The position numbers and the translations under genes were made by a program. Shown in pieces: positions 1 to 64,000 of a DNA stretch of 64,000 bases. Below the pieces are notes generated by a model that was not told where the DNA came from, did no database searches, and was given only the letters and a program-made list of their open reading frames with translations. Numbering within the stretch: the first letter of the stretch is position 1; every line of letters starts with the position of its first letter. The stretch spans positions 35,354 through 99,353 of the forward strand of contig JAHBYC010000007.1 of NCBI GenBank assembly GCA_019636175.1, in the 5' to 3' direction. The DNA is from Caulobacter sp. Its GTDB lineage: Bacteria; Pseudomonadota; Alphaproteobacteria; Caulobacterales; Caulobacteraceae.

Positions 1-441
1 CAGCCCGCAGACCGGCAGGTTTCGCCAGTTCCGGCCGGTCAGGACCTCTCGCCAGATAACTGCGGCGAAGACCAGCAGGAAGGCGCAGTCGGCCACCGCC
101 CCGACCCATCCAAGCTGGGTCTGGAACAACATCGCCAACCGGCCGACGACCCAGAGTCCGAAGAGTCCGGCGAGGGGCGCGCCGATGATCGGCATCCGCC
201 CCGTCCAGTTGGGAACCGCCGTGGTCAGAAAGCCGGCGATGACCGCCGCCAGAAACCCGAACAGCATTTCATGCACGTGCCAGTCGAGCGTAAGGCTGTC
301 GACGCCGCCGTCCAGGAAGCTCAGCAGCCAGATCGGCGCGGCGACCGCCGACCAGACTGCGCCGAACAGAAAGAACGGACGAAAGCCGAAGCTGAAGAGA
401 ACCGGGCCTTTGTAGGCGCGACGCGTGGCGGCTGTGGACAT
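1..441 (-). CDS. nnrS: NnrS family protein, truncated by the window edge
   Basis: NnrS is a multi-pass haem- and copper-containing inner-membrane protein linked to nitric oxide tolerance in denitrifying bacteria. Only about 147 N-terminal residues are present; the frame stays open to the left edge. The hand translation begins MSTAATRRAYKGPVLFSFGF and shows the family hallmarks WHVHEM at residues 54-59 and AVPNWTGR at residues 75-82, with hydrophobic helices between them. The ATG is preceded by a weak G-rich ribosome binding site; an in-frame GTG lies five codons upstream. It is divergent from the hemerythrin-like gene, and both belong with the moeA-moaB genes to a nitrosative/anaerobic group. 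The family call is firm; the role is inferred from the family. Confidence 0.9.
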   Translation of the reverse strand, partial: MSTAATRRAYKGPVLFSFGFRPFFLFGAVWSAVAAPIWLLSFLDGGVDSLTLDWHVHEMLFGFLAAVIAGFLTTAVPNWTGRMPIIGAPLAGLFGLWVVGRLAMLFQTQLGWVGAVADCAFLLVFAAVIWREVLTGRNWRNLPVCGL

Positions 442-579
442 GTCGCCACCCTGCACCGCGTTGGCCGGCAACGCCTTGATGAGAATCAAGCGCAAGGACG
501 GTTTCTCAGGGACCGATTGCGCCGGACCGACAACAGGCGGGTCTCCGCCGCAAGTCAGGTCCGGCAAACCGTCGGCGAC

Positions 580-593
580 TTGCCAAATATCAA
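580..593. promoter_or_regulatory. FNR/NnrR-like box between nnrS and the hemerythrin-like gene
   Basis: The sequence TTGCC-AAAT-ATCAA matches eight of the ten fixed positions of the FNR-type consensus TTGAT-N4-ATCAA, with one half perfect. It lies in the divergent region, about 139 bp from the nnrS start and 150 bp from the hemerythrin-like start. A CRP/FNR-family regulator (FNR, Anr or NnrR) is expected for such genes, but binding is inferred. Confidence 0.45.
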
Positions 594-686
594 GGCGCGG
601 GCCCCCCGTCCGGTCTAGGGCGGTGGTCGTCCCGGTCGAGACGGCGACGGCTCAGGGCCTCATCCCTGGTCGCGCACGCCAATCGA

Positions 687-704
687 TCAACCGGGCCCGA
701 TTGA
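687..704. promoter_or_regulatory. 18-bp near-perfect inverted repeat upstream of the hemerythrin-like gene
   Basis: TCAACCGGGCCCGATTGA reads almost the same on both strands; only positions 5 and 14 break the symmetry. It sits about 40 bp before the chosen start codon, where an operator would be expected. The regulator is not identifiable from the sequence. Confidence 0.4.
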
Positions 705-742
705 CCGGGGACATTTCAATATGTCGCCGGATGGAGACGATA

Positions 743-1306
743 ATGGCGGTAGCCCTGAGACATGCGGATACGGACAGCGCCTCGGTCCTTGGCATGGCGA
801 CGATCACGGACGGCCCGGCCGAGCTGATCGCCCACATTCTGGAACGCTACCATCGCATCCATCTGCGTGAATTTCCCGTGGCCATCCGTCTGGCTCGCGC
901 CGTGGAGATTGATCACGCGCGGGCCCCGGATTGTCCAGCCGGCCTGGCTGATCACCTCGCCCTGATGGCCGACGAGCTTGCCGGGCATCAACGCAAGGAG
1001 GAAACCCTCCTCTTTCCGCTGCTGCTGCGCGGCGACGGGGCGCGGGCGGAACCGGCCATTCGCCGGATGATGTCCGAACATGATGATGTTGATGACCAGC
1101 TGACCCGGCTGGCGGCCTTGACGCGGGACTTCATCGCCCCACCCGGCGCCTGCGAGAGATGGCGCGCCCTGTACCGGGCCTGTCACAAGATCGACCGCGA
1201 CCTTCGCGACCATATGCGGCTGGAAGATCAGGTGCTCTTTCCAATGTTCCTGTCGCGCAACGTCCCCGGGTCGTCCCCCTCAGAGCCGCAGCACCTCGAC
1301 CTCTGA
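743..1306 (+). CDS. Hemerythrin-like di-iron protein (RIC/YtfE-related)
   Basis: The protein (187 residues) is a hemerythrin HHE-type helical bundle like the C-terminal part of RIC/YtfE/ScdA, which repairs iron-sulfur clusters or handles nitric oxide. Visible iron-ligand candidates are the two His of HILERYH (H31, H37), GHQRKEE, the His of SEHDD and DHMRLED. The short N-terminal ScdA domain of full-length RIC is absent. I chose the ATG at 743 because GGAG lies five to six bases upstream; another in-frame ATG at 731 would add four residues. It is divergent from nnrS and its 3' end overlaps that of moeA by 27 bp. Hemerythrin fold is well supported; exact function is inferred from family and neighbours. 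Confidence 0.85.
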   Translation: MAVALRHADTDSASVLGMATITDGPAELIAHILERYHRIHLREFPVAIRLARAVEIDHARAPDCPAGLADHLALMADELAGHQRKEETLLFPLLLRGDGARAEPAIRRMMSEHDDVDDQLTRLAALTRDFIAPPGACERWRALYRACHKIDRDLRDHMRLEDQVLFPMFLSRNVPGSSPSEPQHLDL

Positions 1307-2467
1307 CCCGGCAAGACCCGTGGCTTGGCCCGGACGACGGCGGATCAGCAGGTCCGAAAGCGCCAGGACCTTCTGGGCCGAGGAGTCCTGATTTTGCAGC
1401 GGCTCGACCGTTTCATCCTGCCGTCGGCCGCGAACAAAGGTCTCGCGATCGCCGCAGGCCTCGATATCCCGGCTCAGCGGGCGGCGGCGCCAGTGCAGGG
1501 CAGTGTCAGCGCCACGGCCCGCCAGACCCGCCACCAACGGGGCCAGCAGAAGTCGAGCCGTGACCATCGCCGAGCTCGGGTTTCCGGGCAGGCCGACAAT
1601 CAGGACCCCGGAGGCCCGTCCAAGCCACACCGGCTTGCCCGGCTTAATGGCCACTCTGGAAAAGACCAGATCGAGATCGAGCGGCGCGAACATCGCCTTT
1701 CCGAAGTCCCGCTCACCAACCGAAGCGCCGCCGATCACGACGACAAGGTCAGCCCGGGCGACCGCCGCCCGCGCCGCCGCCTCCAGCGCTGGAAGGCGGT
1801 CGACGATCTGTTGGCGGTCAATCACGTCGCCGCCCCATTGCCTCACCAGGGCGGCGACGCCGTGGGAAACACTTTCGGGAATGGATTGCGGCGACGCGGT
1901 CGCCGATCCCGGCGCCCGCAGTTCGTCACCCGTGCCAAGAATCACCACCCGGGGCCGGCGGACCACCTCCAGCGTCGCCAGGTCGGCGGCGGCGGCGGCG
2001 ACCAGCCGCTGTGGATTGAGCCGCGCCCCGGGCTCGACCAGCAGGTCTCCGACCTCGAAGTCCGACCCGGCGGCGCGCAGATGACGTCCGCCCGACGGCG
2101 CCGCGGCGAAGAAGGCCGTGTCGCCGTCGGTTGTCACGGTCTCCTGCACAATGACCCGGTCGGCACCCGGCGGCGCGGGCGCCCCGGTGAAAATGCGGAC
2201 ACAGGTCCCCGGCGCCAGAACCCCGTCAAAACCCTGGCCGGCGAAGGCCGCGCCGATCACCGGCAGGCGGACCGGCGCCCGGGCGACATCGCTGTCGCGA
2301 ACAGCATAGCCATCCATCGCCGACACCGCGCAGGAAGGAGCCGTCCGGCGGGCGATCACCGGCGCGGCGAGCACCCGGTCCTGAGCCTCGGCCAGAGCGA
2401 CCCGCTCGGCCGCCAGCGGCCGCGCCAGATCGGCGACCCGGCGAACGGCCTCGTCGAACAGGATCAA
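1280..2467 (-). CDS. moeA: Molybdopterin molybdenumtransferase MoeA
   Basis: MoeA inserts molybdate into adenylylated molybdopterin, the last step of basic molybdenum cofactor synthesis. The roughly 395-residue product shows the family order: N-terminal domain I/II with SAMDGYAVRDSD, the central MoCF-like domain with VVVIGGASVGERD, and the C-terminal beta domain after PGKPVWLGR and LPGNPSSA. I chose the TTG at 2467-2465, whose last two bases overlap the moaB stop codon and which gives the usual family N-terminus (ILFDEAVRRV); another TTG at 2512 would add 15 residues read from moaB sequence. Translational coupling with moaB is likely. Together they supply cofactor for molybdoenzymes such as nitrate reductase, which fits the adjacent nnrS. 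Confidence 0.93.
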   Translation of the reverse strand: MILFDEAVRRVADLARPLAAERVALAEAQDRVLAAPVIARRTAPSCAVSAMDGYAVRDSDVARAPVRLPVIGAAFAGQGFDGVLAPGTCVRIFTGAPAPPGADRVIVQETVTTDGDTAFFAAAPSGGRHLRAAGSDFEVGDLLVEPGARLNPQRLVAAAAADLATLEVVRRPRVVILGTGDELRAPGSATASPQSIPESVSHGVAALVRQWGGDVIDRQQIVDRLPALEAAARAAVARADLVVVIGGASVGERDFGKAMFAPLDLDLVFSRVAIKPGKPVWLGRASGVLIVGLPGNPSSAMVTARLLLAPLVAGLAGRGADTALHWRRRPLSRDIEACGDRETFVRGRRQDETVEPLQNQDSSAQKVLALSDLLIRRRPGQATGLAGSEVEVLRL

Positions 2468-3036
2468 TTGCAGATGTCCCGGTAGCGGGGAATCTGGCCG
2501 ACCAGCGAACAAGGGCGGAAACGACTGTCCAGTTCCTCGGCCAGCACCAGATCCCAGGCGTCGCGGCAGGCCCCCGTCGAGCCCGGAATACAGAAGATGA
2601 AGGCGTCGTCGATCTGCCCGGCAAGGGCCCGCGACTGCAGGGTCGAGACCCCGACCGTTTCCCGGCTGGCCTGATGAAAGACCACGCCGAAGCCGTCCAT
2701 GGCCCGTCGGAGCAGCGGCTGGACCGCCTCGGGGGTGACATCGCGCGGGGAAAACCCGGTGCCGCCGGTGGTCAGGATGACGTCGACCCCCGGATCGGCG
2801 ACCCAGGAAAGCACCTGCTGCTGGATAGCCGGAACCTCGTCCGGCACGATGCGCCGCGCCGCCAGGACGTGGCCGGCCATCGTCAATCGATCCGCCAGCA
2901 GAGAGCCGGAGGTGTCGGTCTCGGCGGTGCGGCTGTCGGAGATGGTCAGAACGGCGATGTTCAGCGGATAGAAGGGCCGCCGCTCGTCGATGCCGGTTCT
3001 TCGCCCGATCGCGGGGCGGGAGGATGCGTCTGTCAT
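2464..3036 (-). CDS. moaB: Molybdenum cofactor biosynthesis protein MoaB
   Basis: MoaB/MogA proteins adenylylate molybdopterin before molybdate insertion by MoeA. The 190-residue protein has the single MoCF-binding domain: NIAVLTISDSR near residue 26, the molybdopterin-binding loop TTGGTGFSPRDVTPEA near residue 89, and the IPGSTGA loop near residue 149. A hydrophilic extension of about 24 residues precedes the domain, as in many MoaB proteins. The stop codon overlaps the moeA start, so the two form one unit. An FNR-like box lies 81-94 bp upstream of its ATG. MogA is the close alternative; MoaB is preferred because of length and N-terminus. Confidence 0.92.
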   Translation of the reverse strand: MTDASSRPAIGRRTGIDERRPFYPLNIAVLTISDSRTAETDTSGSLLADRLTMAGHVLAARRIVPDEVPAIQQQVLSWVADPGVDVILTTGGTGFSPRDVTPEAVQPLLRRAMDGFGVVFHQASRETVGVSTLQSRALAGQIDDAFIFCIPGSTGACRDAWDLVLAEELDSRFRPCSLVGQIPRYRDICN

Positions 3037-3116
3037 GGGAATCCTGGGTGGTCGGGCTGTCCTGGCCGATCGATCGATCCGCCTCGGGACTCTATCGCCG
3101 CCGCTCCAGTCTGGAT

Positions 3117-3130
3117 TTGTGCTGGATCAA
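3117..3130. promoter_or_regulatory. FNR-like box upstream of moaB-moeA
   Basis: TTGTG-CTGG-ATCAA (the moaB strand reads TTGAT-CCAG-CACAA) matches eight of ten fixed positions of the FNR consensus. It lies upstream of the moaB start and overlaps a 10-bp palindrome ATCAATTGAT at 3126-3135. Together with the similar box at 580 it suggests oxygen- or nitric-oxide-controlled expression of the whole cluster. Confidence 0.45.
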
Positions 3131-3140
3131 TTGATTTCGG

Positions 3141-3662
3141 CGACTAGCCAGTAAGGTGGGGATGGAAGTTTGATCGGAGCATGACAAGAGAAGTTTTGGA
3201 CTCTGTCGGTCCAAACTCTCGCGACAGGTGACCGCAGCCCGATTGCCTGGCCACAGGGTCAAATCGACCAATCCAGTCCGTTGGTTTGACAGATCTCCTG
3301 AGGGGATCAGCCGGGACGACGGCAACGCCCGCCGGCCGAGGAACGAGCGCCTGGCCCGAACTGCGCATGGTGGGGGCAAGTTGGCGTCGGACTGCCTCCA
3401 CCCCACTCAGACGAGCCAATCTCTGCAGTCAGGTTTCGAGCATCCGGGAGACAGTTGGCGGTGTTCTTCGTCTGCCTGGCGGACCAATCAACAAACTGTC
3501 GCCATGGCCGCGCGGCCGTCCCCCACAGTGGAGACGCCTTCGCGTATGACAGCTCCGGCGAAGAACCGAGCCCCTCCCCCGGATCATCACACTACAGAGA
3601 CCAAGTGACCCGGCTCTAGGTCTGCGGCGTTTCGGCGGGGGGGCGGGGCACCGGCTAAGATG
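3141..3662. other. Gene-poor junction between the Mo/NO cluster and the mobile element
   Basis: I see no convincing gene in this stretch: the open frames are proline/arginine-rich, lack a good ribosome binding site and resemble no family. It probably contains, or lies close to, the left junction of the integrated element. I looked for a copy of the tRNA 3' end, which would mark the other attachment site, and did not find one. Confidence 0.5.
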
Positions 3663-4202
3663 TCAACGCCCATCGCGATTCAGCTGGCCTTCTCCTATGA
3701 GGTCCAGCGCTTCAAAATCTGCGCAAAGCCTTGACGACCAGATTTCGCCAGCAAACGAGATATAATGGCTGAACTTGGTCGCCAAGGACTCAGCTAGACT
3801 GATCTTTTTGCCGGGCTCGAAAGTCAATTGTTCCGACAGCATTTCTTGGCGCATCACGTCGATGAAGAGCTCAGGACCGAAGCCCAAAACCGCAATGAGC
3901 TCTTTCCGCAGCAAGTCAATACATTCTGCACGGTCTGAAGATTCGGGCGGCAAACAGCGCATCACCTGGCAAAGGCCGATCGCTGCAGCGATCTTCAACT
4001 TCTCTCCCAACTCGATGCGATTGGTTGGCCGAGTATCTCGGACTTTTCGGTAGCAAGCCTCATATTGCTCAGCGGTCTTCTCGCTACGAAAGCAGAACGG
4101 GCTGACCGATCCGGGGTCATGAATCTGGAACACGTTCCAGAACCGCCGAGCTGGGGACCACATCGGAATGACGACTTTTGTTGCCACAAAAGCGAGGTTC
4201 AT
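3663..4202 (-). CDS. Hypothetical protein of the integrated element
   Basis: I do not recognise this 179-residue protein. It starts MNLAFVATKVVIPMWSPARR and has no clear signal peptide, membrane helix or known motif. The body is mixed-charge and helical-looking, with two Cys in the middle (GLCQVMRCLPPESSD). Its base composition is visibly less GC-rich than the chromosomal genes, as are the upstream bases near 4200-4340, consistent with acquired DNA. It is the last of the minus-strand genes of the element, 82 bp after the replication ATPase gene. It may be cargo or an accessory gene of the element; no function is proposed. Confidence 0.65.
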   Translation of the reverse strand: MNLAFVATKVVIPMWSPARRFWNVFQIHDPGSVSPFCFRSEKTAEQYEACYRKVRDTRPTNRIELGEKLKIAAAIGLCQVMRCLPPESSDRAECIDLLRKELIAVLGFGPELFIDVMRQEMLSEQLTFEPGKKISLAESLATKFSHYISFAGEIWSSRLCADFEALDLIGEGQLNRDGR

Positions 4203-4284
4203 TGTTCATAATCCTTAAGTTGCTGGCGGTCAGAACCCGCCTGTCGAAACAGAAAAACATCGGTGCGGCAGAGACCGCCGATTC

Positions 4285-5991
4285 TTATGGCGGAGGTCCT
4301 GAAGAGCTGTCTGTTCCTTCGAATTTTGTTTTTTTGTTTTGGAGAGCCTCTGTAGGCGGAAGCCCAGCGATCAAGCACAGCGGCACAGCCGTCGCCCGGG
4401 TCACCACTCCAGTGAAGGTTTGGGGGGTCGGCCAGCGCTCCGCCCCCGGAAGGCGTTCGAACAACTTGGCCGGACTGCTGCGGTAAGGCGTGTCCCGCAA
4501 GAGAGTGTGGACCCGCGTATTCCGACCGACCAAGAGAATTGGCTTCGGCTTGAGCCAGACAATCATGCCAAGATTTCTGAGGTGGCGGTCGGCTTCCTTA
4601 TAATCTCCGGAACTCGATGCCCCCGACTTTCCCACCACGACCTCGGCGATAAGGTCAAAGACGCTGCAGTCGCGGGCGCCAAGCCGCAGGGGCGCCTGAA
4701 GAAGCGCACCAAGCGCCTGCTGCGGGTCGTCATTGTCCCGTTCGGGCCGGCGGCCGGACCAATCCCAGCTGCTCATGAAGTCCGTTGCCGCCACATCTGT
4801 CGCAATGCCGTCGTTTGACATGACCCACGCGGCAGTAATGAGCAAGCCGTACTGGTCGGCATAGCGCGGTGACCCGAGTTCGCTCAGGCAAACCCGTCTA
4901 AAGGCCGGCAGGCTCCGGAGGAAATGGTCGAAATTATCGATCATCCTTCGGTGCAGTTTCGCCGGCAGGTCTTGGCTACGCATATTATTCAGGTCTTCGA
5001 GATGCTGGGCCCATGAGCTTTGCTCAGAAGGCTCACGCTTGCCTTGCTTCAACTCGAGCACGGCAAATCGCTCAATATCGGCCTGATTTTGCAAGCCGAT
5101 CTGAATGGACGCGATGCAGGCCATCGACCGGACCATGAAATCCATCGCCTTGCCGCCCGCGGTTCCTCTCAATGTGCGCGCGCCTGTCTCTGACGACGAT
5201 TGCCGCAGCAGGGTCACCACATCCTGGACCCGACCACGCTCGCGATCATCGGACTGCTCGCCCTCGTCCATGACAATCGGCAGCGCATCGTGGCCGAGCT
5301 TTTGTCGGAGGCCTGCTTCGGTCGTGTTGCCCTGCACAAAGAGTGCGCTTCCGTTCAAAAGCGGCAGAACAAACTCGTTCAGCACCGTCGTCTTTCCGGA
5401 GCCCGCCCCGCCCGTAATCCAGAGGTGAGGCCGCCAGCCCAAACCGCCACAAAGGGGCGCCAAGGCGCACCAACCGGCGAGCAGAAGGCCCGAGGTCGGA
5501 TCATCCCATGGAAAGGCAGTCGCCATCTTCACGAGCAGCGCGCCTTCCGCCGTGCTGGCGCCCTCGGTGGCCGGAAGAGGCAAGGAGGCGCCTTGGGGAT
5601 AGACGCCCACATCGACGTCCTCCAGGTCACGAATTTCGCCGCCGACCACCAGGCGATCGCCGGCGTGATAGATCAGTTGGTTTTCGACGTTGGACGCTCC
5701 CCTTCCCTTAATCTGGGACTCGTCGAAATGGCCGAGGCGGTTGGCCTCCTTGTTGAACCAATCGGCGGCTGCGAGGTGATCAAACCCGTTCACGCCCTTC
5801 CCTGGAAATCGCTGCACAAGCCACTCAAGCCCAGCGACCGACACAAGCACCCCGGCGCGAAGGTCGCCGTCCCTGAGACTGCGAACAATTTTCCGCTGCC
5901 GATCGTAGATGACGATGCTGTCAGCGCTGAAGCCCAGCACCCGAAACCGGGTGGGTTGGTCGGATCGGGCCGACTTCTCCAGGGCGCTCAT
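4285..5991 (-). CDS. P-loop ATPase of mobile-element replication (DUF927/D5-helicase-like)
   Basis: The 568-residue protein has a central P-loop: Walker A GGAGSGKTT near residue 189 and a Walker B-like LPIVMDEGEQ about 45 residues later, followed by TLLRQSSSETGARTLRGT, the arrangement seen in DUF927-type and phage D5/P4-like helicases. The N-terminal 140 residues may be a specificity domain; the zinc and catalytic motifs of a primase are not visible, so it may be a helicase only. The ATG overlaps the stop of the AlpA-like gene (ATGA), so the two are translationally coupled. It probably drives replication or maintenance of the integrated element. ATPase is well supported; role is inferred from family and neighbours. 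Confidence 0.75.
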   Translation of the reverse strand: MSALEKSARSDQPTRFRVLGFSADSIVIYDRQRKIVRSLRDGDLRAGVLVSVAGLEWLVQRFPGKGVNGFDHLAAADWFNKEANRLGHFDESQIKGRGASNVENQLIYHAGDRLVVGGEIRDLEDVDVGVYPQGASLPLPATEGASTAEGALLVKMATAFPWDDPTSGLLLAGWCALAPLCGGLGWRPHLWITGGAGSGKTTVLNEFVLPLLNGSALFVQGNTTEAGLRQKLGHDALPIVMDEGEQSDDRERGRVQDVVTLLRQSSSETGARTLRGTAGGKAMDFMVRSMACIASIQIGLQNQADIERFAVLELKQGKREPSEQSSWAQHLEDLNNMRSQDLPAKLHRRMIDNFDHFLRSLPAFRRVCLSELGSPRYADQYGLLITAAWVMSNDGIATDVAATDFMSSWDWSGRRPERDNDDPQQALGALLQAPLRLGARDCSVFDLIAEVVVGKSGASSSGDYKEADRHLRNLGMIVWLKPKPILLVGRNTRVHTLLRDTPYRSSPAKLFERLPGAERWPTPQTFTGVVTRATAVPLCLIAGLPPTEALQNKKTKFEGTDSSSGPPP

Positions 5992-6185
5992 TTCGAATTT
6001 CCCGAACGGGCATTGATCCAGGCGTCGATATCATTCGACCGCCAGCCGACGGCACGCCGCCCGAGTTTCAGTGGTTTGGGAAAGTCACCGGCTGCCACGG
6101 CGGCAAAGAGCCACGAGCGACCCATGCCGATACGGGTAAGAACGGCGGGCAGCCGTTCGATGGAAGGTTTGGAAACGTCGTCCAC
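5988..6185 (-). CDS. AlpA-family excisionase/transcriptional regulator
   Basis: This 65-residue protein has the MerR-like winged helix of AlpA/phage excisionases: RLPAVLTRIGMGRSWLFAAV, then FPKPLKLGRRAVGW and a closing NDIDAWINAR. AlpA proteins control integrase expression and excision of P4-like elements. I chose the GTG at 6185-6183 because a perfect AAGGAG (6193-6198) lies seven bases upstream; the longer frame from 6230 has no such site. It overlaps the ATPase gene by four bases. Presence of this gene, a replication ATPase and a tRNA-linked integrase gives the classic satellite core. Confidence 0.85.
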   Translation of the reverse strand: MDDVSKPSIERLPAVLTRIGMGRSWLFAAVAAGDFPKPLKLGRRAVGWRSNDIDAWINARSGNSK

Positions 6186-6258
6186 GAGAGTTCTCCTTAC
6201 GTCAAAGCGATCCGGAAACTCTGGCGTCACGACAAAAGTGCGAAATGATCGAGATGAT

Positions 6259-6804
6259 TTATTTCGCGATTATCTTACTGTTTTTTATCTCTATTATTTT
6301 TTTTCGTAGATTTTTCCGTAGGGCTTCGATTCGTGTCTGCAGGTCTCGACCCGCGTTGCGGTGACCAAACATGTCAGGTTGGCCGGGCTGATTTAGAGCG
6401 AGATCTTTGGCCAGCCTGGAAGCCATCAGATGCAGTTCGCCGAGCGCCTCCTCCAACGTAATCAGGTGCGCCGCAATCTCCTCTCGGCCGGCCTCAATTT
6501 CCCCCAATGAGACACCGACTGAAACATCGGAGCCGCCTTCGCTTTCCGGAAGAACCCTTGCTCGCCTTGGTCGGGCGCCGTTGCCGATTTGCTGGATGCG
6601 ACGCTCTGTCAGCTGAAACTGCCGGGCCAGAGCCTGGACTTGTTTTCGCTTGCCCCGTGCGACCTGGTAGGCCTCCCAGATTTCGAGATTGTCGGAGCGC
6701 TTTCGAGCCGCTCCGCTCGCACGACCACCTGCTCGACCTCGCTGGGTCTTCGCGGCCTTCGGCGTTTTGGGGTTTGGAGAGCGGGGCATTGATGCGGCAG
6801 GCAT
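6259..6804 (-). CDS. Putative helix-turn-helix protein with C-terminal coiled coil
   Basis: The 181-residue protein begins with a basic Ala/Arg/Lys-rich tail (about 35 residues), then a likely helix-turn-helix: NLEIWEAYQVARGKRKQVQA followed by LARQFQLTERRIQQI, resembling Mor/recombinase-type HTH segments. Residues from about 100 on are Leu/Glu/Ala-rich helices ending in a very basic coiled-coil-like tail. It is first of the minus-strand genes of the element and its start faces the TGTCA-motif cluster, so it could bind there as regulator or replication initiator. This role is inference; the HTH itself is moderately supported. A second ATG at 6789 is an alternative start. Confidence 0.65.
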   Translation of the reverse strand: MPAASMPRSPNPKTPKAAKTQRGRAGGRASGAARKRSDNLEIWEAYQVARGKRKQVQALARQFQLTERRIQQIGNGARPRRARVLPESEGGSDVSVGVSLGEIEAGREEIAAHLITLEEALGELHLMASRLAKDLALNQPGQPDMFGHRNAGRDLQTRIEALRKNLRKKIIEIKNSKIIAK

Positions 6805-6865
6805 CCTCGATGCGCGAGTGTTTGGAAGAAACCCACTGCGGATTCGCCAACCTTGCCGCCCGTCC

Positions 6866-7108
6866 TGTCAAAATGGAACAGGCCCTCGTCAGAGCCTGAC
6901 ATCATCCCGCCCGTTTGGCCCATGTGGGACAATTGGCGGGCTTCGCTGGCGGTGCGGATTTGGCCACAACGCCCGACCGGCCAAGCCCTCTTGCTCCGGC
7001 CTCTCCCAGCAGCCCGCCCACGCTCTGTCAGCGCGACCTGTCACCAACTGTCAAAGTTAGCACGGGCCTGACATCACTGACTGACAGGCCGATAACAGGA
7101 CCCTGTCA
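6866..7108. promoter_or_regulatory. Divergent control region with a cluster of TGTCA/TGACA motifs
   Basis: The region between the minus-strand element genes and hsdR carries TGTCA or its complement at 6866, 6897, 7026, 7039, 7049, 7069, 7082 and 7104, six of them within 83 bp. Two copies sit in the longer string CCTGACATCA (6895 and 7067). No gene fits here. Spaced short repeats of this type are seen at operators of divergent promoters and at iteron-like origins. Either would fit an element with its own replication ATPase and HTH protein. Confidence 0.5.
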
Positions 7109-7195
7109 GCACCCGTTTCAACCAACGCGAATGCAACCTCCGCTTCCACTTGGCCGCCAGACTTGCCAAAGTGCGTTCCGGGAGGGTTGGGGGCA

Positions 7196-10100
7196 TTGCA
7201 GTCGTCGAATTTCGGATTTCTTGAAACCCACGACACGCGGCTGCCGAAGCTCGCCGCGCTGGCGGAGCGCTATTTCAGCGATGACCCGCCGACCACTCTG
7301 ATTAAACTTCGACAATACGCCGAAGTCCTGTGCGGACTTGTCGCCGCCAATGCGGGCCTGCTGGGCTTGCCTAATGAAACCTTCGCCGACCGACTTCGCC
7401 GCCTCCAATACGAACGCGTGGCGCCGAGGGAGGCCAGCGAGCTATTCCACCAACTTCGAACGCTCGGCAACCGCGCCGCCCACGAGGGGCTCGGCACCCA
7501 TGCGGAGGCGCTTTCGGCACTCAAAATCGCCCGGGAACTGGGGATCTGGTTTCATCGCTCGTTTGGCGGAGAGGCCCGATTCAGTCCTGGCGCCTTCATT
7601 CCGCCCCGCCCTCCCGTAGACCCGACCCTCGAATTGAGAGCGGAGCTGGACCGTCTGCGCACGGAACTGGCCATGAGCCAGACCGAGAGCGAACGGGCCA
7701 TGGCCGAAGCCGCCATGGAGGCCGAAGCGCGACTATCGGCCGAGATGCGGGCGGCCAGAGAAGCCGAGGAGAAGGCGGACTGGTCCCGGCTGGCCGAAGA
7801 GACGGACGCTCAGCTTCGCGAGCTCAGCGCCCGTCTTGCGGTTATCCAGGCAGCCTCCGAAGCCGACCCGGCGAAAACGCTGGCCTTCGTGGAGCGCAGC
7901 CAGGAGGGCGCCAGCAACATTCGCCTGGACGAGGCCGCGACCCGGACCATCATCGACCAGCAGCTTCGCGACGCGGGCTGGGACGCCGACACCCAGCTTC
8001 TGCGCCACGCAAAGGGCAGCAGGCCGACCAAGGGCAAGAACCTCGCCATCGCAGAATGGCCTACTGACAGCGGCCCTGCCGACTACGCTCTGTTCGTCGG
8101 GCTCAAACTGGTGGGTGTGATCGAGGCCAAGCGATCGAACCGCAATGTCATGACCGCCCTGCGTCAGGCGGAGCGCTATTCGGCCGGAATCAAGCTTTCC
8201 GAGGACCAGCTCTCCGAGGGAGCCCCATGGGGAGAGTTCCGAGCGCCCTTCGCTTTTTCGACCAACGGCCGGCCCTATCTACGCCAGCTGGAGACCGCAT
8301 CGGGGATCTGGCGGCGAGATCTGCGCCGCGGGATCAATCCCGCCGGGGCGCTTCTCGGCTGGCCGACGCCACAGGGCCTGCTTGAGCGCCTCGAGGTCGA
8401 CCGGGACGCCGCCGAGAGCTCGCTCAAAACTCAGGGTTTCGACTTTGGCTTTCCCCTGCGCCCCTACCAGCGCAAGGCCATCGAGGCCGTCGAGACGGGG
8501 CTGGCGGCCGACAGGCCGCACATGCTGATCGGCATGGCGACCGGGACCGGCAAGACCAAGCTTGCCATCGCCATGCTCTACCGCCTGATCGCGGCCAAGC
8601 GGTTCCGGCGGGTCTGCTTTGTCGTGGACCGCAGCGCCCTCGGCGACCAGACCGAGAAGGAATTCACCACGACCAAGGTGGTGAGCGGCAAGAGTTTCGC
8701 CGAAATCTTCGGCCTGAAGGGGCTGTCAGACGCCACGCCCGATCCTGAGACCCGAATTCACATCTGCACCATTCAAGGCCTGGTGAAGCGAGTGCTCTAT
8801 GCCGACACCCCGGCTGACGCTCCGCCGGTGGATCAGTATGACTTGATCGTCGTCGATGAATGCCACCGCGGCTACCTGCTTGATCGCGAGATGTCGGACG
8901 CGGAACTGAGCTTCCGCAGCCAGGACGACTACGTCTCCAAATACCGCCGGGTGCTTGACTATTTTGATGCGACCAAGATCGGTCTGACCGCCACCCCCGC
9001 GCTGCACACCGTCCAGATTTTCGGCGAACCTGTCTTCACCTATTCGTACCGCGAAGCCGTGGTGGACGGCTTTCTGATCGACCATGAGCCGCCGGTCCGG
9101 ATCACGACCGCCCTGGCGAAGGACGGCATCCACTTCATCGCCGAGGAGGAGGTCACCTTCATCCACGCGCCGACTGGCCAGACCGAACTCTTCAAATTGC
9201 CGGACGCCCTCGACTTCGAGGTCGAGGCCTTCAACAAGACCGTCATTACCCCGCCCTTCAATCGGGCTGTGGCCGATGAACTGACCCGCCACATCGACCT
9301 TTCCGAACCGGACAAGACGCTGGTGTTTGCCGCATCCGATGCGCACGCCGACATCGTGGTGCAGTCATTGCGCGATGCGTTTCGTGCGGCCTATGGGGAG
9401 CTTGAGGACGCGGCGATCGAAAAGATCACCGGCAGCGTGGACAGGGTCGGAAAGCTCATTCTCAGCTACCGGAACGACACCTTCCCCAAGATCGCCGTGA
9501 CGGTCGACCTCTTGACCACCGGCATCGATGTGCCGAAGATCACCAATCTGGTTTTCCTGCGCCGGGTGAACAGCCGGATCCTCTATGAACAGATGCTGGG
9601 CCGGGCGACACGGCTGTGCCCCGAGATCGGCAAGGAGACCTTCCGGATCTTTGACGCGGTGGACCTCTACAGCCGGCTCCAGAACCTGACCGAGATGAGG
9701 CCGGTGGCGTCGGACCCGGCCATCTCGCTGAGCCAGCTCCTGAACGAACTCGCGGAGGTCGAAGACGCCCGGCACCGCGCCGACGTCCGCGATCAGATTA
9801 TCGTCAAGCTCAGCCGGCGACTGAAGCGAATGACCCAGGAGGCTCGCGCCAAGGCACAGCTCGCCGCCGGTGAAACACCGGAGGACACGCTCGTTCGGTT
9901 CCGGACCGGATCAGTCGAAGAGCTGGTGAATTGGGTAAAGGCCCGCCCCGGCCTTGGTCCCGCCCTCGACTGGCAGACTGACGGTGGCGTGCCGGCCCTG
10001 ATGCCGATCTCTGAGCATCCCGATGAAGTCGTAGACGTCAGCCACGGCTATGGCGGCGCCGACAAACCGGAGGATTACCTCAATTCGTTCGCCGCCTTCA

Positions 10101-10570
10101 TCAAAGCCAACCTCAACCAGATCGCCGCCCTCACCACCGTTGTTCAGCGACCTCGAGACCTCACCCGCGCCGCGCTTCGGGACCTGAGACTGCAGTTGGA
10201 CGCGCAAGGCTTCACTGACGCCAAGATTCGCCGAGCCTGGTCGGAGGCGAAGAATGAGGACATCGCCGCTTCGATCATCGGCTTCGTCCGCCAGGCCGCT
10301 CTTGGGGACCCGCTTGTTCCCTACGCCGACCGGGTCAAGCGGGCGGTCGAAAAGGTGAGCAGCCAGGGCGGCTGGTCGCCGGTCCAGAAGCGGTGGCTTC
10401 ACCGCATCGGCGAACAGTTGGAGAAGGAGATCGTCGTCGATCGCACGTCTCTGGACGAGGAGCCCTTCCTGGCTGACGGGGGCTTCCGGATCCTCAACAA
10501 GCGGTTCGACGGACAGTTGGAGAAGGTCCTGTCGGACCTCAGTGAGGAAGTATGGCGAACGGCGAGCTGA
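7196..10570 (+). CDS. hsdR: Type I restriction enzyme, R subunit HsdR
   Basis: HsdR is the translocase and endonuclease subunit of a type I restriction complex (R2M2S). The product (about 1124 residues) has an N-terminal helical domain of DUF4145 type, a coiled coil near residues 150-215, a nuclease domain with PADYALF and GVIEAKR (PD...ExK, near residues 297-309), then the SF2 motor: GMATGTGKTK near residue 446, VVDECHRG near 554, GLTATPA soon after and LLTTGIDVPK. The C-terminus matches the EcoEI-type R tail. I chose TTG at 7196 because GGAGGG lies nine bases before it and the protein then begins at the family's SNFGFL; a TTG at 7163 would add 11 residues. It overlaps hsdM by 19 bp. Confidence 0.95.
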   Translation: MQSSNFGFLETHDTRLPKLAALAERYFSDDPPTTLIKLRQYAEVLCGLVAANAGLLGLPNETFADRLRRLQYERVAPREASELFHQLRTLGNRAAHEGLGTHAEALSALKIARELGIWFHRSFGGEARFSPGAFIPPRPPVDPTLELRAELDRLRTELAMSQTESERAMAEAAMEAEARLSAEMRAAREAEEKADWSRLAEETDAQLRELSARLAVIQAASEADPAKTLAFVERSQEGASNIRLDEAATRTIIDQQLRDAGWDADTQLLRHAKGSRPTKGKNLAIAEWPTDSGPADYALFVGLKLVGVIEAKRSNRNVMTALRQAERYSAGIKLSEDQLSEGAPWGEFRAPFAFSTNGRPYLRQLETASGIWRRDLRRGINPAGALLGWPTPQGLLERLEVDRDAAESSLKTQGFDFGFPLRPYQRKAIEAVETGLAADRPHMLIGMATGTGKTKLAIAMLYRLIAAKRFRRVCFVVDRSALGDQTEKEFTTTKVVSGKSFAEIFGLKGLSDATPDPETRIHICTIQGLVKRVLYADTPADAPPVDQYDLIVVDECHRGYLLDREMSDAELSFRSQDDYVSKYRRVLDYFDATKIGLTATPALHTVQIFGEPVFTYSYREAVVDGFLIDHEPPVRITTALAKDGIHFIAEEEVTFIHAPTGQTELFKLPDALDFEVEAFNKTVITPPFNRAVADELTRHIDLSEPDKTLVFAASDAHADIVVQSLRDAFRAAYGELEDAAIEKITGSVDRVGKLILSYRNDTFPKIAVTVDLLTTGIDVPKITNLVFLRRVNSRILYEQMLGRATRLCPEIGKETFRIFDAVDLYSRLQNLTEMRPVASDPAISLSQLLNELAEVEDARHRADVRDQIIVKLSRRLKRMTQEARAKAQLAAGETPEDTLVRFRTGSVEELVNWVKARPGLGPALDWQTDGGVPALMPISEHPDEVVDVSHGYGGADKPEDYLNSFAAFIKANLNQIAALTTVVQRPRDLTRAALRDLRLQLDAQGFTDAKIRRAWSEAKNEDIAASIIGFVRQAALGDPLVPYADRVKRAVEKVSSQGGWSPVQKRWLHRIGEQLEKEIVVDRTSLDEEPFLADGGFRILNKRFDGQLEKVLSDLSEEVWRTAS

Positions 10571-12033
10571 CCCGGGGACGGGTCACCACCCAGGACATTG
10601 TCAGCAAGCTCTGGAGCCTCTGCCACGTCCTGCGCGACGACGGCGTGAGCTATCAGGAGTACGTCACTGAGCTGACCTTCCTGCTATTCCTCAAGATGCT
10701 GGAGGAGACCGGCCGGGAGGAGCGTCTTCCTGAAGCTTACCGCTGGAACCAGATCGCCCGGCGCGAGGGCGTCGATCAGCTCGACCACTACAAGCGCGCC
10801 CTGCTGGATCTCGGGCAAGCTCCTGATCCCACGGTGCAGGCCATCTTCACCGACGCCCAGACCAAGCTGCGCAAGCCGGCCAACCTCAAGACACTGACCA
10901 CGGCTATCGACGGCCTGGACTGGTTCTCGGCGCGGGAGGAGGGGCTCGGCGAGCTCTATGAAGGACTGCTGGAAAAGAACGCGGCGGAGAAGAAGTCTGG
11001 CGCGGGCCAGTACTTCACACCCCGCCCCCTGATCGATTGCATCGTGCGGCTGATGAAGCCTCAGCCGGGGGAGGTAATCCAGGACCCGGCCGCTGGGACG
11101 GGCGGCTTCCTCGTCGCCGCCGACCGCTACATCAAGGACGCCACCGACGACCTGTACGGCCTGCCCCAGGCCCAGGTCTTCTTCCAGCGGCACAACGCCT
11201 TCACCGGCGTCGAACTGGTCCCTGACACCCACCGCCTCGCCCTGATGAATCTGATGCTGCACGGCATCGAGGGTCCGATCGTTCTGGGCGACAGCCTTTC
11301 GCCGGATGGAGAAGCGCTGGGCAAGGCGGACCTGATCCTCACCAACCCGCCCTTCGGCACCAAGAAGGGCGGCGGGCGGCCCAGCCGCTCGGACTTCTCG
11401 ATCACCGCCGACACCTCGAACAAGCAGCTGGCCTTCGTCGAGCACATCGTCCGCGCCCTCAAGCCGGGCGGCCGCGCGGCGGTGGTCCTGCCGGACAATG
11501 TGCTGTTCGAGGACAACACCGGCCGCCGCCTGCGCCAGTGGGTGATGGAGTTGGCCGACCTGCACACGATCCTGAGGCTGCCGACGGGCATCTTCTACGC
11601 CCAAGGGGTCAAGACCAACGTCTTGTTCCTGCGCCGGGGCGCGAAGGACCGAGCCAACACCCAGGCCGTCTGGGTCTACGACATGCGCGCCAACATGGCC
11701 GCGTTCGGCAAGACGCGACCACTCACGCTGGCTGACTTCGCGGCATTCGAGACCGCCTACGGCGAGGATTCGAACGGCGCTTCACCGCGCACGGAAGAGG
11801 GCCCGGATGGTCGCTTCCGCCGCTTCAGCCGCGAGGACATCGCCGCCCGCAACGACAACCTCGACATCGCCTGGCTGCGCGATGACAGCGCGGAAGCCGA
11901 GGACGACCTGGTCGAGCCGGAGGACATCGCTGCGGCGATTATGGGCCATCTACGGGCGGCGCTAGCCGAGGTGGAGGCGGTGGAGGAGGAATTGGCTGCC
12001 GAAGGGGTGGCGCTGGTTGAGGTGGACGGATGA
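10552..12033 (+). CDS. hsdM: Type I methyltransferase, M subunit HsdM
   Basis: HsdM carries the N6-adenine methyltransferase activity that protects host DNA. The 493-residue protein has the helical HsdM N-domain, the SAM-binding motif DPAAGTGGFLVAADRY near residue 179, and the catalytic motif NPPF near residue 264 followed by a Gly-rich loop. The conserved lead-in KKSGAGQYFTPRPLI precedes motif I. Length and motifs are intact, so it should be active. It sits in the middle of a tightly overlapping operon: 19 bp with hsdR and four bases (ATGA) with hsdS. The Glu-rich C-terminal tail is typical of the family. Confidence 0.96.
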   Translation: MANGELTRGRVTTQDIVSKLWSLCHVLRDDGVSYQEYVTELTFLLFLKMLEETGREERLPEAYRWNQIARREGVDQLDHYKRALLDLGQAPDPTVQAIFTDAQTKLRKPANLKTLTTAIDGLDWFSAREEGLGELYEGLLEKNAAEKKSGAGQYFTPRPLIDCIVRLMKPQPGEVIQDPAAGTGGFLVAADRYIKDATDDLYGLPQAQVFFQRHNAFTGVELVPDTHRLALMNLMLHGIEGPIVLGDSLSPDGEALGKADLILTNPPFGTKKGGGRPSRSDFSITADTSNKQLAFVEHIVRALKPGGRAAVVLPDNVLFEDNTGRRLRQWVMELADLHTILRLPTGIFYAQGVKTNVLFLRRGAKDRANTQAVWVYDMRANMAAFGKTRPLTLADFAAFETAYGEDSNGASPRTEEGPDGRFRRFSREDIAARNDNLDIAWLRDDSAEAEDDLVEPEDIAAAIMGHLRAALAEVEAVEEELAAEGVALVEVDG

Positions 12034-13469
12034 AGCCGCCGGGTTGGGCGGAAACGCCGCTTGCCGCCGTTGCGACTAAGATCGGTAGTGGGGCCACCCC
12101 TAGGGGCGGGAGCGAATCGTACACTAGAGAGGGTGTGCCCCTCATTCGCTCCATGAATGTGCATTTCGATGGTGTGCGCCTCGAAGGCTTAGCTCATCTG
12201 GACGACACCCAAGCGGCGGCATTGGCCAATGTCGAAGTTGCGGCAGGAGACGTCCTGCTGAATATCACCGGTGCATCAATCGGTCGGGTTGCTGTTGCGC
12301 CCGCCATCCTTGCTGGTGCCCGGGTCAATCAGCACGTCTCGATCATTCGACTGGCGGCCGGATTGGAACCACAGTTTGTCCGGGCTTATCTTGCCTCCCC
12401 CGTCGCCCAAGCAATCATCGGTGGTGAGAACTATGGGGTGACACGTCCGGCCCTAACGAAGGGCCTGATCGAGGAAATGAGGATCCCTGTTGCCCCTCTC
12501 GCAGAGCAGCGAAGGATCGTGGCGAAGCTCGACGGCCTGATCACCAGCACGGCGCGCGCGCGCGCTGAACTCGATCGCGTGCCGGCGCTGGCCACGCGTT
12601 ACAAGCAGTCGGTGCTGGGGAGAGCGTTTAGCGGGCAGTTGACGGCGGCGTGGCGTGCTGCCCAGTCTGCCTTCGAGCCTATCTCACCCCGTAGCGAAGG
12701 CGACATCCGAGCGAAATACCGGACGGCCGGCGCTTCTACCGGCTTCACGCCGCCATATGGAATTCCCAAAAGCTGGCGCTGGCTGCGGCTGCCGGAACTT
12801 GGAGACATGGATCGCGGCAAGTCGCGCCATCGGCCTCGTGACGACCCCCGGCTTTTCGGTGGCCTCTTCCCATTTGTGCAGACTGGAGAGGTGCGTGCGG
12901 CCGACCGTTACCTGACCAGCTATGCTAAGACATACAGCCCCTTCGGTCTCGAGCAGAGCAGGCTTTGGCCCGCCGGGACCGTGTGCATCACTATTGCAGC
13001 GAATATCGCCGAGACTGCGATCCTGGGAATCGATGCGTGCTTTCCAGACAGCGTTGTAGGCTTCAGCGCTGATCAGGCGCGCTGCCTGCCCGAATACGTC
13101 GAGTATTTTATCCGAACGGCAAAGGCCGACCTGGAGCAGTTCGCGCCGGCGACCGCGCAGAAGAACATCAACTTGGAGGTCCTTGGAGCTATCCGCCTGC
13201 CGGTTCCGCCTCTGGGTGAACAAGCCGAAATTGTCCGCAAGATCGACGTCGCCTTCGCCGAAATTGACCGTCTCTCCGCCGAAACCTCAGCCGCGCGCAA
13301 GCTCCTCGACCGTCTCGACCAAGCTGTTCTCGCCAAGGCCTTCCGTGGCGACCTTGTGCCGCAAGACCCGGCCGACGAGCCGGCCAGCGTCCTGCTTGAC
13401 CTCATCCGCGCCGAACGGGCCGGCGCGCCCAAGGGCAAGCGAGAGCGAAGACCTCGAGAAGCAGCGTGA
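12030..13469 (+). CDS. hsdS: Type I specificity subunit HsdS
   Basis: HsdS recognises the bipartite DNA target of the type I enzyme. The 479-residue protein has the standard plan: target-recognition domain 1 (to about residue 150), the first conserved region PVAPLAEQRRIVAKLDGL followed by a long helix, target-recognition domain 2 (about 235-385), and the second conserved region PVPPLGEQAEIVRKID followed by a helix ending AFRGDLVPQDP. The two helical spacers are complete, so it is not a half-size or phase-variable fragment. The base composition dips in the first recognition domain, a usual sign of domain exchange. The target sequence cannot be predicted by eye. Confidence 0.95.
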   Translation: MKPPGWAETPLAAVATKIGSGATPRGGSESYTREGVPLIRSMNVHFDGVRLEGLAHLDDTQAAALANVEVAAGDVLLNITGASIGRVAVAPAILAGARVNQHVSIIRLAAGLEPQFVRAYLASPVAQAIIGGENYGVTRPALTKGLIEEMRIPVAPLAEQRRIVAKLDGLITSTARARAELDRVPALATRYKQSVLGRAFSGQLTAAWRAAQSAFEPISPRSEGDIRAKYRTAGASTGFTPPYGIPKSWRWLRLPELGDMDRGKSRHRPRDDPRLFGGLFPFVQTGEVRAADRYLTSYAKTYSPFGLEQSRLWPAGTVCITIAANIAETAILGIDACFPDSVVGFSADQARCLPEYVEYFIRTAKADLEQFAPATAQKNINLEVLGAIRLPVPPLGEQAEIVRKIDVAFAEIDRLSAETSAARKLLDRLDQAVLAKAFRGDLVPQDPADEPASVLLDLIRAERAGAPKGKRERRPREAA

Positions 13470-14443
13470 GGGTCTTCATCGTCAATGTAGGCCAGCAAAA
13501 CTACCTCTGGCCGGACTGCCTTGCGCGGAACACCGTCGCGACCGTCGACAACGTCGCCGTCCATCACTTCTGGGATCAGCGAGACCGCAAGGGGTACATT
13601 GAGCACGCGCTCGCGCACCTGAAGACAGCGCGCAACGAGACGCCGACACGAGCGGTCGCATCCCGCTGGTACGGGCTGATGGAGGCGATCACCGAGACGG
13701 GCGGCGACATCTGGATCCACCGGGAAAAGGAACAGCTATGGTGGACGACCTCCCTCGGCGATCCCGTCCAGACCGAGCGCCGACCGTCCTTCAACGCCGT
13801 GCGCGACGGGCCGGAGATCTTTGAACTCCACAAGCCCTGCGAGCCGTGGTCGGACCGAAACCGGAAGGGTGGAAAGCTCTCCTGGGACGGGCTGCATCCC
13901 AAGGCCAAGGACTTCCTGTTCACGGAGGGGACGCTCCAGCAGCTTGCTCCTGACAACGCCGCCTATGCTCTGGCGCTGATCGCCGGTGACGACCTTTCTG
14001 GATGGCACAACCAGCCGACCTGGCAGGCGAAGTCCGACCGCGCCGGGCGGTCCGCCGTAACGTCATTCAGCCCCGCCCAACGGGCGGCCTGGCGCATGGC
14101 CGATACGGCGCTGGCCACGGTGGCACAGTCCAACGGACAGCAAGCGCTCCGAACGATCAAGAACAAGGACTGTCTGTTCACTCGTGAGGAACTGCGGGAG
14201 TATATCCAGTCACTGATCCTCGATCAGGATGAGCTCTGCGCGATTACGGGCATCCCGCTCCAGTTCGATGGCGCGCAGGAGGACTCCGAACTGTTGGCCT
14301 CACTGGACCGGATCGACAGCAACGGCCATTACGAGCGCGGAAACCTCCAGGTCGTCTGTCGCTTCGTGAACCGCTGGAAGAGCGACGCCAGGGATGAGGA
14401 GTTTCGGCGGCTGATCGAGCTGGTGCGGACCTCGCGGTTCTAG
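13466..14443 (+). CDS. Putative modified-base reader fused to HNH endonuclease
   Basis: This 325-residue protein is the fourth gene of the hsd operon; its GTG start lies inside the hsdS stop (GTGA). The N-terminal 190 residues look like a PUA/EVE-type nucleic-acid reader: VFIVNVGQQNY, then DIWIHREKEQLWWT and LHPKAKDFLFTEGTLQQL. The C-terminus (about 255-325) is HNH-like: CAITGIPL, SLDRIDSNGHYERGNLQVVC and a following Asn/Lys. The usual metal-binding His after the first Asp is Arg (DRID), as in some phage HNH proteins, so the catalytic His is not certain. Reader-HNH fusions are known as modification-dependent (type IV) restriction enzymes. HNH is moderately sure; the reader assignment and substrate are inference. 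Confidence 0.7.
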   Translation: MRVFIVNVGQQNYLWPDCLARNTVATVDNVAVHHFWDQRDRKGYIEHALAHLKTARNETPTRAVASRWYGLMEAITETGGDIWIHREKEQLWWTTSLGDPVQTERRPSFNAVRDGPEIFELHKPCEPWSDRNRKGGKLSWDGLHPKAKDFLFTEGTLQQLAPDNAAYALALIAGDDLSGWHNQPTWQAKSDRAGRSAVTSFSPAQRAAWRMADTALATVAQSNGQQALRTIKNKDCLFTREELREYIQSLILDQDELCAITGIPLQFDGAQEDSELLASLDRIDSNGHYERGNLQVVCRFVNRWKSDARDEEFRRLIELVRTSRF

Positions 14444-14456
14444 GTCACGGTCGACC

Positions 14457-15059
14457 TCAGTAGGCCGACACCAGCGAAGGCGGGTCGCCGGTCGCCCAGG
14501 CCTGTCCGAAACTGTTCGCATCCTCCATTTGCTTGCCAAGCACCCCAAGCCACCCGCCTTCCCAGGTCCCGAACGCTGATCGGCCATCGGGCAGGGTCAG
14601 TTTTTGCGGAAGGGTGCGGATCAGGTAGACGGGATTCTGGCCGGCGCCGTACTCGGCGCCCAGTTCCGCGAAATCTTCTCCCGCCATGACGAATACCGCC
14701 TTGCCACCCCGTGACAGGGTGACCTTTCCGAACTTCCGATCCTTCAGGGCCTCGGCCGTCTGAAACAACTCACGGGTCAGATCGATGGTCGCCGCATCGC
14801 CGAGAGTCACAAGGTTCACCGTGATGTCGCGCGGGTGAACGAACCAGGCCCGGTAGACATGGATGCCGGCCGCATGATTGCGCTCATCTTTCGCCAGCGC
14901 CGCCGCGACCGGCGCCCAGGCGGTAAGATTGAACACCAAAATCAGAGCCAGGGCGGTGGCGGCGCCGATCGCCCATTTACGTCGATGCGTATCGACTGGA
15001 GGCGGGGTTTGAGGAGGCGCGACCGCCTCGCCTTCAGGCTCGCTGTCCGGTTCTTCCAT
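14457..15059 (-). CDS. Hypothetical protein with one N-terminal membrane helix
   Basis: I do not recognise this 200-residue protein. It has an acidic, Pro-rich N-terminus of about 27 residues, one transmembrane helix (WAIGAATALALILVFNLTAW), and a soluble domain rich in short beta-like segments (ITVNLVTLGDAATIDLTREL; VTLSRGGKAVFVMAG). The topology suggests an inner-membrane anchor with the C-terminal domain outside the cytoplasm. It converges on the reader-HNH gene with 13 bp between stop codons and lies next to the integrase, so it is part of the element's cargo. No catalytic motif is visible, and no function is proposed. Confidence 0.7.
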   Translation of the reverse strand: MEEPDSEPEGEAVAPPQTPPPVDTHRRKWAIGAATALALILVFNLTAWAPVAAALAKDERNHAAGIHVYRAWFVHPRDITVNLVTLGDAATIDLTRELFQTAEALKDRKFGKVTLSRGGKAVFVMAGEDFAELGAEYGAGQNPVYLIRTLPQKLTLPDGRSAFGTWEGGWLGVLGKQMEDANSFGQAWATGDPPSLVSAY

Positions 15060-15151
15060 GGCGCTTATTCCCCCAGTGCGTGAAACCTATGGTTCACCAC
15101 CGAAGGAGTCCCTCCCTCGAGAAGTCGGACGTGAGGCCGACCGATTTCGTC

Positions 15152-16378
15152 CTATGCCACGATGAAATCCATAGGGGCGCGGGGGGCGCGTTCCATCGTC
15201 CGGGCGGCGTCAAGATAGTCGGCCCACCAGCCCATCATCTTGCGTCGCTGCGGCAACCACTCCGCGGCGTTGTAGGCCGCCCGGACCTCGTCCCGTTCGG
15301 CGTGGGCCAACTGACGCTCCACCCAGTCACGATTGAAGCCATGCTCATTGAGGATCGTTGACGCGGTCGACCGGAAGCCATGCACCGTGGCCCGGCTGTG
15401 GTAGCCCATGCGATAGAGTGCATAGATCATGGTGTTTTCGGAGATTGCTCCGGTCGTCGTGGCGGCCGGGAACAACAGGTCGTCGGCCGGCCATCCGGCG
15501 CGAAGGTCCTTAAGGACGGCCACGGCCTGTTTCGACAGCGGGACCACGTGCTCGGTCCGCATCTTCATGCGCTCGGCGGGGATCCGCCACAACGGTTCCG
15601 CCCCATCAAGCCCTTCAAATTCGCACCAGGCTGCAAATCGCGTTTCCGAGGTACGCACGAAGGTCAGCAGGGTCAACTTCAACGCCAGTTGGGTCTGCAA
15701 ATCACCGCTGTACCCCTCCAGAGCGACGAGGAAATCAGGCAAGTCCCTGGCCTTCAGGGATGCGCGGCGTTTCGGGGGCGGCCGGGTGCTCAGGGCCGGC
15801 GCGAGGTCTGCCGCCGGATTCGAGGTCACCAGTCGCTCCGCCTTGGCGAACCGGAAGATGTCCTGAAGATAGTTTCCCACCCGACGCGCTGTCTCGACTG
15901 CGCCTCGCGCCTCGATCGCTCGCAGGGCTGCCAGAACGTCATCCGACGTGACGTCATCAATAGCCGCGTCCCCGAAGGCGCCGAAGGTGTCGTCCTCGAT
16001 CCGTCGCCAGACCCGCTCGGCGTATCCGGCCACCCAGCGGGATTTGCGCGCTTCGAACCAGCGTGCCGCCACGCTGCGGAATTGAGCCCTGGCGGTTTCG
16101 TCAACCTTGCGCTTCTCCCGCGCCTTCAATTCGCACGGGTCCTGGCCTTCCCTCAGGCGCTTTCTGGCGTCGTCGCGGAGGTTGCGCGCCTCGACCAGCG
16201 TCACCTCGGCGCCGCTGCCGAGCGCCAGGGTCTTGCGCTTGCCATCGAACCGGTAGTCGACCCGCCAAAGCCTTGAACCCTTTGGGGTCACCAGAAGATA
16301 GAGCCCGCCGCTGTCAGCCATCTTGTACGGCTTGGCCTGAGGCTTGGCGTTCCTGACTCCGACGGCAGTGAGGCTCAT
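15152..16378 (-). CDS. Tyrosine integrase, P4/DUF4102 type
   Basis: The enzyme catalyses site-specific integration and excision. Its 408 residues include an arm-binding DUF4102 domain (residues 1-90, with GLYLLVTPKGSRLWRVDYRF), a core-binding domain (about 100-180) and the catalytic domain with Arg242 (FVRTSE), a Lys near 272-274, His333 and Arg336 (HGFRSTA), His359 (QLAHAE) and Tyr369 (RAAYN). All catalytic residues are present. It lies 162 bp from the 3' end of the tRNA-Ile gene, the standard position for an integrase of a tRNA-targeted element. Inverted repeats between it and the tRNA are likely binding or control sites. Confidence 0.95.
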   Translation of the reverse strand: MSLTAVGVRNAKPQAKPYKMADSGGLYLLVTPKGSRLWRVDYRFDGKRKTLALGSGAEVTLVEARNLRDDARKRLREGQDPCELKAREKRKVDETARAQFRSVAARWFEARKSRWVAGYAERVWRRIEDDTFGAFGDAAIDDVTSDDVLAALRAIEARGAVETARRVGNYLQDIFRFAKAERLVTSNPAADLAPALSTRPPPKRRASLKARDLPDFLVALEGYSGDLQTQLALKLTLLTFVRTSETRFAAWCEFEGLDGAEPLWRIPAERMKMRTEHVVPLSKQAVAVLKDLRAGWPADDLLFPAATTTGAISENTMIYALYRMGYHSRATVHGFRSTASTILNEHGFNRDWVERQLAHAERDEVRAAYNAAEWLPQRRKMMGWWADYLDAARTMERAPRAPMDFIVA

Positions 16379-16379
16379 T

Positions 16380-16428
16380 GACGGTATCCTGAGAGCCGAG
16401 CGGCTCCGATACCGCCTTGGATACCGTC
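16380..16428. repeat. Inverted repeats between integrase and tRNA (attachment-arm or int operator candidate)
   Basis: Perfect 10-bp arms GACGGTATCC (16380-16389) and GGATACCGTC (16419-16428) flank a 14-bp palindrome (GAGCCG-AG-CGGCTC, 16393-16406) and a third GATACC half. The array begins two bases upstream of the integrase ATG. Its position suggests arm sites for the integrase or an operator for the AlpA-like protein. Confidence 0.5.
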
Positions 16429-16540
16429 ACGATTGATCGGATGCAACTGGACGCCGCCGGATCACTTTAAACAATAGTTTATATAAATCGGTGCCTTGTG
16501 GCCCCTTAGCGAACTTCTCCGGAACCTCCCGGACGCAGAG

Positions 16541-16616
16541 TGGTAGGCGCGGCAGGACTCGAACCTGCAACCAGACCGTTATGAGCGGACGGCTCTAACC
16601 ATTGAGCTACGCGCCC
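16541..16616 (-). tRNA. tRNA-Ile(CAT)
   Basis: The 76-nt cloverleaf includes the encoded CCA. The acceptor is GGGCGCG with CGCGCCT (G1-U72 wobble), the D arm GCTC/GAGC, the anticodon loop CTCATAA, the T arm GCAGG-TTCGAGT-CCTGC. Anticodon CAT with a GGTTAGAGC D loop and CTCATAA loop fits the lysidine-modified tRNA-Ile2 rather than tRNA-Met. The anticodon stem has a U28-U42 mismatch. The neighbouring integrase and the direction of the gene make its 3' end the likely attachment site. Confidence 0.9.
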
Positions 16617-16721
16617 CCGACTTGGGAGGAACAGCGCGCCTAGCATGGGGCCTTAAGGAAGGCGATACCCCGAGCGGCTACAACCGGCGACAGGCAGGAC
16701 GCCGCGCGGGTCAACGGCACG

Positions 16722-17789
16722 ATGAATCTTTCCAGCGGTCAGCATCTGGCGGACCTGGCGCTCGGCGCCGCCCAGGGTCTGACCCAAGGTCTGGGCCTGC
16801 GCGTCGCCGGGCTGTTGCTGGGTCCAGGCTCGGCCGCCTCCCTCGCCTCCCTCCTCAGCGCCATGGTGATCGGCGGCCTGTTCCTGCTGCTGCGCCGCGG
16901 GCCGGGCAAGCGCGCGGTGCCGGTGCGGGTGCTGCTGAGGGCGCTGGCGCCGCGGCGGATCTTCAGTAGCCGGTCAGGCAAAACGGATCTGGCCTTTCTG
17001 TTGTTCAATACCCTGGCTTTCGGCCTGCTGTTCGGCTGGGCCCTGGTCTCCCAGGCGGTGGTCAGCGGCTGGCTGCTGAACGGACTGGAGACGGCGTTCG
17101 GGCCTGGACCCGGCCCGCTGTTCGGCCCTGTCGCCGGGCCGGCCATCGCCCTGGTCGCCGGAACCCTGGTGCTCTTCCTGGCCGGAGAGCTGGGCTACTG
17201 GGTCGATCACTGGCTCAGCCACCGGATCCCCTTCTTCTGGGAGTTCCACAAGGTTCATCACAGCGCCGAACACCTCTCGCCGCTGACCAATTTCCGCGTG
17301 CACCCCATCGAGGGGCTGAAGTTCGCCTGGATCCTGGCCCTGTTCATGGGAACGGCGGGGGCGGTGCTGACCTGGCTGCTGGGTCGCCCGGCCGGGGCCT
17401 TCACCGTGTTCGACCGCAATGTGCTGGCCCTGGCGGGGCTCTATCTGGTGCAGCATCTGCAGCATTCGCACCTGTGGATCCGCTTCACCGGACCTGTCGG
17501 CCGCTGGATCTACAGCCCGGCCCATCACCAGATCCATCACTCCAGCGCCCCCGAGCATTTCGACCGCAACTTCGGCAGCCTGCTGACCCTCTGGGACCGC
17601 CTGTTCGGCAGCCACTATGAGCCGCCGGCGACCAGGCCGCCCCTGACCTTCGGCCTCGGCCCGGAGGAATCGACCCATCACAGCCTGTGGGAGGGTTATC
17701 TGGCCCCCGTCGGCAAGGCCCTGGCCACCCTCGCGCCCCGGCCCGAGACTCCGCTTGGCGAAGCGGCCCGCGACAAGGCGGCGGGATGA
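16722..17789 (+). CDS. Sterol desaturase / fatty acid hydroxylase family membrane protein
   Basis: Members are non-haem di-iron membrane enzymes that hydroxylate or desaturate lipids. The 355-residue protein has several membrane helices in the first 150 residues and the conserved His clusters HWLSH, HKVHH, HLQHSH and HHQIHH in order between about residues 163 and 275. The C-terminal PLTFGLGPEE segment is also typical. The stop overlaps the next gene by four bases (ATGA), so it forms a two-gene unit with the acyltransferase, suggesting a shared role in membrane-lipid modification. The substrate cannot be read from the sequence. Confidence 0.88.
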   Translation: MNLSSGQHLADLALGAAQGLTQGLGLRVAGLLLGPGSAASLASLLSAMVIGGLFLLLRRGPGKRAVPVRVLLRALAPRRIFSSRSGKTDLAFLLFNTLAFGLLFGWALVSQAVVSGWLLNGLETAFGPGPGPLFGPVAGPAIALVAGTLVLFLAGELGYWVDHWLSHRIPFFWEFHKVHHSAEHLSPLTNFRVHPIEGLKFAWILALFMGTAGAVLTWLLGRPAGAFTVFDRNVLALAGLYLVQHLQHSHLWIRFTGPVGRWIYSPAHHQIHHSSAPEHFDRNFGSLLTLWDRLFGSHYEPPATRPPLTFGLGPEESTHHSLWEGYLAPVGKALATLAPRPETPLGEAARDKAAG

Positions 17790-18919
17790 CCGCCCCGGCC
17801 CCCTCCGCCTCGGCCCCCTCCGCTGCGGCCAGACTCGACGCCCTCGACGGCGTGCGGGGCGCGGCGGCCCTGATCGTCATGGGCCTGCATATCGCCGGCT
17901 GTCTGAATGTCGGGCTGCTGGGCCACGGCTATCTGATGGTCGATCTGTTCTTCCTGATGAGCGGGTTCGTGCTCTCCGCCGGCTACGGCGCGCGGTTGTC
18001 CCGGGGCGGCGCCGGCCTGTGGTTCGGCGCCAGACGTCTCATCCGGCTGTATCCCCTGGCCCTGCTGGGGCTGTTGGCGGGCGCCGCCGCGGCCTTCGCC
18101 CTGGCGGCCGGCGGCCTTCGCCCGCTTGAGGATCGGCCGGCGCTCTATCTGGTCCTGGGGGCCCTGTTCCTGCCCTGGCTGGGCGGCGGGCTGATCTCGC
18201 CGTTCAACGGTCCGGCCTGGTCGTTGCAGCTCGAGCTGTGGATCAACCTCGCCTACGGCTTTGTCGCCCGCTGGCTTACCGACCGGCGACTGGCGGTCAT
18301 CGTCGCGATCGCCGGCGCCGGCCTGCTCGCGGTCAGCCTGGTCAACGGCCAGTTCGACGGCGGCTTCGCCAACAACGATCCCGGCCGCTCTGCAGGTCCA
18401 TGGAGCTATCTGGTCGGCTGGCTGCGGGTCGGGTTCTCCTTCCCCCTGGGCATCCTGCTGCATCGGCGTTGGGCCGCCGGACGGCTGCACAGGATCGCCA
18501 GCGGCATGACCCTGTGGCTGGCGCCGGCGGCCTTGCTGCTTGTCGCCCTGCCGCCGCCCGGCCTCACCCCGCTGTATGACCTGGCGATGGTGGGACTTCT
18601 GTTTCCGCTGCTGGTGGTGCTCTGCGCCAACGCCGCGGTCGGCGGCGCGGCGCGGACCGTCAGCGGGCTGATGGGGCGGCTGTCCTACGGCCTCTATGTT
18701 CTGCACGGACCGATCCTGGTCGGCTTCCGCGAGCTCGAACCGGCGGGAATGTCGCCGGCCGGACGGCTGGGCTGGTACGGCCTGGCCGCCCTCTGCGCCA
18801 TCGTCGCGGCCGCCCTGGCCGAGCGCTGGATCGACCGCCCGGCCCGGCGCTGGGCCGCCCGGCGGGATGTCGGCGCGACAACGCCGATCTCAGGAACCGT
18901 TCAGGTTCAATCGGCTTAG
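17786..18919 (+). CDS. Acyltransferase family 3 membrane protein (OafA/YrhL type)
   Basis: This family transfers acyl (often acetyl) groups onto sugars or lipids of the envelope. The 377-residue protein starts, after a short Ala/Ser/Pro-rich tail, with the hallmark RLDALDGVRGAAALIVMGLH, including the catalytic-type Arg/His region, and continues with GYLMVDLFFLMSGFVLS and about ten membrane helices. I chose the ATG overlapping the preceding stop (ATGA). Coupling to the sterol-desaturase-like gene suggests both act on the same lipid or glycan, but the acceptor is unknown. Confidence 0.88.
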   Translation: MTAPAPSASAPSAAARLDALDGVRGAAALIVMGLHIAGCLNVGLLGHGYLMVDLFFLMSGFVLSAGYGARLSRGGAGLWFGARRLIRLYPLALLGLLAGAAAAFALAAGGLRPLEDRPALYLVLGALFLPWLGGGLISPFNGPAWSLQLELWINLAYGFVARWLTDRRLAVIVAIAGAGLLAVSLVNGQFDGGFANNDPGRSAGPWSYLVGWLRVGFSFPLGILLHRRWAAGRLHRIASGMTLWLAPAALLLVALPPPGLTPLYDLAMVGLLFPLLVVLCANAAVGGAARTVSGLMGRLSYGLYVLHGPILVGFRELEPAGMSPAGRLGWYGLAALCAIVAAALAERWIDRPARRWAARRDVGATTPISGTVQVQSA

Positions 18920-18970
18920 ACTGGTCTGGAAGTCGCCGATCAACGGCGTCTCTTGAGCGGGACCTTTGCC

Positions 18971-19708
18971 ATGAAAACCCTGATGCGCGCCGCCGCTGTC
19001 GGCGCCCTGATCCTCGCCGGTTCGGCCGGCGCCTCCACCGCCGCCCTGGCCCAGACCGCCCCGGCGGCCGACGCCGCCTTCCGGGCCACCACCCTCAACC
19101 TGTCGGCCCGGGGCGAGGTGCGTCAGGCGCCCGACATGGCCACCATCACCCTCGGGGTGCAGACCGAGGCCCCGACCGCCGGCGAGGCGATGAAGGCCAA
19201 CGCCGCCCAGATGACCAAGGTGATCGCCAGCCTGAAGAAGAGCGGCGTCGCGGCCAGGGACATCCAGACCTCGGGCCTCAACCTCAATCCGCAATATGTC
19301 TATCAGGAGAACCTGCCGCCCCGGCTGACCGGCTACCAGGCCGCCAATCAGGTGACCATCGTGGTGCGCGACCTGTCGAAGCTGGGTCAGGTGGTCGACG
19401 CCACGGTCGCCTCGGGCGCCACCAATGTCGGCGGCATCAGCTTTGGCATCGACAACAGCAAGGCCGCCGAGGACGCCGCCAGGCTGGAAGCCGTCAAGGC
19501 CCTGCAGGCCAAGGCCAACCTCTACGCCAACGCCCTCGGCTACCGCGTGGCGCGGCTGGTGACCTTCAACGAGTCGGGCGGCTATGCGCCGCAGCCGCCG
19601 GTGATGATGGCCAGCTTCGCCAAGGCCAGCGACGAATCCAGCCCCGTCGAGGGCGGCGAACTGAATGTGACGATCAACGTCAGCGCCACCTTCGAACTGG
19701 TGAAATAG
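18971..19708 (+). CDS. SIMPL-domain (DUF541) periplasmic protein, YggE-like
   Basis: SIMPL proteins are exported proteins associated with stress tolerance; the best-known member is E. coli YggE. The 245-residue protein has a signal peptide (LMRAAAVGALILAGSAGAS, likely cleavage after ALA-Q) and the domain from about residue 38: LNLSARGEVRQAPDMATITL, then DIQTSGLNLNPQY, VGGISFGIDN and the ending VTINVSATFEL. I chose the ATG at 18971 rather than an upstream in-frame ATG at 18953 because it gives a compact signal peptide. It is followed by two strong inverted repeats. The family is clear; the molecular activity is not known. Confidence 0.88.
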   Translation: MKTLMRAAAVGALILAGSAGASTAALAQTAPAADAAFRATTLNLSARGEVRQAPDMATITLGVQTEAPTAGEAMKANAAQMTKVIASLKKSGVAARDIQTSGLNLNPQYVYQENLPPRLTGYQAANQVTIVVRDLSKLGQVVDATVASGATNVGGISFGIDNSKAAEDAARLEAVKALQAKANLYANALGYRVARLVTFNESGGYAPQPPVMMASFAKASDESSPVEGGELNVTINVSATFELVK

Positions 19709-19760
19709 CCGTCTCCCGCACCCTTCTCCCCGCAGGGGGAGAGGGGTGCTCCGGCGGGCC

Positions 19761-19876
19761 TAGACCCTTTCAGGTTTTGTTGTACGCATCAAAACCTGAT
19801 CAAAAGGGTCTAAAATCAAACATTTAGAGCATGTCCGGGCGGGCGAACCGCGTACACTTCGCCCTGACATGCTCTA
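19761..19876. repeat. Two adjacent intergenic hairpin repeats
   Basis: Hairpin 1: TAGACCCTTT/AAAGGGTCTA outer arms with inner CAGGTTTTG/CAAAACCTG (19761-19812). Hairpin 2: TAGAGCATGTC/GACATGCTCTA (19825-19876) with an inner GGGCGAA/TTCGCCC. Hairpin 2 contains the stop codon of the converging lipoprotein gene. They may serve as a two-way terminator between converging genes and resemble dispersed alphaproteobacterial repeat units. Confidence 0.6.
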
Positions 19877-20338
19877 GAGTCCCCCGCGGCGGAAGGCGGG
19901 CCCGAGGCGCGCCTTGATTTCCCGGCCGGGCAACGCCCGCTCACCCTCCATCATCGCGGCATAGGCCAGCTTGCCCGCGCTGGAGCCCGGGCTGGTTTCG
20001 ACCGGCCCGGTCGCCCAGGCCACGGTGCGGGCGCCTTCAGGGGCGCTGTCGCAGCTGATCGCCCGGTCATCCCCCTTGGCGGCCAGTTCGGCCAGGTCGG
20101 TGGTGTTCAGCGTCCCGCCGTTGCAGTCGGGCAGCTTGCGGATGCAGGCGGAGGGATCGCCGTACTGGAAGGTCTTCTTGCCGGTCTCCTGTTCGACGAT
20201 CAGGACACAGGTGTTGGGATCGCCGACCACCCGGGCGACCTCGTCAAGCAGGGTCTGGCCGTTGACGCCCTTGGGCGTCGGCTCGCAGGCCGCCAGCATC
20301 ACGGCGGTCAGTCCGAGACAGGGAAGCAGCGGGCGCAT
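19874..20338 (-). CDS. Hypothetical lipoprotein
   Basis: This 154-residue protein has a lipoprotein signal peptide with lipobox LAAC at about residue 18 (MRPLLPCLGLTAVMLAACEP), so the mature form should be lipid-anchored in the envelope. The mature part contains several Cys (TCVLIV, SACIRKLPDC, ISCDS) that could form disulfides. No catalytic motif is recognisable. The ATG has a GGAGG-like sequence upstream (complement of cctcc at 20344-20348). It converges with the SIMPL gene, and its stop lies inside a hairpin repeat. Unknown function. Confidence 0.75.
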   Translation of the reverse strand: MRPLLPCLGLTAVMLAACEPTPKGVNGQTLLDEVARVVGDPNTCVLIVEQETGKKTFQYGDPSACIRKLPDCNGGTLNTTDLAELAAKGDDRAISCDSAPEGARTVAWATGPVETSPGSSAGKLAYAAMMEGERALPGREIKARLGPAFRRGGL

Positions 20339-20421
20339 GGGAACCTCCGGTCAAAGGAGGCCAGTGTGCGCCATCGCGGACGCCGCCGAAACCCCCGGCC
20401 AACCGGCCGGGGCGCGGACCG

Positions 20422-20778
20422 TCAGGCGGCGCGCTTTACGTGGTTGCCCTCGTCGAGCAGCACCACGGCGGGATTGTAGTTGCGGGCTTCCTCGGCCGGC
20501 AGCTGGCAGTAGGTCACGACGATGACCTTGTCGCCCTTCTGCACCAGACGCGCGGCGGCGCCGTTGACCCCGATCACCTTAGACCCGCGCGGGGCCTCGA
20601 TGGCGTAGGTGGTGAAACGGGCGCCGTTGGTGATGTTCAGCACATCGACCTGTTCGTGCGGCAGGATTCCGGACGCATCCAGCAGATCGCGATCGATGGC
20701 GATCGAGCCCTCGTAGTCGAGATCGGCCTGGGTGACCGTGGCGCGGTGCAGCTTGGCCTTCATCATGGTCAGCAGCAT
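20422..20778 (-). CDS. panD: Aspartate 1-decarboxylase
   Basis: PanD makes beta-alanine from aspartate for pantothenate and coenzyme A. The 118-residue proenzyme begins [20 protein letters not shown], then has the self-cleavage site YEG-S with Gly24-Ser25, which yields the pyruvoyl group; later [10 protein letters not shown] and GDKVIVVTY are also typical. I chose the ATG at 20778 because it matches the usual family N-terminus and cleavage position; the frame stays open upstream but that part has no homology. A nested hairpin lies about 50 bp upstream on the same strand. Confidence 0.95.
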
Positions 20779-20826
20779 GGTGTCGAAAACCCTCGCAAGG
20801 ATCGAAACACGGGGCCGCCACACACA

Positions 20827-20870
20827 AGGCCCCTTGGGGAGGAGGTGCATATACGCACCTTGAGGGGCCT
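20827..20870 (-). promoter_or_regulatory. Nested hairpin in the panD leader
   Basis: Outer arms AGGCCCCT (20827-20834) and AGGGGCCT (20863-20870) enclose inner arms AGGTGC (20843-20848) and GCACCT (20855-20860) with loop ATATAC. It lies between the esterase stop and the panD start. It is not followed by a U-tract, so it is either an mRNA element of panD or a weak terminator of the upstream gene. Confidence 0.5.
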
Positions 20871-20922
20871 CTTCAATGCAGTGCAATATGAACGTTGATA
20901 AGATAGCCGGGACCACGGAACC

Positions 20923-21792
20923 TCAGGCGAGGCCGGATTCCCGCTTGAGGAAGGCCATCATGTCGTCATGCAGGGTGGAGCGACGGCGGAAGGTCCGCGA
21001 CAGATCCAGCAGCACATCAGCATGGCTGAGGCCGGGATAGATGTGGCTTTCCACCTCCACCCCCTGTTCCCTCAGGGCGGCGGCCAGGCGCTCGGTATTG
21101 CGCGGACGCACGGTCTTGTCGGCGCTGCCCGCGGCCAGGAAGGCGGGAGGCGAACCCGGGCGGGCGTAGTCGAGGGTCTGGTAGGCCCCGCCCTCCGCCG
21201 CCGGCCCGAAGGTGCGGCTCAGCACCGGACCGCTGAGATCGGGGAAATAATAGGGGCCGGCGAGGCCGGCGAAGGCCTTGATCAGGGCGCGATCGACCCC
21301 GACGGCCTTGAGGTAGCGGGGGTCGAGGGCGACCATGGCGGCGTTGTAGGCGCCGGCCGAATGGCCGACCAGCACGATGCGCGAGGGATCGCCGCCCTGG
21401 GCCGCGATATTGTCGACGGTCCATTTCACCGCCAGGGCCACATCCTGCAGGAAGGCGGGAAAGGCCACCTCGGGCACCAGCCGATAGTCGGGCACCACGG
21501 TGACGAAGCCCTCGGCGGCCATGGCCTTGCCGGCCCAGGCGTATTCGCCCCGCGCGCCGCTGTCCCAGCCGCCGCCGTAGATGAAGATGCAGACCGGGGC
21601 GTTCGTCGCGCCGCCGACCGGGGCGTAGACGTCCAGCCTGTTGCGCTCCAGCGGCCCGAAACTCACCCCCTTCAGGGGCTGGCGCGCCGGATCGGTCAGG
21701 GTGACGGTGTTGAAGAAGCGGGCCGGGGTGCAGGCGGCGGCCAGGGCCCCGGCCAGTCCGATCAGGCCAAGGCGGCGGGTCATTTCAGTCAT
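20923..21792 (-). CDS. Alpha/beta-hydrolase lipoprotein (esterase/formamidase-like)
   Basis: A 289-residue alpha/beta hydrolase of the hormone-sensitive-lipase/BD-FAE group. A lipoprotein signal with lipobox LAAAC near residue 21 (GLAGALAAAC) precedes the hydrolase. Catalytic residues: the oxyanion loop IYGGGWDSG, nucleophile GHSAGAYN, acid in AGSADKTV and His in LSHADV. I chose ATG at 21792, which lies in the ATGA overlap with the VOC gene stop. The coupled VOC gene suggests a shared small-molecule pathway, but substrates are unknown. Confidence 0.85.
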   Translation of the reverse strand: MTEMTRRLGLIGLAGALAAACTPARFFNTVTLTDPARQPLKGVSFGPLERNRLDVYAPVGGATNAPVCIFIYGGGWDSGARGEYAWAGKAMAAEGFVTVVPDYRLVPEVAFPAFLQDVALAVKWTVDNIAAQGGDPSRIVLVGHSAGAYNAAMVALDPRYLKAVGVDRALIKAFAGLAGPYYFPDLSGPVLSRTFGPAAEGGAYQTLDYARPGSPPAFLAAGSADKTVRPRNTERLAAALREQGVEVESHIYPGLSHADVLLDLSRTFRRRSTLHDDMMAFLKRESGLA

Positions 21793-22196
21793 CCTGCGGG
21801 GGTCTCCGACTTGCTGGACAGTCGCCACGGCGGGTGGCGGCGATTGGCGCCGGCGCGATAGAGGCAGACGCGGTTTCCCGCCGGATCGCTGGTCCAGGCC
21901 TCGCGCCACAGCCAGGTCTGGTCGTCCGGCCCGGAATCGAAATTGAGCCCGGTGTCGATCAGATGCTCGACGGTGGCGTCCAGATCATCGTCCTCGAAAT
22001 AGACGCAGGCCGCGCCCGGCACGGCGTCCGGATCGAGGTGAAGCGAGAAGGTCGGCGGGTCGCCGCCGTCTGAATCGGGACATTCAAAACGGGCGTAGTG
22101 ATCGTTGCGGACGATCAGGATCAGTCCGAGCGACTCATAGAACTGGACGGAGGCGGCCATATCGAGGGCGGGAACGGTCACTTGGTTGAGGCGCAT
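21789..22196 (-). CDS. VOC (glyoxalase/bleomycin-resistance) family protein
   Basis: A 135-residue VOC-fold protein with the paired beta-alpha-beta-beta-beta modules: LNQVTVPALDMAASVQFYES at the start, ARFECPDSDG in the first module, and CVYFEDDDLDATVEHL with DPAGNRVCLY in the second. Metal-ligand-type Glu and His are visible but the set is not clearly that of glyoxalase I. I chose the ATG at 22196, preceded by AGGTG; a GTG at 22205 is possible. It overlaps the esterase start by four bases. Substrate unknown. Confidence 0.85.
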   Translation of the reverse strand: MRLNQVTVPALDMAASVQFYESLGLILIVRNDHYARFECPDSDGGDPPTFSLHLDPDAVPGAACVYFEDDDLDATVEHLIDTGLNFDSGPDDQTWLWREAWTSDPAGNRVCLYRAGANRRHPPWRLSSKSETPAG

Positions 22197-22282
22197 GAGG
22201 TTCACCTAGGCGGGCGATTGGCCGGGACAAGGCAGGGTAACCGGATTTATGGCCGACTGTTCCGGCCTTCTGGGAGATTCGC

Positions 22283-22504
22283 ATGCCGCCGCTCGAGATA
22301 TTCGGCCTGTTCACGGCGGTGTTGATGCTCACCTTCTATGGCCTCGAACGCCGGGGGCGGATCTTCATCCTGCTGTTCGCCCTCTCCTGCACCCTGGGGG
22401 CGGTCTATCTGTTCCTGCAGGGCGCCTGGCCCTACGGCCTGGTCGAACTGGCCTGGACGGCGGTGGCCGGGTGGCGCTGGTGGAAGGCCGTCAATCCGGA
22501 TTGA
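22283..22504 (+). CDS. Small conserved membrane protein
   Basis: This 73-residue protein has two membrane helices: IFGLFTAVLMLTFYGL and FILLFALSCTLGAVYLFL, followed by an amphipathic Trp-rich tail (ELAWTAVAGWRWWKAV). GGGAG (22269-22273) lies upstream of the ATG and gives a plausible ribosome binding site. No soluble domain exists. Similar tiny membrane proteins are common in alphaproteobacteria; the function is unknown. It is divergent from the VOC gene and converges with the GFA-family gene. Confidence 0.7.
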   Translation: MPPLEIFGLFTAVLMLTFYGLERRGRIFILLFALSCTLGAVYLFLQGAWPYGLVELAWTAVAGWRWWKAVNPD

Positions 22505-22517
22505 GCCAGGGCCCCGG

Positions 22518-22964
22518 TCAGGTCCGGGTCCGGTATTCCGCCATCAGGCGCGGATAGTCCTCCGGGGCCGGGAACTGCTCAAAGCTGTGGACGGCCGGGG
22601 TCGTGGCCCAGGGCAGGCGCTCGCTGGTGTAGCTTTCGATGAAGGGCGGAAATCCGGAAGGATCGTCCAGCATCGTGGTCCGCACATTGACGAAGGGCCT
22701 AGGCAGGCGGGTGAACATCCAGCTGAGGCAATGGGGGCAATGGTTGTGGCGGATCTCGCCATGCAGCCCGCCGATCACCGGCTCGCCGGCGGTGACCGCG
22801 AAGCCCTCGGCAGGAACCATGACGCTCAGCGAATAGGCGCTGGCGCTCATCTTCTGGCAGCCGGTGCAGTGGCAGGCCATGGTGATCATCGGCGCCGCCG
22901 CGATGCGGAACCGCACCTGGCCGCAGCGGCATCCGCCTTCGAGGGGGAGGGTCGGACTGGGCAT
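22518..22964 (-). CDS. GFA-family (glutathione-dependent formaldehyde-activating-like) zinc protein
   Basis: The 148-residue protein has the zinc-binding pattern of the GFA/CENP-V fold: GGCRCGQVRF, then CHCTGCQKMSASAYS, and HCPHCLSWMF. These Cys bind two zinc ions in known structures. Family members are mostly of unknown specificity; few truly act with formaldehyde and glutathione. I chose the ATG at 22964 because it yields the usual short N-terminus. It converges with the small membrane-protein gene. Confidence 0.88.
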   Translation of the reverse strand: MPSPTLPLEGGCRCGQVRFRIAAAPMITMACHCTGCQKMSASAYSLSVMVPAEGFAVTAGEPVIGGLHGEIRHNHCPHCLSWMFTRLPRPFVNVRTTMLDDPSGFPPFIESYTSERLPWATTPAVHSFEQFPAPEDYPRLMAEYRTRT

Positions 22965-23137
22965 GGGCGGGCTCCTTGGACGGCCTGGACCGGCAAGGGT
23001 CGGCGGTTTGGCGCGGCGGCGCAACGGGGGGAACGCGGCGACTCCGCTTGCCTTCGCGCCCCTTTTCCCCTATCAGCCCCCTCTTTCCGCGACTGCCGGG
23101 CCCAATGGCATGCCTTGGCGGTCCAGTTGCTACTCTT

Positions 23138-23157
23138 AGAGGACAGGGTTCGCCCTG
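23138..23157 (+). promoter_or_regulatory. UUCG hairpin between the Shine-Dalgarno and the rpmI start
   Basis: AGAGGA (23138-23143) is the only good ribosome binding site, but lies 20 bases from the rpmI ATG. CAGGG-TTCG-CCCTG (23144-23157) forms a perfect five-pair stem with the very stable UUCG loop exactly in between, which would bring the two closer. It may tune translation of the L35-L20 operon. Confidence 0.5.
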
Positions 23158-23163
23158 AGCAAA

Positions 23164-23364
23164 ATGCCGAAACTGAAGACCAAGTCGGGCGCCAAGAAGC
23201 GCTTCAAACTGACGGCGACGGGCAAGCTCAAGGCCGGTGTGGCCGGCAAGCGCCACCGCCTGATCAGCCACAACGGCAAGTACATCCGCCAGCAGCGGGG
23301 CACCAAGGTGATGAGCGAGGCTGACGCCAAGATCATCAAGACCTACCTGCCCTACGGCCTTTAA
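23164..23364 (+). CDS. rpmI: 50S ribosomal protein L35
   Basis: The 66-residue protein is a full-length L35: [20 protein letters not shown] at the N-terminus and [20 protein letters not shown] near the end. It is highly basic, as expected for a ribosomal protein. It is 15 bp upstream of rplT, the conserved partner. In many bacteria infC precedes them; here it does not, so a separate promoter is likely. A UUCG hairpin separates its ribosome binding site from the start codon. Confidence 0.97.
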
Positions 23365-23379
23365 GAGGAGCGCTGACAG

Positions 23380-23736
23380 ATGGCTCGCGTTAAACGGGGC
23401 GTTGTCGCCCACGCCAAGCACAAGAAGGTTCTCGAGCAGGCCAAGGGTTTCTATGGCCGCCGCAAGAACACCATCCGCGCCGCCAAGGCCGCGGTGGACA
23501 AGGCCGGACAGTACGCCTACCGCGACCGCAAGGTCCGCAAGCGCAGCTTCCGCAGCCTCTGGATCCAGCGCATCAACGCCGCCGCCCGTCTGGAAGGCTT
23601 CACCTACTCGCAGTTTATCCACGGCCTTGACGAGGCCGGGGTCGAGATCGACCGCAAGGTTCTGGCGGACATCGCCGGCCAGGACCCGACCGCGTTCAAG
23701 GCCATCGCCGACAAGGTTCGCGCCGCGCTGGCTTGA
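23380..23736 (+). CDS. rplT: 50S ribosomal protein L20
   Basis: The 118-residue protein has the L20 sequence throughout: [56 protein letters not shown] and the C-terminal [20 protein letters not shown]20 is needed early in large-subunit assembly and represses its own operon in several bacteria. AAGAGGAG lies just before the start. A strong hairpin terminator follows the stop. Confidence 0.97.
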
Positions 23737-23766
23737 TGGCTTGAGGCTGACCGCCTCCAAGACCTG

Positions 23767-23801
23767 AAAAAGGCCCTCCGGTGTGAGCCGGGGGGCCTTT
23801 T
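23767..23801 (+). terminator. Rho-independent terminator after rplT
   Basis: AAAAAGGCCCTCCGG and CCGGGGGGCCTTTT form a long GC-rich stem with an A-run before and a T-run after. It starts 31 bp after the rplT stop and closes the rpmI-rplT unit. Confidence 0.85.
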
Positions 23802-23880
23802 GCTTGCGCCCTCGCCTTCGCCAATTCCCGTTGAGGACGCCGTGACCGACCCCGCCCCGCACCCGACCAAGCCGCCAGGT

Positions 23881-24060
23881 CTTCCTTCTCCCCTTGCGGG
23901 AGAAGGTGGCGCGGAGCGCCGGATGAGGGGTCGAAGACTCTTCAAGCCGCGGAAGAGGCCCAAAGCGCCAACCCCTTCCCGCCGGAGCGACCCCTCATCC
24001 GTCGGCTTCGCCGACACCTTCTACCGCAAGGGGAGAAGGGCGCCCCGAAGCGAAGCCCTC
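23881..24060. repeat. Long inverted intergenic repeat
   Basis: The left arm begins CTTCTCCCCTTGCGGGAGAA and continues through GGATGAGGGGTCG; the right arm is its near complement, from CGACCCCTCATCC to CGCAAGGGGAGAAG. Spacing between arms is about 50 bp. A single copy of the arm recurs at 48083-48133. This is a dispersed palindromic repeat family, here as a complete pair between rplT and pheS. No gene is seen in this stretch. Confidence 0.7.
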
Positions 24061-24107
24061 TCTCAGTGGATGACGAACCGCGCCAACCTCGCTAGACGAA
24101 CCCAGCC

Positions 24108-25220
24108 ATGACCGACCTCACCCAACTGCAAGCCGACCTCACCGGCCAGATCGCCGCCGCGCCGGACGCCGCTGCCCTGGAGGCCATTCGCGTGGCCGCC
24201 CTGGGCAAGGCCGGCTCCGTCTCCGCCCTGCTCAAGACCCTGGGCTCGATGAGCCCCGAGGAGCGCAAGGAGCAGGGGCCAAGGATCAACGCCCTGCGCG
24301 ACGCCGTCGCCGCCGCCATCGCCGAACGCAAGGCGGCCCTGGAAAGCGCCGAACTGGACGCCCGGCTGGCGCGCGAAACCCTTGACCTGACCCTGCCGGC
24401 GCCGCCGCGCCGCAAGGGCAGCGTGCATCCGACCATGCAGACCATGGACGAGATGGTCGCCATCTTCGCCGAGATGGGCTTCGCCGTGGCCGAGGGCCCG
24501 GACATCGAGGACGACTTCCACAACTTCACCGCCCTCAACTTCCCGCCCAAGCATCCGGCGCGGGAGATGCACGACACCTTCTTCTTCAACGAAGGCCCCG
24601 ACGGCGAGCGCAAGCTCCTGCGCACCCACACCAGCCCGGTGCAGGTGCGGGCCATGCGGGTGGGCAACACCACCCCGCCCGCGCCGTGGATCGCCGCCGG
24701 TCAGGAGCCGCCGATCCGCATTGTCGTGCCGGGCCGCACCTACCGCATGGACAGCGACGCCACCCACACCCCGATGTTCCACCAGATCGAGGGCCTGGTG
24801 ATCGACAAGGGCATCCACATGGGCCACCTGAAGTGGACCCTGGAGACCTTCATCGCCCGGTTCTTCGAGACCGACGCGGTGACCACGCGCTTCCGCCCCC
24901 ACCACTTCCCCTTCACCGAGCCCTCGGCGGAGATGGATGTCGGCTGCGACCGCTCCGGCGGCGAGGTGCGTATCGGCACGGGCGAGGACTGGCTTGAAAT
25001 TCTGGGTTGTGGGATGGTGCATCCCAATGTCCTGCGTCACTGCGGCATCGACCCCGACGTCTACCAGGGCTTTGCCTTCGGCATGGGCGTGGACCGGCTT
25101 GGCACCCTCAAGTACGGCATGCCCGACCTGCGCGACATGTTCGCCAGCGATACGCGCTGGCTGGCCCACTACGGCTTTTCGGCCTTCCAGGCCCCCAACC
25201 CTGTTTCCGGACTGAGCTGA
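24108..25220 (+). CDS. pheS: Phenylalanine-tRNA ligase alpha subunit
   Basis: PheS carries the catalytic core of the alpha2-beta2 enzyme that charges tRNA-Phe. The 370-residue protein has the N-terminal coiled coil (to about residue 90), then the class II core: [20 protein letters not shown], the motif 2 region [37 protein letters not shown] and the motif 3 region [17 protein letters not shown]. Length and motifs are complete. Its stop overlaps the start of the next gene by one base (ATGA context). pheT normally follows directly, but here two small paralogous genes are inserted between them. Confidence 0.97.
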
Positions 25221-25615
25221 TGACCGAGATCTACGCCCCCATCCCCGACGCCATGAGCCGCGCCGACGACTTTCTGGCGAAATCCTACGAGATGAAGGTG
25301 GTCTCGCTGGTCGACCTGGCCCGCGCCCGCATGACCAACGGCAAGGCGGTCATCGACGGCGTCACCTTCACCAACTGCCGCATCGAAGGGCCGGCGGTCA
25401 TGCTGCCGCTCGGCTGCCACTTCCAGAACAGCGACTTCGGCAATCCGTCGGGCGACATCCGCAACCTGGTGCTCAGGCCCGCCTCTCCGACGGCGGTGGT
25501 CGGCGCCATTCCGGTCGACAACTGCACCTTCACCGGCTGCCAGTTCGTCGGCATCGGCTACACCGGCGCCGACGCCTTCCTCGACCAGATCCTGGCCCTG
25601 GGTCAGCCCCAATGA
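25220..25615 (+). CDS. Hypothetical protein, first of two tandem paralogues between pheS and pheT
   Basis: I do not recognise a named family. The 131-residue protein has a helical N-terminus ([20 protein letters not shown]) and then a repetitive beta-like region with pentapeptide-like turns: [32 protein letters not shown], and the ending [20 protein letters not shown]. The next gene encodes a clear paralogue sharing the [11 protein letters not shown] and GIGYTG blocks. It overlaps pheS by one base and the paralogue by four, so it is translated with the Phe-tRNA ligase subunits. A right-handed beta-helix-like fold is possible; function unknown. Confidence 0.8.
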
Positions 25616-26016
25616 CCGGCGCGCCGCAGGGCGGTCAGGCCGGCGGCTGGGCCCTGGCCGAGGACCTGAGCGCCAGCCACTTCGAGAACGTCGCCCTGTC
25701 TCTGGTCGACCTGCACCGGGTGCGCCTGCGCAACGGCGAGAACCTGATTTCCGGCGTCACCTTCCGCAACTGCCGCATCGAAGGCCCGGCGGTGATGCTG
25801 GTGGTCGCCGGCTGCAGCTTCGAATCGACCGACTTCGGCTATGCCGGCGGCGACATCGCCACCCTGGTGCTGCGCCCCGCCTCGCCGCGCGGCGTGGTCG
25901 GCGCCATCCCCATGCGGGAGTGCCACTTCGTCGGCGTGCAGTTCTTCGGCATCGGCTACACCGGCCCCGACGCCTTCCTCAATCAGATCCTGGCCCTGGG
26001 ACAGACCCCCCAATGA
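25612..26016 (+). CDS. Hypothetical protein, second tandem paralogue between pheS and pheT
   Basis: This 134-residue protein is a paralogue of the preceding one: [35 protein letters not shown] and the ending [20 protein letters not shown] align with it without gaps. The N-terminus differs, with a Gly/Gln-rich start ([20 protein letters not shown]). Its start overlaps the upstream stop (ATGA) and its own stop overlaps the pheT ATG, so the whole set is one translationally coupled operon. It arose by local duplication. The function is unknown. Confidence 0.8.
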
Positions 26017-28448
26017 AGTTCACCCTCTCCTGGCTGAAGGATCATCTGGAGACCGATGCCTCGGTCCAGCAGATCGTCGACGCCATGACCATGGCCGGCC
26101 TTGAGGTCGAACACGTCATCGATCCGGCCGCCAGGCTGGCGCCCTTCACCGTGGCCAAGATCGCCTCCGCCGCCCGTCACCCCGACGCGGACCGCCTGCA
26201 GGTCTGCCAGGTCGAGACGGTCGACGGGGTCAAGGAGATCGTCTGCGGCGCGCCCAACGCCCGGGCCGGACTGACGACCATCTACGCCCCCATCGGCGCC
26301 TATGTGCCCGGCCTCGGCGTTACCCTGGTGGAAAAGCCGGTGCGGGGCGTGGTCTCCAACGGCATGCTCTGCTCCGCCGCCGAGCTGGAAGCGGCCGAGG
26401 AAAGCGACGGCATCATGGAGCTGCCGGACGCCCTGGCGGTCGGGACCCCGGCGGTTGAGGCCCTGGGCCTGGAGGCGGTCATCGACTTCGAGGTCACCCC
26501 CAATCGCCCCGACTGGCTGGGCGTGGCCGGCATCGCCCGCGACCTGGCCGCCGCCGGTCTCGGCAAGCTGAAGACCGGGGCCGTCGCCGCCGTGCCCGGC
26601 AAGTTCCCCTGCCCGATCCGCGTCGAGGTGGATGGAGAGGCCTGCCCGGTGTTCGCCGGCCGACTGATCCGGGGCGTCAGGAACGGTCCTTCCCCGCAGT
26701 GGCTGCAGGACCGGCTGCGGGCCATCGGCCTGCGCCCGATCAACACCCTGGTCGATATCACCAACCTGATTTCCTACGACCGGTGCCGGCCGCTGCATGT
26801 CTATGACGCGGCTCTTCTGGTCGGTGATGTGATCAGCGCCCGTCTGGGACGCGGCCCGCTGGAACAGAGCGGCGACCAGCCTTCGCCCGCGCCGCACAGG
26901 GACGAGCAGTTGATCGCCCTGGACGGCAAGACCTATGACCTCGGTCCGGAAATGTGCGTTATCGCCGACGCGAACGGCGAGCGCCCCATCGGCCTGGGCG
27001 GGGTCATGGGCGGCGAGAGCACCGGCTGCTCGGAAACCACCACCGACGTCTTCGTCGAAAGCGCCTGGTTCGATCCGATCCGCACCGCCCAGACCGGCCG
27101 CGCCACCGGCATCACCAGCGACGCGCAGTACCGGTTCGCCCGCGGGGTTGACCCCGGCTTCGTCGTCGACGGCCTGGAACTGGCCACCGCCCTGATCCTC
27201 GAACTGTGCGGCGGCGAGCCGTCGCAGGTCGTGGTGGCGGGCCAGGCGCCGGCCGCCCCGGCCGCCTTCGCCTTCGACCCGGCCTATGTGAAGGCCCTGG
27301 CCGGGCTGGACATTCCGACCGGCAAGACCATCGCCATTCTCGAGGCCCTGGGCTTCGCCGTCGCCGGCGCCGAGCCGTCCCTGGCGGTCACCCCGCCCAG
27401 CTGGCGGCGCGATGTCGACGGCAAGGCCGACCTGGTCGAGGAAGTCGCCCGCATCGCCGGCTATGACGCCCTCCCCTCCACGCCCCTGCCGGAGACGCCC
27501 CGCGCCGTCGGCGGCGTGCTGACGGCCCGCCAGAGCCGCGCCCGCACCGGTCGTCGCTATCTGGCCGCCAACGGCTATGCCGAGGCTGTGACCTGGAGCT
27601 TCACCTCGCGCGATACCGCCCGCCTGTTCGGCGGCGGGGCCGAGGCCCTGGTGCTGGCCAATCCGATCGCGGCCGAGCTGGACTGCATGCGGCCCTCGAT
27701 CCTGCCCAACCTGGTCGAGGCGGCGGCGCGCAACGCCCGGCGCGGTTTTGCCGACGCGGCGCTGTTCGAGATCGGCCCGGTGTTCGCCGGCGACGCGCCG
27801 CAGGACCAGAAGCTGGTCATCGCCGCCCTGCTGGCTCCGCATGCGCCGCGCGACTGGGGCAAGCACAGCGACGGCGACCTGTTCACCCTCAAGGGCGACC
27901 TGCTGGGTCTTCTGGAAGAGCTGGGCGCGCCGGTCGGCTCGCTTCAGACCGCCCAGGGATCGGCTTCACCCTGGTTCCACCCCGGTCGCTCGGCCCGGCT
28001 GCAGCTGGGTCCCAAGGCGGTTCTGGCCGAGTTTGGCGAACTGCATCCGGCGGTGCTGAAGGCGCTGGACGCGGCCGGGCCGATGCTGGCCTTCGAGGTC
28101 TTCGTCGAGGCGATCCCCGAGCCGAAGAAGAAGGCGGTCAAGACCCGCGGCGCCCTCGATCTGTCGCCCCTGATGCCGCTGAACCGCGACTTCGCCTTCC
28201 TGATCGCGGCCGACCGGCCCGCGGCGGACCTGGTCAAGGCGGTCGCCGGCGCCGACAAGGCCCTGATCGCCGCGGCGCGGGTGTTCGACGTCTATCAGGG
28301 CGTCGGCGTGCCGGAGGGTCAGAAGTCGCTGGCCATCGAGGTCACGGTTCAGCCGCGTGAAAAGACCCTCGCCGACGCCGAGATCGAGGCCCTGTCCGCC
28401 CGCGTGGTGGCGGCCGCCGAAAAGGTCGGAGCCAAGCTGAGGGCCTGA
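26013..28448 (+). CDS. pheT: Phenylalanine-tRNA ligase beta subunit
   Basis: PheT binds tRNA and edits mischarged Tyr-tRNA-Phe. The 811-residue protein starts [20 protein letters not shown]; the B1 EMAP-like region ([16 protein letters not shown]), B3/B4 editing domain ([31 protein letters not shown]), the B5 DNA-binding-like fold and the C-terminal anticodon-binding FDX-ACB domain ([20 protein letters not shown]) are all present. I chose the ATG overlapping the preceding stop. An extra segment of about 25-30 residues (near residue 270, [20 protein letters not shown]) lies before ALDGKTY where family members are shorter. It should be a normal functional subunit. Confidence 0.97.
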
Positions 28449-28455
28449 TTTCCCG

Positions 28456-28566
28456 TCATCCCGGACGGCCCACCGGGCCGATCCGGGACCCAGGGGTGAA
28501 AGAGAACCGACGCCGCCTCTGGGTCCCGGCGCTCCGGCCCGCTTCGCGGGCCTGCGGCCGGGATGA
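28456..28566. repeat. Intergenic palindromic repeat (REP-like)
   Basis: Complementary ends (GTCATCCCGGAC at the left, GGCCGGGATGAC at the right) flank an inner GGTCCCGG-type palindrome with GGGACCCAGGGG. It belongs to the same dispersed family as repeats near 37840-37975 and 47235-47280. No gene lies here. Confidence 0.65.
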
Positions 28567-28586
28567 CGGATAGAAAGGTTAGCGCC

Positions 28587-28976
28587 ATGCCCGCCCACAT
28601 CGCCGCCCTGACCCTGGTCGTCAAAAACTACGATGACGCCATCGCCTGGTATCGCGGTTGCCTCGGCTTCACGATCACCGACAGCGACCTTGGCGGCGGC
28701 AAGCGCTGGGTGACCGCGACCCCGCCCGGCGGCGGGTGCGCCCTGTTGCTGGCCCAGGCGGCCAATCCCGAGCAGGCCGGCGCCGTCGGGGCCCAGACGG
28801 GCGGCCGGGTCATGGGCTTTCTGCATACCGACGACTTCGCCCGTGACCATGCGGCGATGACCGCCGCCGGCGTGCGCTTTCTCGAGGCGCCGCGCCACGA
28901 GCCCTATGGCGTTGTGGCCGTGTTCGAGGACCTTTACGGCAACCGCTGGGACCTGCTGCAACCAGTCCCGGACTGA
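28587..28976 (+). CDS. VOC (glyoxalase-like) family protein
   Basis: A 129-residue VOC protein with the usual two modules: IAALTLVVKNYDDAIAWYRG, TITDSDLGGGKRWVTATPP, then VMGFLHTDDFARDHAAMTAA and YGVVAVFEDLYGNRWDLLQP. It could be a dioxygenase-like or lactoylglutathione-lyase-like protein; metal ligands His and Glu occur but the set does not define the substrate. Start is the ATG at 28587, preceded by GAAAGG. It stands alone between a repeat and the YqhA-family gene. Confidence 0.86.
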   Translation: MPAHIAALTLVVKNYDDAIAWYRGCLGFTITDSDLGGGKRWVTATPPGGGCALLLAQAANPEQAGAVGAQTGGRVMGFLHTDDFARDHAAMTAAGVRFLEAPRHEPYGVVAVFEDLYGNRWDLLQPVPD

Positions 28977-29037
28977 CGGCGGCGAGGGTCGCCTCAAGGC
29001 CTCTTGCCGATCAACGGCCTTGTGCTACCTGACGGCC

Positions 29038-29643
29038 ATGGCCGCTTCCAAGATCCCGCCCGTCGAGCCCAGGGGGCCCGTCAAGACCATCGGCGCCTTC
29101 GTCGAGAAATGGCTGGAAGCGGCCCTGTTCGGCTCGCGCTGGCTGATGGCCCCCTTCTACATCGGCCTGGTCGGGGCCCTGATCATCCTGATGATCGTCT
29201 TCTTCCAGGAGATGCTGCACGAGCTGCCGCTGTTCCTGCAGGGCACGGCCAAGCCGGAAGACGGCATCCTGCTGGCCCTGTCGCTGATCGACCTGTCGCT
29301 GGCGGCCAATCTGGTGCTGATCGTGATCTTCTCGGGCTACGAGAACTTCGTCTCCAAGATCAACACCGGCAACCATGAGGACCGACCCGCCTGGATGGGG
29401 TCGGTGGACTTCTCCGGCCTGAAGATGAAGCTGATCGGATCGATCGTCGCCATCAGCGCCATCTCCCTGCTGCGGTCCTTCCTGACGGTGGCCGAGCATT
29501 TGGGACAGGACTTCAACTGGCAGCCCATCGCCTGGCAGGTGATCATCCACCTGACCTTCGTCTTCTCCGGCGTGATGATGGCGGTGTCCGACTGGCTGCA
29601 GTCACGCACCGTGCGCCATCACGCGCCCGAGGACGCCGACTGA
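29038..29643 (+). CDS. UPF0114/YqhA-family membrane protein
   Basis: The 201-residue protein matches the YqhA (TIGR00645-type) family of integral membrane proteins: four hydrophobic helices, beginning MAPFYIGLVGALIILMIVFF, and family blocks LSLIDLSLAANLVLIVIFSG and GLKMKLIGSIVAISAISLLR. The N-terminus is basic and cytoplasmic. The family's role is unknown. The ATG at 29038 has no strong upstream ribosome binding site, but matches the family start. It converges with eipA. Confidence 0.88.
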   Translation: MAASKIPPVEPRGPVKTIGAFVEKWLEAALFGSRWLMAPFYIGLVGALIILMIVFFQEMLHELPLFLQGTAKPEDGILLALSLIDLSLAANLVLIVIFSGYENFVSKINTGNHEDRPAWMGSVDFSGLKMKLIGSIVAISAISLLRSFLTVAEHLGQDFNWQPIAWQVIIHLTFVFSGVMMAVSDWLQSRTVRHHAPEDAD

Positions 29644-29656
29644 ATCTTCTCCCCAA

Positions 29657-30244
29657 TCAGAACGGGAAGAGATTGCGCTCGCGACTGTAGGACAGATAGC
29701 CGAGGTTGGCGCCCAGTCGCAGGCCGAGCCCGGTGCGGATCGGGGCCAGGGTGATGCCGTCGGCGCGCTGGTAGTTCACGCCAAGGCCGCCAACCAGATA
29801 GGCCGATCCGTCGACGCCGGGATAGCGGCGGAAAATCATGTCCGGGTAGAACAGGTTGTAGCAGAGGGTGAAGACCCGGCTGGCGTTGCCGCCCCAGTCG
29901 AAGCCGACGCTGGGGCCCTGCCAGAAGACCTCCATGGTCGGACGGTCCTTCATGTACATCAGGCCGCGACCGTAGCGCAGGCCGGCGACAACCGCGCCCG
30001 AGCCCTCCTCGCCGGCGATATAGGCCGTGGGCTCGCCCTGGTCGCGGAACACCCGCTCGACGACCTGGCCGACGGTCTCGGCCGCGACGCCGAGGAAGTC
30101 GCTGGTCTGGCTGGTGATCTCGCCGATCGTATAGGTCTCGATGCCGCGTTGATCGCTGACGCCGGAGTCGTTCATGCCGGTCGTGGCGCAGGCGGTGGTC
30201 CCCAGCGTGGCGAGGCCGGAGAGAAGAAGACGGCGGCGGTCCAT
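29657..30244 (-). CDS. eipA: EipA-family (DUF1134) envelope protein
   Basis: DUF1134 proteins, named EipA after the Brucella envelope-integrity protein, are conserved periplasmic proteins of alphaproteobacteria. The 195-residue protein has a signal sequence with a lipobox-like TTAC near residue 18 (LLLSGLATLGTTAC), then the domain: IETYTIGEITSQTSDFLGVA, the YGRGLMYMK segment, VGFDWGGNASRVFTL and GITLAPIRTGLGLRLGANLG. I chose the ATG at 30244 because the upstream frame is long and without signal. In Brucella loss alters cell-wall integrity; the same role here is inferred. Confidence 0.88.
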   Translation of the reverse strand: MDRRRLLLSGLATLGTTACATTGMNDSGVSDQRGIETYTIGEITSQTSDFLGVAAETVGQVVERVFRDQGEPTAYIAGEEGSGAVVAGLRYGRGLMYMKDRPTMEVFWQGPSVGFDWGGNASRVFTLCYNLFYPDMIFRRYPGVDGSAYLVGGLGVNYQRADGITLAPIRTGLGLRLGANLGYLSYSRERNLFPF

Positions 30245-30358
30245 GGCGGGCTCCCTGCAATGACGGGGAAGAACTCCCACGCCATTGGGACGGGTTTGCG
30301 GCGCACAGATGAAGACCGCGTTAACCATGCCGCCGGGGCATGGCCGCCGATCCTGAAA

Positions 30359-31381
30359 TTAGTTCTCGAACAGCTTGTCCAGCGCCGCGGCGCCGTCCGG
30401 ATCGATGGCGCGAAGCTGCTCCAGCCGGCCGCGCGCGGCGCTGACCTCGCCCTGCACCTTGAGAATCGGAATCAGGCCCTTGAGGGCATCAAGCTGTTTC
30501 GCATCCAGCCGCAGGGCCGTCTCATAGGCCGTGCGGGCGCCGGCCAGGTCCTTGGTCAGCCGCAGGGCGTCGCCGAGGTAGGCCTGGGCCAGGGCCGACT
30601 TCGGATCAAGCCGGGTGGCCTTGCTGTAGTAGGGGATCGATCCGGCCCAGTCCTTGTCGTTGTAGAGGGAGTCGGCCAGATCCATGTTGAGCTGGAAGTT
30701 GTTGGCGTCGACCCGCAGGGCGCGATCGAAGGTCGCCCTGGCCGCCGCCTTGTCGCCGGACTTCAGCTGGCTGTTGGCCAGCATCCGCAGCGTGTCGGCA
30801 TTGTTCGGCTTCATGTCGTTGAGCAGCTGATAGCTGGCGGCCGCCTCGCTGTAGCGTTGGGCCTTGTAGAGGGCGTCGGCGTGCAGGCCGCGCAGGGCCG
30901 CGTCATTGGGCTTCAGCGCCACGGCCCGGCCGTAGGCGTCGGCGGCGGGGCCGTACTTCTTGGCGCCGGCGTGGGCGACGCCCATCTCCCGCCAGGCGGA
31001 AGGGTTGTTAGGCTCCATCGTCGTGGCCCGCTGATAGATCGGCAGGGACTTCTGGTACTGGCCGGCGCTGTCCAGGGCGTTGGCGTACTGCACCAGGTCG
31101 TCATAGGTGGCGCCCATGGCCACGACCCGCTCGAGGTCGGCGATGGCCAGGTCGTATTCCTTCATGCTGAGGTAGGAGATGCCGCGGTTCTTCAGCGCCG
31201 ATTTGTTGCCGGGGTGGGCCTGCAGATAGAGGCTGAAGGCCCGGGCGGCGCCCTCGTAGTCCTTGGCGTTGTAGGCGGCGACGCCCCGGTCGAAGGTTTC
31301 GGCGTCCTGGGCCATGCTCATGCCCGCGCTGCCCGCCACGATCGCCAGGGCCAGCAGGCCCGACCGGATCAACTTCATCAT
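30359..31381 (-). CDS. Exported TPR-repeat protein
   Basis: This 340-residue protein begins with a signal peptide (LIRSGLLALAIVAGSAGMSM, cleavage probably after MAQ), then about eight TPR-like units (for example AETFDRGVAAYNAKDYEGAA, ALKNRGISYLSMKEYDLAIA, PNNADTLRMLANSQLKSGDK). TPR domains mediate protein contacts, here probably in the periplasm. I used the ATG at 31381; a TTG two codons upstream is possible. It is divergent from the CPBP protease gene. No catalytic domain is visible. Confidence 0.88.
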   Translation of the reverse strand: MMKLIRSGLLALAIVAGSAGMSMAQDAETFDRGVAAYNAKDYEGAARAFSLYLQAHPGNKSALKNRGISYLSMKEYDLAIADLERVVAMGATYDDLVQYANALDSAGQYQKSLPIYQRATTMEPNNPSAWREMGVAHAGAKKYGPAADAYGRAVALKPNDAALRGLHADALYKAQRYSEAAASYQLLNDMKPNNADTLRMLANSQLKSGDKAAARATFDRALRVDANNFQLNMDLADSLYNDKDWAGSIPYYSKATRLDPKSALAQAYLGDALRLTKDLAGARTAYETALRLDAKQLDALKGLIPILKVQGEVSAARGRLEQLRAIDPDGAAALDKLFEN

Positions 31382-31487
31382 CGCCAACTCTCCGAAACCA
31401 ACAGTGGAGGCCGCACTATGCTAGTGAGAAGCCCCCGCCGCATGCCCCAAAACCGGGGCACTATCGCCGCCGAAAGTCCGGAAAACA

Positions 31488-32024
31488 ATGTTTCGCAGCC
31501 TGGAGGATATACGCCGCCTTCCCGCAAGGCTGACGATGACCCTGGCCGGATGGCCGGATCGCGCCGGCTGGCTGTGGAGCGCGGCCGTCGGGCTGCCGAC
31601 CCTGGCCTTAATGGGTCTGATCGGCATTTCGACGGGTCTTTATCACCCCGCGCCCGGCGACCTGGCGGACCTGCCGATGACCCTGCTGACGGTGCTGTTC
31701 GTCCCGGCCCTGGGTGAGGAGGCGATCTTTCGCGGCCTGCTGGTTCCGTCCCGCGGCGAGCCTGGCAGGGTCTGGCCGGCGCTGGCCCTGTCCACCCTGG
31801 TCTATGTGCTCTGGCACCCGCTGGAGGGACTGACCTTTCTGCCCGGCGCGAGGGGCCTGTTCTGCCGTCCCGACTTCCTGCTGGTCACCGGCCTGCTTGG
31901 CCTGGCCTGCGGCCTGACCCGCTGGCGCACCGGCTCGCTTTGGCCGGCCGTGGCCCTGCACTGGGCCGCGGTGGTGATCTGGAAGACCTGGCTCGGCGGA
32001 CCGGCTCTGGAGACCTTGGGCTGA
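31488..32024 (+). CDS. CPBP-family intramembrane metalloprotease (CAAX-like)
   Basis: The 178-residue membrane protein shows the family motifs: EEAIFRG near residue 77 (catalytic Glu pair and Arg), a His in LWHPLEG and another His near the C-terminus (ALHWAAVV). Four to five hydrophobic helices surround them. Bacterial members process small peptides or confer self-immunity; the substrate here is unknown. It is a short member compared with typical 200-250 residues but keeps all motifs. Confidence 0.82.
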   Translation: MFRSLEDIRRLPARLTMTLAGWPDRAGWLWSAAVGLPTLALMGLIGISTGLYHPAPGDLADLPMTLLTVLFVPALGEEAIFRGLLVPSRGEPGRVWPALALSTLVYVLWHPLEGLTFLPGARGLFCRPDFLLVTGLLGLACGLTRWRTGSLWPAVALHWAAVVIWKTWLGGPALETLG

Positions 32025-32105
32025 AAAGGGGCGAATCGACCTTGCCCCCCGCGCCCCCGCCCCCTAGACACCCCGCAACACTCCTCTCGCCAAAAGAGTC
32101 GTCCG

Positions 32106-33044
<939 letters not shown>

Positions 33045-33157
33045 CCGCTCCGCCGGGTTTCGCCAGCGTCAACAGATGGTTAACGCCGACGCGTCACATT
33101 CCCGCCCGGAGTGACGTGGTATTGACGCGTGAGTAGGCTCCGGGGAAAGCTTTCGAC

Positions 33158-34240
33158 ATGACCCAGAAACAACCTGTGCGACTGGCCGGTTTCGCGGCCC
33201 TGGCGATGACGCTGATGATCGCCGCCTGTTCGACGCCCGAACCGGCGCCGCCTCCGCCCCCGCCGGCCCCGCCTCCGCCGCCGGCCATCAATCTGGCCTC
33301 ACAGGTGTTCGAGGACGCCAGCGCCTGGCGCGGCTACATGACCCGGGCCTCGGCGATCTCGCCCAGCTTCAATGACGGCTCTTCGGTGGCCATGTCCCTG
33401 AAGACCGGCGCGGCCTACGAGCCCGAGCAGCTCCTGCGCGGCGCCATCGCCTACGCCGCCGTCGTCGCCCTGCAGGACCAGACCTTCATCAGCAGCGTCC
33501 GCGCCTACGCCGAGGACCCGCAGCAGCGGCTCGCCCTGGCGGCGCAGCTTCGCGCCAACCCCTACCGCGTCACCAGCCTGCCCGGCGCCGATCGCGCCGC
33601 CGGCCTGGTCGTCGGCGCCCTGGGCGAGGAAGGGACCAAGGTCCTGACCACCGGGCGGGCGGTCAAGCAGTCCGCCTACGATATCCAGAAGCAGAAGTGG
33701 TCCAAGGAGTTCGTTCCCGACCGCGAGGGTCGTCTGGCCAATGTCCGCACCCTGTCGACCACGCCGATCCGGGGCGACATCGAGGAAGTGACCCGCATGC
33801 AGACCGCCAGCCTCGGCGGCGGCGTCGCGGTCGAGCCGGCGTCGGTTGACGCCGTGGCGGTTCCAGTCGCCGCGGCGGCCCCCTCCAGCGGCCCCTGGTC
33901 GCCGGTCGTGGTTCGCGGCCTGGCCCTGGCCGCCCTGGCCGCCCTCGGCGAGGCGGGCGACGACCAGATGGTCGCGCTACAGCCGATGTTCAGCGACGAG
34001 CCGTCGGCCTTCTGTCTGCGGATGTCCAAGCTGATGCTCTATCAGTGCCTGGCCGCCGCCAAGCCGCACTATGAAGACGTGTTCTGCCTCGGACAGCATG
34101 TCCTGATCGACACCGGACAGTGCACGATCAAGAGCGCCGGCGCCCCGATGCCGCCCGAGCCGCTGCCCCCGGTCATGGTCGCCGCGTCCAAGCCGGAAGT
34201 CGCCAAGGCCCCGGCAAAAGCCAAGCGCAAGGCCAAATAG
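33158..34240 (+). CDS. Lipoprotein of unknown function
   Basis: The 360-residue protein has a lipoprotein signal with lipobox IAAC near residue 23 (LAMTLMIAACSTP) and a Pro-rich linker right after it, as in many peptidoglycan-spanning lipoproteins. The body is helical, Ala-rich, with conserved-looking Cys pairs in the last third (FCLRMSK, YQCLAA, DVFCLGQH, GQCTIKS) and a basic tail of Lys/Ala. No domain is recognised. It lies between prs and rplY without overlap. Confidence 0.75.
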   Translation: MTQKQPVRLAGFAALAMTLMIAACSTPEPAPPPPPPAPPPPPAINLASQVFEDASAWRGYMTRASAISPSFNDGSSVAMSLKTGAAYEPEQLLRGAIAYAAVVALQDQTFISSVRAYAEDPQQRLALAAQLRANPYRVTSLPGADRAAGLVVGALGEEGTKVLTTGRAVKQSAYDIQKQKWSKEFVPDREGRLANVRTLSTTPIRGDIEEVTRMQTASLGGGVAVEPASVDAVAVPVAAAAPSSGPWSPVVVRGLALAALAALGEAGDDQMVALQPMFSDEPSAFCLRMSKLMLYQCLAAAKPHYEDVFCLGQHVLIDTGQCTIKSAGAPMPPEPLPPVMVAASKPEVAKAPAKAKRKAK

Positions 34241-34334
34241 GCCCTACCCTCCGCGAGAGGCGCGGATTCCGACTCCGGGGCGTTGCACCCCTGTTGGAAA
34301 GCGTGTATCGACCCGGACCCTAAATTCACCGTCC

Positions 34335-34363
34335 GTCGCCGCGTGAGACCTTCGCGCGGCGAC
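34335..34363 (+). promoter_or_regulatory. Leader hairpin of the rplY-pth operon
   Basis: GTCGCCGCG and CGCGGCGAC form a perfect nine-pair stem (34335-34343/34355-34363), with TTTT five bases after it, ending 21 bp before the rplY start. It could be an attenuator or an L25 autoregulation site. A plausible promoter, TTGCAC-N17-TATCGA, lies at 34283-34311. Confidence 0.5.
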
Positions 34364-34384
34364 GTCGTTTTGAGACCAAGAACC

Positions 34385-35008
34385 ATGGCCGAGATTGTCC
34401 TCAACGTCGAAGTCCGCGAACGCACCGGCACGGGCGGCGCCCGCGACGCCCGCCGCAACGGTCTGGTGCCCGGCGTCCTGTACGGCGGCGACACCGCCCC
34501 TGTTTCCATCGCCGTCAAGGAAAACGAGTTCCGCAAGGCGCTCTACACCGGCAAGCTGCTCGGTCACCTGGTGACCCTGAAGTACGGCAAGGAGACCCAG
34601 CCGGTCATCGCCAAGGACGTGCAGTTCCACCCGGTCACCGACACCCCCTTCCACTTCGACCTGATGCGCGTCGACGAGAAGGGCAGCGTCAAGATCAACG
34701 TGCCCGTGCACTTCAAGAACCAGGACATCTGCCCCGGCCTGAAGAAGGGCGGCTCGCTGGAGATCGTCCGTCACGAAGTCGAGCTGAACTGCCCGGCCAA
34801 CGCCATTCCCGAAGAGCTGGTCGTCGACCTGGCGACCAAGGAAATGGGCGACACCATCCGCATCGGCGAGATCGCGCTGCCCAAGGGCGTGACCCCGACC
34901 ATCACCGACCGCGACTTCGTCCTGGCCACCCTGAAGGTCTCCTCGGCGGCCATGTCGGAAGCGGCTGAAGAAGCCGCCGAAGGCGCCTCGGAAGCCGACG
35001 AGGACTAG
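34385..35008 (+). CDS. rplY: 50S ribosomal protein L25 / general stress protein Ctc
   Basis: The 207-residue protein is an L25 of the long (CTC/TL5) type: the 5S-rRNA-binding N-domain (MAEIVLNVEVRERTGTGGAR, then RRNGLVPGVLYGG and FHFDLMRVD) and the C-terminal beta domain (VEVLNCP-like GSLEIVRHEVELNCPANAIP) with an acidic Ala/Glu tail. L25 binds 5S rRNA. The ATG at 34385 is preceded by a hairpin leader. The pth gene follows 20 bp downstream, a conserved pair in alphaproteobacteria. Confidence 0.96.
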   Translation: MAEIVLNVEVRERTGTGGARDARRNGLVPGVLYGGDTAPVSIAVKENEFRKALYTGKLLGHLVTLKYGKETQPVIAKDVQFHPVTDTPFHFDLMRVDEKGSVKINVPVHFKNQDICPGLKKGGSLEIVRHEVELNCPANAIPEELVVDLATKEMGDTIRIGEIALPKGVTPTITDRDFVLATLKVSSAAMSEAAEEAAEGASEADED

Positions 35009-35028
35009 TCGGACTGTAGAGGCCGGCC

Positions 35029-35649
35029 ATGCTGCTGCTCGCCGGCCTCGGCAATCCAGGCGATCGATACGCCAAAACCCGCCACAATGTCGGCTGGGCC
35101 GCCATCGACGCCATCGCCCGCCGCTGGAGCTTCTCGCCCTGGCGGGCCAAGTTTCAGGGCCTGGCCTGCGAGGGCCAGATCGACACGGCCGACGGCCCTG
35201 TCCGCGCCACCCTGCTCAAGCCCCAGGGCTTCTACAACGAGAGCGGCCGCGCGGTCGGCGAGGCCGCCCGGTTCTTCAAGATTTCCCCCGCCGAGGTCAT
35301 CGTCTTTCACGACGAGATCGATCTGGCGCCCGGCCGCTTCCGCATGAAGACGGGCGGCGGCGCGGCCGGCAACAACGGCATCCGCTCGACCATCGCCGCC
35401 ATCGGCCCCGACTTCCGCCGCGCCCGCATCGGCGTCGGCCACCCCGGCGACAAGGCCCTGGTCCAGCCCCATGTGCTGTCGGACTTCCACAAGGCCGACC
35501 GGGTCTGGCTCGATCCGATGCTGGACGCCATCTGCGACGCCCTGCCCTTCGCCGCGGCGGGGGATGACGAACGCTACCAGGCCGAGGTCCTGCGTCTGGC
35601 CCCCGCCCCCAAGGCCGATCCGCGCAAGGCGGCGCGGGAATCGGATTGA
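35029..35649 (+). CDS. pth: Peptidyl-tRNA hydrolase
   Basis: Pth recycles peptidyl-tRNA released from stalled ribosomes. The 206-residue protein shows the catalytic set: Asn9 (GLGNP), His19 (KTRHNVGW), Asp95 (FHDEIDL) and the KTGGGAAGNNGIRS loop. Length is normal with a slightly basic C-terminal tail. It follows rplY in the same direction and is followed by a membrane TPR gene. Confidence 0.97.
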   Translation: MLLLAGLGNPGDRYAKTRHNVGWAAIDAIARRWSFSPWRAKFQGLACEGQIDTADGPVRATLLKPQGFYNESGRAVGEAARFFKISPAEVIVFHDEIDLAPGRFRMKTGGGAAGNNGIRSTIAAIGPDFRRARIGVGHPGDKALVQPHVLSDFHKADRVWLDPMLDAICDALPFAAAGDDERYQAEVLRLAPAPKADPRKAARESD

Positions 35650-35679
35650 CCTGACCACCTGTAGGGGCAAATTGCCGCG

Positions 35680-36423
35680 ATGTTCATCGGCATCGGCTTC
35701 TCGCTCGTCTTCTCCATCCTGCTCTGTGTCCATGTCGTGAAGACCGGCCGGGAGATGTACTGGCTGTTCATCATCCTGGCCTTCCAGCCGCTGGGCGGCA
35801 TCGTCTACGCCCTGGTCGCGGTCCTGCCCGAGTTCACCAGCGGCGGAACGGCCCGCCAGATCCGCTCCGCCGCCCGCAAGGCCATGGACCCCAACGCCGA
35901 CTATCGCGCCGCCCAGCAGGCGGTCGAGGACAGTCCCACCGTCTCCAACCGCATGCGCCTGGCCGCCGCCGCCTCGGCCATGGGCCGCCACGAGGAGGCC
36001 GAGCGGCTCTACGCCGAAGCCGCCCACGGCATCCACGCCGAGGACCCGGCGCTGCTGATGGGCCGGGCCCGCTCCCTGGTCGAGCTGGATCGCTGCGACG
36101 AGGCCCTGCCGCTGCTCGACAAGCTGGGCGAGCTGGGCGAGGCGGGCCGCACGCCCCAGGCCGCCCTGCTGATGGGCCGCGCCTATCACCGCCTCGGCCG
36201 GATGAGCGAGGCCGACACCGCCTACAGCTGGGCCGCCGGCCGCCTGCCGGGGCTGGAAGGCATCGCCCGCTACGCCGCCTTCCTGGCCGAGACCGGACGT
36301 CGGACCGAGGCCGAGGAGGCCATGGTCGAGATCGAGAAGCGGGCCGGCCGCTCGACCGGCCAGTTCCGCAAGGAGGCCCGTCACTGGCGGGACTTCGCGG
36401 CCGAGGCCGTCAACGGAGCCTGA
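35680..36423 (+). CDS. Membrane-anchored TPR protein
   Basis: This 247-residue protein has two N-terminal membrane helices (FIGIGFSLVFSILLCVHVV; MYWLFIILAFQPLGGIVYAL), then a cytoplasmic region with about four TPR-like units (SNRMRLAAAASAMGRHEEAE; ALLMGRAYHRLGRMSEADTA). It may serve as a scaffold. The frame is placed between pth and ychF, 30 bp after pth. No catalytic motif is present. Confidence 0.8.
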   Translation: MFIGIGFSLVFSILLCVHVVKTGREMYWLFIILAFQPLGGIVYALVAVLPEFTSGGTARQIRSAARKAMDPNADYRAAQQAVEDSPTVSNRMRLAAAASAMGRHEEAERLYAEAAHGIHAEDPALLMGRARSLVELDRCDEALPLLDKLGELGEAGRTPQAALLMGRAYHRLGRMSEADTAYSWAAGRLPGLEGIARYAAFLAETGRRTEAEEAMVEIEKRAGRSTGQFRKEARHWRDFAAEAVNGA

Positions 36424-36443
36424 TCCATCAATCCGCTTCGTCA

Positions 36444-36476
36444 TCAGGGGGCAACGTGCTAGGTCGCGCCCCCTGA
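36444..36476 (+). promoter_or_regulatory. Hairpin between the TPR gene and ychF
   Basis: TCAGGGGGC and GCCCCCTGA form a perfect nine-pair stem with a 15-base loop, 28 bp before the ychF start. There is no U-tract, so it is more likely a leader structure or a mRNA stabiliser than a terminator. Confidence 0.4.
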
Positions 36477-36504
36477 TCTCTCCCCTGCCCGAAGACGAAA
36501 TTCC

Positions 36505-37599
36505 ATGGCCCTGAAAGTCGCGATCGTCGGCCTGCCCAACGTTGGCAAGTCGACCCTGTTCAACGCCCTGACCCAGACGGCGGCGGCCCAGGCGGCCAAC
36601 TATCCCTTCTGCACCATCGAACCCAACGTCGGCGACGTGGCGGTGCCGGAATCGCGGCTCGACAAGCTGGCGGCCATCGCCGGCTCGAAAGAGATCATCC
36701 CCAGCCGCATCAACTTCGTCGACATCGCCGGCCTGGTGCGCGGCGCCAGCAAGGGCGAGGGCCTGGGCAACCAGTTCCTGGCCAACATCCGCGACTGTGA
36801 CGCCGTGGCCTTCGTCGCCCGCTGTTTCGAGGACGACGACATCACCCATGTCGAGGGCCGGATCGACCCGCTGTCCGACCTCGACATCATCGAGACCGAG
36901 CTGATGCTGGCCGACCTCGAGAGCCTCGAAAAGCGCATTCCCAACCTCGAGAAGCGCGCCCGTCAGGACAAGGAGGCCGCCAACACCCTGCGCCTCTGCC
37001 ATCTGGCCCTGGCCCAGCTGAACGAGGGCCGCCCGGCCCGCACCGCCAAGGTCGACAAGGACGACGAAAAGGCCTGGCACATGCTGCAGCTGTTGACCTC
37101 CCTGCCGGCCCTCTATGTCTGCAATGTCGAGGAAGCCAGCGCCGACAAGGGCAACAAATATTCCGACCTGGTGGCCGAACGCGCCGCCAAGGACGGCGCC
37201 AACTGCTGCGTCATCTCCGCCCAGATCGAGAGCGAGGTCGCCCTGCTGGACGCCGGGGAGCGCGAGGAGTTCCTGGCCGCCCTGGGGCTGGAGGAGCCGG
37301 GGCTCAACCGCCTGATCCACGAGGCCTACAAGCTGCTGGGCCTGCAGACCTATTTCACCGTCGGCCCCAAGGAAGCCCGCGCCTGGACCATCCACGTCGG
37401 CGACACCGCCCCCCAGGCGGCCGGCGTGATCCACACCGATTTCGAAAAGGGCTTCATCCGCGCCGAGACCATCGCCTTCGAGGACTTCGTGCGGCTGAAC
37501 GGCGAGGCCGGCGCCAAGGAAGCCGGCAAGATGCGCTCCGAAGGCAAGGACTACATCGTCAAGGACGGCGATGTGATGCACTTCCGCTTCAACGTTTAG
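36505..37599 (+). CDS. ychF: Ribosome-binding ATPase YchF (OLA1/Obg family)
   Basis: YchF is a ribosome-associated nucleotidase that prefers ATP to GTP. The 364-residue protein has G1 [10 protein letters not shown]3 [20 protein letters not shown], a non-standard G4, and the C-terminal TGS domain ([20 protein letters not shown] and the ending [12 protein letters not shown]). All hallmark sequences are intact. It starts with [17 protein letters not shown], the normal N-terminus. It follows pth and the TPR gene, a common alphaproteobacterial neighbourhood. Confidence 0.97.
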
Positions 37600-37616
37600 G
37601 ACTTTCACCTTTCCGC

Positions 37617-37975
37617 TCATCCCGGCGAAGGCCGGGACCCATCCGCCTGAGCGCCAGCCTGGCCGATGGGCCGCCCTTGGGCCTTGGCGCGGGCATTGTC
37701 TCCGCCGCGTCCTGACAGATCGAGATCACGCGGATGGATCCCGGCCTTCGCCGGGACGAGCGGATCAAGGGGCTGGCGGGCTTGCAAAGGCGCGGTAGCC
37801 CGTACGCATAAGAAGCCCCAACCCCAACCACCTCCCCCGTCATCCCGGGCGCCCACGGGGCGACCCGGGACCCAGGGGGCGAAGGATCAGGCTATCGAAC
37901 GCCGCTGTGCGTCACGGCCCCGGGGTCCCGGACAAGCGCGACGCGCCTTCCGGGATGACGGATGTTCAGTGGGGG
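37617..37975. repeat. Intergenic repeat-rich stretch between ychF and cobB
   Basis: No gene is seen. It contains two dispersed palindromic repeats: CATCCCGGCGAAGGCCGGGA with the complementary GGCCTTCGCCGGGACGAGCG (about 37618-37760), and a second with GTCATCCCGGGCGCCC and CTTCCGGGATGACGG ends (about 37840-37965). Both families recur elsewhere in the window. Confidence 0.65.
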
Positions 37976-38040
37976 CCCTCCCTCAGGGAGGGGGACGCAA
38001 ACTCTTTGACCCTCGGCGCGTCGCCACTAGCTTAAGCCCC

Positions 38041-38787
38041 ATGACCCCCGCCGACCGCCTCGCCCGCCTGATCGACGACGCCCGACGGGTGGTGGTCTTC
38101 ACCGGCGCCGGCATTTCCACCGAGTCCGGCATTCCCGACTTCCGCAGTCCCGGCGGGGTCTGGTCGAAGATGAAGCCGATCTACTTCCAGGAGTTCGTCG
38201 CCAGCGAGGACCGGCGCCGCGAGGCCTGGACCCGCACCTTCAATGGAACCGCCGGCTGGACCGGTCGCGCCCCCAACGCCGGCCATGACGCCGTCGCCCG
38301 ACTGGTCGCCGCCGGCAAGGTCTCCAGCGTCATCACCCAGAACGTCGACAACCTGCACCAGGACAGCGGCATTCCCGACGAGCGGGTCATCGAGCTGCAC
38401 GGCAACGCCAGCTACGCCACCTGCCTGACCTGCGGCCTGCGCCACGAACTGCATCATCTTCGGCCGGCCTTCGTCGAGGACGGCGTGATCCCCGCCTGCC
38501 GGGCCTGTGGGAACATCGTCAAGACCGCGACCATCTCCTTCGGCCAGCCGATGCCGGAGGGCCCGATGGCCCGCGCCGAGGCCGAGACGCTGGCCTGCGA
38601 TCTTTTCCTGGTGCTGGGTTCCTCTCTGGTGGTCTATCCCGCGGCCGGCTTTCCCCTGCTGGCCAAGCGCAACGGCGCGGCCCTGGCCATCGTCAACCGC
38701 GAGCCGACCGAACAGGACCCCTACGCCGATCTGGTCCTGCATGAAGAGATCGGTCCCCTGATGTCGGCCATCAGCCCCCCGGTTTGA
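38041..38787 (+). CDS. cobB: NAD-dependent protein deacylase (sirtuin)
   Basis: CobB-type enzymes remove acyl groups from lysines using NAD. The 248-residue protein shows VFTGAGISTESGIPDFRSP (NAD site), ITQNVDNLHQDSG, the catalytic VIELHGNAS, four zinc Cys (CLTCGLRH and CRACG), and LVLGSSLVVYPAA. I chose the ATG at 38041 because the frame upstream is repeat sequence. The Cys spacing and Gly motifs are intact. It overlaps no neighbour. Confidence 0.93.
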   Translation: MTPADRLARLIDDARRVVVFTGAGISTESGIPDFRSPGGVWSKMKPIYFQEFVASEDRRREAWTRTFNGTAGWTGRAPNAGHDAVARLVAAGKVSSVITQNVDNLHQDSGIPDERVIELHGNASYATCLTCGLRHELHHLRPAFVEDGVIPACRACGNIVKTATISFGQPMPEGPMARAEAETLACDLFLVLGSSLVVYPAAGFPLLAKRNGAALAIVNREPTEQDPYADLVLHEEIGPLMSAISPPV

Positions 38788-38825
38788 GGGGTGAGCCCCG
38801 GCGCCGGACGGGGCATGCTGGGGGC

Positions 38826-39590
38826 ATGACTGGAGTGCGAACCATGCGAAGCGCGTTTCTGATCGCGGCGGGCCTTGTCGCCATCGCCGCGCCGGCCTTC
38901 GCCGCCGACACCTTCGTGCAGTGCGATGTGAGGCTGGAGCTGCCGGGAGGCCGGCTGGAGGCGGTGATCTTCGGCGACGGCAGGACCCTGCGGGACGACG
39001 GCCGCGCCACCCTGATCGTCCCCGTCGCGCCCGCCGACCTGGCGGCGGACCCGCCCCACGCCTTCGACCTGGAGGATCCCGCGGGCAAGACCGCGGAGTA
39101 CCGGGTGCATATGCGCTGGGCCTGGAACGGCCCGACCCCGCCGCCCGCCTTCAGCAAGGCCGGGGCGAAGCATCCCTGGTGGCCGGTCGGCGATGAGTTC
39201 ATCGGTCCGCCCCTGCCCGCCAGCCCAACGCCCGACAAGGACTGGACCTATGTCGCCTGGGGGTCCAACGGCCGGCAGGTCAAGTCGGGCAGCTACATCT
39301 ACATGCCGGCCAGCAAGACACCGCACCGGGCCGTCGTCGGGGTGGCCTACCAGCATGCCGACAGTCCGGCCGAGGCGGTCAGCCTGGCGCGGACCCGAAC
39401 CGACTTTATCAAGGCGATCTCCGCCGGGGACAGCGCCGTCCTGGTGTTCGTCGATCGCCAGAACAACCGGCTGGGCGCGGCCCGTCTCGACAGTCGCCTG
39501 CTCAAGGCCATCCCCGACCTGTCCGACCGGTCCCATGAGGAGGCCGTCCGGATGCAGAAGGCCGGCCAGTGTCGGGTCAGTCAGTACTGA
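38826..39590 (+). CDS. Hypothetical secreted protein
   Basis: The 254-residue protein has a signal peptide with cleavage likely after FAA (FLIAAGLVAIAAPAFAAD). The body is soluble, with several Trp (HMRWAWNG, WWPVGDEF, WTYVAWGSNG) and one Cys at each end of the domain. No family is recognised. The ATG at 38826 was chosen; a second at 38844 also gives a signal peptide. It lies after cobB and before the hydrolase pair with a separate start. Confidence 0.72.
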   Translation: MTGVRTMRSAFLIAAGLVAIAAPAFAADTFVQCDVRLELPGGRLEAVIFGDGRTLRDDGRATLIVPVAPADLAADPPHAFDLEDPAGKTAEYRVHMRWAWNGPTPPPAFSKAGAKHPWWPVGDEFIGPPLPASPTPDKDWTYVAWGSNGRQVKSGSYIYMPASKTPHRAVVGVAYQHADSPAEAVSLARTRTDFIKAISAGDSAVLVFVDRQNNRLGAARLDSRLLKAIPDLSDRSHEEAVRMQKAGQCRVSQY

Positions 39591-39663
39591 TCGGCGCAAA
39601 CTAGACCTTCAAAGCGGGCGGGCGGCCGTGCGAAGCTGTGGGCAGACACAAAGAGGACGCCCC

Positions 39664-40344
39664 ATGACCGACCGCATCAGCCTGACCAGCCCGCACGACG
39701 GCTTCGTTTTCGAGGCGCTCCATGCCGAGGCTCAGGGCCGACGGCTCGGCGGCGTCATCGTCATCCAGGAGATTTTCGGTCTCGATCGCTATGTCGAGGC
39801 CGACGTGGCCCGCTGGTCCGGTCTCGGGTTCGAGGTGATCGCCCCGTCGATGTTCGACCGCGGCCAGAAGGGCTTCACCGCTGAGCATGACCCCGATGGC
39901 GTCGCCGCCGGGGCCAAGCTGGCGATGGCCAATGGTCCCGACAACGCCATGAGCGACATCCAGGCCTGCGTCGACGCCCTGAAGGTCAAGGGGCCGGTGT
40001 TCATCGTCGGCTACTGCTACGGCGGCACCATGGTCTGGCTCGCCGCGAGCCGGGTGAAGGGCCTCAGCGCCGGTTCCAGCTACTACGGCGGTCAGGTGGC
40101 CGGCATGGCGGGTCTGCCCCTGTCCTGTCCGGTGATCGTCCATCTGGGACGCAAGGACGCCCACATCCCCGCCGACGAGGTCAAGGCCAAGGTCGAGGCC
40201 GCCCACCCCGAGGTGCCGGTCTACATCTACGAGGCCTCCGGCCACGGCTTCAACAACGACGGCCGGCCCGATTCCGACCTCGATGACGCCCAGCTGGCCC
40301 GCAAGCGCACCTTCGAGCTGTTCGAGGCCAACGGAGCGGTGTGA
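39664..40344 (+). CDS. Dienelactone hydrolase family protein (first of a pair)
   Basis: A 226-residue alpha/beta hydrolase with the DLH signature: GGVIVIQEIFGLDRYVEADV, the Cys nucleophile in GYCYGG, Asp in LGRKDAHIP and His in SGHGFNN. DLH enzymes open lactone rings of aromatic degradation or related compounds. Its stop overlaps the start of the second, paralogous gene (ATGA-type, 4 bp), so both are co-translated. Substrate is not known. Confidence 0.92.
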   Translation: MTDRISLTSPHDGFVFEALHAEAQGRRLGGVIVIQEIFGLDRYVEADVARWSGLGFEVIAPSMFDRGQKGFTAEHDPDGVAAGAKLAMANGPDNAMSDIQACVDALKVKGPVFIVGYCYGGTMVWLAASRVKGLSAGSSYYGGQVAGMAGLPLSCPVIVHLGRKDAHIPADEVKAKVEAAHPEVPVYIYEASGHGFNNDGRPDSDLDDAQLARKRTFELFEANGAV

Positions 40345-41033
40345 TGGGCCAGACCCTGCGGCTGACCAGCCCGTTCGACGGGTTCGGCTTCGACGCCTGG
40401 CATGAACCGCATCACGACGCCCGCCGCGGCGGACTGGTGCTGATCCAGGAAATCTTCGGCGTCACCGACCACATTCGCGAACTGGCCGCCGGCTTCGCCG
40501 AGGACGGCTACGAGGTCATCGCCCCCGCCTGCTACGACCGGCTGGAGCGCGGTTTCGAGGCCGACTACAGCGATCCGTCGATCGCTAAAGGGGTCGAGTA
40601 TTCCAACGCCACCCCCTGGGACCAGGTCGCCGGCGATCTCCAGGCGGCCATCGACAGGCTGCGGGACAAGGGACCGGTCTTTGTCGCCGGCTACTGCTGG
40701 GGCGGGGCGGCGACCTGGCTGGCGGCCTGTCGCTGCGAGGGGCTGACGGCGGCGTCAGCCTTCTATGGGCGGCGGATCAGCGAACTGAAGGACCAGACGC
40801 CCCGCTGCCCGACCATCCTGCACTTTGGCAAGACCGACGCCTCGATCCCGCCCGAGCGCATCGAGGAGATCCGGGCGCTGCATCCCGACCTGCCGATCTA
40901 CCTCTACGACGCCGGCCACGGCTTCTTCTCCGATCGCCGCCGCGACTATCATGAAGACTCCGCCAAGCTGGCGCGCCTGCGCACCCTGCAGCTGTTCCAC
41001 CGCGCCGCGGGGTCGAAGGAGCAGGCCGACTAG
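40341..41033 (+). CDS. Dienelactone hydrolase family protein (second of a pair)
   Basis: This 230-residue paralogue of the preceding gene has the same layout: LVLIQEIFGVTDHIRELAAG, GYCWGG nucleophile Cys, FGKTDASIP acid, and AGHGFFSD His. The two share roughly the same length and motif spacing, so they came from a tandem duplication and may have different substrate preference. It overlaps the first gene by four bases and is followed by a palindromic repeat. Confidence 0.92.
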   Translation: MMGQTLRLTSPFDGFGFDAWHEPHHDARRGGLVLIQEIFGVTDHIRELAAGFAEDGYEVIAPACYDRLERGFEADYSDPSIAKGVEYSNATPWDQVAGDLQAAIDRLRDKGPVFVAGYCWGGAATWLAACRCEGLTAASAFYGRRISELKDQTPRCPTILHFGKTDASIPPERIEEIRALHPDLPIYLYDAGHGFFSDRRRDYHEDSAKLARLRTLQLFHRAAGSKEQAD

Positions 41034-41053
41034 GTCGCGTTCCGCCTCCCTCC

Positions 41054-41160
41054 GCTTCCCCGGCGAATGCCGGGGCCCAGATTCATCCACCAGGCCCGAG
41101 CATCTCACCCCAAGTCCCGCGACAAGGACTGGATCCCGGCCTCCGCCGGGAAGGCGGAGG
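41054..41160. repeat. About 107-bp palindromic repeat (CCCCGGCGAA family)
   Basis: Begins with CTTCCCCGGCGAATGCCGGG and ends with CCGGCCTCCGCCGGGAAGGC; the ends are complementary. It is the same family as the 111-bp pair at 50684-50948. Confidence 0.7.
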
Positions 41161-41176
41161 ACCAGAAGACCGGGGC

Positions 41177-41758
41177 CTACTCAGGTCCGACCGCGCCGCC
41201 CGCCGGCCAGTCGGTGTCGCCGATGCGCTTCAGATTGAGCTCGATGAACTGCATGCCCTTGCCGCCGGCGGGGACGTATTCGCCCTTCTCGACCCAGGTC
41301 CCGTCCTTGATCACCGCCGTGTAGCGGATTTCGGCGTTGGGGCCGGCCGGCATGCGCCAGATGAAGCCGTCGGCGGTGACCTCCAGCGGAAAGTCGCCCT
41401 GATAGCCCTTGGTGTAGGACCGCATCGAATAGGTCTTCTTGTCCGGGTCATAGGAGATGGCCGCGAAGGCGTTGAACGCCAGCTCGCCGTCCTGATAGCC
41501 GCGCCCTTCGACCACCCTCACCGCCCCGTCCAGCATCGAGCCGCTGCGTTCGGTCTGCACCAGCACCGTCCGGTTGCCGGCGCGGTCGGCGATCCAGGCG
41601 CTGCCCCGCCATTGACCATCCATCTTCGACAGGGGCGCCATCGCCGCCTTCTGGGCGTCGGCCCGCGCCTGGGCGGCGGCGGGATCCTGCTGGGCGGCCG
41701 CGCCGCCTGCGAAGGCCAGAGTAAGGGCGAAACCCAGAACCGCGAGCATCGGACGCAT
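41177..41758 (-). CDS. DUF1579-like secreted protein
   Basis: The 193-residue protein has a signal peptide (MLAVLGFALTLAFAGGAAAQ) and a lipocalin-like body: APLSKMDGQWRGSAWI, then SMLDGAVRVVEGRGY, AISYDPDKKTYSMRSYTKGY and GTWVEKGEYV. This pattern is that of DUF1579-type proteins of unknown function. I chose the ATG at 41758 over an upstream in-frame ATG because it starts a proper signal peptide. It converges on the dienelactone hydrolase pair across a repeat. Confidence 0.82.
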   Translation of the reverse strand: MRPMLAVLGFALTLAFAGGAAAQQDPAAAQARADAQKAAMAPLSKMDGQWRGSAWIADRAGNRTVLVQTERSGSMLDGAVRVVEGRGYQDGELAFNAFAAISYDPDKKTYSMRSYTKGYQGDFPLEVTADGFIWRMPAGPNAEIRYTAVIKDGTWVEKGEYVPAGGKGMQFIELNLKRIGDTDWPAGGAVGPE

Positions 41759-41808
41759 GACATCCTCCCAATGTGAGGACCTCACTCTGAAATGCAGAGT
41801 GCTCTATG

Positions 41809-42684
41809 TCAAGCGGCGCCGCCGAGCACGCGTCCGGCCACCGCGTCCAGCCGCTTCAGCACCACCGGGTCCCGGGCGTCGGGCGCGGTGATCAGGGCGA
41901 AGTCCAGATTGGTGTCGATCGGCGAGGCCGACCGCTCCTCCGGCAGGGCGCAAGCGAGGGCGCCGACCAGCGCCTTGCCCGTCGCCGCATTGGCCATCAG
42001 CACGGCGATCACCTGCTCCACCTCGACCGCCGCCTCGCCGACGCGCCAGCAGTCATAGTCGGTGACCATGCCGACGCAGGCGTAGGGCAGCTCGGCCTCG
42101 CGGGCCAGCTTGGCCTCGGGCATGCCGGTCATGCCGATGACGTCGCAGCCCCAGGCGCGGTAGAGGTTGCTCTCGGCCCGGGTCGAGAACTGCGGTCCCT
42201 CCATGGCCAGGTAGGTGGCGCCCTCGGCGACCGTCGCGCCCACCGCCCGGGCGGCGTCCGCCGCAAAGGCCGACAGCCGCGGACAGACCGGATCGGCCAT
42301 GGAGACATGGGCCACCATCCCCTCGCCGAAGAAGCTCTTTTCCCGGGCGAAGGTGCGGTCGATGTACTGGTCGACGATGACGAAGGTCCCCGGCGCCAGG
42401 TCCTCGGCCAGCGACCCCACCGCCGACAGCGCCAGCAGGTCGGTGCAGCCCACCCGCTTCAGGGCGTCGATATTGGCCCGGGCGTTGACGCTGGTCGGCG
42501 ACAGGCGATGCCCCGGGCCGTGACGCGGCAGAAAGGCCAGGCGCACGGCGCCGATCCGGCCAAGGGTGATGGGTCCCGACGGCGTCCCGAAGGGGCTGTC
42601 CACCTCGACCGTCCTGCGATCTTCGAGGCCGTCGATGTCGTACAGGCCGGAGCCGCCGATCACGCCCAGGGTCCAGCCGGTCAT
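41809..42684 (-). CDS. mtnP: S-methyl-5'-thioadenosine phosphorylase
   Basis: MtnP cleaves methylthioadenosine in methionine salvage and polyamine synthesis. The 291-residue protein has the MTAP pattern: LGVIGGSGLYDIDGL, TPFGTPSGPI-like FGTPSGPITLGRIG, FLPRHGPGHRLSPTSVNARA, MEGPQFSTRAES and the substrate-defining MVTDYDCWRVGEAAV. I chose the ATG at 42684 because this is the normal N-terminus; the open frame upstream belongs to antisense of the P-II gene. The Tyr-Asp-Cys motif favours MTA over purine nucleosides. Confidence 0.94.
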   Translation of the reverse strand: MTGWTLGVIGGSGLYDIDGLEDRRTVEVDSPFGTPSGPITLGRIGAVRLAFLPRHGPGHRLSPTSVNARANIDALKRVGCTDLLALSAVGSLAEDLAPGTFVIVDQYIDRTFAREKSFFGEGMVAHVSMADPVCPRLSAFAADAARAVGATVAEGATYLAMEGPQFSTRAESNLYRAWGCDVIGMTGMPEAKLAREAELPYACVGMVTDYDCWRVGEAAVEVEQVIAVLMANAATGKALVGALACALPEERSASPIDTNLDFALITAPDARDPVVLKRLDAVAGRVLGGAA

Positions 42685-42731
42685 CTTGTCTCCATCAGTA
42701 TTGAAACGAGGCGAGCCCTTGGTGGCGTCGC

Positions 42732-43076
42732 TCAGCCGGTGATCGCCGCGGCGTCGCGCTCGCCGGTGCGGATGCGCAGCGCCTGTTCGAGGTCGAACAC
42801 GAACACCTTGCCGTCGCCGATCTTGCTGGAGTTGGCGGCGGCGACAATAGCCTCGACCACCTTGTCGGCGATGTCGTCGGAGACGGCGATCTCCAGCTTC
42901 ACCTTGGGCAGCAGCTTCACCTCGTATTCGGCCCCGCGATAGACCTCGGTCTTGCCCTTCTGGCGGCCGTAGCCGCGCACTTCGGTGACCGTCAGGCCCG
43001 AGGCGCCGGCCTCGGTGACGGCGTCGAGCACCGCGTCCAGCTTGCTGGGTTTGATGACGGCGACAATCATCTTCAT
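42732..43076 (-). CDS. Nitrogen regulatory protein P-II
   Basis: P-II proteins sense glutamine, 2-oxoglutarate and ATP and control nitrogen uptake and assimilation. The 114-residue protein is a complete P-II: MKMIVAVIKPSKLDAVLDAV, the T-loop with Tyr51 (RGAEYEVKLLPKVK) for uridylylation, and the C-terminal signature GDGKVFVFDLEQALRIRTGE. It could be GlnB or GlnK; glnA or amtB are not adjacent, so I give no symbol. It precedes mtnP in the same direction with a 47-bp gap. Confidence 0.94.
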   Translation of the reverse strand: MKMIVAVIKPSKLDAVLDAVTEAGASGLTVTEVRGYGRQKGKTEVYRGAEYEVKLLPKVKLEIAVSDDIADKVVEAIVAAANSSKIGDGKVFVFDLEQALRIRTGERDAAAITG

Positions 43077-43206
43077 GACGGAATCCTCGAAGCAGCTGGC
43101 CAGCAAGGCTAGAGCGCGTTCGGAAGAGTGGGAACCGGTAATCGGATAAACGCGCGACAACGACCAATCTGGAGCAGCGCGCTCCGGCGTCAAATCGCGA
43201 CCTGAT

Positions 43207-43974
43207 CTAGGCGCGCGGCGGGTCCGGTTCAAAAGCCTCGCGGGGCAGATCGCGGGTCGCCGGGACCGGCGCGAGCAGGCCTGGCGCGCGGCGGCGCACC
43301 CTGGCGCCGGAACCGCGCGGCTTGACGGCGAAGGTCTGCTTCACCGCCTCCATCAGGATCACCCCGGCGAAGGCCGGCCACAGCCGCGCCCCCACCTGTT
43401 CGAACCCGTCCGCCCATCCCGCGGCCCAGGCGAAGGGCGGCGCGTAGAGGGCGCGGGTGTAGCCGGTCGGCTCCAGTCCCGCCTCGCGCAGCAGCGTCTC
43501 CAGCTGTCCCCGGGTGAAGGGCCGGCCGTGGCCGAAGGGGGTGCCCTCGGCGTTGGACCACAGGCCGTTGCGGGCCGCCGCCGCAACGATCACCCGCCCC
43601 GACGGCGCCAGCACCCGGCAAACCTCGGTGAGCAGGCTGGCGGCGCCCTCGCTCTCCTCCAGCACGTGGACGCAGAGGATGCGGTCGAACAGCGCATTGG
43701 CCAGCGGCAGGGCGAACTCGTCGACGAGGAAGGCAAGGTTGCGCCCGTCGCCGGGCCAGACCTCGACGCCCTGCGCCTCCGGCATGGCGGCGATCACCCG
43801 CCGGGCCCTGGCGCGCAGCGGATCCAGGAAGGGCGTGGCGTAGCCCAGGCCCAGGACATCCAGCCCGTCCGCCTCCCCCCAGGCCTCGACCACCTTGCGG
43901 CCCAGCATTTCCCGCGCCGCCGCGCCGCGGGGCGAGGCGTAGAAGGCGCGAAGTTCCAGTACGTCGCGACGCAT
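43207..43974 (-). CDS. Class I SAM-dependent methyltransferase
   Basis: The 255-residue protein has a methyltransferase fold: the SAM loop VLGLGYATPFLDPL near residue 40, GDGRNLAFLVDE acidic strand end, FDRILCVHVLEESEGAASLL and the conserved beta-sheet end GLWSNAEGTPFGHGRPFT. The last 40 residues are basic and Pro/Arg-rich. Target is not known. It is divergent from gloB, a neighbour pair seen in related genomes, which hints at a role in small-molecule metabolism. Confidence 0.85.
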   Translation of the reverse strand: MRRDVLELRAFYASPRGAAAREMLGRKVVEAWGEADGLDVLGLGYATPFLDPLRARARRVIAAMPEAQGVEVWPGDGRNLAFLVDEFALPLANALFDRILCVHVLEESEGAASLLTEVCRVLAPSGRVIVAAAARNGLWSNAEGTPFGHGRPFTRGQLETLLREAGLEPTGYTRALYAPPFAWAAGWADGFEQVGARLWPAFAGVILMEAVKQTFAVKPRGSGARVRRRAPGLLAPVPATRDLPREAFEPDPPRA

Positions 43975-44072
43975 TGCGTCTCCCGTTTCCCTGCCAACCC
44001 AATGTAGGGTGTGCCGATGGTCGCCGTCACCTGCCGACCGATGATTGATTCCCCGTTCGAGGCGAAGCTCCC

Positions 44073-44822
44073 ATGACCCTGACCGTCCGCCAGTTTCCCT
44101 GCCTGTCCGACAATTATGGCTTCCTGGCCCGCGACGAGGCGTCCGGCCTTGTCGCCTGCATCGACACGCCGGACGCGGCGGCCATCCTGCGGGAGCTGGA
44201 GGCGGCCGGCTGGACCCTGTCGCTGATCCTCAACACCCACTGGCACCCCGACCACGCCGGCGGCAACGCCGAGCTCAAGGCCGCGACGGGGGCCACGGTG
44301 GTGGGCCCGGCCGAGGTCTCGCGCATCGCCCCGCCGGACCGGGTGGTGACGCACGGCGATGTGGTGACGCTGGGCGAGACCCGCTTCGATGTCATCGACA
44401 CCGGCGGTCATACGCTGGGTCACGTCACCTACTTCGACGCCGCCGATCAGATCGCCTTCGTCGGCGACACCCTGTTCGCCCTCGGCTGCGGCCGCCTGTT
44501 CGAGGGCGACGCCGCCCAGATGTGGGCCAGTCTGCAGCGGCTCACCGCCCTGCCCGACGCCACCACCGTCTACTGCGCCCATGAATACACCGCCGCCAAC
44601 GCCCGCTTCGCCCTGTCGGTCGACGCTGACCCGGCGCTGAAGGCCCGCAGCGCGGACATCTTCGCCGCCCGCGAGCGGGGCGAGGCGACCGTGCCGACCA
44701 CCATCGCCCTGGAGAAGGCCACCAACCCCTTCCTGCGCGCGCCGCTGCTGCGCCCCGACATCGCCGACCCGGCCGCCGCCTTCGGCGCCGTACGGGCGGC
44801 CAAGGACGGGTTCAAGGGGTGA
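44073..44822 (+). CDS. gloB: Hydroxyacylglutathione hydrolase (glyoxalase II)
   Basis: GloB hydrolyses S-lactoylglutathione, completing methylglyoxal detoxification. The 249-residue protein has the metallo-beta-lactamase metal motif THWHPDHAGG near residue 57, then GGHTLGHVTYF and the C-terminal CAHEYTAANARFAL with the glutathione-binding region. All iron/zinc ligands are present. Its stop overlaps the GTG start of the DUF985 gene (GTGA). Confidence 0.95.
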   Translation: MTLTVRQFPCLSDNYGFLARDEASGLVACIDTPDAAAILRELEAAGWTLSLILNTHWHPDHAGGNAELKAATGATVVGPAEVSRIAPPDRVVTHGDVVTLGETRFDVIDTGGHTLGHVTYFDAADQIAFVGDTLFALGCGRLFEGDAAQMWASLQRLTALPDATTVYCAHEYTAANARFALSVDADPALKARSADIFAARERGEATVPTTIALEKATNPFLRAPLLRPDIADPAAAFGAVRAAKDGFKG

Positions 44823-45238
44823 TCACCGCCCGCGAGATCATCGCCCTGCTCGACCTGGCCCCGCACCCGGAAGGCGGCTGGTACCGGGAGACCTTCCGCG
44901 ACGAGCCGGGCCCCGACGGCCGGGCGAAATCGACGATGATCTTCTTCCTGCTGGAGGCGGGACAGGAAAGCGCCTGGCACCGGGTCGATTCGGTCGAGGT
45001 CTGGCACTTCTATGACGGCGCCCCCCTTACGCTGAAGCTGGCGCCGGAAGGGCGCGGCGCCATCGAGCGCACCCTGGGCAAGGACCTCGCATCCGGCGAA
45101 CGGCCGCAGCTGGTCGTGCCCCGGGACGTCTGGCAGAGCGCCCGATCACAGGGCGACTGGACCCTGGTCGGCTGCACCGTCGCGCCCGGCTTCGACTTTT
45201 CCGGCTTCGAGATGGCCGTGCCCGGCTGGGAGCCCTGA
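44819..45238 (+). CDS. Cupin-like DUF985 protein
   Basis: The 139-residue protein matches the DUF985 cupin family: MITAREIIALLDLAPHPEGG, GWYRETFRDE, FLLEAGQESAWHRVDSVEVW and GCTVAPGFDFSGFEMA. It has a beta-barrel cupin plan. Function is unknown, though related proteins occur near glyoxalase genes. The GTG start overlaps the gloB stop, so it is translated with it. Confidence 0.85.
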   Translation: MITAREIIALLDLAPHPEGGWYRETFRDEPGPDGRAKSTMIFFLLEAGQESAWHRVDSVEVWHFYDGAPLTLKLAPEGRGAIERTLGKDLASGERPQLVVPRDVWQSARSQGDWTLVGCTVAPGFDFSGFEMAVPGWEP

Positions 45239-45244
45239 CCGACC

Positions 45245-46153
45245 GTGTCCGACAGCGTGAGTGACGAGCCGGCGGAACCCGGCGCGCGGCTGACGGGCCT
45301 GAGGCTGGTGTTCCGCTCTGTCTCGGAATTCCTGCTGGATGAGGGCCGAATGCTGGCCGCCCGGCACGACAGCGACCTGATCCGCGCCTTGGTCTGGCTG
45401 GCCCTGATGCAGGTCGCCGGCGACGACAGCGAAAGGGGCGCCTCGGTCCGGGGCCTGGCCCGCTCCCTGAGCCTGCCCTTCGAGACCGCCCGGCGGAAGG
45501 TGCATGAGCTCGAGGCCGCCGGACTGTGCCGCCTGTCGGACGATCGCGGGGTCGTGGCGATCCCTCCCCCCGCCGATCAGGCCAGGGCCGAGATCGATCG
45601 CCTGTGTGAGGCATTCCAGGCGCTGATGGGCCGGATGACCCGGCTGGGGGCCGGGCCCGCCCTGTTCCTCGGGGGGCCGCCGCCGTCCCCCGCGCCGGAT
45701 CAGGACCGGGCCAGACAGGTCTCCCATCGCCAGATCCAGGGGTTCGTCCTGCGGGCCCTCGAGGCAGGGGTGTCGCCGCACGGCTCGATCCTCAATGCGG
45801 TGATCTACTCGGCCCTGATCAGCCTCAACGCCGAGCGCATCACCAATGACGTTCACCTGGCCCGCCGCTACGCCAGCGCCGCCACCCCGCCGCCCGACGA
45901 GCTCCGGGTCCCGGCCCGGCCCTCGGACATCGCCGCCCGCATCGGCCTGCCCTACGAACTGGTCCGCCGCCGGCTGCTGGTGTTCCGGACCAACGGCTGG
46001 TGCCACGCGGTTGACGGCGGATATCTCGGCTCGCTGGCCCGGCTGGAGGACGCCGAGGTCCTCGCCTCCCTGCTGACCATCAGCCAGCGCTTCGGCCAGC
46101 TGGTGCAGACAGTCGCCCAGACGGGTCTCGAGATCGGCGACGAGGCCGGCTGA
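45245..46153 (+). CDS. Protein with two winged-helix domains, probable transcriptional regulator
   Basis: The 302-residue protein contains two clear winged helix-turn-helix segments: RGLARSLSLPFETARRKVHE followed by LEAAGLCRLSDDRGVV (near residues 58-100), and DIAARIGLPYELVRRRLLVF followed by RTNGWCHAVDGGY (near residues 220-260). No known ligand-binding domain is visible. It starts GTG seven bp after the DUF985 gene stop. The double wHTH suggests a DNA-binding regulator, but the target is unknown. Confidence 0.75.
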   Translation: MSDSVSDEPAEPGARLTGLRLVFRSVSEFLLDEGRMLAARHDSDLIRALVWLALMQVAGDDSERGASVRGLARSLSLPFETARRKVHELEAAGLCRLSDDRGVVAIPPPADQARAEIDRLCEAFQALMGRMTRLGAGPALFLGGPPPSPAPDQDRARQVSHRQIQGFVLRALEAGVSPHGSILNAVIYSALISLNAERITNDVHLARRYASAATPPPDELRVPARPSDIAARIGLPYELVRRRLLVFRTNGWCHAVDGGYLGSLARLEDAEVLASLLTISQRFGQLVQTVAQTGLEIGDEAG

Positions 46154-46341
46154 AAACTGAACAATTTCAGGGAATACCCTGGTCAGACGCCTCGGCGACC
46201 GCGCCGTTCGTCTGACCAGGGCTCGCCCTCCCCCCGAAGGACGGGGCGGAGATTGGTGCGAAGCCAGAGACGAACCAAGAGCCGGGTGACCCAAATCGAG
46301 GGTTCTGGGAAAAGCGGTCGCCTGACTGTTGCACGGACGCC

Positions 46342-47118
46342 CTAATGCGACGCTGCGTAGGCGATCCGTTCTGAGGATGGACGCCCGGAGACACCCATTC
46401 TGGGGGTAACCACCACGATCAGCACCCCTTCGCGCAGCACCACCCCGGGGCGCGGCCCTTCGGTGATGAACACCCGCTTGACCTTGTCGAGCTGGGCGCG
46501 GCCCTCGGGCGTCTCCGCCAGCCGGACCAGGCCGTCGGCTGTCACCAGGGCGGCGTCGGCGATCAGGGCCGATGAAGCCGGCGTCGCCTCGGCGTCCACC
46601 GAGATCTGCCGCTTGGCGGCCCGGCTGATCACCGTACTGGCGCCGAGCAGTCGTCTCAGCAGCGCCTTGGGTTCGACCGGCGCGATGCGGATCGGCCGAG
46701 ATTCTCCGGCCAGGGCGGCGGCGGCGCCCTCGCGGCGCTCAGGCGTGAACAGGATCAGCCCGCCGACCTTGGTGTCGCGCAGGACCACCCGGCCGGTGTC
46801 GTTCTTGTAGAGGGTGTCGCCACGGGCGCCGGTATGGGGCTCCAGAACCCAGATCTCGTTGCTGCCTTCGAAGCGCAGCATCGGCTTGGGCGTCGAGCGG
46901 TCGAGGGTGAAGGCCTTGCCCGATTCGGAGACATAGCGGGCCACGGGCGGCGGCGGCGGCCGCGAGGCGTCGGGCTGACTGGGGAACAGGATTTCGCCGA
47001 GCGTGCCGAACGGCGAGCGCGACTTCTCCTGCGCCACCGCGGCAGGCGCAGTCAAACCGGCGAATATCGCCGCCAGCGCCAAAGCGGCGGCTGAAAATCT
47101 CGCACCCGTTACGGCCAT
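46342..47118 (-). CDS. Hypothetical secreted protein (DUF4908-like)
   Basis: The 258-residue protein has a signal peptide (FSAAALALAAIFAGLTAPAA, cleavage probably after AVAQ) and a body with SPFGTLGEILFPSQPDASRP, a Pro-rich linker, and VARYVSESGKAFTLDRS, like DUF4908 proteins of Caulobacterales (assignment from memory, not checked). A beta-like region follows (EIWVLEPHTGARGDTLYKND). Function is unknown. It converges on the wHTH gene. Confidence 0.75.
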   Translation of the reverse strand: MAVTGARFSAAALALAAIFAGLTAPAAVAQEKSRSPFGTLGEILFPSQPDASRPPPPPVARYVSESGKAFTLDRSTPKPMLRFEGSNEIWVLEPHTGARGDTLYKNDTGRVVLRDTKVGGLILFTPERREGAAAALAGESRPIRIAPVEPKALLRRLLGASTVISRAAKRQISVDAEATPASSALIADAALVTADGLVRLAETPEGRAQLDKVKRVFITEGPRPGVVLREGVLIVVVTPRMGVSGRPSSERIAYAASH

Positions 47119-47234
47119 GCCCCGGTTCTTGAACCCCGACTGGGGCGAATCTTGGACTGGCGTGAGGCGCCGATCAAGCGGGCCACACGAAGCCCGACCG
47201 GGTGTTGCGGCGCGAGCACAGCACCGCGTCTTTG

Positions 47235-47280
47235 CCCGTCATCCCGGAAGCCCGCGCTGCGCGCTTTCCGGGATGACGGG
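47235..47280. repeat. 15-bp-arm palindromic repeat (REP/terminator-like)
   Basis: CCCGTCATCCCGGAA and TTCCGGGATGACGGG are perfect complements (47235-47249/47266-47280). It lies between a hypothetical gene and phaB, and may end transcription as well as being a dispersed repeat. Confidence 0.7.
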
Positions 47281-47327
47281 GGGCTTACAGGGGCGAAGCC
47301 CCCAACTACGGAGAGCGTCAGGCGGCC

Positions 47328-48053
47328 CTAAGACGCCAGATACTGTCCGCCGTTGAGGGTGAAGGTCGCGCCGGTCACGAACCCGGCCCGCTCACCCGAC
47401 AGATAGGAGACCATGTCGGCGATCTCCTCGCCCTTGCCCAGGCGCCCGACCGGAATGCCGGCGATGATGCCGTCCAGCACGTTCTGCGGTACGGCGGCGA
47501 CCATGTCGGTGTCGATGTAGCCGGGGCAGATGACGTTGACGGTGATGCCCTTCTTGGCGTTCTCGAGCGCCAGGGCCTTGGTGAAGCCGATCAGCCCGGC
47601 CTTGGCGGCGCTGTAGTTGGTCTGGCCGACCTGGCCCTTCTGGCCGTTGATCGAACTGATGTTGACCACCCGGCCCCAGCCCTGGTTGCGCATGCCGTCG
47701 ATCACCTGGCGGGTCATGTTGAAGGCCGAGTCCATGTTCACCCGGATGACCTCGCTCCACTGCTCATAGGTCATCTTGTGGAAGAAGCCGTCGCGGGTGA
47801 TGCCGGCGTTGTTGACCAGCACGTCGATCGGCCCAAGCTCCGAGGCCACAGCGTCGGCGGCCCGCTTGCAGTCGTCGAAGCTGCCGACGTTGCCCTTGAC
47901 CACCATCACGCCCAGTTCGTCGGCGCAGGCCCTGGCCGCATCCTCGTTGCCGCTGTAGCCGGCCGCCACCTTCATGCCGTCGGCGACCAGCCGCTCGACA
48001 ATGGCCCGTCCGATACCGCGCGTTCCGCCGGTGACAAATGCAACCCTGGTCAT
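47328..48053 (-). CDS. phaB: Acetoacetyl-CoA reductase
   Basis: PhaB reduces acetoacetyl-CoA to 3-hydroxybutyryl-CoA with NADPH, the second step of polyhydroxybutyrate synthesis. The 241-residue short-chain dehydrogenase has the cofactor loop FVTGGTRGIGRAI, NNAGITRDGFF, the catalytic Ser in INISSINGQKG-like VNISSINGQKGQVGQTNYSA and the YSAAKAG Tyr/Lys. It is separated from phaA by about 140 bp with palindromes. Family-specific GQTNYSAAKAGL supports PhaB rather than FabG. Confidence 0.93.
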   Translation of the reverse strand: MTRVAFVTGGTRGIGRAIVERLVADGMKVAAGYSGNEDAARACADELGVMVVKGNVGSFDDCKRAADAVASELGPIDVLVNNAGITRDGFFHKMTYEQWSEVIRVNMDSAFNMTRQVIDGMRNQGWGRVVNISSINGQKGQVGQTNYSAAKAGLIGFTKALALENAKKGITVNVICPGYIDTDMVAAVPQNVLDGIIAGIPVGRLGKGEEIADMVSYLSGERAGFVTGATFTLNGGQYLAS

Positions 48054-48082
48054 GTTCTTCCCTTGCGTCTGGTTTCTTGTCG

Positions 48083-48133
48083 TCCTTCTCCCCTTGCGGG
48101 AGAAGGTGGCCCGAAGGGCCGGATGAGGGGTCG
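48083..48133. repeat. Single arm of the CTTCTCCC intergenic repeat
   Basis: The sequence CCTTCTCCCCTTGCGGGAGA and the following GGTGGC...GGATGAGGGGTCGG match the arm of the inverted repeat at 23881-24060. It lies in the phaA-phaB gap. Confidence 0.6.
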
Positions 48134-48156
48134 GAGGCTGTTCGCTCCGCCGCGTT

Positions 48157-48182
48157 GGCCTTTCCCGCGCGCGGGAAAGGCC
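48157..48182. repeat. Perfect 26-bp palindrome between phaA and phaB
   Basis: GGCCTTTCCCGCG and CGCGGGAAAGGCC abut without a loop; the two halves are exact complements. It begins seven bp after the phaA stop codon. It could cap the phaA transcript or lower phaB expression; a U-tract is missing. Confidence 0.7.
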
Positions 48183-48189
48183 CCTGAAC

Positions 48190-49365
<1,176 letters not shown>

Positions 49366-49490
49366 GGCGAGGCTCCCGGGTCTTGCTGACGTTGGGGCAG
49401 CTTGCTGCGCCGCCCGCGTGTTTGTGCGGGCGCACAATGCCCCAAACCATGCCCCTTCGTCACCCGGTCACGGTGAATTGGTTGGCTTTT

Positions 49491-49502
49491 TCGCAATTGC
49501 GA
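49491..49502. promoter_or_regulatory. 12-bp palindrome in the phaA-phaR divergent region
   Basis: TCGCAATTGCGA is a perfect palindrome, with a further GCGGC-type inverted repeat near 49550-49570. It lies between the two divergent starts (126 bp from phaA, 81 bp from phaR), the place where PhaR is expected to bind. Binding is inferred. Confidence 0.45.
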
Positions 49503-49582
49503 GGAAGGGTGGCGCAACGCCTTCGCTTTAGCGATACTGCGGCGCAAGATATGCGGCCTTGCCGCCTAAAAACGGGGATGAA

Positions 49583-50212
49583 ATGTCCGACAAGTCCCAC
49601 GCTGGCAGAGACGCCGGCGACCGCGTTGTGATCAAGAAGTACGCCAACCGGCGCCTCTACAACACCGCATCCAGCTCCTACGTCACCCTCGAGCACCTGG
49701 CCGACATGGTCCGCGAGAACGTCGATTTCGTCGTTTTCGACGCCAAGACCGGCGAGGACATCACCCGTTCGGTGCTGACCCAGATCATCTTCGACGAAGA
49801 GAACCGCGGCGACGGCAAGAACCTGCTGCCGATCCAGTTCCTGCGCCAGCTGATCGGCTTCTACGGCAACCAGATGCAGGCCTTCCTGCCCAGCTATCTG
49901 GAAATGAGCCTGGAAACCTTCGCCCGCCAGCAGGAGCGCATGCGCCAGCAGTTCGGCGCCATGAGCTCCCAGGCCGGCATGGCCAGCTTCGACGAGCAGG
50001 TGCGCCAGAACATGGCCCTGTTCGAACGGGCGATGAAGATGTTCTCCCCCTTCGCCTACGGGCGGGGCGAGGAGGGCGAGGCGCCCGCCGGCCCGAGTCC
50101 CCAGCCGCCCCCCGCCGCCACCGGCCCGGCCTCGGAGGAGTCCCTGGCCGAGCTGAAGAAGCAGGTCGAGGCGATGCGCGACCAGATCGAACGGCTGGCC
50201 TCGAAATCCTGA
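49583..50212 (+). CDS. phaR: Polyhydroxyalkanoate synthesis repressor PhaR
   Basis: PhaR is a DNA- and PHA-binding repressor of phasin and PHA genes. The 209-residue protein has the PHB_acc_N DNA-binding domain (RVVIKKYANRRLYNTASSSY, VTLEHLADMVRENVDFVVFD, GEDITRSVLTQIIFDEE) and the PHB accumulation region, then a Met/Gln-rich part, a Pro-rich linker and a C-terminal coiled coil (SLAELKKQVEAMRDQIERLA). I chose the ATG at 49583. It is divergent from phaA with a palindrome in between, so autoregulation is likely. Confidence 0.94.
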   Translation: MSDKSHAGRDAGDRVVIKKYANRRLYNTASSSYVTLEHLADMVRENVDFVVFDAKTGEDITRSVLTQIIFDEENRGDGKNLLPIQFLRQLIGFYGNQMQAFLPSYLEMSLETFARQQERMRQQFGAMSSQAGMASFDEQVRQNMALFERAMKMFSPFAYGRGEEGEAPAGPSPQPPPAATGPASEESLAELKKQVEAMRDQIERLASKS

Positions 50213-50258
50213 GTCCATGGCGCCGGTTCCTTAACCGGACCGGCGCTAGTCTGGCCCC

Positions 50259-50621
50259 ATGACCGAGCGGCTCGATCCGATCAGACCCTATGGCGACCGT
50301 CGCCAGTTCCGCCGACGCGGCGAGGACCAGGCCCAGTCCCAGGCCCAGTCCCCGGGCGCGCCTCAAACGCCGCCGGGCGGCGCCAATCTGCCGGTCCCCT
50401 CCGCCGGCGGTCCCCAGGCCCGCGAGCGCCCCGCGTCCAGTCCCCTCGACGGCCAGGCCGCCTTCTCCGCCCAGCTTCTGGGACAGCCCGGCGTCCGCCG
50501 CGGCCTTCGCGGCGGCCCCGGCGTGGTCGAGGCGGCAAGATCCGCCTATCTGGAGACCGAATACTCCGGCCCCTCCGACCGCCGCCCCACCAAGGGCCTG
50601 CTGAAAAAGACCGACATCTAG
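50259..50621 (+). CDS. Conserved hypothetical protein, partly disordered
   Basis: The 120-residue protein is rich in Gln, Pro, Gly and Arg in its first 60 residues, so it is probably disordered, and ends with a more ordered AQLLGQPGVRRGLRGGPGVV, AARSAYLETEYSG block that is typical of small alphaproteobacterial proteins. No known domain is seen. The ATG is 47 bp after the phaR stop. Function unknown; the C-terminal block suggests it is a real gene. Confidence 0.7.
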   Translation: MTERLDPIRPYGDRRQFRRRGEDQAQSQAQSPGAPQTPPGGANLPVPSAGGPQARERPASSPLDGQAAFSAQLLGQPGVRRGLRGGPGVVEAARSAYLETEYSGPSDRRPTKGLLKKTDI

Positions 50622-50683
50622 CCTCCCCGCTTCCCCGGCGACCCGAGGGGCGGCCCCAGCCAAAGCCGGGGCCCCCTCCCCCC

Positions 50684-50948
50684 GCTTCCCCGGCGAAGGC
50701 CGGGGCCCAGATTCACCCCCTGAATCTGAAATCCAACCCCCAAGACCTCGCGCGACCGACTGGGCCCCGGCCTCCGCCGGGAAGGCGGAGATTGGGTATC
50801 TCAGCCCCTCTCAAGCCTAAGTCACCCCCCCTCCCCCGCTTCCCCGGCGAACGCCGGGGCCCAGATTCACCCCCTGAATCTGAAGTCCAATCCCCAAAAC
50901 CTCGCGAGACCGACTGGGTCCCGGCCTCCGCCGGGAAGGCGGAGATTG
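50684..50948. repeat. Tandem pair of nearly identical 111-bp palindromic repeats
   Basis: Copies at 50684-50794 and 50838-50948 begin GCTTCCCCGGCGAA and end CGCCGGGAAGGCGGAGATTG. They differ at only a few positions. Within each, GCCGGGG pairs with CCCCGGC-type ends and CAGATTC is repeated inversely (CAGATTCACCCCCTGAATCT). A third, more diverged copy is at 41054-41160. The 334-bp stretch holds no gene. Confidence 0.75.
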
Positions 50949-50955
50949 AGGTACC

Positions 50956-51276
50956 TCAGTCCCCCTTCCCCGCCAGACCCGATCCCAGCACAGCCTCCAA
51001 CGCCGCCACCCGCCGTTCCAGCGCCGCGATCCGTGACAGCGGGTCCGCCCCCGGGACCGGGGTCGAGACCCCGGCCCGATGCGCGGCCTCCGCCGCCGGG
51101 ACCCCCAGGATTTCAGCAAAGGCGGCCACCTCCGCCGCCGACAGCTCGCGCTGGTCCTTGAACACCAGGGCCAGGGCCTCCTCGCTCAGCCCGGCCGCCG
51201 CCGCCAGCACGGCGCGGTCCAGCCCGCGCTCGGCCAGCCGGTCGTCGAACCATGGCGCATCGAAAAACAGGGCCAT
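50956..51276 (-). CDS. Small helix-turn-helix protein with C-terminal coiled coil
   Basis: The 106-residue protein has a compact HTH-like part in its first 65 residues (LAERGLDRAVLAAAAGLSEE, FKDQRELSAAEVAAFAEILG), like Cro/C1-type domains, then PLSRIAALERRVAALEAVLG, a short coiled coil that could dimerise it. It could be a repressor. The ATG is at the complement of 51274-51276. Neighbours give no clue to targets. Confidence 0.72.
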   Translation of the reverse strand: MALFFDAPWFDDRLAERGLDRAVLAAAAGLSEEALALVFKDQRELSAAEVAAFAEILGVPAAEAAHRAGVSTPVPGADPLSRIAALERRVAALEAVLGSGLAGKGD

Positions 51277-51365
51277 GCTGGCCTCCGGAAGGGGGATCGG
51301 AACGGGACAGGGCGACTGGCGCGGCTCTTGCTTAACCCCGGATAAACCCTGTTCCGGAGCTCAAA

Positions 51366-51434
51366 GTGACCAGCATCCTGATCCGCGCCATGGACGTCGC
51401 CGTCGTCGCCCTGATCTTCACCATCCTGACCTGA
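51366..51434 (+). CDS. Candidate 22-residue membrane microprotein
   Basis: GTG start, 22 codons and a stop: MTSILIRAMDVAVVALIFTI and two final residues (Leu, Thr). It would be one hydrophobic helix. A good Shine-Dalgarno (GGAG, 51356-51359) lies six bases upstream, and a promoter-like TTGCTT...GATAAA element precedes it. Such ORFs arise by chance, but signal and hydrophobic content together are suggestive. Confidence 0.4.
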   Translation: MTSILIRAMDVAVVALIFTILT

Positions 51435-51483
51435 AGCCGGCTGAAAACAGGGCTTTTCGCGGCCCCGACGGGCGGCGAAAGGC

Positions 51484-51918
51484 TCAGCCGGCGTCGCCGC
51501 CGCCGCTGAAGTCGATATCCCGGCGGGCCGCGACGATGGTCACGATGAACCCGGCAAGAACGTCCAGCAGCACCATCAGCGTCATCAGGAAGAAGGTCGA
51601 GGTGGCGAAGGCCGGCGCCAGCAGGAACTCGACCAGGCAGACGATGAACAGCAGCATCGACAGCGAGTGGTTGATGATGGCGATGCGGCGGCTGGTCGTC
51701 GATTTCAGAAGCTCGATGAACAGCACCACCAGGGCCCCCGCCAGCAGCAGGTCCGACAGGCTGACCGGCCAGGCCGCGCCCGAGGTCATGCTGATGTTGA
51801 ACAGCGGCGAGGTCAGCTGAAGCGCGCCGTCGGGCGAGGCGAACCCGCCCGGCAGGGTCAGGGCGATCAGATTGTAGATGACCACCGGAATGGCCAGCAG
51901 CGGAAACGCGGCGAACAT
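51484..51918 (-). CDS. Four-helix membrane protein of unknown function
   Basis: This 144-residue protein is almost wholly hydrophobic: MFAAFPLLAIPVVIYNLIAL, VSLSDLLLAGALVVLFIELL, SLSMLLFIVCLVEFLLAP and FFLMTLMVLLDVLAGFIVTI form four membrane helices; the C-terminus is short and polar. I chose the ATG at 51918, since upstream frame residues are arginine-rich and unlike the helices. It has no catalytic motif. Function unknown. Confidence 0.8.
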   Translation of the reverse strand: MFAAFPLLAIPVVIYNLIALTLPGGFASPDGALQLTSPLFNISMTSGAAWPVSLSDLLLAGALVVLFIELLKSTTSRRIAIINHSLSMLLFIVCLVEFLLAPAFATSTFFLMTLMVLLDVLAGFIVTIVAARRDIDFSGGGDAG

Positions 51919-52161
51919 GAAAAGCCCCCTCTTCGCATCCGGCCTGGCCGGCGTTGAGGTAAGGGTTAACGCCTTTTTTGGTTCCGGTGAAGCGGGCTCG
52001 CTTGTCAGGAACTGCAGCGCTTGTCGCAACAGATTGGCGATCGCCAGCCGACGGCGCTGACCGCTCTGCCGGTGGCCTCTTCGATGGTCCGGCCGCGGCA
52101 ACCTGTGCCCAGCCCGCAAAAGGCGGCGTCCGGATATCGCCCCCTTGTTCCGCCCATCCCC

Positions 52162-52677
52162 CTACCGCGCGATCATCGCCAGCAGACCCGACTGCCCCTT
52201 CACCCGTTCGCCCCGCTGGTTGGTGCTGTCGCCGACGTTCCAGCCGGTCGGGCAGTCGCCGATCAGCCGGTAGCGTCGGGTCTGGCGGTAGCCGCCGTCA
52301 TCGGTGCTGACCGGCCCGGCCGAGCGCTCCGAGACGAAGTCCCGCTCGAGGTCGCCCTTGACCGCCGCCGACGTCACCCAGGTCTCGCCGTTCATGTCGC
52401 AGCGCTGCACCGTGACCCCGTTCGCCGTCACCGCCTGGCCGATCGGCCGGCAGGGGGTCCCGCCGGCCGCGGCCGCCGGGGTCGTCAGCCCCGCGTGGAT
52501 CCGGCTGTCGGCGCAGACCTTGACCGGAACCACCCCGGGCTGGGCGGGAACCACCTCGACCGACCACAGCCTGGGCGGATCGAGCGCCGCCTGGCGGGCC
52601 CGGAAACGCTCTCCGGCCGCCTTGCCGTCACAGGCGGCCAGCAGGACGAGGGGCAGGATCAGGACTGCGGCGCGCAT
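52162..52677 (-). CDS. Hypothetical lipoprotein with several conserved Cys
   Basis: The 171-residue protein has a lipobox LAAC near residue 16 (VLILPLVLLAACDG) and a mature part with Cys at VKVCADS, TPCRPIG, QRCDMNG and GDCPTGW, likely disulfide-bonded. No family is known to me. I used the ATG at 52677. Its upstream region carries two palindromes, a possible operator. Confidence 0.75.
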   Translation of the reverse strand: MRAAVLILPLVLLAACDGKAAGERFRARQAALDPPRLWSVEVVPAQPGVVPVKVCADSRIHAGLTTPAAAAGGTPCRPIGQAVTANGVTVQRCDMNGETWVTSAAVKGDLERDFVSERSAGPVSTDDGGYRQTRRYRLIGDCPTGWNVGDSTNQRGERVKGQSGLLAMIAR

Positions 52678-52714
52678 GGCGGACACTCCAGACTACAGGC
52701 ATAAACCAAATAGA

Positions 52715-52773
52715 CTACGAATGTAGATTATCGTCAACCGCGCCGCCGCCGCCGGCTCAATATGTCTAGACAT
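52715..52773. promoter_or_regulatory. Two small palindromes upstream of the lipoprotein gene
   Basis: CTAC-GAAT-GTAG (52715-52726) and a perfect 12-bp ATGTCTAGACAT (52762-52773) lie 38 and 85 bp from the start codon. The first resembles BlaI/CopY-type operators (TACA-N2-TGTA). No such regulator is in the window; the reading is tentative. Confidence 0.35.
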
Positions 52774-53195
52774 GGACCGCGGCCTCCTTCGCGGCCCGCG
52801 CCGCGAGGCCGTCAGAGGACCAAAGCCTCGCGCCGCCCGATGTAGTCCGGCTGGCTCCCGGACAGGCCCACATTTCCCGCCAGCCGACCCACGCCCGGCC
52901 TACGCTCAAACCCACGCCTCCAGCGGCCCGGCCTACAGCCGAGCCACGGATTTCCCAATCTTTTCAATCACAGCCACGACGCCCGCCCCCTGGCGACCCG
53001 CGCGCCGGGTTATAATGCAGGCCGCTTCGACAACCGCAGGAACCCCCACCCCGCCTTCCCGGCGCAGGCCGGGATCCAGATTCAGCCGCTTGATCCACAG
53101 CTTGTCCCCGAAAGACAGGCGCTCAGGCGGATGGGCCCCGGCCTTCGCCGGGGTGAGCGGAAAGGTGGCTCAATGCGCCAAACGGCGATAGTCCC
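52774..53195. other. Gene-poor stretch before the GT2 gene
   Basis: No gene is seen. It holds another palindromic repeat (GCCTTCCCGGCGCAGGCCGGGA at about 53059 with its partner GGCCTTCGCCGGGGTGAGCGG near 53140-53160), and a stray TATAAT (53011) with nothing coding behind it. Confidence 0.5.
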
Positions 53196-53936
53196 TCAGA
53201 CCTCGTCCACGCCCTGCGGATTGCGCGCCCGGGTGTTGAGCCACATGACGCCCAGCAGGTCGGTGAACGACGCCTTCAGCCGGCCCCAGTTGGTGTATTT
53301 CGAGGCGCCGGTCTCGCGGTGGCGGTGATTGACCGGCTCGAAGGCGATCTCATAGCCCTCGCGCAGCATCAGGGCCGGCAGATAGCGGTGGATGTGGTCG
53401 AAGTAGGGGAGCCGCAGAAAGGCCTCGCGGCGGAAGGCCTTGAGCCCGCAGCCGGTGTCGTTGGCCTGGTCCTTCAGGAGGTTGCGGCGGATGCGGTTGG
53501 CCCAGCGGCTGGCCCAGCGCTTGGCTTCGCTGTCCTGGCGCTTGACCCGTTCGCCGCCGACCATGGCCAGGGTCTCGGGCGCCGCCTTCAGCCGCTCGGC
53601 CAGGCGCGGGGCGTCGGCCGGATCGTTCTGGCCGTCGCCGTCCAGGGTGATGACGATCGATCCCCGGGCGCCCAGCACGCCGCTGCGCACCGCCCGGCTC
53701 TGGCCGCTGTTCTTGCGGTGGGCGAGCACCCGGAGCTGCGGAATCTCCCCCTTCAGGGCGATCAGCCGCTCCAGGGTGTCGTCGCGGCTGGCGTCGTTGA
53801 CGAAGATCATTTCGTAATTGCGATCGCCGAAGGCGGCGGCGATCTCGCGCGCCAGCGCCGGGGCCGCCTCGCCTTCGTCGAAGACGGGAACAACCACGGA
53901 ATAGTCGGGGGCGGCGGTCTGGGCCGATGTGCTCAT
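53196..53936 (-). CDS. Glycosyltransferase family 2 (DPM1/ArnC-like)
   Basis: The 246-residue enzyme has a GT-A fold: VVPVFDEGEAAPALARE, VNDASRDDT, the metal-binding VITLDGDGQNDPADAP, and the acceptor-site DTGCGLKAFRREAFL. No transmembrane helix follows the domain, so it is a soluble dolichol/undecaprenyl-phosphate-mannose-type enzyme. It is divergent from the ArnT-like gene, 71 bp away; together they suggest lipid-linked sugar addition to envelope. Confidence 0.88.
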   Translation of the reverse strand: MSTSAQTAAPDYSVVVPVFDEGEAAPALAREIAAAFGDRNYEMIFVNDASRDDTLERLIALKGEIPQLRVLAHRKNSGQSRAVRSGVLGARGSIVITLDGDGQNDPADAPRLAERLKAAPETLAMVGGERVKRQDSEAKRWASRWANRIRRNLLKDQANDTGCGLKAFRREAFLRLPYFDHIHRYLPALMLREGYEIAFEPVNHRHRETGASKYTNWGRLKASFTDLLGVMWLNTRARNPQGVDEV

Positions 53937-54007
53937 GTCGCTCTATTAGCCGAAATCAGGCCGCAAGGAAGGATTGGCGACGCCTGGATCATGCTATCTA
54001 GCCCCTC

Positions 54008-55759
54008 ATGACGCTCGAATCCCGTCTGGACGCCCTGGCCCGGGGCTGGCGCGGGCCGCTGATCGCGGCCGTGATCGCCTTTGTCGCCGGCCTCCCCGGC
54101 CTCATGGCCATGCCGCCGCTGGATCGCGACGAGTCGCGCTTCGCCCAGGCCACCTCGCAGATGCTGGAAACCGGCGACTACGTCGCCATCAACTTCCAGG
54201 ACCAGCCGCGCGACAAGAAGCCGGTGGGCATCCACTGGATGCAGGCGGTCAGCGTCGCCCTGTTCAGCCATGTCGAGGACCGCGACATCTGGCCCTACCG
54301 CATCCCCTCGCTGCTGGGGGCGATGCTGGCGGCGGCGGCCTGCGCCTGGGGGGCCCGGGTCTGGTTCGGCGAGCGGGCTGGACTGATGGCCGGGGCGATG
54401 TTCGGCGCCAGCTTCCTGCTCTCCACCGAGGCCTTCATCGCCAAGACCGACGCGGTCCTGGCCGGCTGTGTCACCCTGGCAATGGCCGCGCTGGGCCGCA
54501 TCTACGCCGCCTCGCTCGGCGTCGGCGAGGCGGGCTGGCGAACCAGCCTGCTGCTCTGGCTGGGGATCGCCTTCGGCATCCTGGTCAAGGGGCCGGTGAT
54601 CGCCATGGTCGTTCTGCTGACCCTGGCGGCGCTTTGGGCCTGGGATCGCGACGCCCGCTGGATGAAGCATATCGGCTGGGGCTGGGGTCTGGTTCTGGTG
54701 CTGGCGGTCTGCGGCCCCTGGGCCCTGGCCATCACCGTGGCCAGCGACGGCGGCTTCTGGGGCGCGGCGATCGGCGGCGACCTGGCGCCCAAGCTGGTCG
54801 GCGGCCACGAGCGCCACGGCGGGCCGTTCGGCTATCATCTGCTGATCTCGCCGCTGACGCTGTTTCCCTTCTGCGTCCTGTTGCCGGCGGCCCTGATCAG
54901 CGGCTGGAAGCATCGCGCCGAGCCGGGCGTCCGCTTCGCCCTGTGCTGGCTGATCCCCACCTGGCTGGCCTTCGAGATCCTGCCGACCAAGCTGTTCCAC
55001 TACAGCCTGCCGACCCACGCGGCCCTGTTCTGGCTGATGGCCGCGGCGCTGCGCGAGCCCCTGACCCGCTGGGGACGCTATGCCGGCGCCGCCGTGCTGG
55101 CCCTTGGCGCCGGGGTCCTGTCGGTCGCGGCCGCCATGCTGATGGTCCGCTATGGCGATCCCTCGGACCTGACCTGGGCGGCGATCACTACCGGCCTGTT
55201 CGCCCTCAGCGGCGTCACCGCCATCATCCTGATCCTGCGCCGGGCGGCCGCCTCGGGGGTGATTGTCGCCGGCGCCCTGGCTGTGCTGGCCCATGCCGCC
55301 TTCTTCGGCCAGTTCGGCCCGCGACTGGAGCCCTTCTGGCCGGCGCCGCGCATCGCCATGGCCCTGGAGCGCACCGGCCTGGCGCCGAAGGATGGCCGCA
55401 CGCCGGGTCCGGTCGAGGTGGACGGCTACTCCGAGGCCAGCATGGTCTTTACCCTCGGCACCCGCACCGGCGTGGGCGGCCCCGAGGATGCGGTGCGGGC
55501 CCTGGCCGAGGGGCGCCCTGCAATTGTCGAAAAGAAGGAGGAGAAGGCCTTTCTCGCCCTGATGAAGGCGCGCGGCGTGCCGGTCGATCCGGTCACCCGG
55601 CTCAAGGCGCTGAACTACAGTACGGGCAAGGACCTGGACCTGACCTTCTACCGCGGCGTCCCGCGCTCGACCAACCTGGTCAGCCAGCCGGCCGCCGCCA
55701 CCCCCGCCTCCCGCGCCCCGCTGAAGCGCGGACCGGAGAAACAGGACGACATGCCATGA
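54008..55759 (+). CDS. ArnT/PMT-family membrane glycosyltransferase
   Basis: This 583-residue protein is a GT-C fold membrane enzyme, probably transferring sugar from undecaprenyl phosphate to lipid A or proteins. It has the first periplasmic-loop motif PPLDRDESRFAQATSQMLET (catalytic Asp/Glu), QDQPRDKKPVGIHWMQAV, about 11-12 membrane helices, and a C-terminal soluble tail (residues about 470-580) with Lys/Glu. The pairing with the GT2 gene is as in arnC-arnT. The sugar is unknown. Confidence 0.87.
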   Translation: MTLESRLDALARGWRGPLIAAVIAFVAGLPGLMAMPPLDRDESRFAQATSQMLETGDYVAINFQDQPRDKKPVGIHWMQAVSVALFSHVEDRDIWPYRIPSLLGAMLAAAACAWGARVWFGERAGLMAGAMFGASFLLSTEAFIAKTDAVLAGCVTLAMAALGRIYAASLGVGEAGWRTSLLLWLGIAFGILVKGPVIAMVVLLTLAALWAWDRDARWMKHIGWGWGLVLVLAVCGPWALAITVASDGGFWGAAIGGDLAPKLVGGHERHGGPFGYHLLISPLTLFPFCVLLPAALISGWKHRAEPGVRFALCWLIPTWLAFEILPTKLFHYSLPTHAALFWLMAAALREPLTRWGRYAGAAVLALGAGVLSVAAAMLMVRYGDPSDLTWAAITTGLFALSGVTAIILILRRAAASGVIVAGALAVLAHAAFFGQFGPRLEPFWPAPRIAMALERTGLAPKDGRTPGPVEVDGYSEASMVFTLGTRTGVGGPEDAVRALAEGRPAIVEKKEEKAFLALMKARGVPVDPVTRLKALNYSTGKDLDLTFYRGVPRSTNLVSQPAAATPASRAPLKRGPEKQDDMP

Positions 55760-55769
55760 GCCGCTTCCC

Positions 55770-56681
55770 ATGACCCGCTTCATCGAGATCGTCGAGGTTG
55801 GCGCCCGCGACGGCCTGCAGAACGAAAAGGCCATTCTTGAGGTGGCCGAGAAGGTCGAGCTGATCGGCCGGCTGGAGGCCTGCGGCGTCCGCCGCCAGGA
55901 GGTGGTCAGCTTCGTCAATCCGCGCCGCGTGCCGCAGATGGCCGGCGCCGAGGAGATCATGGCCGCCCTGCCCGCCGACAAGGCGCGCTCGCGCATCGGC
56001 CTGGTGCTGAACGAGCGCGGCTGGGACCGCTGCGTCGCCGGCGCCTGCGACGAGGCCAATGTCGTGGTCTGCGCCTCCGACGGTTTCGGCATCCGCAACC
56101 AGGGCGCCTCGGTCGAGCAGCAGCTCGAAACCCTGGCCGCCATCGCCGGCCGCAAGAGCGCCGAGGGCGGCCCGCCGATCACCCTGACCGTCTCCGTCGC
56201 CTTCGGCTGTCCCTTCGATGGCGAGGTCAGCGAGGACCAGGTGGTCTCCATCGCCCGCGCCGGCGCCGCCCTGAACGTCGACGAGATCGCCCTGGCCGAC
56301 ACCATCGGCGCCGCCGACCCCTGGACCGTCCGCCGCCGCGTCGAGGCGGTGCGTTCGGTGGTCGGCGACATTCCCCTGCGCCTGCACTTCCACGACACCC
56401 GCAACACCGGCCTGGCCAACGCCTTCGCCGGCGTCGAGGCGGGGGTGAGCATCCTCGACGCCTCGGTCGGCGGGCTGGGCGGCTGTCCCTTCGCCCCCGC
56501 CGCCACCGGCAACATCGGCACCGAGGACCTGGTCTACATGCTGGAACGGGGCGGCTTCGAGACCGGTCTGGACCTTGGCAAGCTGATCGAGACCGCCGCC
56601 TGGATCGGCCAACGGATTAACAAGACCCCCGCCTCCTCCCTCTCCCGGGCCGGCGTTTTCCCCATGGCCCCGGCCGCCTGA
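55770..56681 (+). CDS. Hydroxymethylglutaryl-CoA lyase
   Basis: HMG-CoA lyase splits HMG-CoA to acetoacetate and acetyl-CoA, in leucine degradation. The 303-residue protein has the TIM-barrel motifs VGARDGLQNEK, FVNPRRVPQMA, VSVAFGCPFDGEV, ALADTIGAADPW, LHFHDTRNTGLANA and the signature GGLGGCPFAPAATGNIGTED, which contains the catalytic-loop Cys. All are intact. It starts 10 bp after the ArnT-like stop, so co-transcription is possible although the pathways differ. Confidence 0.95.
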   Translation: MTRFIEIVEVGARDGLQNEKAILEVAEKVELIGRLEACGVRRQEVVSFVNPRRVPQMAGAEEIMAALPADKARSRIGLVLNERGWDRCVAGACDEANVVVCASDGFGIRNQGASVEQQLETLAAIAGRKSAEGGPPITLTVSVAFGCPFDGEVSEDQVVSIARAGAALNVDEIALADTIGAADPWTVRRRVEAVRSVVGDIPLRLHFHDTRNTGLANAFAGVEAGVSILDASVGGLGGCPFAPAATGNIGTEDLVYMLERGGFETGLDLGKLIETAAWIGQRINKTPASSLSRAGVFPMAPAA

Positions 56682-56819
56682 TGCCGACGCTGTTCATGAT
56701 GATTGCCAGGCCGGCCCTTGCGCGAAAACGTCGCGGCCCCGCCCGGCCAGAGCGCCGCTGAAAGACGGGAAGGCCCCGCAAAACAGGCCGCGGCGGGCCC
56801 TTCCAGGCCGATCACGAAA

Positions 56820-57018
56820 GAGTCATCCCGGCGTTGACTCAACCCGTTAACGGAGTCCCTTGCCCCCGATTCGCAAATCAGCTTAACGATTCTCGCAGGC
56901 GGCCGTTCACCATTAACCAGTCTTAAATCAGCCTGTCGGCAAGTTAACGCGCAGGCAGGGGCGGAGGATTCCGTCCTGTTCGAGACTTTCGAGACCGCCG
57001 TGTGCGGGGAGGGCTTTG
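56820..57018 (+). promoter_or_regulatory. ctrA promoter region with GANTC and TTAA elements
   Basis: No gene lies in this part of the 337-bp gap before ctrA. GANTC (CcrM) sites are at 56820, 56836, 56853, 56868, 56888 and 56967: six in 152 bp. TTAA elements occur at 56847, 56883, 56913, 56923 and 56944; the pair at 56913 and 56923 is close to the CtrA-box layout (TTAA-N7-TTAA, here N6). This fits cell-cycle control of ctrA by CcrM methylation, GcrA and CtrA itself. Confidence 0.7.
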
Positions 57019-57714
<696 letters not shown>

Positions 57715-57737
57715 TCAGGCCCCCTCGCCTCAACGGA

Positions 57738-57770
57738 ACGCCCGCCCTCACCGGCGGGCGTCTTCGTTTT
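57738..57770 (+). terminator. Terminator after ctrA
   Basis: ACGCCCGCC and GGCGGGCGT form a nine-pair stem with a six-base loop, followed by CTTCGTTTT. It lies 23 bp after the ctrA stop and separates it from the peptidase gene. Confidence 0.8.
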
Positions 57771-57851
57771 CGGGCAGCGGGATACCCGGGCCGCGACGCT
57801 TGCACTCCCGGCCGCCCCGTGCCCCCCTGAGCCAAAATCGGGGAGTCGGAC

Positions 57852-60269
57852 ATGACACGGACGATCTGGCTGGTCATCGCCCTGGCGGCGGCCATGCTGT
57901 TGTCGTGGCGCGGAACGGTGACGCCGGCGCCCCTGCCCGCGTCGGCGCCGGCCGAGAACTTTTCGGCCGAGAGGGCCATTGTCGATATCGCCGCCCTGTC
58001 GCGAACCGCCCACCCCGTCGGCTCCCCGGCCAATGCGGTCGTCCGCGATCAGTTGATGGTCCGGATGACAAGCCTCGGCCTGTCGCCGATCGTGCAGGCG
58101 GCGGACGTCCTTTCGGTCTCGGACCGCTATCCGGCCTGGCTGGCCGGGGCGCGGGTGGAGAACCTGATCGGCGTCCTGCCCGGCGTCGACCGAACCCGCC
58201 CGGCCCTGATGCTGATGGCCCACTATGACACCGTGCCTGGCTCTCCCGGCGCGGCCGATGACACGACCGGCGTCGCGGCCATTCTCGAGATCGTCCGCGC
58301 CCTCAAGGTCCGCGGGACGCCGGCCAGGGACGTCATCGTGGTCATCACCGACGGCGAGGAATGGGGCCTGAGCGGCGCGGAAGCCTTCTTCGGCCAGCAT
58401 CCCCTGGCCCGGCGCGTGGGGATGGTGCTGAACATGGAGGCCCGCGGGGGCGGGGGCCGGGCCAACATGTTCGAGACCGGCGCCGACAATGGCGCCCTGA
58501 TCGACCGCTTCCGGGCCACGGCGAAGAAGCCGATCAGCAGCGCCCTGGCCGTCTTCCTCTATGAGCACATGCCCAACGACACCGATTTCTCGGTGGCCAA
58601 GAGGGCGGGCCGGACCGGACTGAACTTCGCCTTCATCGGTCGACAGTTCGACTATCACTCCCCGACCTCGACCCTGGCCAACCTCGATCCCGGCTCGGTG
58701 CAGTCGATGGGCGAGCAGGTGCTGGCCGCCGCGGCCGACCTGGCCTTCTCCCCGACCCTGCCGGGCAAGGCGCCCAGCGCGGTCTACAGCCAGACCTTCG
58801 GGGATTTCGTGCTGAGTTACCCGCCCCTCGTCGGCTGGCTGGTCTGGCTGCTGGCGGGGGGACTGATCGCCCTGGCCGGGTGGCGGGCGCGGCGCGCCGG
58901 GGAGACGCCAGGCTGGCGCGACGGGGTCAAGGGCGGCGCCGGCCTGCTGCTGACCGCCACCCTGGCGGCCTTGATGCTCAATCTGGCGCGGCGGGCGACC
59001 GGGGCGGACTTCGGCTTCATGGAACAGCGCCCGCTGCTGGCGCAGTGGGGCCTGTGGGAAGCCGCGATGGTGCTGCTGGCGGTTGGCGCGACCCTGCTGG
59101 TTCCGGCCATGGTCGCCCTAGGCGGCAAACGGCGCTGGCCGGCCCTGGTCATGCTCCTGGCGGGCGCCGCCTGCAGCCTGTTCGGCGGTTTTGATCCGGT
59201 CGGACTGGGACTGGGCGCCTTCGCGGCGGTTCTGGCCTTTCTCGCCCTTGGCGCGCCGCCGCCCTCCCGTTCCGGCGCCTGGTCCGGCGTTCTGACGCTG
59301 GCCTTCGTCCTGACCGGCGTGGTGCAGCTGCTCGTTCCGCAGGTCGCCTTCCTGCTGGCCTGGCCCCTCGTCCTGGCGGCGCTGGCCGCGGCGGCGACCC
59401 GTCTGGCGACCGACGGCCGCCCGACCCCCGTCCTGGCTATGGCCGGCGCGGTCGTCTGTGGATGGCTGGGGGTCTATTATCATGTCACGGCCCAGGGGCT
59501 CGACCTTCCCGCCCTGCTAGGCCTGTTCCCGATGCTGGCGATCACCGCCCTCTGGCCCCTGGCGCAGCCCGCCGGCGGACGCGGACCAGAGGCCGGCCTG
59601 GGTCACGGCCTGGCCGGACTGCTGATCGTCGCCGGCGGCGCCCTGACCCTGGTCGTCGGCGGCGCATCCCCCTGGAGCCCGCGCTACCCGCAGGCCGTCA
59701 GCCTGACCCACGTCCATGACACCCACGCGGGGAAGGCTTGGCTGACGACCCCCGATCTCAACCCCTGGAGCGAGACAGCGCTGCGCCAGGGCGACAGGGA
59801 CGACTCGCGGATCAGCGCCGCCAGCCTGCCGCCTTTCGCCGACCGGCCGATCCCCGTGGCGCCGACCAGGGTCGTTCCCGTGGCGGCCCCGACCCTGACC
59901 AGCCGGATCGAACCGGACGGCCGGGTCACCGTGGTGCTGTTGAGACCGCCCGGCGCGCGCATCGCCCGCCTCAACATCAAGACCACGGCCGCCGTGACCG
60001 ATGTGACGGTGCAGGGCCTGCCGGCCAAGGGCTGGCTGGCAAAAGCGGGAGACCTGAATCACCTTCGCTGGGCGGGCCCGGATGGCCCGATCACCCTGTC
60101 CTTCAAGCCGGTCAAGCCCGACAACGGCGCGGCCGAAATCGACTACGCCAGCCTGCTGGAAGCCTGGCCCGACGCCGCCGCTCCCGTTCCCCAACTGCCC
60201 GACAACGCAATGGCCTGGGGTCTCAGCGGCGCGACCGTGGTCACCGGCAAGGCGGTCGTCCGCTGGTAG
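57852..60269 (+). CDS. M28-family membrane aminopeptidase
   Basis: The 805-residue protein has a signal anchor, then the M28 metalloprotease domain: AHYDTVPGSPGAADDTTGVA (metal His and Asp), DGEEWGLSGAEAF (Glu pair), NMEARG and QFDYHSPTSTLANL (His). After residue about 310 it has eight or nine membrane helices and a C-terminal soluble domain from about 640. This plan matches the Fxna/ER-type bacterial M28 proteins. Substrate is unknown; it likely acts in periplasm or cell surface. Confidence 0.9.
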   Translation: MTRTIWLVIALAAAMLLSWRGTVTPAPLPASAPAENFSAERAIVDIAALSRTAHPVGSPANAVVRDQLMVRMTSLGLSPIVQAADVLSVSDRYPAWLAGARVENLIGVLPGVDRTRPALMLMAHYDTVPGSPGAADDTTGVAAILEIVRALKVRGTPARDVIVVITDGEEWGLSGAEAFFGQHPLARRVGMVLNMEARGGGGRANMFETGADNGALIDRFRATAKKPISSALAVFLYEHMPNDTDFSVAKRAGRTGLNFAFIGRQFDYHSPTSTLANLDPGSVQSMGEQVLAAAADLAFSPTLPGKAPSAVYSQTFGDFVLSYPPLVGWLVWLLAGGLIALAGWRARRAGETPGWRDGVKGGAGLLLTATLAALMLNLARRATGADFGFMEQRPLLAQWGLWEAAMVLLAVGATLLVPAMVALGGKRRWPALVMLLAGAACSLFGGFDPVGLGLGAFAAVLAFLALGAPPPSRSGAWSGVLTLAFVLTGVVQLLVPQVAFLLAWPLVLAALAAAATRLATDGRPTPVLAMAGAVVCGWLGVYYHVTAQGLDLPALLGLFPMLAITALWPLAQPAGGRGPEAGLGHGLAGLLIVAGGALTLVVGGASPWSPRYPQAVSLTHVHDTHAGKAWLTTPDLNPWSETALRQGDRDDSRISAASLPPFADRPIPVAPTRVVPVAAPTLTSRIEPDGRVTVVLLRPPGARIARLNIKTTAAVTDVTVQGLPAKGWLAKAGDLNHLRWAGPDGPITLSFKPVKPDNGAAEIDYASLLEAWPDAAAPVPQLPDNAMAWGLSGATVVTGKAVVRW

Positions 60270-60352
60270 CCCGGGACCGCCGCCGGCCATCGTCAAGCGC
60301 GGCGGAGGTTGCTATGAGCCCGGCCCGAACCTGAGTTGCAGGAGCCTTCGCC

Positions 60353-60709
60353 ATGTCCGACGCCGCCGTCACCGTCTACCACAACCCCGCCTGCGGGACC
60401 TCCCGCAAGACCCTCGAGCTGCTGCGCGATCGCGGCGTCGAACCGGCCGTGGTCGAGTATCTCAAGCAAGGTTGGACCCGGCCCCAGCTGGAGGACATCC
60501 TGGCCCGCATGAACGCCTCGGCCCATGACATCCTGCGGGTGCGCGGCACCCGGGCCGAGGAGCTGGGCCTGACCGATCCGGCGACCCCGCAGGACACCCT
60601 GCTGGCGGCGATGGTCGAGGATCCCGCCCTGGTCAATCGCCCGATCGTCGTCACCCCCAGGGGCGCCGCGCTTTGCCGCCCGCAGGACAGGGTTCTCGAC
60701 CTGCTCTAG
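60353..60709 (+). CDS. arsC: Arsenate reductase (glutaredoxin-type)
   Basis: The 118-residue protein is ArsC-like: VTVYHNPACGTSRKTLELL with the catalytic Cys14 and the CX-Arg pattern, LKQGWTRPQLEDIL, and the C-terminal RPIVVTPRGAALCRPQDRVL with the Arg cluster that binds arsenate. It is a thioredoxin-fold reductase that uses glutaredoxin. No arsR or arsB lies next to it, so it may instead be a related YffB/Spx-like enzyme. Confidence 0.87.
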   Translation: MSDAAVTVYHNPACGTSRKTLELLRDRGVEPAVVEYLKQGWTRPQLEDILARMNASAHDILRVRGTRAEELGLTDPATPQDTLLAAMVEDPALVNRPIVVTPRGAALCRPQDRVLDLL

Positions 60710-60739
60710 CGAGGGTTGAAACCGGTCGCAGGGGCGCGA

Positions 60740-60754
60740 TTTTGTTAACCAAAA
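60740..60754. promoter_or_regulatory. GTTAACC-centred near-palindrome upstream of the M23 peptidase gene
   Basis: TTTTGTTAACCAAAA contains a TTAACC half-site of the CtrA type and a central palindrome GTTAAC. It lies about 160 bp before the M23 gene. Control by CtrA is a guess from one half-site. Confidence 0.3.
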
Positions 60755-60910
60755 CTGTGACAAATGGTGCAAAGCACTGAATATTGCTTGCCTTTCCGGG
60801 GCGGTCCCGGGCAAGAAATGGCCCACATGTTGCTGGGGGGCGTCCCAGCCGTATCATTCTGAAGCGACGATCCCTGGCCTGGTTCCGGATCGTCCGCGAC
60901 GGGGGAACCA

Positions 60911-62305
60911 ATGCAAGAGTTTGATCCCAGACGCCCGACTGTCCGACTTGCTCCCAAGCTGCTTGTCGGCGTCGCCGGGATGGCCATCCTCGCCATCGCC
61001 TGGCGGATGGACGGCGCCAAGCCCGCCACCATCACCCCGCCGATGGATCCCGCGGCCTTCGCCGCCCTGCAGCACGCCGCCTTCGTGCAGGCCGAGGCCA
61101 TTCCCGGCTTCTCGCGCGGCGTCAGCATTCCCGTCGAGGTTCGGCCCGGCGAAACCCTGCAGGACGCGGTCGAGCGCAGCGGCGTGGGCGAGGACGACGC
61201 CCGCCAGGTGGTCTCCACCCTCTCCAGCGTGATGGACACCGTCAACATTCGCGCCGGCATGGACTTCGTGGCCTCGGTGGCCAAGCCGACCAACCGTCGC
61301 GGTCCGGCTCGCCTGGTGGGCCTGTCGCTGCGCAACGGCCAGGCCAGCACCATCACCGTTTCCCGCACCTTCGACGGCGCCCTGCGCCTGCGGGAAATGG
61401 AAGAAGAGGTTCACAGCGAAACCACCGTCGCCTGCGGCGAGATGGAAGGCAGCTTCCACGAAAGCGCCGCCAAGATCGGCGCCACCTCCGGCATCGTCAA
61501 CGCCGCCGCCAAGCTGTTCAGCCACAAGATCGACTTTTCGCGCGACATCAAGGCCGGCGACCCCTTCTGCCTGGTGTTCGACCGCAAGGTCACCGACAGC
61601 GGCCGCACCATCGAGGCCGGCGACCTGCAGTACGCCGAAGTCAAGGGCATGAAGTTCTACGGCTTCACCAAGACCGACGGCAAGACCGCCTTCTTCGACG
61701 ACCTCGGGAAGAATATCAAAAGCGCCCTGCTGCGCACGCCGGTCGACGGCGCCCGCATCACCAGCCGCTTTGGCATGCGCCACCACCCGATCCTGGGCTA
61801 CAACAAGATGCACCAGGGCATCGACTTCGGGGCCGGCACCGGCACCCCGGTCCTGGCGGCCGGCGACGGCGTGGTGGAACGGGCCTCGCGCTGGGGCGGC
61901 TACGGCAACTGGATCATGATCAAGCACGCCGGCGGCTACTCCACCGGCTACGCCCATCTGTCGCGCTACGCCAAGGGCCTTCGCCCCGGCCAGCGGGTCT
62001 CCCAGGGCCAGGTGATCGGCTATGTCGGCACCACCGGCCGGTCGACCGGACCGCACCTGCACTACGAGATCTGGTTCAAGGGCAAGCGCATCAACCCCAT
62101 CGGCGCCAAGGTGCCGACCGGCTCGATCCTCAGCGGCGCCGACGTCGCCCGCTTCAAGGCGTCCAAGAGCCGCGTCGACGCCCTGCTGGCCGGTCAGGGC
62201 CGGGAAACCCCGGGGTCGACCAAGAAGCTGGCGAGCGCCGATCTGAAGGACGCCAAAAGCACCGGTCTGCGCAAGGCCCAGGGGACGCGCGGCGGCCAGA
62301 ACTGA
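60911..62305 (+). CDS. M23-family peptidase (LytM-type), membrane-anchored
   Basis: LytM-type enzymes or their inactive relatives act in peptidoglycan remodelling. The 464-residue protein has one N-terminal hydrophobic helix (LLVGVAGMAILAIAWRM), a middle region with a LysM-like or opacity-associated portion (VRPGETLQDAVERSGVGEDD), and the M23 domain with MHQGIDFGAG (HxxxD) and GPHLHYEIW (HxH): the metal ligands are present, so it may be active. A basic C-terminal tail follows. Its upstream region has a TTAACC element. Confidence 0.93.
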   Translation: MQEFDPRRPTVRLAPKLLVGVAGMAILAIAWRMDGAKPATITPPMDPAAFAALQHAAFVQAEAIPGFSRGVSIPVEVRPGETLQDAVERSGVGEDDARQVVSTLSSVMDTVNIRAGMDFVASVAKPTNRRGPARLVGLSLRNGQASTITVSRTFDGALRLREMEEEVHSETTVACGEMEGSFHESAAKIGATSGIVNAAAKLFSHKIDFSRDIKAGDPFCLVFDRKVTDSGRTIEAGDLQYAEVKGMKFYGFTKTDGKTAFFDDLGKNIKSALLRTPVDGARITSRFGMRHHPILGYNKMHQGIDFGAGTGTPVLAAGDGVVERASRWGGYGNWIMIKHAGGYSTGYAHLSRYAKGLRPGQRVSQGQVIGYVGTTGRSTGPHLHYEIWFKGKRINPIGAKVPTGSILSGADVARFKASKSRVDALLAGQGRETPGSTKKLASADLKDAKSTGLRKAQGTRGGQN

Positions 62306-62762
62306 CCCTGCCCACGGGCGCGGCGGGATGTGAATAAACCTCCGTCGGCGGCGCGCCCCGCCCTTGACTTGCCGGGACTCGCAGGCCATCTGCCGTCTGT
62401 GGATTTGCCGGCTAGCTGACTGACATCGACCGGGCCGCCGCCAGGAGCGCGCGCGCCATACCTGAAAAAGGATGTCACCCTCGCCACCGCCAGGTCCCTG
62501 GGAACGCTGCCTTGACGGTCTCTGACCCGATCGCGCCGCGCCCGCGACGCCGATCTCTTCGCCGGGGGCATCCTCGCGGAGCGATATTGCATGGCGAAGC
62601 CCGGGTGACGAAGCGCGACGGATCGACGCCGGGTCCGGGCACGGAAACAGGAACCTGCTGGCCGGAAGACTCTTCTCGGGATGAGAGGCCGTCTTGATCG
62701 ACACACTGACATTGTCGCGACCGGACCCCGGCAGCCAGGGGCCATGTCGCTATCGGAGACCG
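62306..62762. other. Gene-free upstream region of rpoD
   Basis: The 457-bp gap between the peptidase gene and rpoD contains no convincing ORF. It probably holds the rpoD promoter(s); I see no clear sigma-32 or housekeeping box, and no repeats of the families found elsewhere. Confidence 0.45.
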
Positions 62763-64000
62763 CGATGAGCACCACGACGACCGAGCCGCCCGAAGCCGCC
62801 GAGGCCCCTGCCGCCGACGGGCCGCTGCTGGACCTGACCGACGCCGGGGTCAAGAAGTTCATCAAGCAGGCCAAGGCCCGCGGCTACGTCACCATGGACG
62901 AGCTGAACAAGGTACTGCCCTCCGAGGAGGTCAGTCCCGACGCCATCGAGGACACTCTGGCGATGCTGTCGGAGATGGGCGTCAACGTCGTCGAGGCCGA
63001 GGAAGACGCCGCCGGCGAGGAAGGCGGCGAGGTCGCCACCCGCGGCGAGACCGCCATCACCACCGAGGCCGAGTCCAAGCCGGCCTATGACCGCACCGAC
63101 GATCCGGTGCGGATGTATCTGCGCGAGATGGGCAGCGTCGAACTGTTGAGCCGCGAGGGCGAGATCGCTATCGCCAAGCGCATCGAGGCCGGCCGCGACG
63201 CGATGATCCGGGGCCTGTGCGAAAGCGCCCTGACCTTCGAGGCCATCATGGTCTGGCGCGAGGAACTGGGTTCGGGCCGCATCCTGCTGCGCGAGGTCAT
63301 CGACCTGGAGGGCACCTACGGCGTGCTGTTCCCCTCCGCCCCGGCCGAGCCGGCCGGCGAGGCCGGCGGCGCCAAGACCGCCGAGGGCGACAAGGGCGAC
63401 GGCGACGAGAAGGCCGAGGGCGAGGACGAGGACGACGACGATTTCGATGACGGCGCCGGTCCCACCGTCAGCGCCATGGAGGGCGAACTGCGCGAAGGGG
63501 TCATGGAGACCCTGGACGGCATCGCCGCCGAGTTCGACGCCTTCCGCCGGCTGCAGGAAAAGCTGGTCGAGCGCCGGCTGGAGGGGTCCGACCTCAGCGA
63601 GGCCGAGCGCAAGACCTACACCGCCGCGACCAAGGCCATCGTCAGCAAGCTGAAGACGCTGAAGCTGAACAACAACCGCATCGAGGCCCTGGTCGAGCAG
63701 CTCTATGCAATCAACAAGCGTCTGATGGCGCTGGAAGGCCGCCTGCTGCGCCTGGCCGACAGCTACGGCATCAGCCGCGCTGAGTTCCTCAAGGTCTATT
63801 TCGGCCAGGAGCTCAATCCGGGCTGGACCGAGTCGGTCAAGGAAATGGGCGTGCGCTGGACCAAGTTCGTCGAGAACGACGTCAATTCGGTCGCCGAAAT
63901 TCGCCAGGAAATCGCCGCCCTGGCCACCGAAACCGGCGTGCCGATCGACGACTACCGCCGCATCGTCCAGACCGTGCAGAAGGGCGAGCGCGAGGCGCGT
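62763..64000 (+). CDS. rpoD: RNA polymerase sigma factor RpoD, N-terminal part
   Basis: This is the beginning of the housekeeping sigma-70; the frame runs off the right edge after about 412 residues. It starts MSTTTTEPPEAAEAPAADGP, then the region 1.1 fold (GVKKFIKQAKARGYVTMDEL, LPSEEVSPDAIEDTLAML), region 1.2 DPVRMYLREMGSVELLSREG, EIAIAKRIEAGRDAM, and a long acidic non-conserved insert (DDDDFDD near residue 224), typical of RpoD. Regions 2-4 lie outside the window. The ATG at 62763 has GGAGACC upstream. Confidence 0.95.

Follow-up and report, generated by a model that had tools for sequence, protein, structure and literature searches.

A gene overlapping hsdS in a type I restriction operon encodes a reader-like region joined to a PacI-type HNH domain

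The type I operon and its fourth gene

The window, that is the whole stretch of 64,000 nucleotides analysed here, contains a type I restriction-modification operon in which a fourth gene starts within the end of hsdS. The features of this locus are:

7163..10570, forward strand: hsdR, type I restriction subunit with DUF4145, HSDR_N, ResIII and EcoEI_R_C, start codon provisional (NCBIfam PRK11448, 1521 bits; Pfam; PADLOC REase_I)
10552..12033, forward strand: hsdM, type I N6-adenine methyltransferase subunit (Pfam N6_Mtase 7.5e-72 and HsdM_N 6.6e-9; PADLOC MTase_I 1.9e-211)
12030..13469, forward strand: hsdS, specificity subunit, target recognition by two stretches (Pfam Methylase_S 1.3e-20, matching in both; PADLOC Specificity_I)
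13466..13469, forward strand: GTGA, overlap shared by the hsdS stop and the fourth-gene start (sequence)
13466..14443, forward strand: fourth gene, coding for the protein with a reader-like fold and a PacI-type HNH domain (GTG start, 325 amino acids)
15152..16378, reverse strand: tyrosine integrase of the likely mobile element bearing the operon (Pfam Phage_integrase, Phage_int_M and Arm-DNA-bind_3)
16541..16616, reverse strand: tRNA-Met (CAT) adjoining the integrase, a plausible attachment site (ARAGORN)

The Pfam, NCBIfam and PADLOC matches showed that the genes upstream of the fourth one form a complete type I system in the order hsdR-hsdM-hsdS, and the four-base overlap with hsdS described in the initial annotation was also recovered. 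Since hsdM and hsdS likewise overlap by 4 bases, and hsdR and hsdM by 19 bases, the four genes constitute one tightly coupled run. All peptides quoted in that annotation are present in the translation of the fourth gene: DIWIHREKEQLWWT (residues 81-94), LHPKAKDFLFTEGTLQQL (residues 143-160), CAITG (residues 258-262) and SLDRIDSNGHYERGN (residues 279-293). A scan of species genomes with the encoded protein gave 43 loci at a tblastn E value of 1e-3 or below, 12 of which match nearly the whole query with 35-58% identity, and further full-length relatives were found on plasmids and viral contigs, the best with 63% identity. The frame is thus a genuine gene and not a chance one. It is single-copy within its own genome.

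The protein gave no match to the models of Pfam, NCBIfam and PADLOC. Its phmmer search against the PDB led to two matches only, with E values of 0.62 and 1; against the same database, the full-length profile of the family (A1) gave no match and the profiles A2 and A3 one chance-level match apiece.

Judging from the integrase, the tRNA-Met and a far flank of chromosomal look, the operon likely rides on an integrase-bearing element of roughly 13 kb. The far flank, at 1280-3036, resembles chromosomal molybdenum-cofactor genes when judged by eye; attachment-site repeat searches found no repeat of the tRNA-Met end at the far side of the element. Between the fourth gene and the integrase lies an unassigned gene at 14457-15059, on the strand opposite to the fourth gene. 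The region 4285-6230 codes for a protein with a sub-threshold AAA match in Pfam and, by eye, a small regulator-like protein.

Domains of the fourth-gene protein

The protein is composed of two domains joined by a helix, with the following features:

13466..14050, forward strand: residues 1-195, PUA-superfamily-like region whose closest folds are YTH/EVE (AlphaFold, Foldseek, alignment A5)
14072..14131, forward strand: residues 203-222, long helix linking both domains (DSSP of the AlphaFold model)
14162..14434, forward strand: residues 233-323 (approximate limits), HNH beta-beta-alpha-metal domain of the PacI / phage 'endonuclease VII' type (PHROG and PacI profile match)
14306..14311, forward strand: codons for D281 and R282, which align with PacI D92 and R93 (profile alignment)
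14330..14332, forward strand: codon of Y289, aligned with PacI Y100, proposed general base (profile alignment; PMC4081073)
14369..14371, forward strand: codon for N302, the proposed metal ligand, which aligns with PacI N113 (profile alignment; PMC4081073)

The C-terminal HNH-like domain proposed in the initial annotation was borne out by matches over residues 222-322 to PHROG 1035 (3.4e-15) and PHROG 3322 (3.5e-15), families named endonuclease VII and endonuclease, and by a profile match to PacI. A PHROG family named HNH also matched this domain, at 6e-7. Comparison of a C-terminal-domain profile (16 rows) with 177,635 PDB sequences placed PacI (3ldy) first, with an E value of 0.0065, followed by Cas9 at 0.42, and GmeHNH (4h9d) appeared in the whole-model fold search with an E value of 0.2. 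In the viral structure library, 51 matches reached E<=1e-3, most of them unnamed or uncharacterised, and they may concern either domain; among the 50 matches listed, four are named HNH or restriction endonuclease and others Zn-finger or anti-sigma.

We take Y100 to be the general-base tyrosine of PacI. According to a review, PacI places a tyrosine as general base in the stead of the His, and Asp together with Asn holds the metal (PMC4081073). The corresponding residues are conserved in the relatives of the fourth-gene protein: D281 is kept in 53 of 55 rows and R282, Y289, N293 and N302 each in 54 of 55, these rows standing for 54 loci (types 1-3, defined below, and a few unplaced ones) from genomes, plasmids and L050-L058, with the window's copies L001 and L130 left out. 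The 78 further viral rows, from 71 other viral contigs, exhibited D281 in 68/70, R282 in 67/70, Y289 in 69/70 and N302 in 71/76, eight of the 78 being without a residue at the D281, R282 and Y289 positions. Where a His was expected after the first Asp, an Arg is found in 54/55 relative rows and in 67/70 of the further viral ones. This wide retention of the PacI-type Asp, Arg, Tyr and Asn is good evidence that the active site is functional rather than degenerate. An HNH degenerate for want of its His was considered and rejected, the Arg being branch-wide and explained by the PacI tyrosine. The initial annotation had noted no obvious His and held the activity to be uncertain; the His is indeed absent, with an Arg in its place, but at the sequence level the doubt falls away because a Tyr replaces the His as in PacI. 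The Cys4 zinc motifs of PacI, which has two zinc sites, were not found in residues 217-325, which hold three cysteines, C236, C258 and C298.

The N-terminal region had been read as being of PUA/EVE type, with structure prediction and fold search proposed as the check. AlphaFold gave a pLDDT of 93.7 for residues 1-195 alone (21 sequences) and of 84.5 for the whole chain (14 sequences). In the Foldseek search of residues 1-195 against the PDB, the best 9 of 449 matches were, without exception, to the YTH domain of YTHDF2 (E values 4.3e-3 to 3.9e-2, probability 0.44-0.89, TM 0.29-0.35), and with the whole model the best seven of 429 were YTHDF2 (six) and PH1033 (E 9.6e-3, probability 0.96, TM 0.49 on the target), which we take to be an EVE/PUA-like protein. 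The nearest solved folds of the modelled region are thus, marginally, YTH and EVE-like readers, with matches stemming from two proteins and the YTH ones from several crystals of a single protein; over both searches their TM scores lie between 0.2 and 0.5. The proposed reader type therefore stands as to the nearest folds, but the scores are marginal, the Pfam EVE model did not match the protein at E<=1, and hhalign of the N-terminal region against 30 EVE domains of the window's class gave probabilities of 4% (local) and 0.1% (global), which are not significant.

Alignment A5, which covers 21 of the 28 type 1 loci, showed 14 invariant N-terminal residues: G9, N12, W15, C18, A65, W68, D81, W83, H85, W93, K123, W128, W140 and Y167. 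The six tryptophans among them (W15, W68, W83, W93, W128 and W140) give a conservation pattern that fits a base pocket. By eye, the stretch FTEGTLQQLAPDNAAYALALI is similar to the final EVE motif in L136 and to a stretch of YTH; hhalign chose another register, so we do not count this as evidence.

Relatives and their linkage to hsd genes

Besides the genome loci, 24 plasmid records matched the fourth-gene protein, as did 256 stretches of viral contigs, the best 80 of which were kept. The closest kin of the window's protein are L050 and L051, both on viral contigs. Only 3 of 385 sampled genomes of the window's class have a match, the window's own included, and the other two match in the C-terminal part only, so the family is rare. 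Some relatives adjoin recombinase- or transposase-like genes, as seen by eye, or integrase-profile matches.

The N-terminus of the window's protein defines type 1, counted at 28 loci with the window included (the window, L002-L014, L045-L047, L050-L058, L163 and L164). This count contains the near-copies L005/L012, L006/L045, L050/L051, L053/L054 and L055/L058 and the partial or broken loci L014 and L046, and leaves out the type 1-like plasmid hits H5, H7 and H8. The same C-terminal domain follows other N-termini in type 2, with 15 loci, and in type 3, with 9. Outside these types are L016, L017, L033, L039-L044 and the plasmid locus L048, which are partial or unlike the others, L017 being left untyped as the script found no open frame.

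Linkage to type I genes was searched with profiles built on HsdR, HsdM and HsdS of the window, together with Pfam on chosen neighbours. In type 1, hsd genes were found in the same apparent operon at 5 of 28 loci. In addition to the window, these are L005, with the order hsdM-hsdS-AAA protein-unknown-homologue, L012, alike by spacing, L007, where the homologue lies upstream of an hsdM-like gene and a Methylase_S gene, and L013, where it is followed by an HsdM_N start that the contig end cuts off. At the other 23 loci, including L050 and L051 to the extent of their contigs, no hsd gene was seen in the same apparent operon. The 23 are an upper bound and the five a lower one, because some contigs end near the gene and because the HsdS-like neighbour in L007, a Methylase_S gene found by Pfam, escaped the window-derived HsdS profile. 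The view is cut short by contig ends at L050, L053, L054, L056, L057 and L058, and short flanks were scored as unlinked. The linked count leaves out L004, with hsdRMS 4.0 kb upstream and other genes between, L008, with an HsdM-like gene 6.4 kb upstream, and L055, with a weak HsdM match 4.2 kb off on the other strand.

In type 2, hsd linkage was found at 5 of 15 loci: L028, L030, L036 and L049 overlap hsdS by the 4 bases ATGA, and L023 has one CBS-domain gene between the hsd gene and the homologue. Another type 2 gene, L018, sits in a type III restriction-modification operon. None of the 9 type 3 loci is linked. Linkage to hsd genes as a rule was therefore rejected. The repeated hsdS linkage for which the initial annotation had suggested a survey does recur, in types 1 and 2, but is not general; likewise, a reader-HNH protein in one coupled unit with hsdRMS holds at the window, and type I linkage is not the rule elsewhere.

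Methylase_S is present in just 15 of 58 sampled genomes of the window's class, so chance adjacency to hsdS should be rare and the adjacency found here should be far above chance. The hsd label was also mapped on two trees, which include 24 of the 28 type 1 rows (without L014, L046, L163 and L164), all 15 of type 2 and all 9 of type 3. On the type 1 tree (24 rows) it requires at least three changes, two of them forced by well-supported branches, and 19 of 500 shuffles were as low; the nuclease-domain tree (48 rows) requires six changes, three of them forced, with 3 of 500 shuffles as low. Gain or loss of hsd linkage has thus occurred more than once.

A candidate modification-dependent nuclease

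We consider it reasonably probable, mainly by analogy, that the fourth-gene protein is a stand-alone modification-dependent (type IV-like) restriction nuclease that was recruited into the type I operon. What was computed is a YTH/EVE-like N-terminal region, a linker helix and an HNH domain with the PacI residue set Asp, Arg, Tyr and Asn. A free-standing enzyme of this kind is proposed because VcaM4I has the same plan of reader, linker helix and HNH. The EVE domain of VcaM4I flips 5mC/5hmC into a pocket and the linker helix restrains the nuclease (PMC7897488). The fourth-gene protein resembles VcaM4I and the EVE-HNH enzymes in combining a PUA-superfamily-like N-terminus, a linker helix and a C-terminal HNH in a single protein, and in having no hsd partner at most loci of its family that were seen. 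Unlike VcaM4I, it has no detectable EVE sequence match and is coupled to hsdS, and whereas VcaM4I (H224) and TagI carry HNH domains with histidines, its HNH is tyrosine-based and of PacI type. Since 23 of the 28 type 1 loci, an upper bound, lack an hsd gene, the protein probably acts on its own and has been drawn into restriction-modification operons; mostly unlinked loci are what would be expected of a type IV enzyme.

We infer that the protein binds modified bases, cuts DNA, dimerises and acts as one of two arms with HsdRMS; its cutting would depend on modification and would close an escape route of phages. In the proposed mechanism, the reader would flip a modified base of the incoming DNA into a pocket lined by the invariant tryptophans. 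Capture of the base would position or release the HNH domain, probably dimeric, and the cut would fall nearby, with Y289 activating a water and the metal bound by D281 and N302. DNA lacking the host mark would be cut by the type I enzyme and DNA bearing evasive base modifications by the fourth-gene enzyme, and the 4-base overlap would keep both arms co-expressed and jointly inherited on the small integrase-bearing element.

HsdM is expected to place N6-methyladenine at its own sites, so that this 6mA could not be the ligand without self-cutting; likelier ligands are a modified cytosine or some bulkier phage modification. The type 1 locus L055 is near a C5-cytosine methyltransferase gene, which makes plain 5mC doubtful as the ligand, at least there. 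The YTH domain of Thermococcus gammatolerans McrB, which reads 6mA, offers a type IV precedent within the fold family nearest to the N-terminal region. That McrB works with McrC, whereas the fourth-gene protein has an HNH in the same chain, and plain 6mA as its ligand would conflict with HsdM here.

Of the 15 type 2 proteins, 7 were put to Pfam and none passed the cut-off of a PUA-superfamily model, L023 giving a sub-threshold EVE match with an E value of 0.019. As the same nuclease thus stands after hsdS with a different N-terminus, the coupling may concern the nuclease and not the reader. A broader and more tentative proposal, which we hold to be possible but short of probable, is a new module family in which a PacI-type tyrosine HNH with interchangeable sensors was repeatedly coupled straight after hsdS, resulting in a two-armed type I system against unmodified as well as modified DNA. 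Its sensors would be YTH/EVE-like here and of at least two other kinds elsewhere, and the type I complex would perhaps control the nuclease.

The main rival is a guard or back-up role like that of PrrC, which we regard as unlikely: the nuclease would be latent with the type I complex and be freed when phage anti-restriction blocks HsdRMS, then nick or cut DNA and abort the infection, with the N-terminus as complex contact or sensor. That the gene follows hsdS immediately and overlaps it by 4 bases, both in the window and in L028, L030, L036 and L049, argues for this role, as does the sharing of one nuclease domain by two N-terminal types in that position. There is also a precedent for a type I locus that contains an accessory nuclease gene: PrrC comes from a type IC locus, and inhibition of EcoPrrI by T4 Stp activates it (PMC12707154). 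PrrC is, however, a tRNA (anticodon) nuclease and the fourth-gene protein has an HNH domain. Moreover, as the many type 1 loci without hsd genes in the same apparent operon include the nearest kin L050 and L051, a type I partner is seemingly not needed, and dependence on one was not seen in the gene content.

Less probable still is a type II-like or junction-resolving nuclease, with an N-terminus that binds ordinary DNA and with HsdM methylation or the choice of structure sparing the host. The closest solved nuclease is indeed PacI, a type II enzyme, with the D-R...Y...N active-site residues in register, and the closest PHROG is named endonuclease VII. PacI is nevertheless a 142-residue palindrome cutter with Cys4 zinc motifs, whereas the fourth-gene protein has only three cysteines in the corresponding domain and an extra reader-like region of 195 residues. 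A free-standing type II enzyme needs a methyltransferase, but none was seen adjacent at many loci, as judged by the HsdM profile and, for other methyltransferases, by eye and in selected neighbours, and the N-terminal fold is nearest to modified-base readers. Least probable is functionally unlinked cargo, in which a mobile HNH gene would have inserted next to hsdS at a hot spot for defence genes: close relatives do occur on viral contigs and some beside the recombinase- or transposase-like genes or integrase-profile matches mentioned above, but 4-base overlaps after hsdS at five loci of two N-terminal types, where hsdS genes are sparse (15/58 genomes), speak against it.

For the favoured modification-dependent nuclease, the closest conceptual precedent comes from Bell et al. 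2020. That paper describes EVE-HNH fusions and EVE proteins associated with type I operons, and proposes that an EVE reader and a type I system together restrict modified and unmodified DNA (PMC7641849). The fourth-gene protein shares with those EVE proteins a PUA-superfamily reader-type protein beside hsdRMS and the same proposed logic; as described there, they are stand-alone EVE proteins, mostly archaeal, or PIN-GNAT-EVE, whereas here the reader-like region is fused to a nuclease and the gene overlaps hsdS. In the literature searched, which covered few subscription papers or bioRxiv preprints, neither a fusion of a PacI-type HNH with a reader nor an overlap of such a gene with hsdS was found described.

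Systems that restrict modified DNA and systems that restrict unmodified DNA are usually presented as distinct, with no more in common than their place in defence islands. A reader-nuclease overlapping hsdS by four bases would unite both as one heritable, co-expressed unit. If this is true, the rare tyrosine active site of PacI would enter modification-dependent restriction, and the family would provide new tools with a testable base specificity, constrained by the m6A expected from their own operon.

Type 2 relatives beside restriction genes

Type 2 relatives of the fourth gene, which have the C-terminal nuclease domain in common with it and another N-terminus, were found at the following loci:

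L049:1-8324, plasmid operon ending in a type 2 relative (annotation)
L035:5879-9759, short HsdR-like protein of 134 aa (HSDR_N by Pfam) and a type 2 relative
L131:1489-3073, short HsdR-like protein of 150 aa (match to the profile grown from the window's own HsdR) and a type 2 relative
L018:137-8375, type 2 relative of 636 aa and upstream R-M genes

The plasmid operon of L049 is annotated in the order hsdR, FRG domain, hsdM, NucS-like, hsdS and type 2 relative, the last two genes being joined by an ATGA overlap. In L035 and L131, the short HsdR-like gene closely precedes the type 2 relative, with a HEPN_AbiV protein separating the two in L035. The next gene downstream in L035 gave borderline MUG113/T5orf172 matches, and the N-terminus of its product resembles by eye that of the type 2 relative of L023. 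Upstream of the L018 relative lie a type III R-M pair, in which N6_N4_Mtase precedes ResIII/RE_endonuc, and the gene of a DUF4268 protein; the N-terminus of the relative, without a Pfam match, is similar by eye to the ScoMcrA head domain.

Nuclease-helicase context and the gene next to the integrase

L034:871-8435, PD-(D/E)XK nuclease (PDDEXK_1 by Pfam) and UvrD-like helicase (by eye), then a relative
L047:1652-8972, PD-(D/E)XK nuclease and UvrD-like helicase, then a relative (annotation)
Window 14457-15059 (-), protein of 200 aa whose gene is flanked by the fourth gene and the tyrosine integrase gene

A nuclease and a helicase of these kinds precede the relatives of L034 and L047, which differ in N-terminal type, and this arrangement is a further recurrent, defence-like context. 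The Pfam search with the 200-aa protein of the window gave no match at E ≤ 1.

Type 1 relatives in a Burkholderia island and on viral contigs

L045:373-9914, type 1 relative in a type VI secretion/polymorphic-toxin island of Burkholderia (also L006)

In L045, a second HNH gene, annotated as such, comes after the type 1 relative. Full-length type 1 relatives were found on nine viral contigs (L050-L058), in none of which hsd genes were seen in the same apparent operon. The genes surrounding the type 1 relative of one of these contigs, L051, resemble, by eye, phage structural genes; the type 1 gene might therefore be an exclusion gene carried by prophages.
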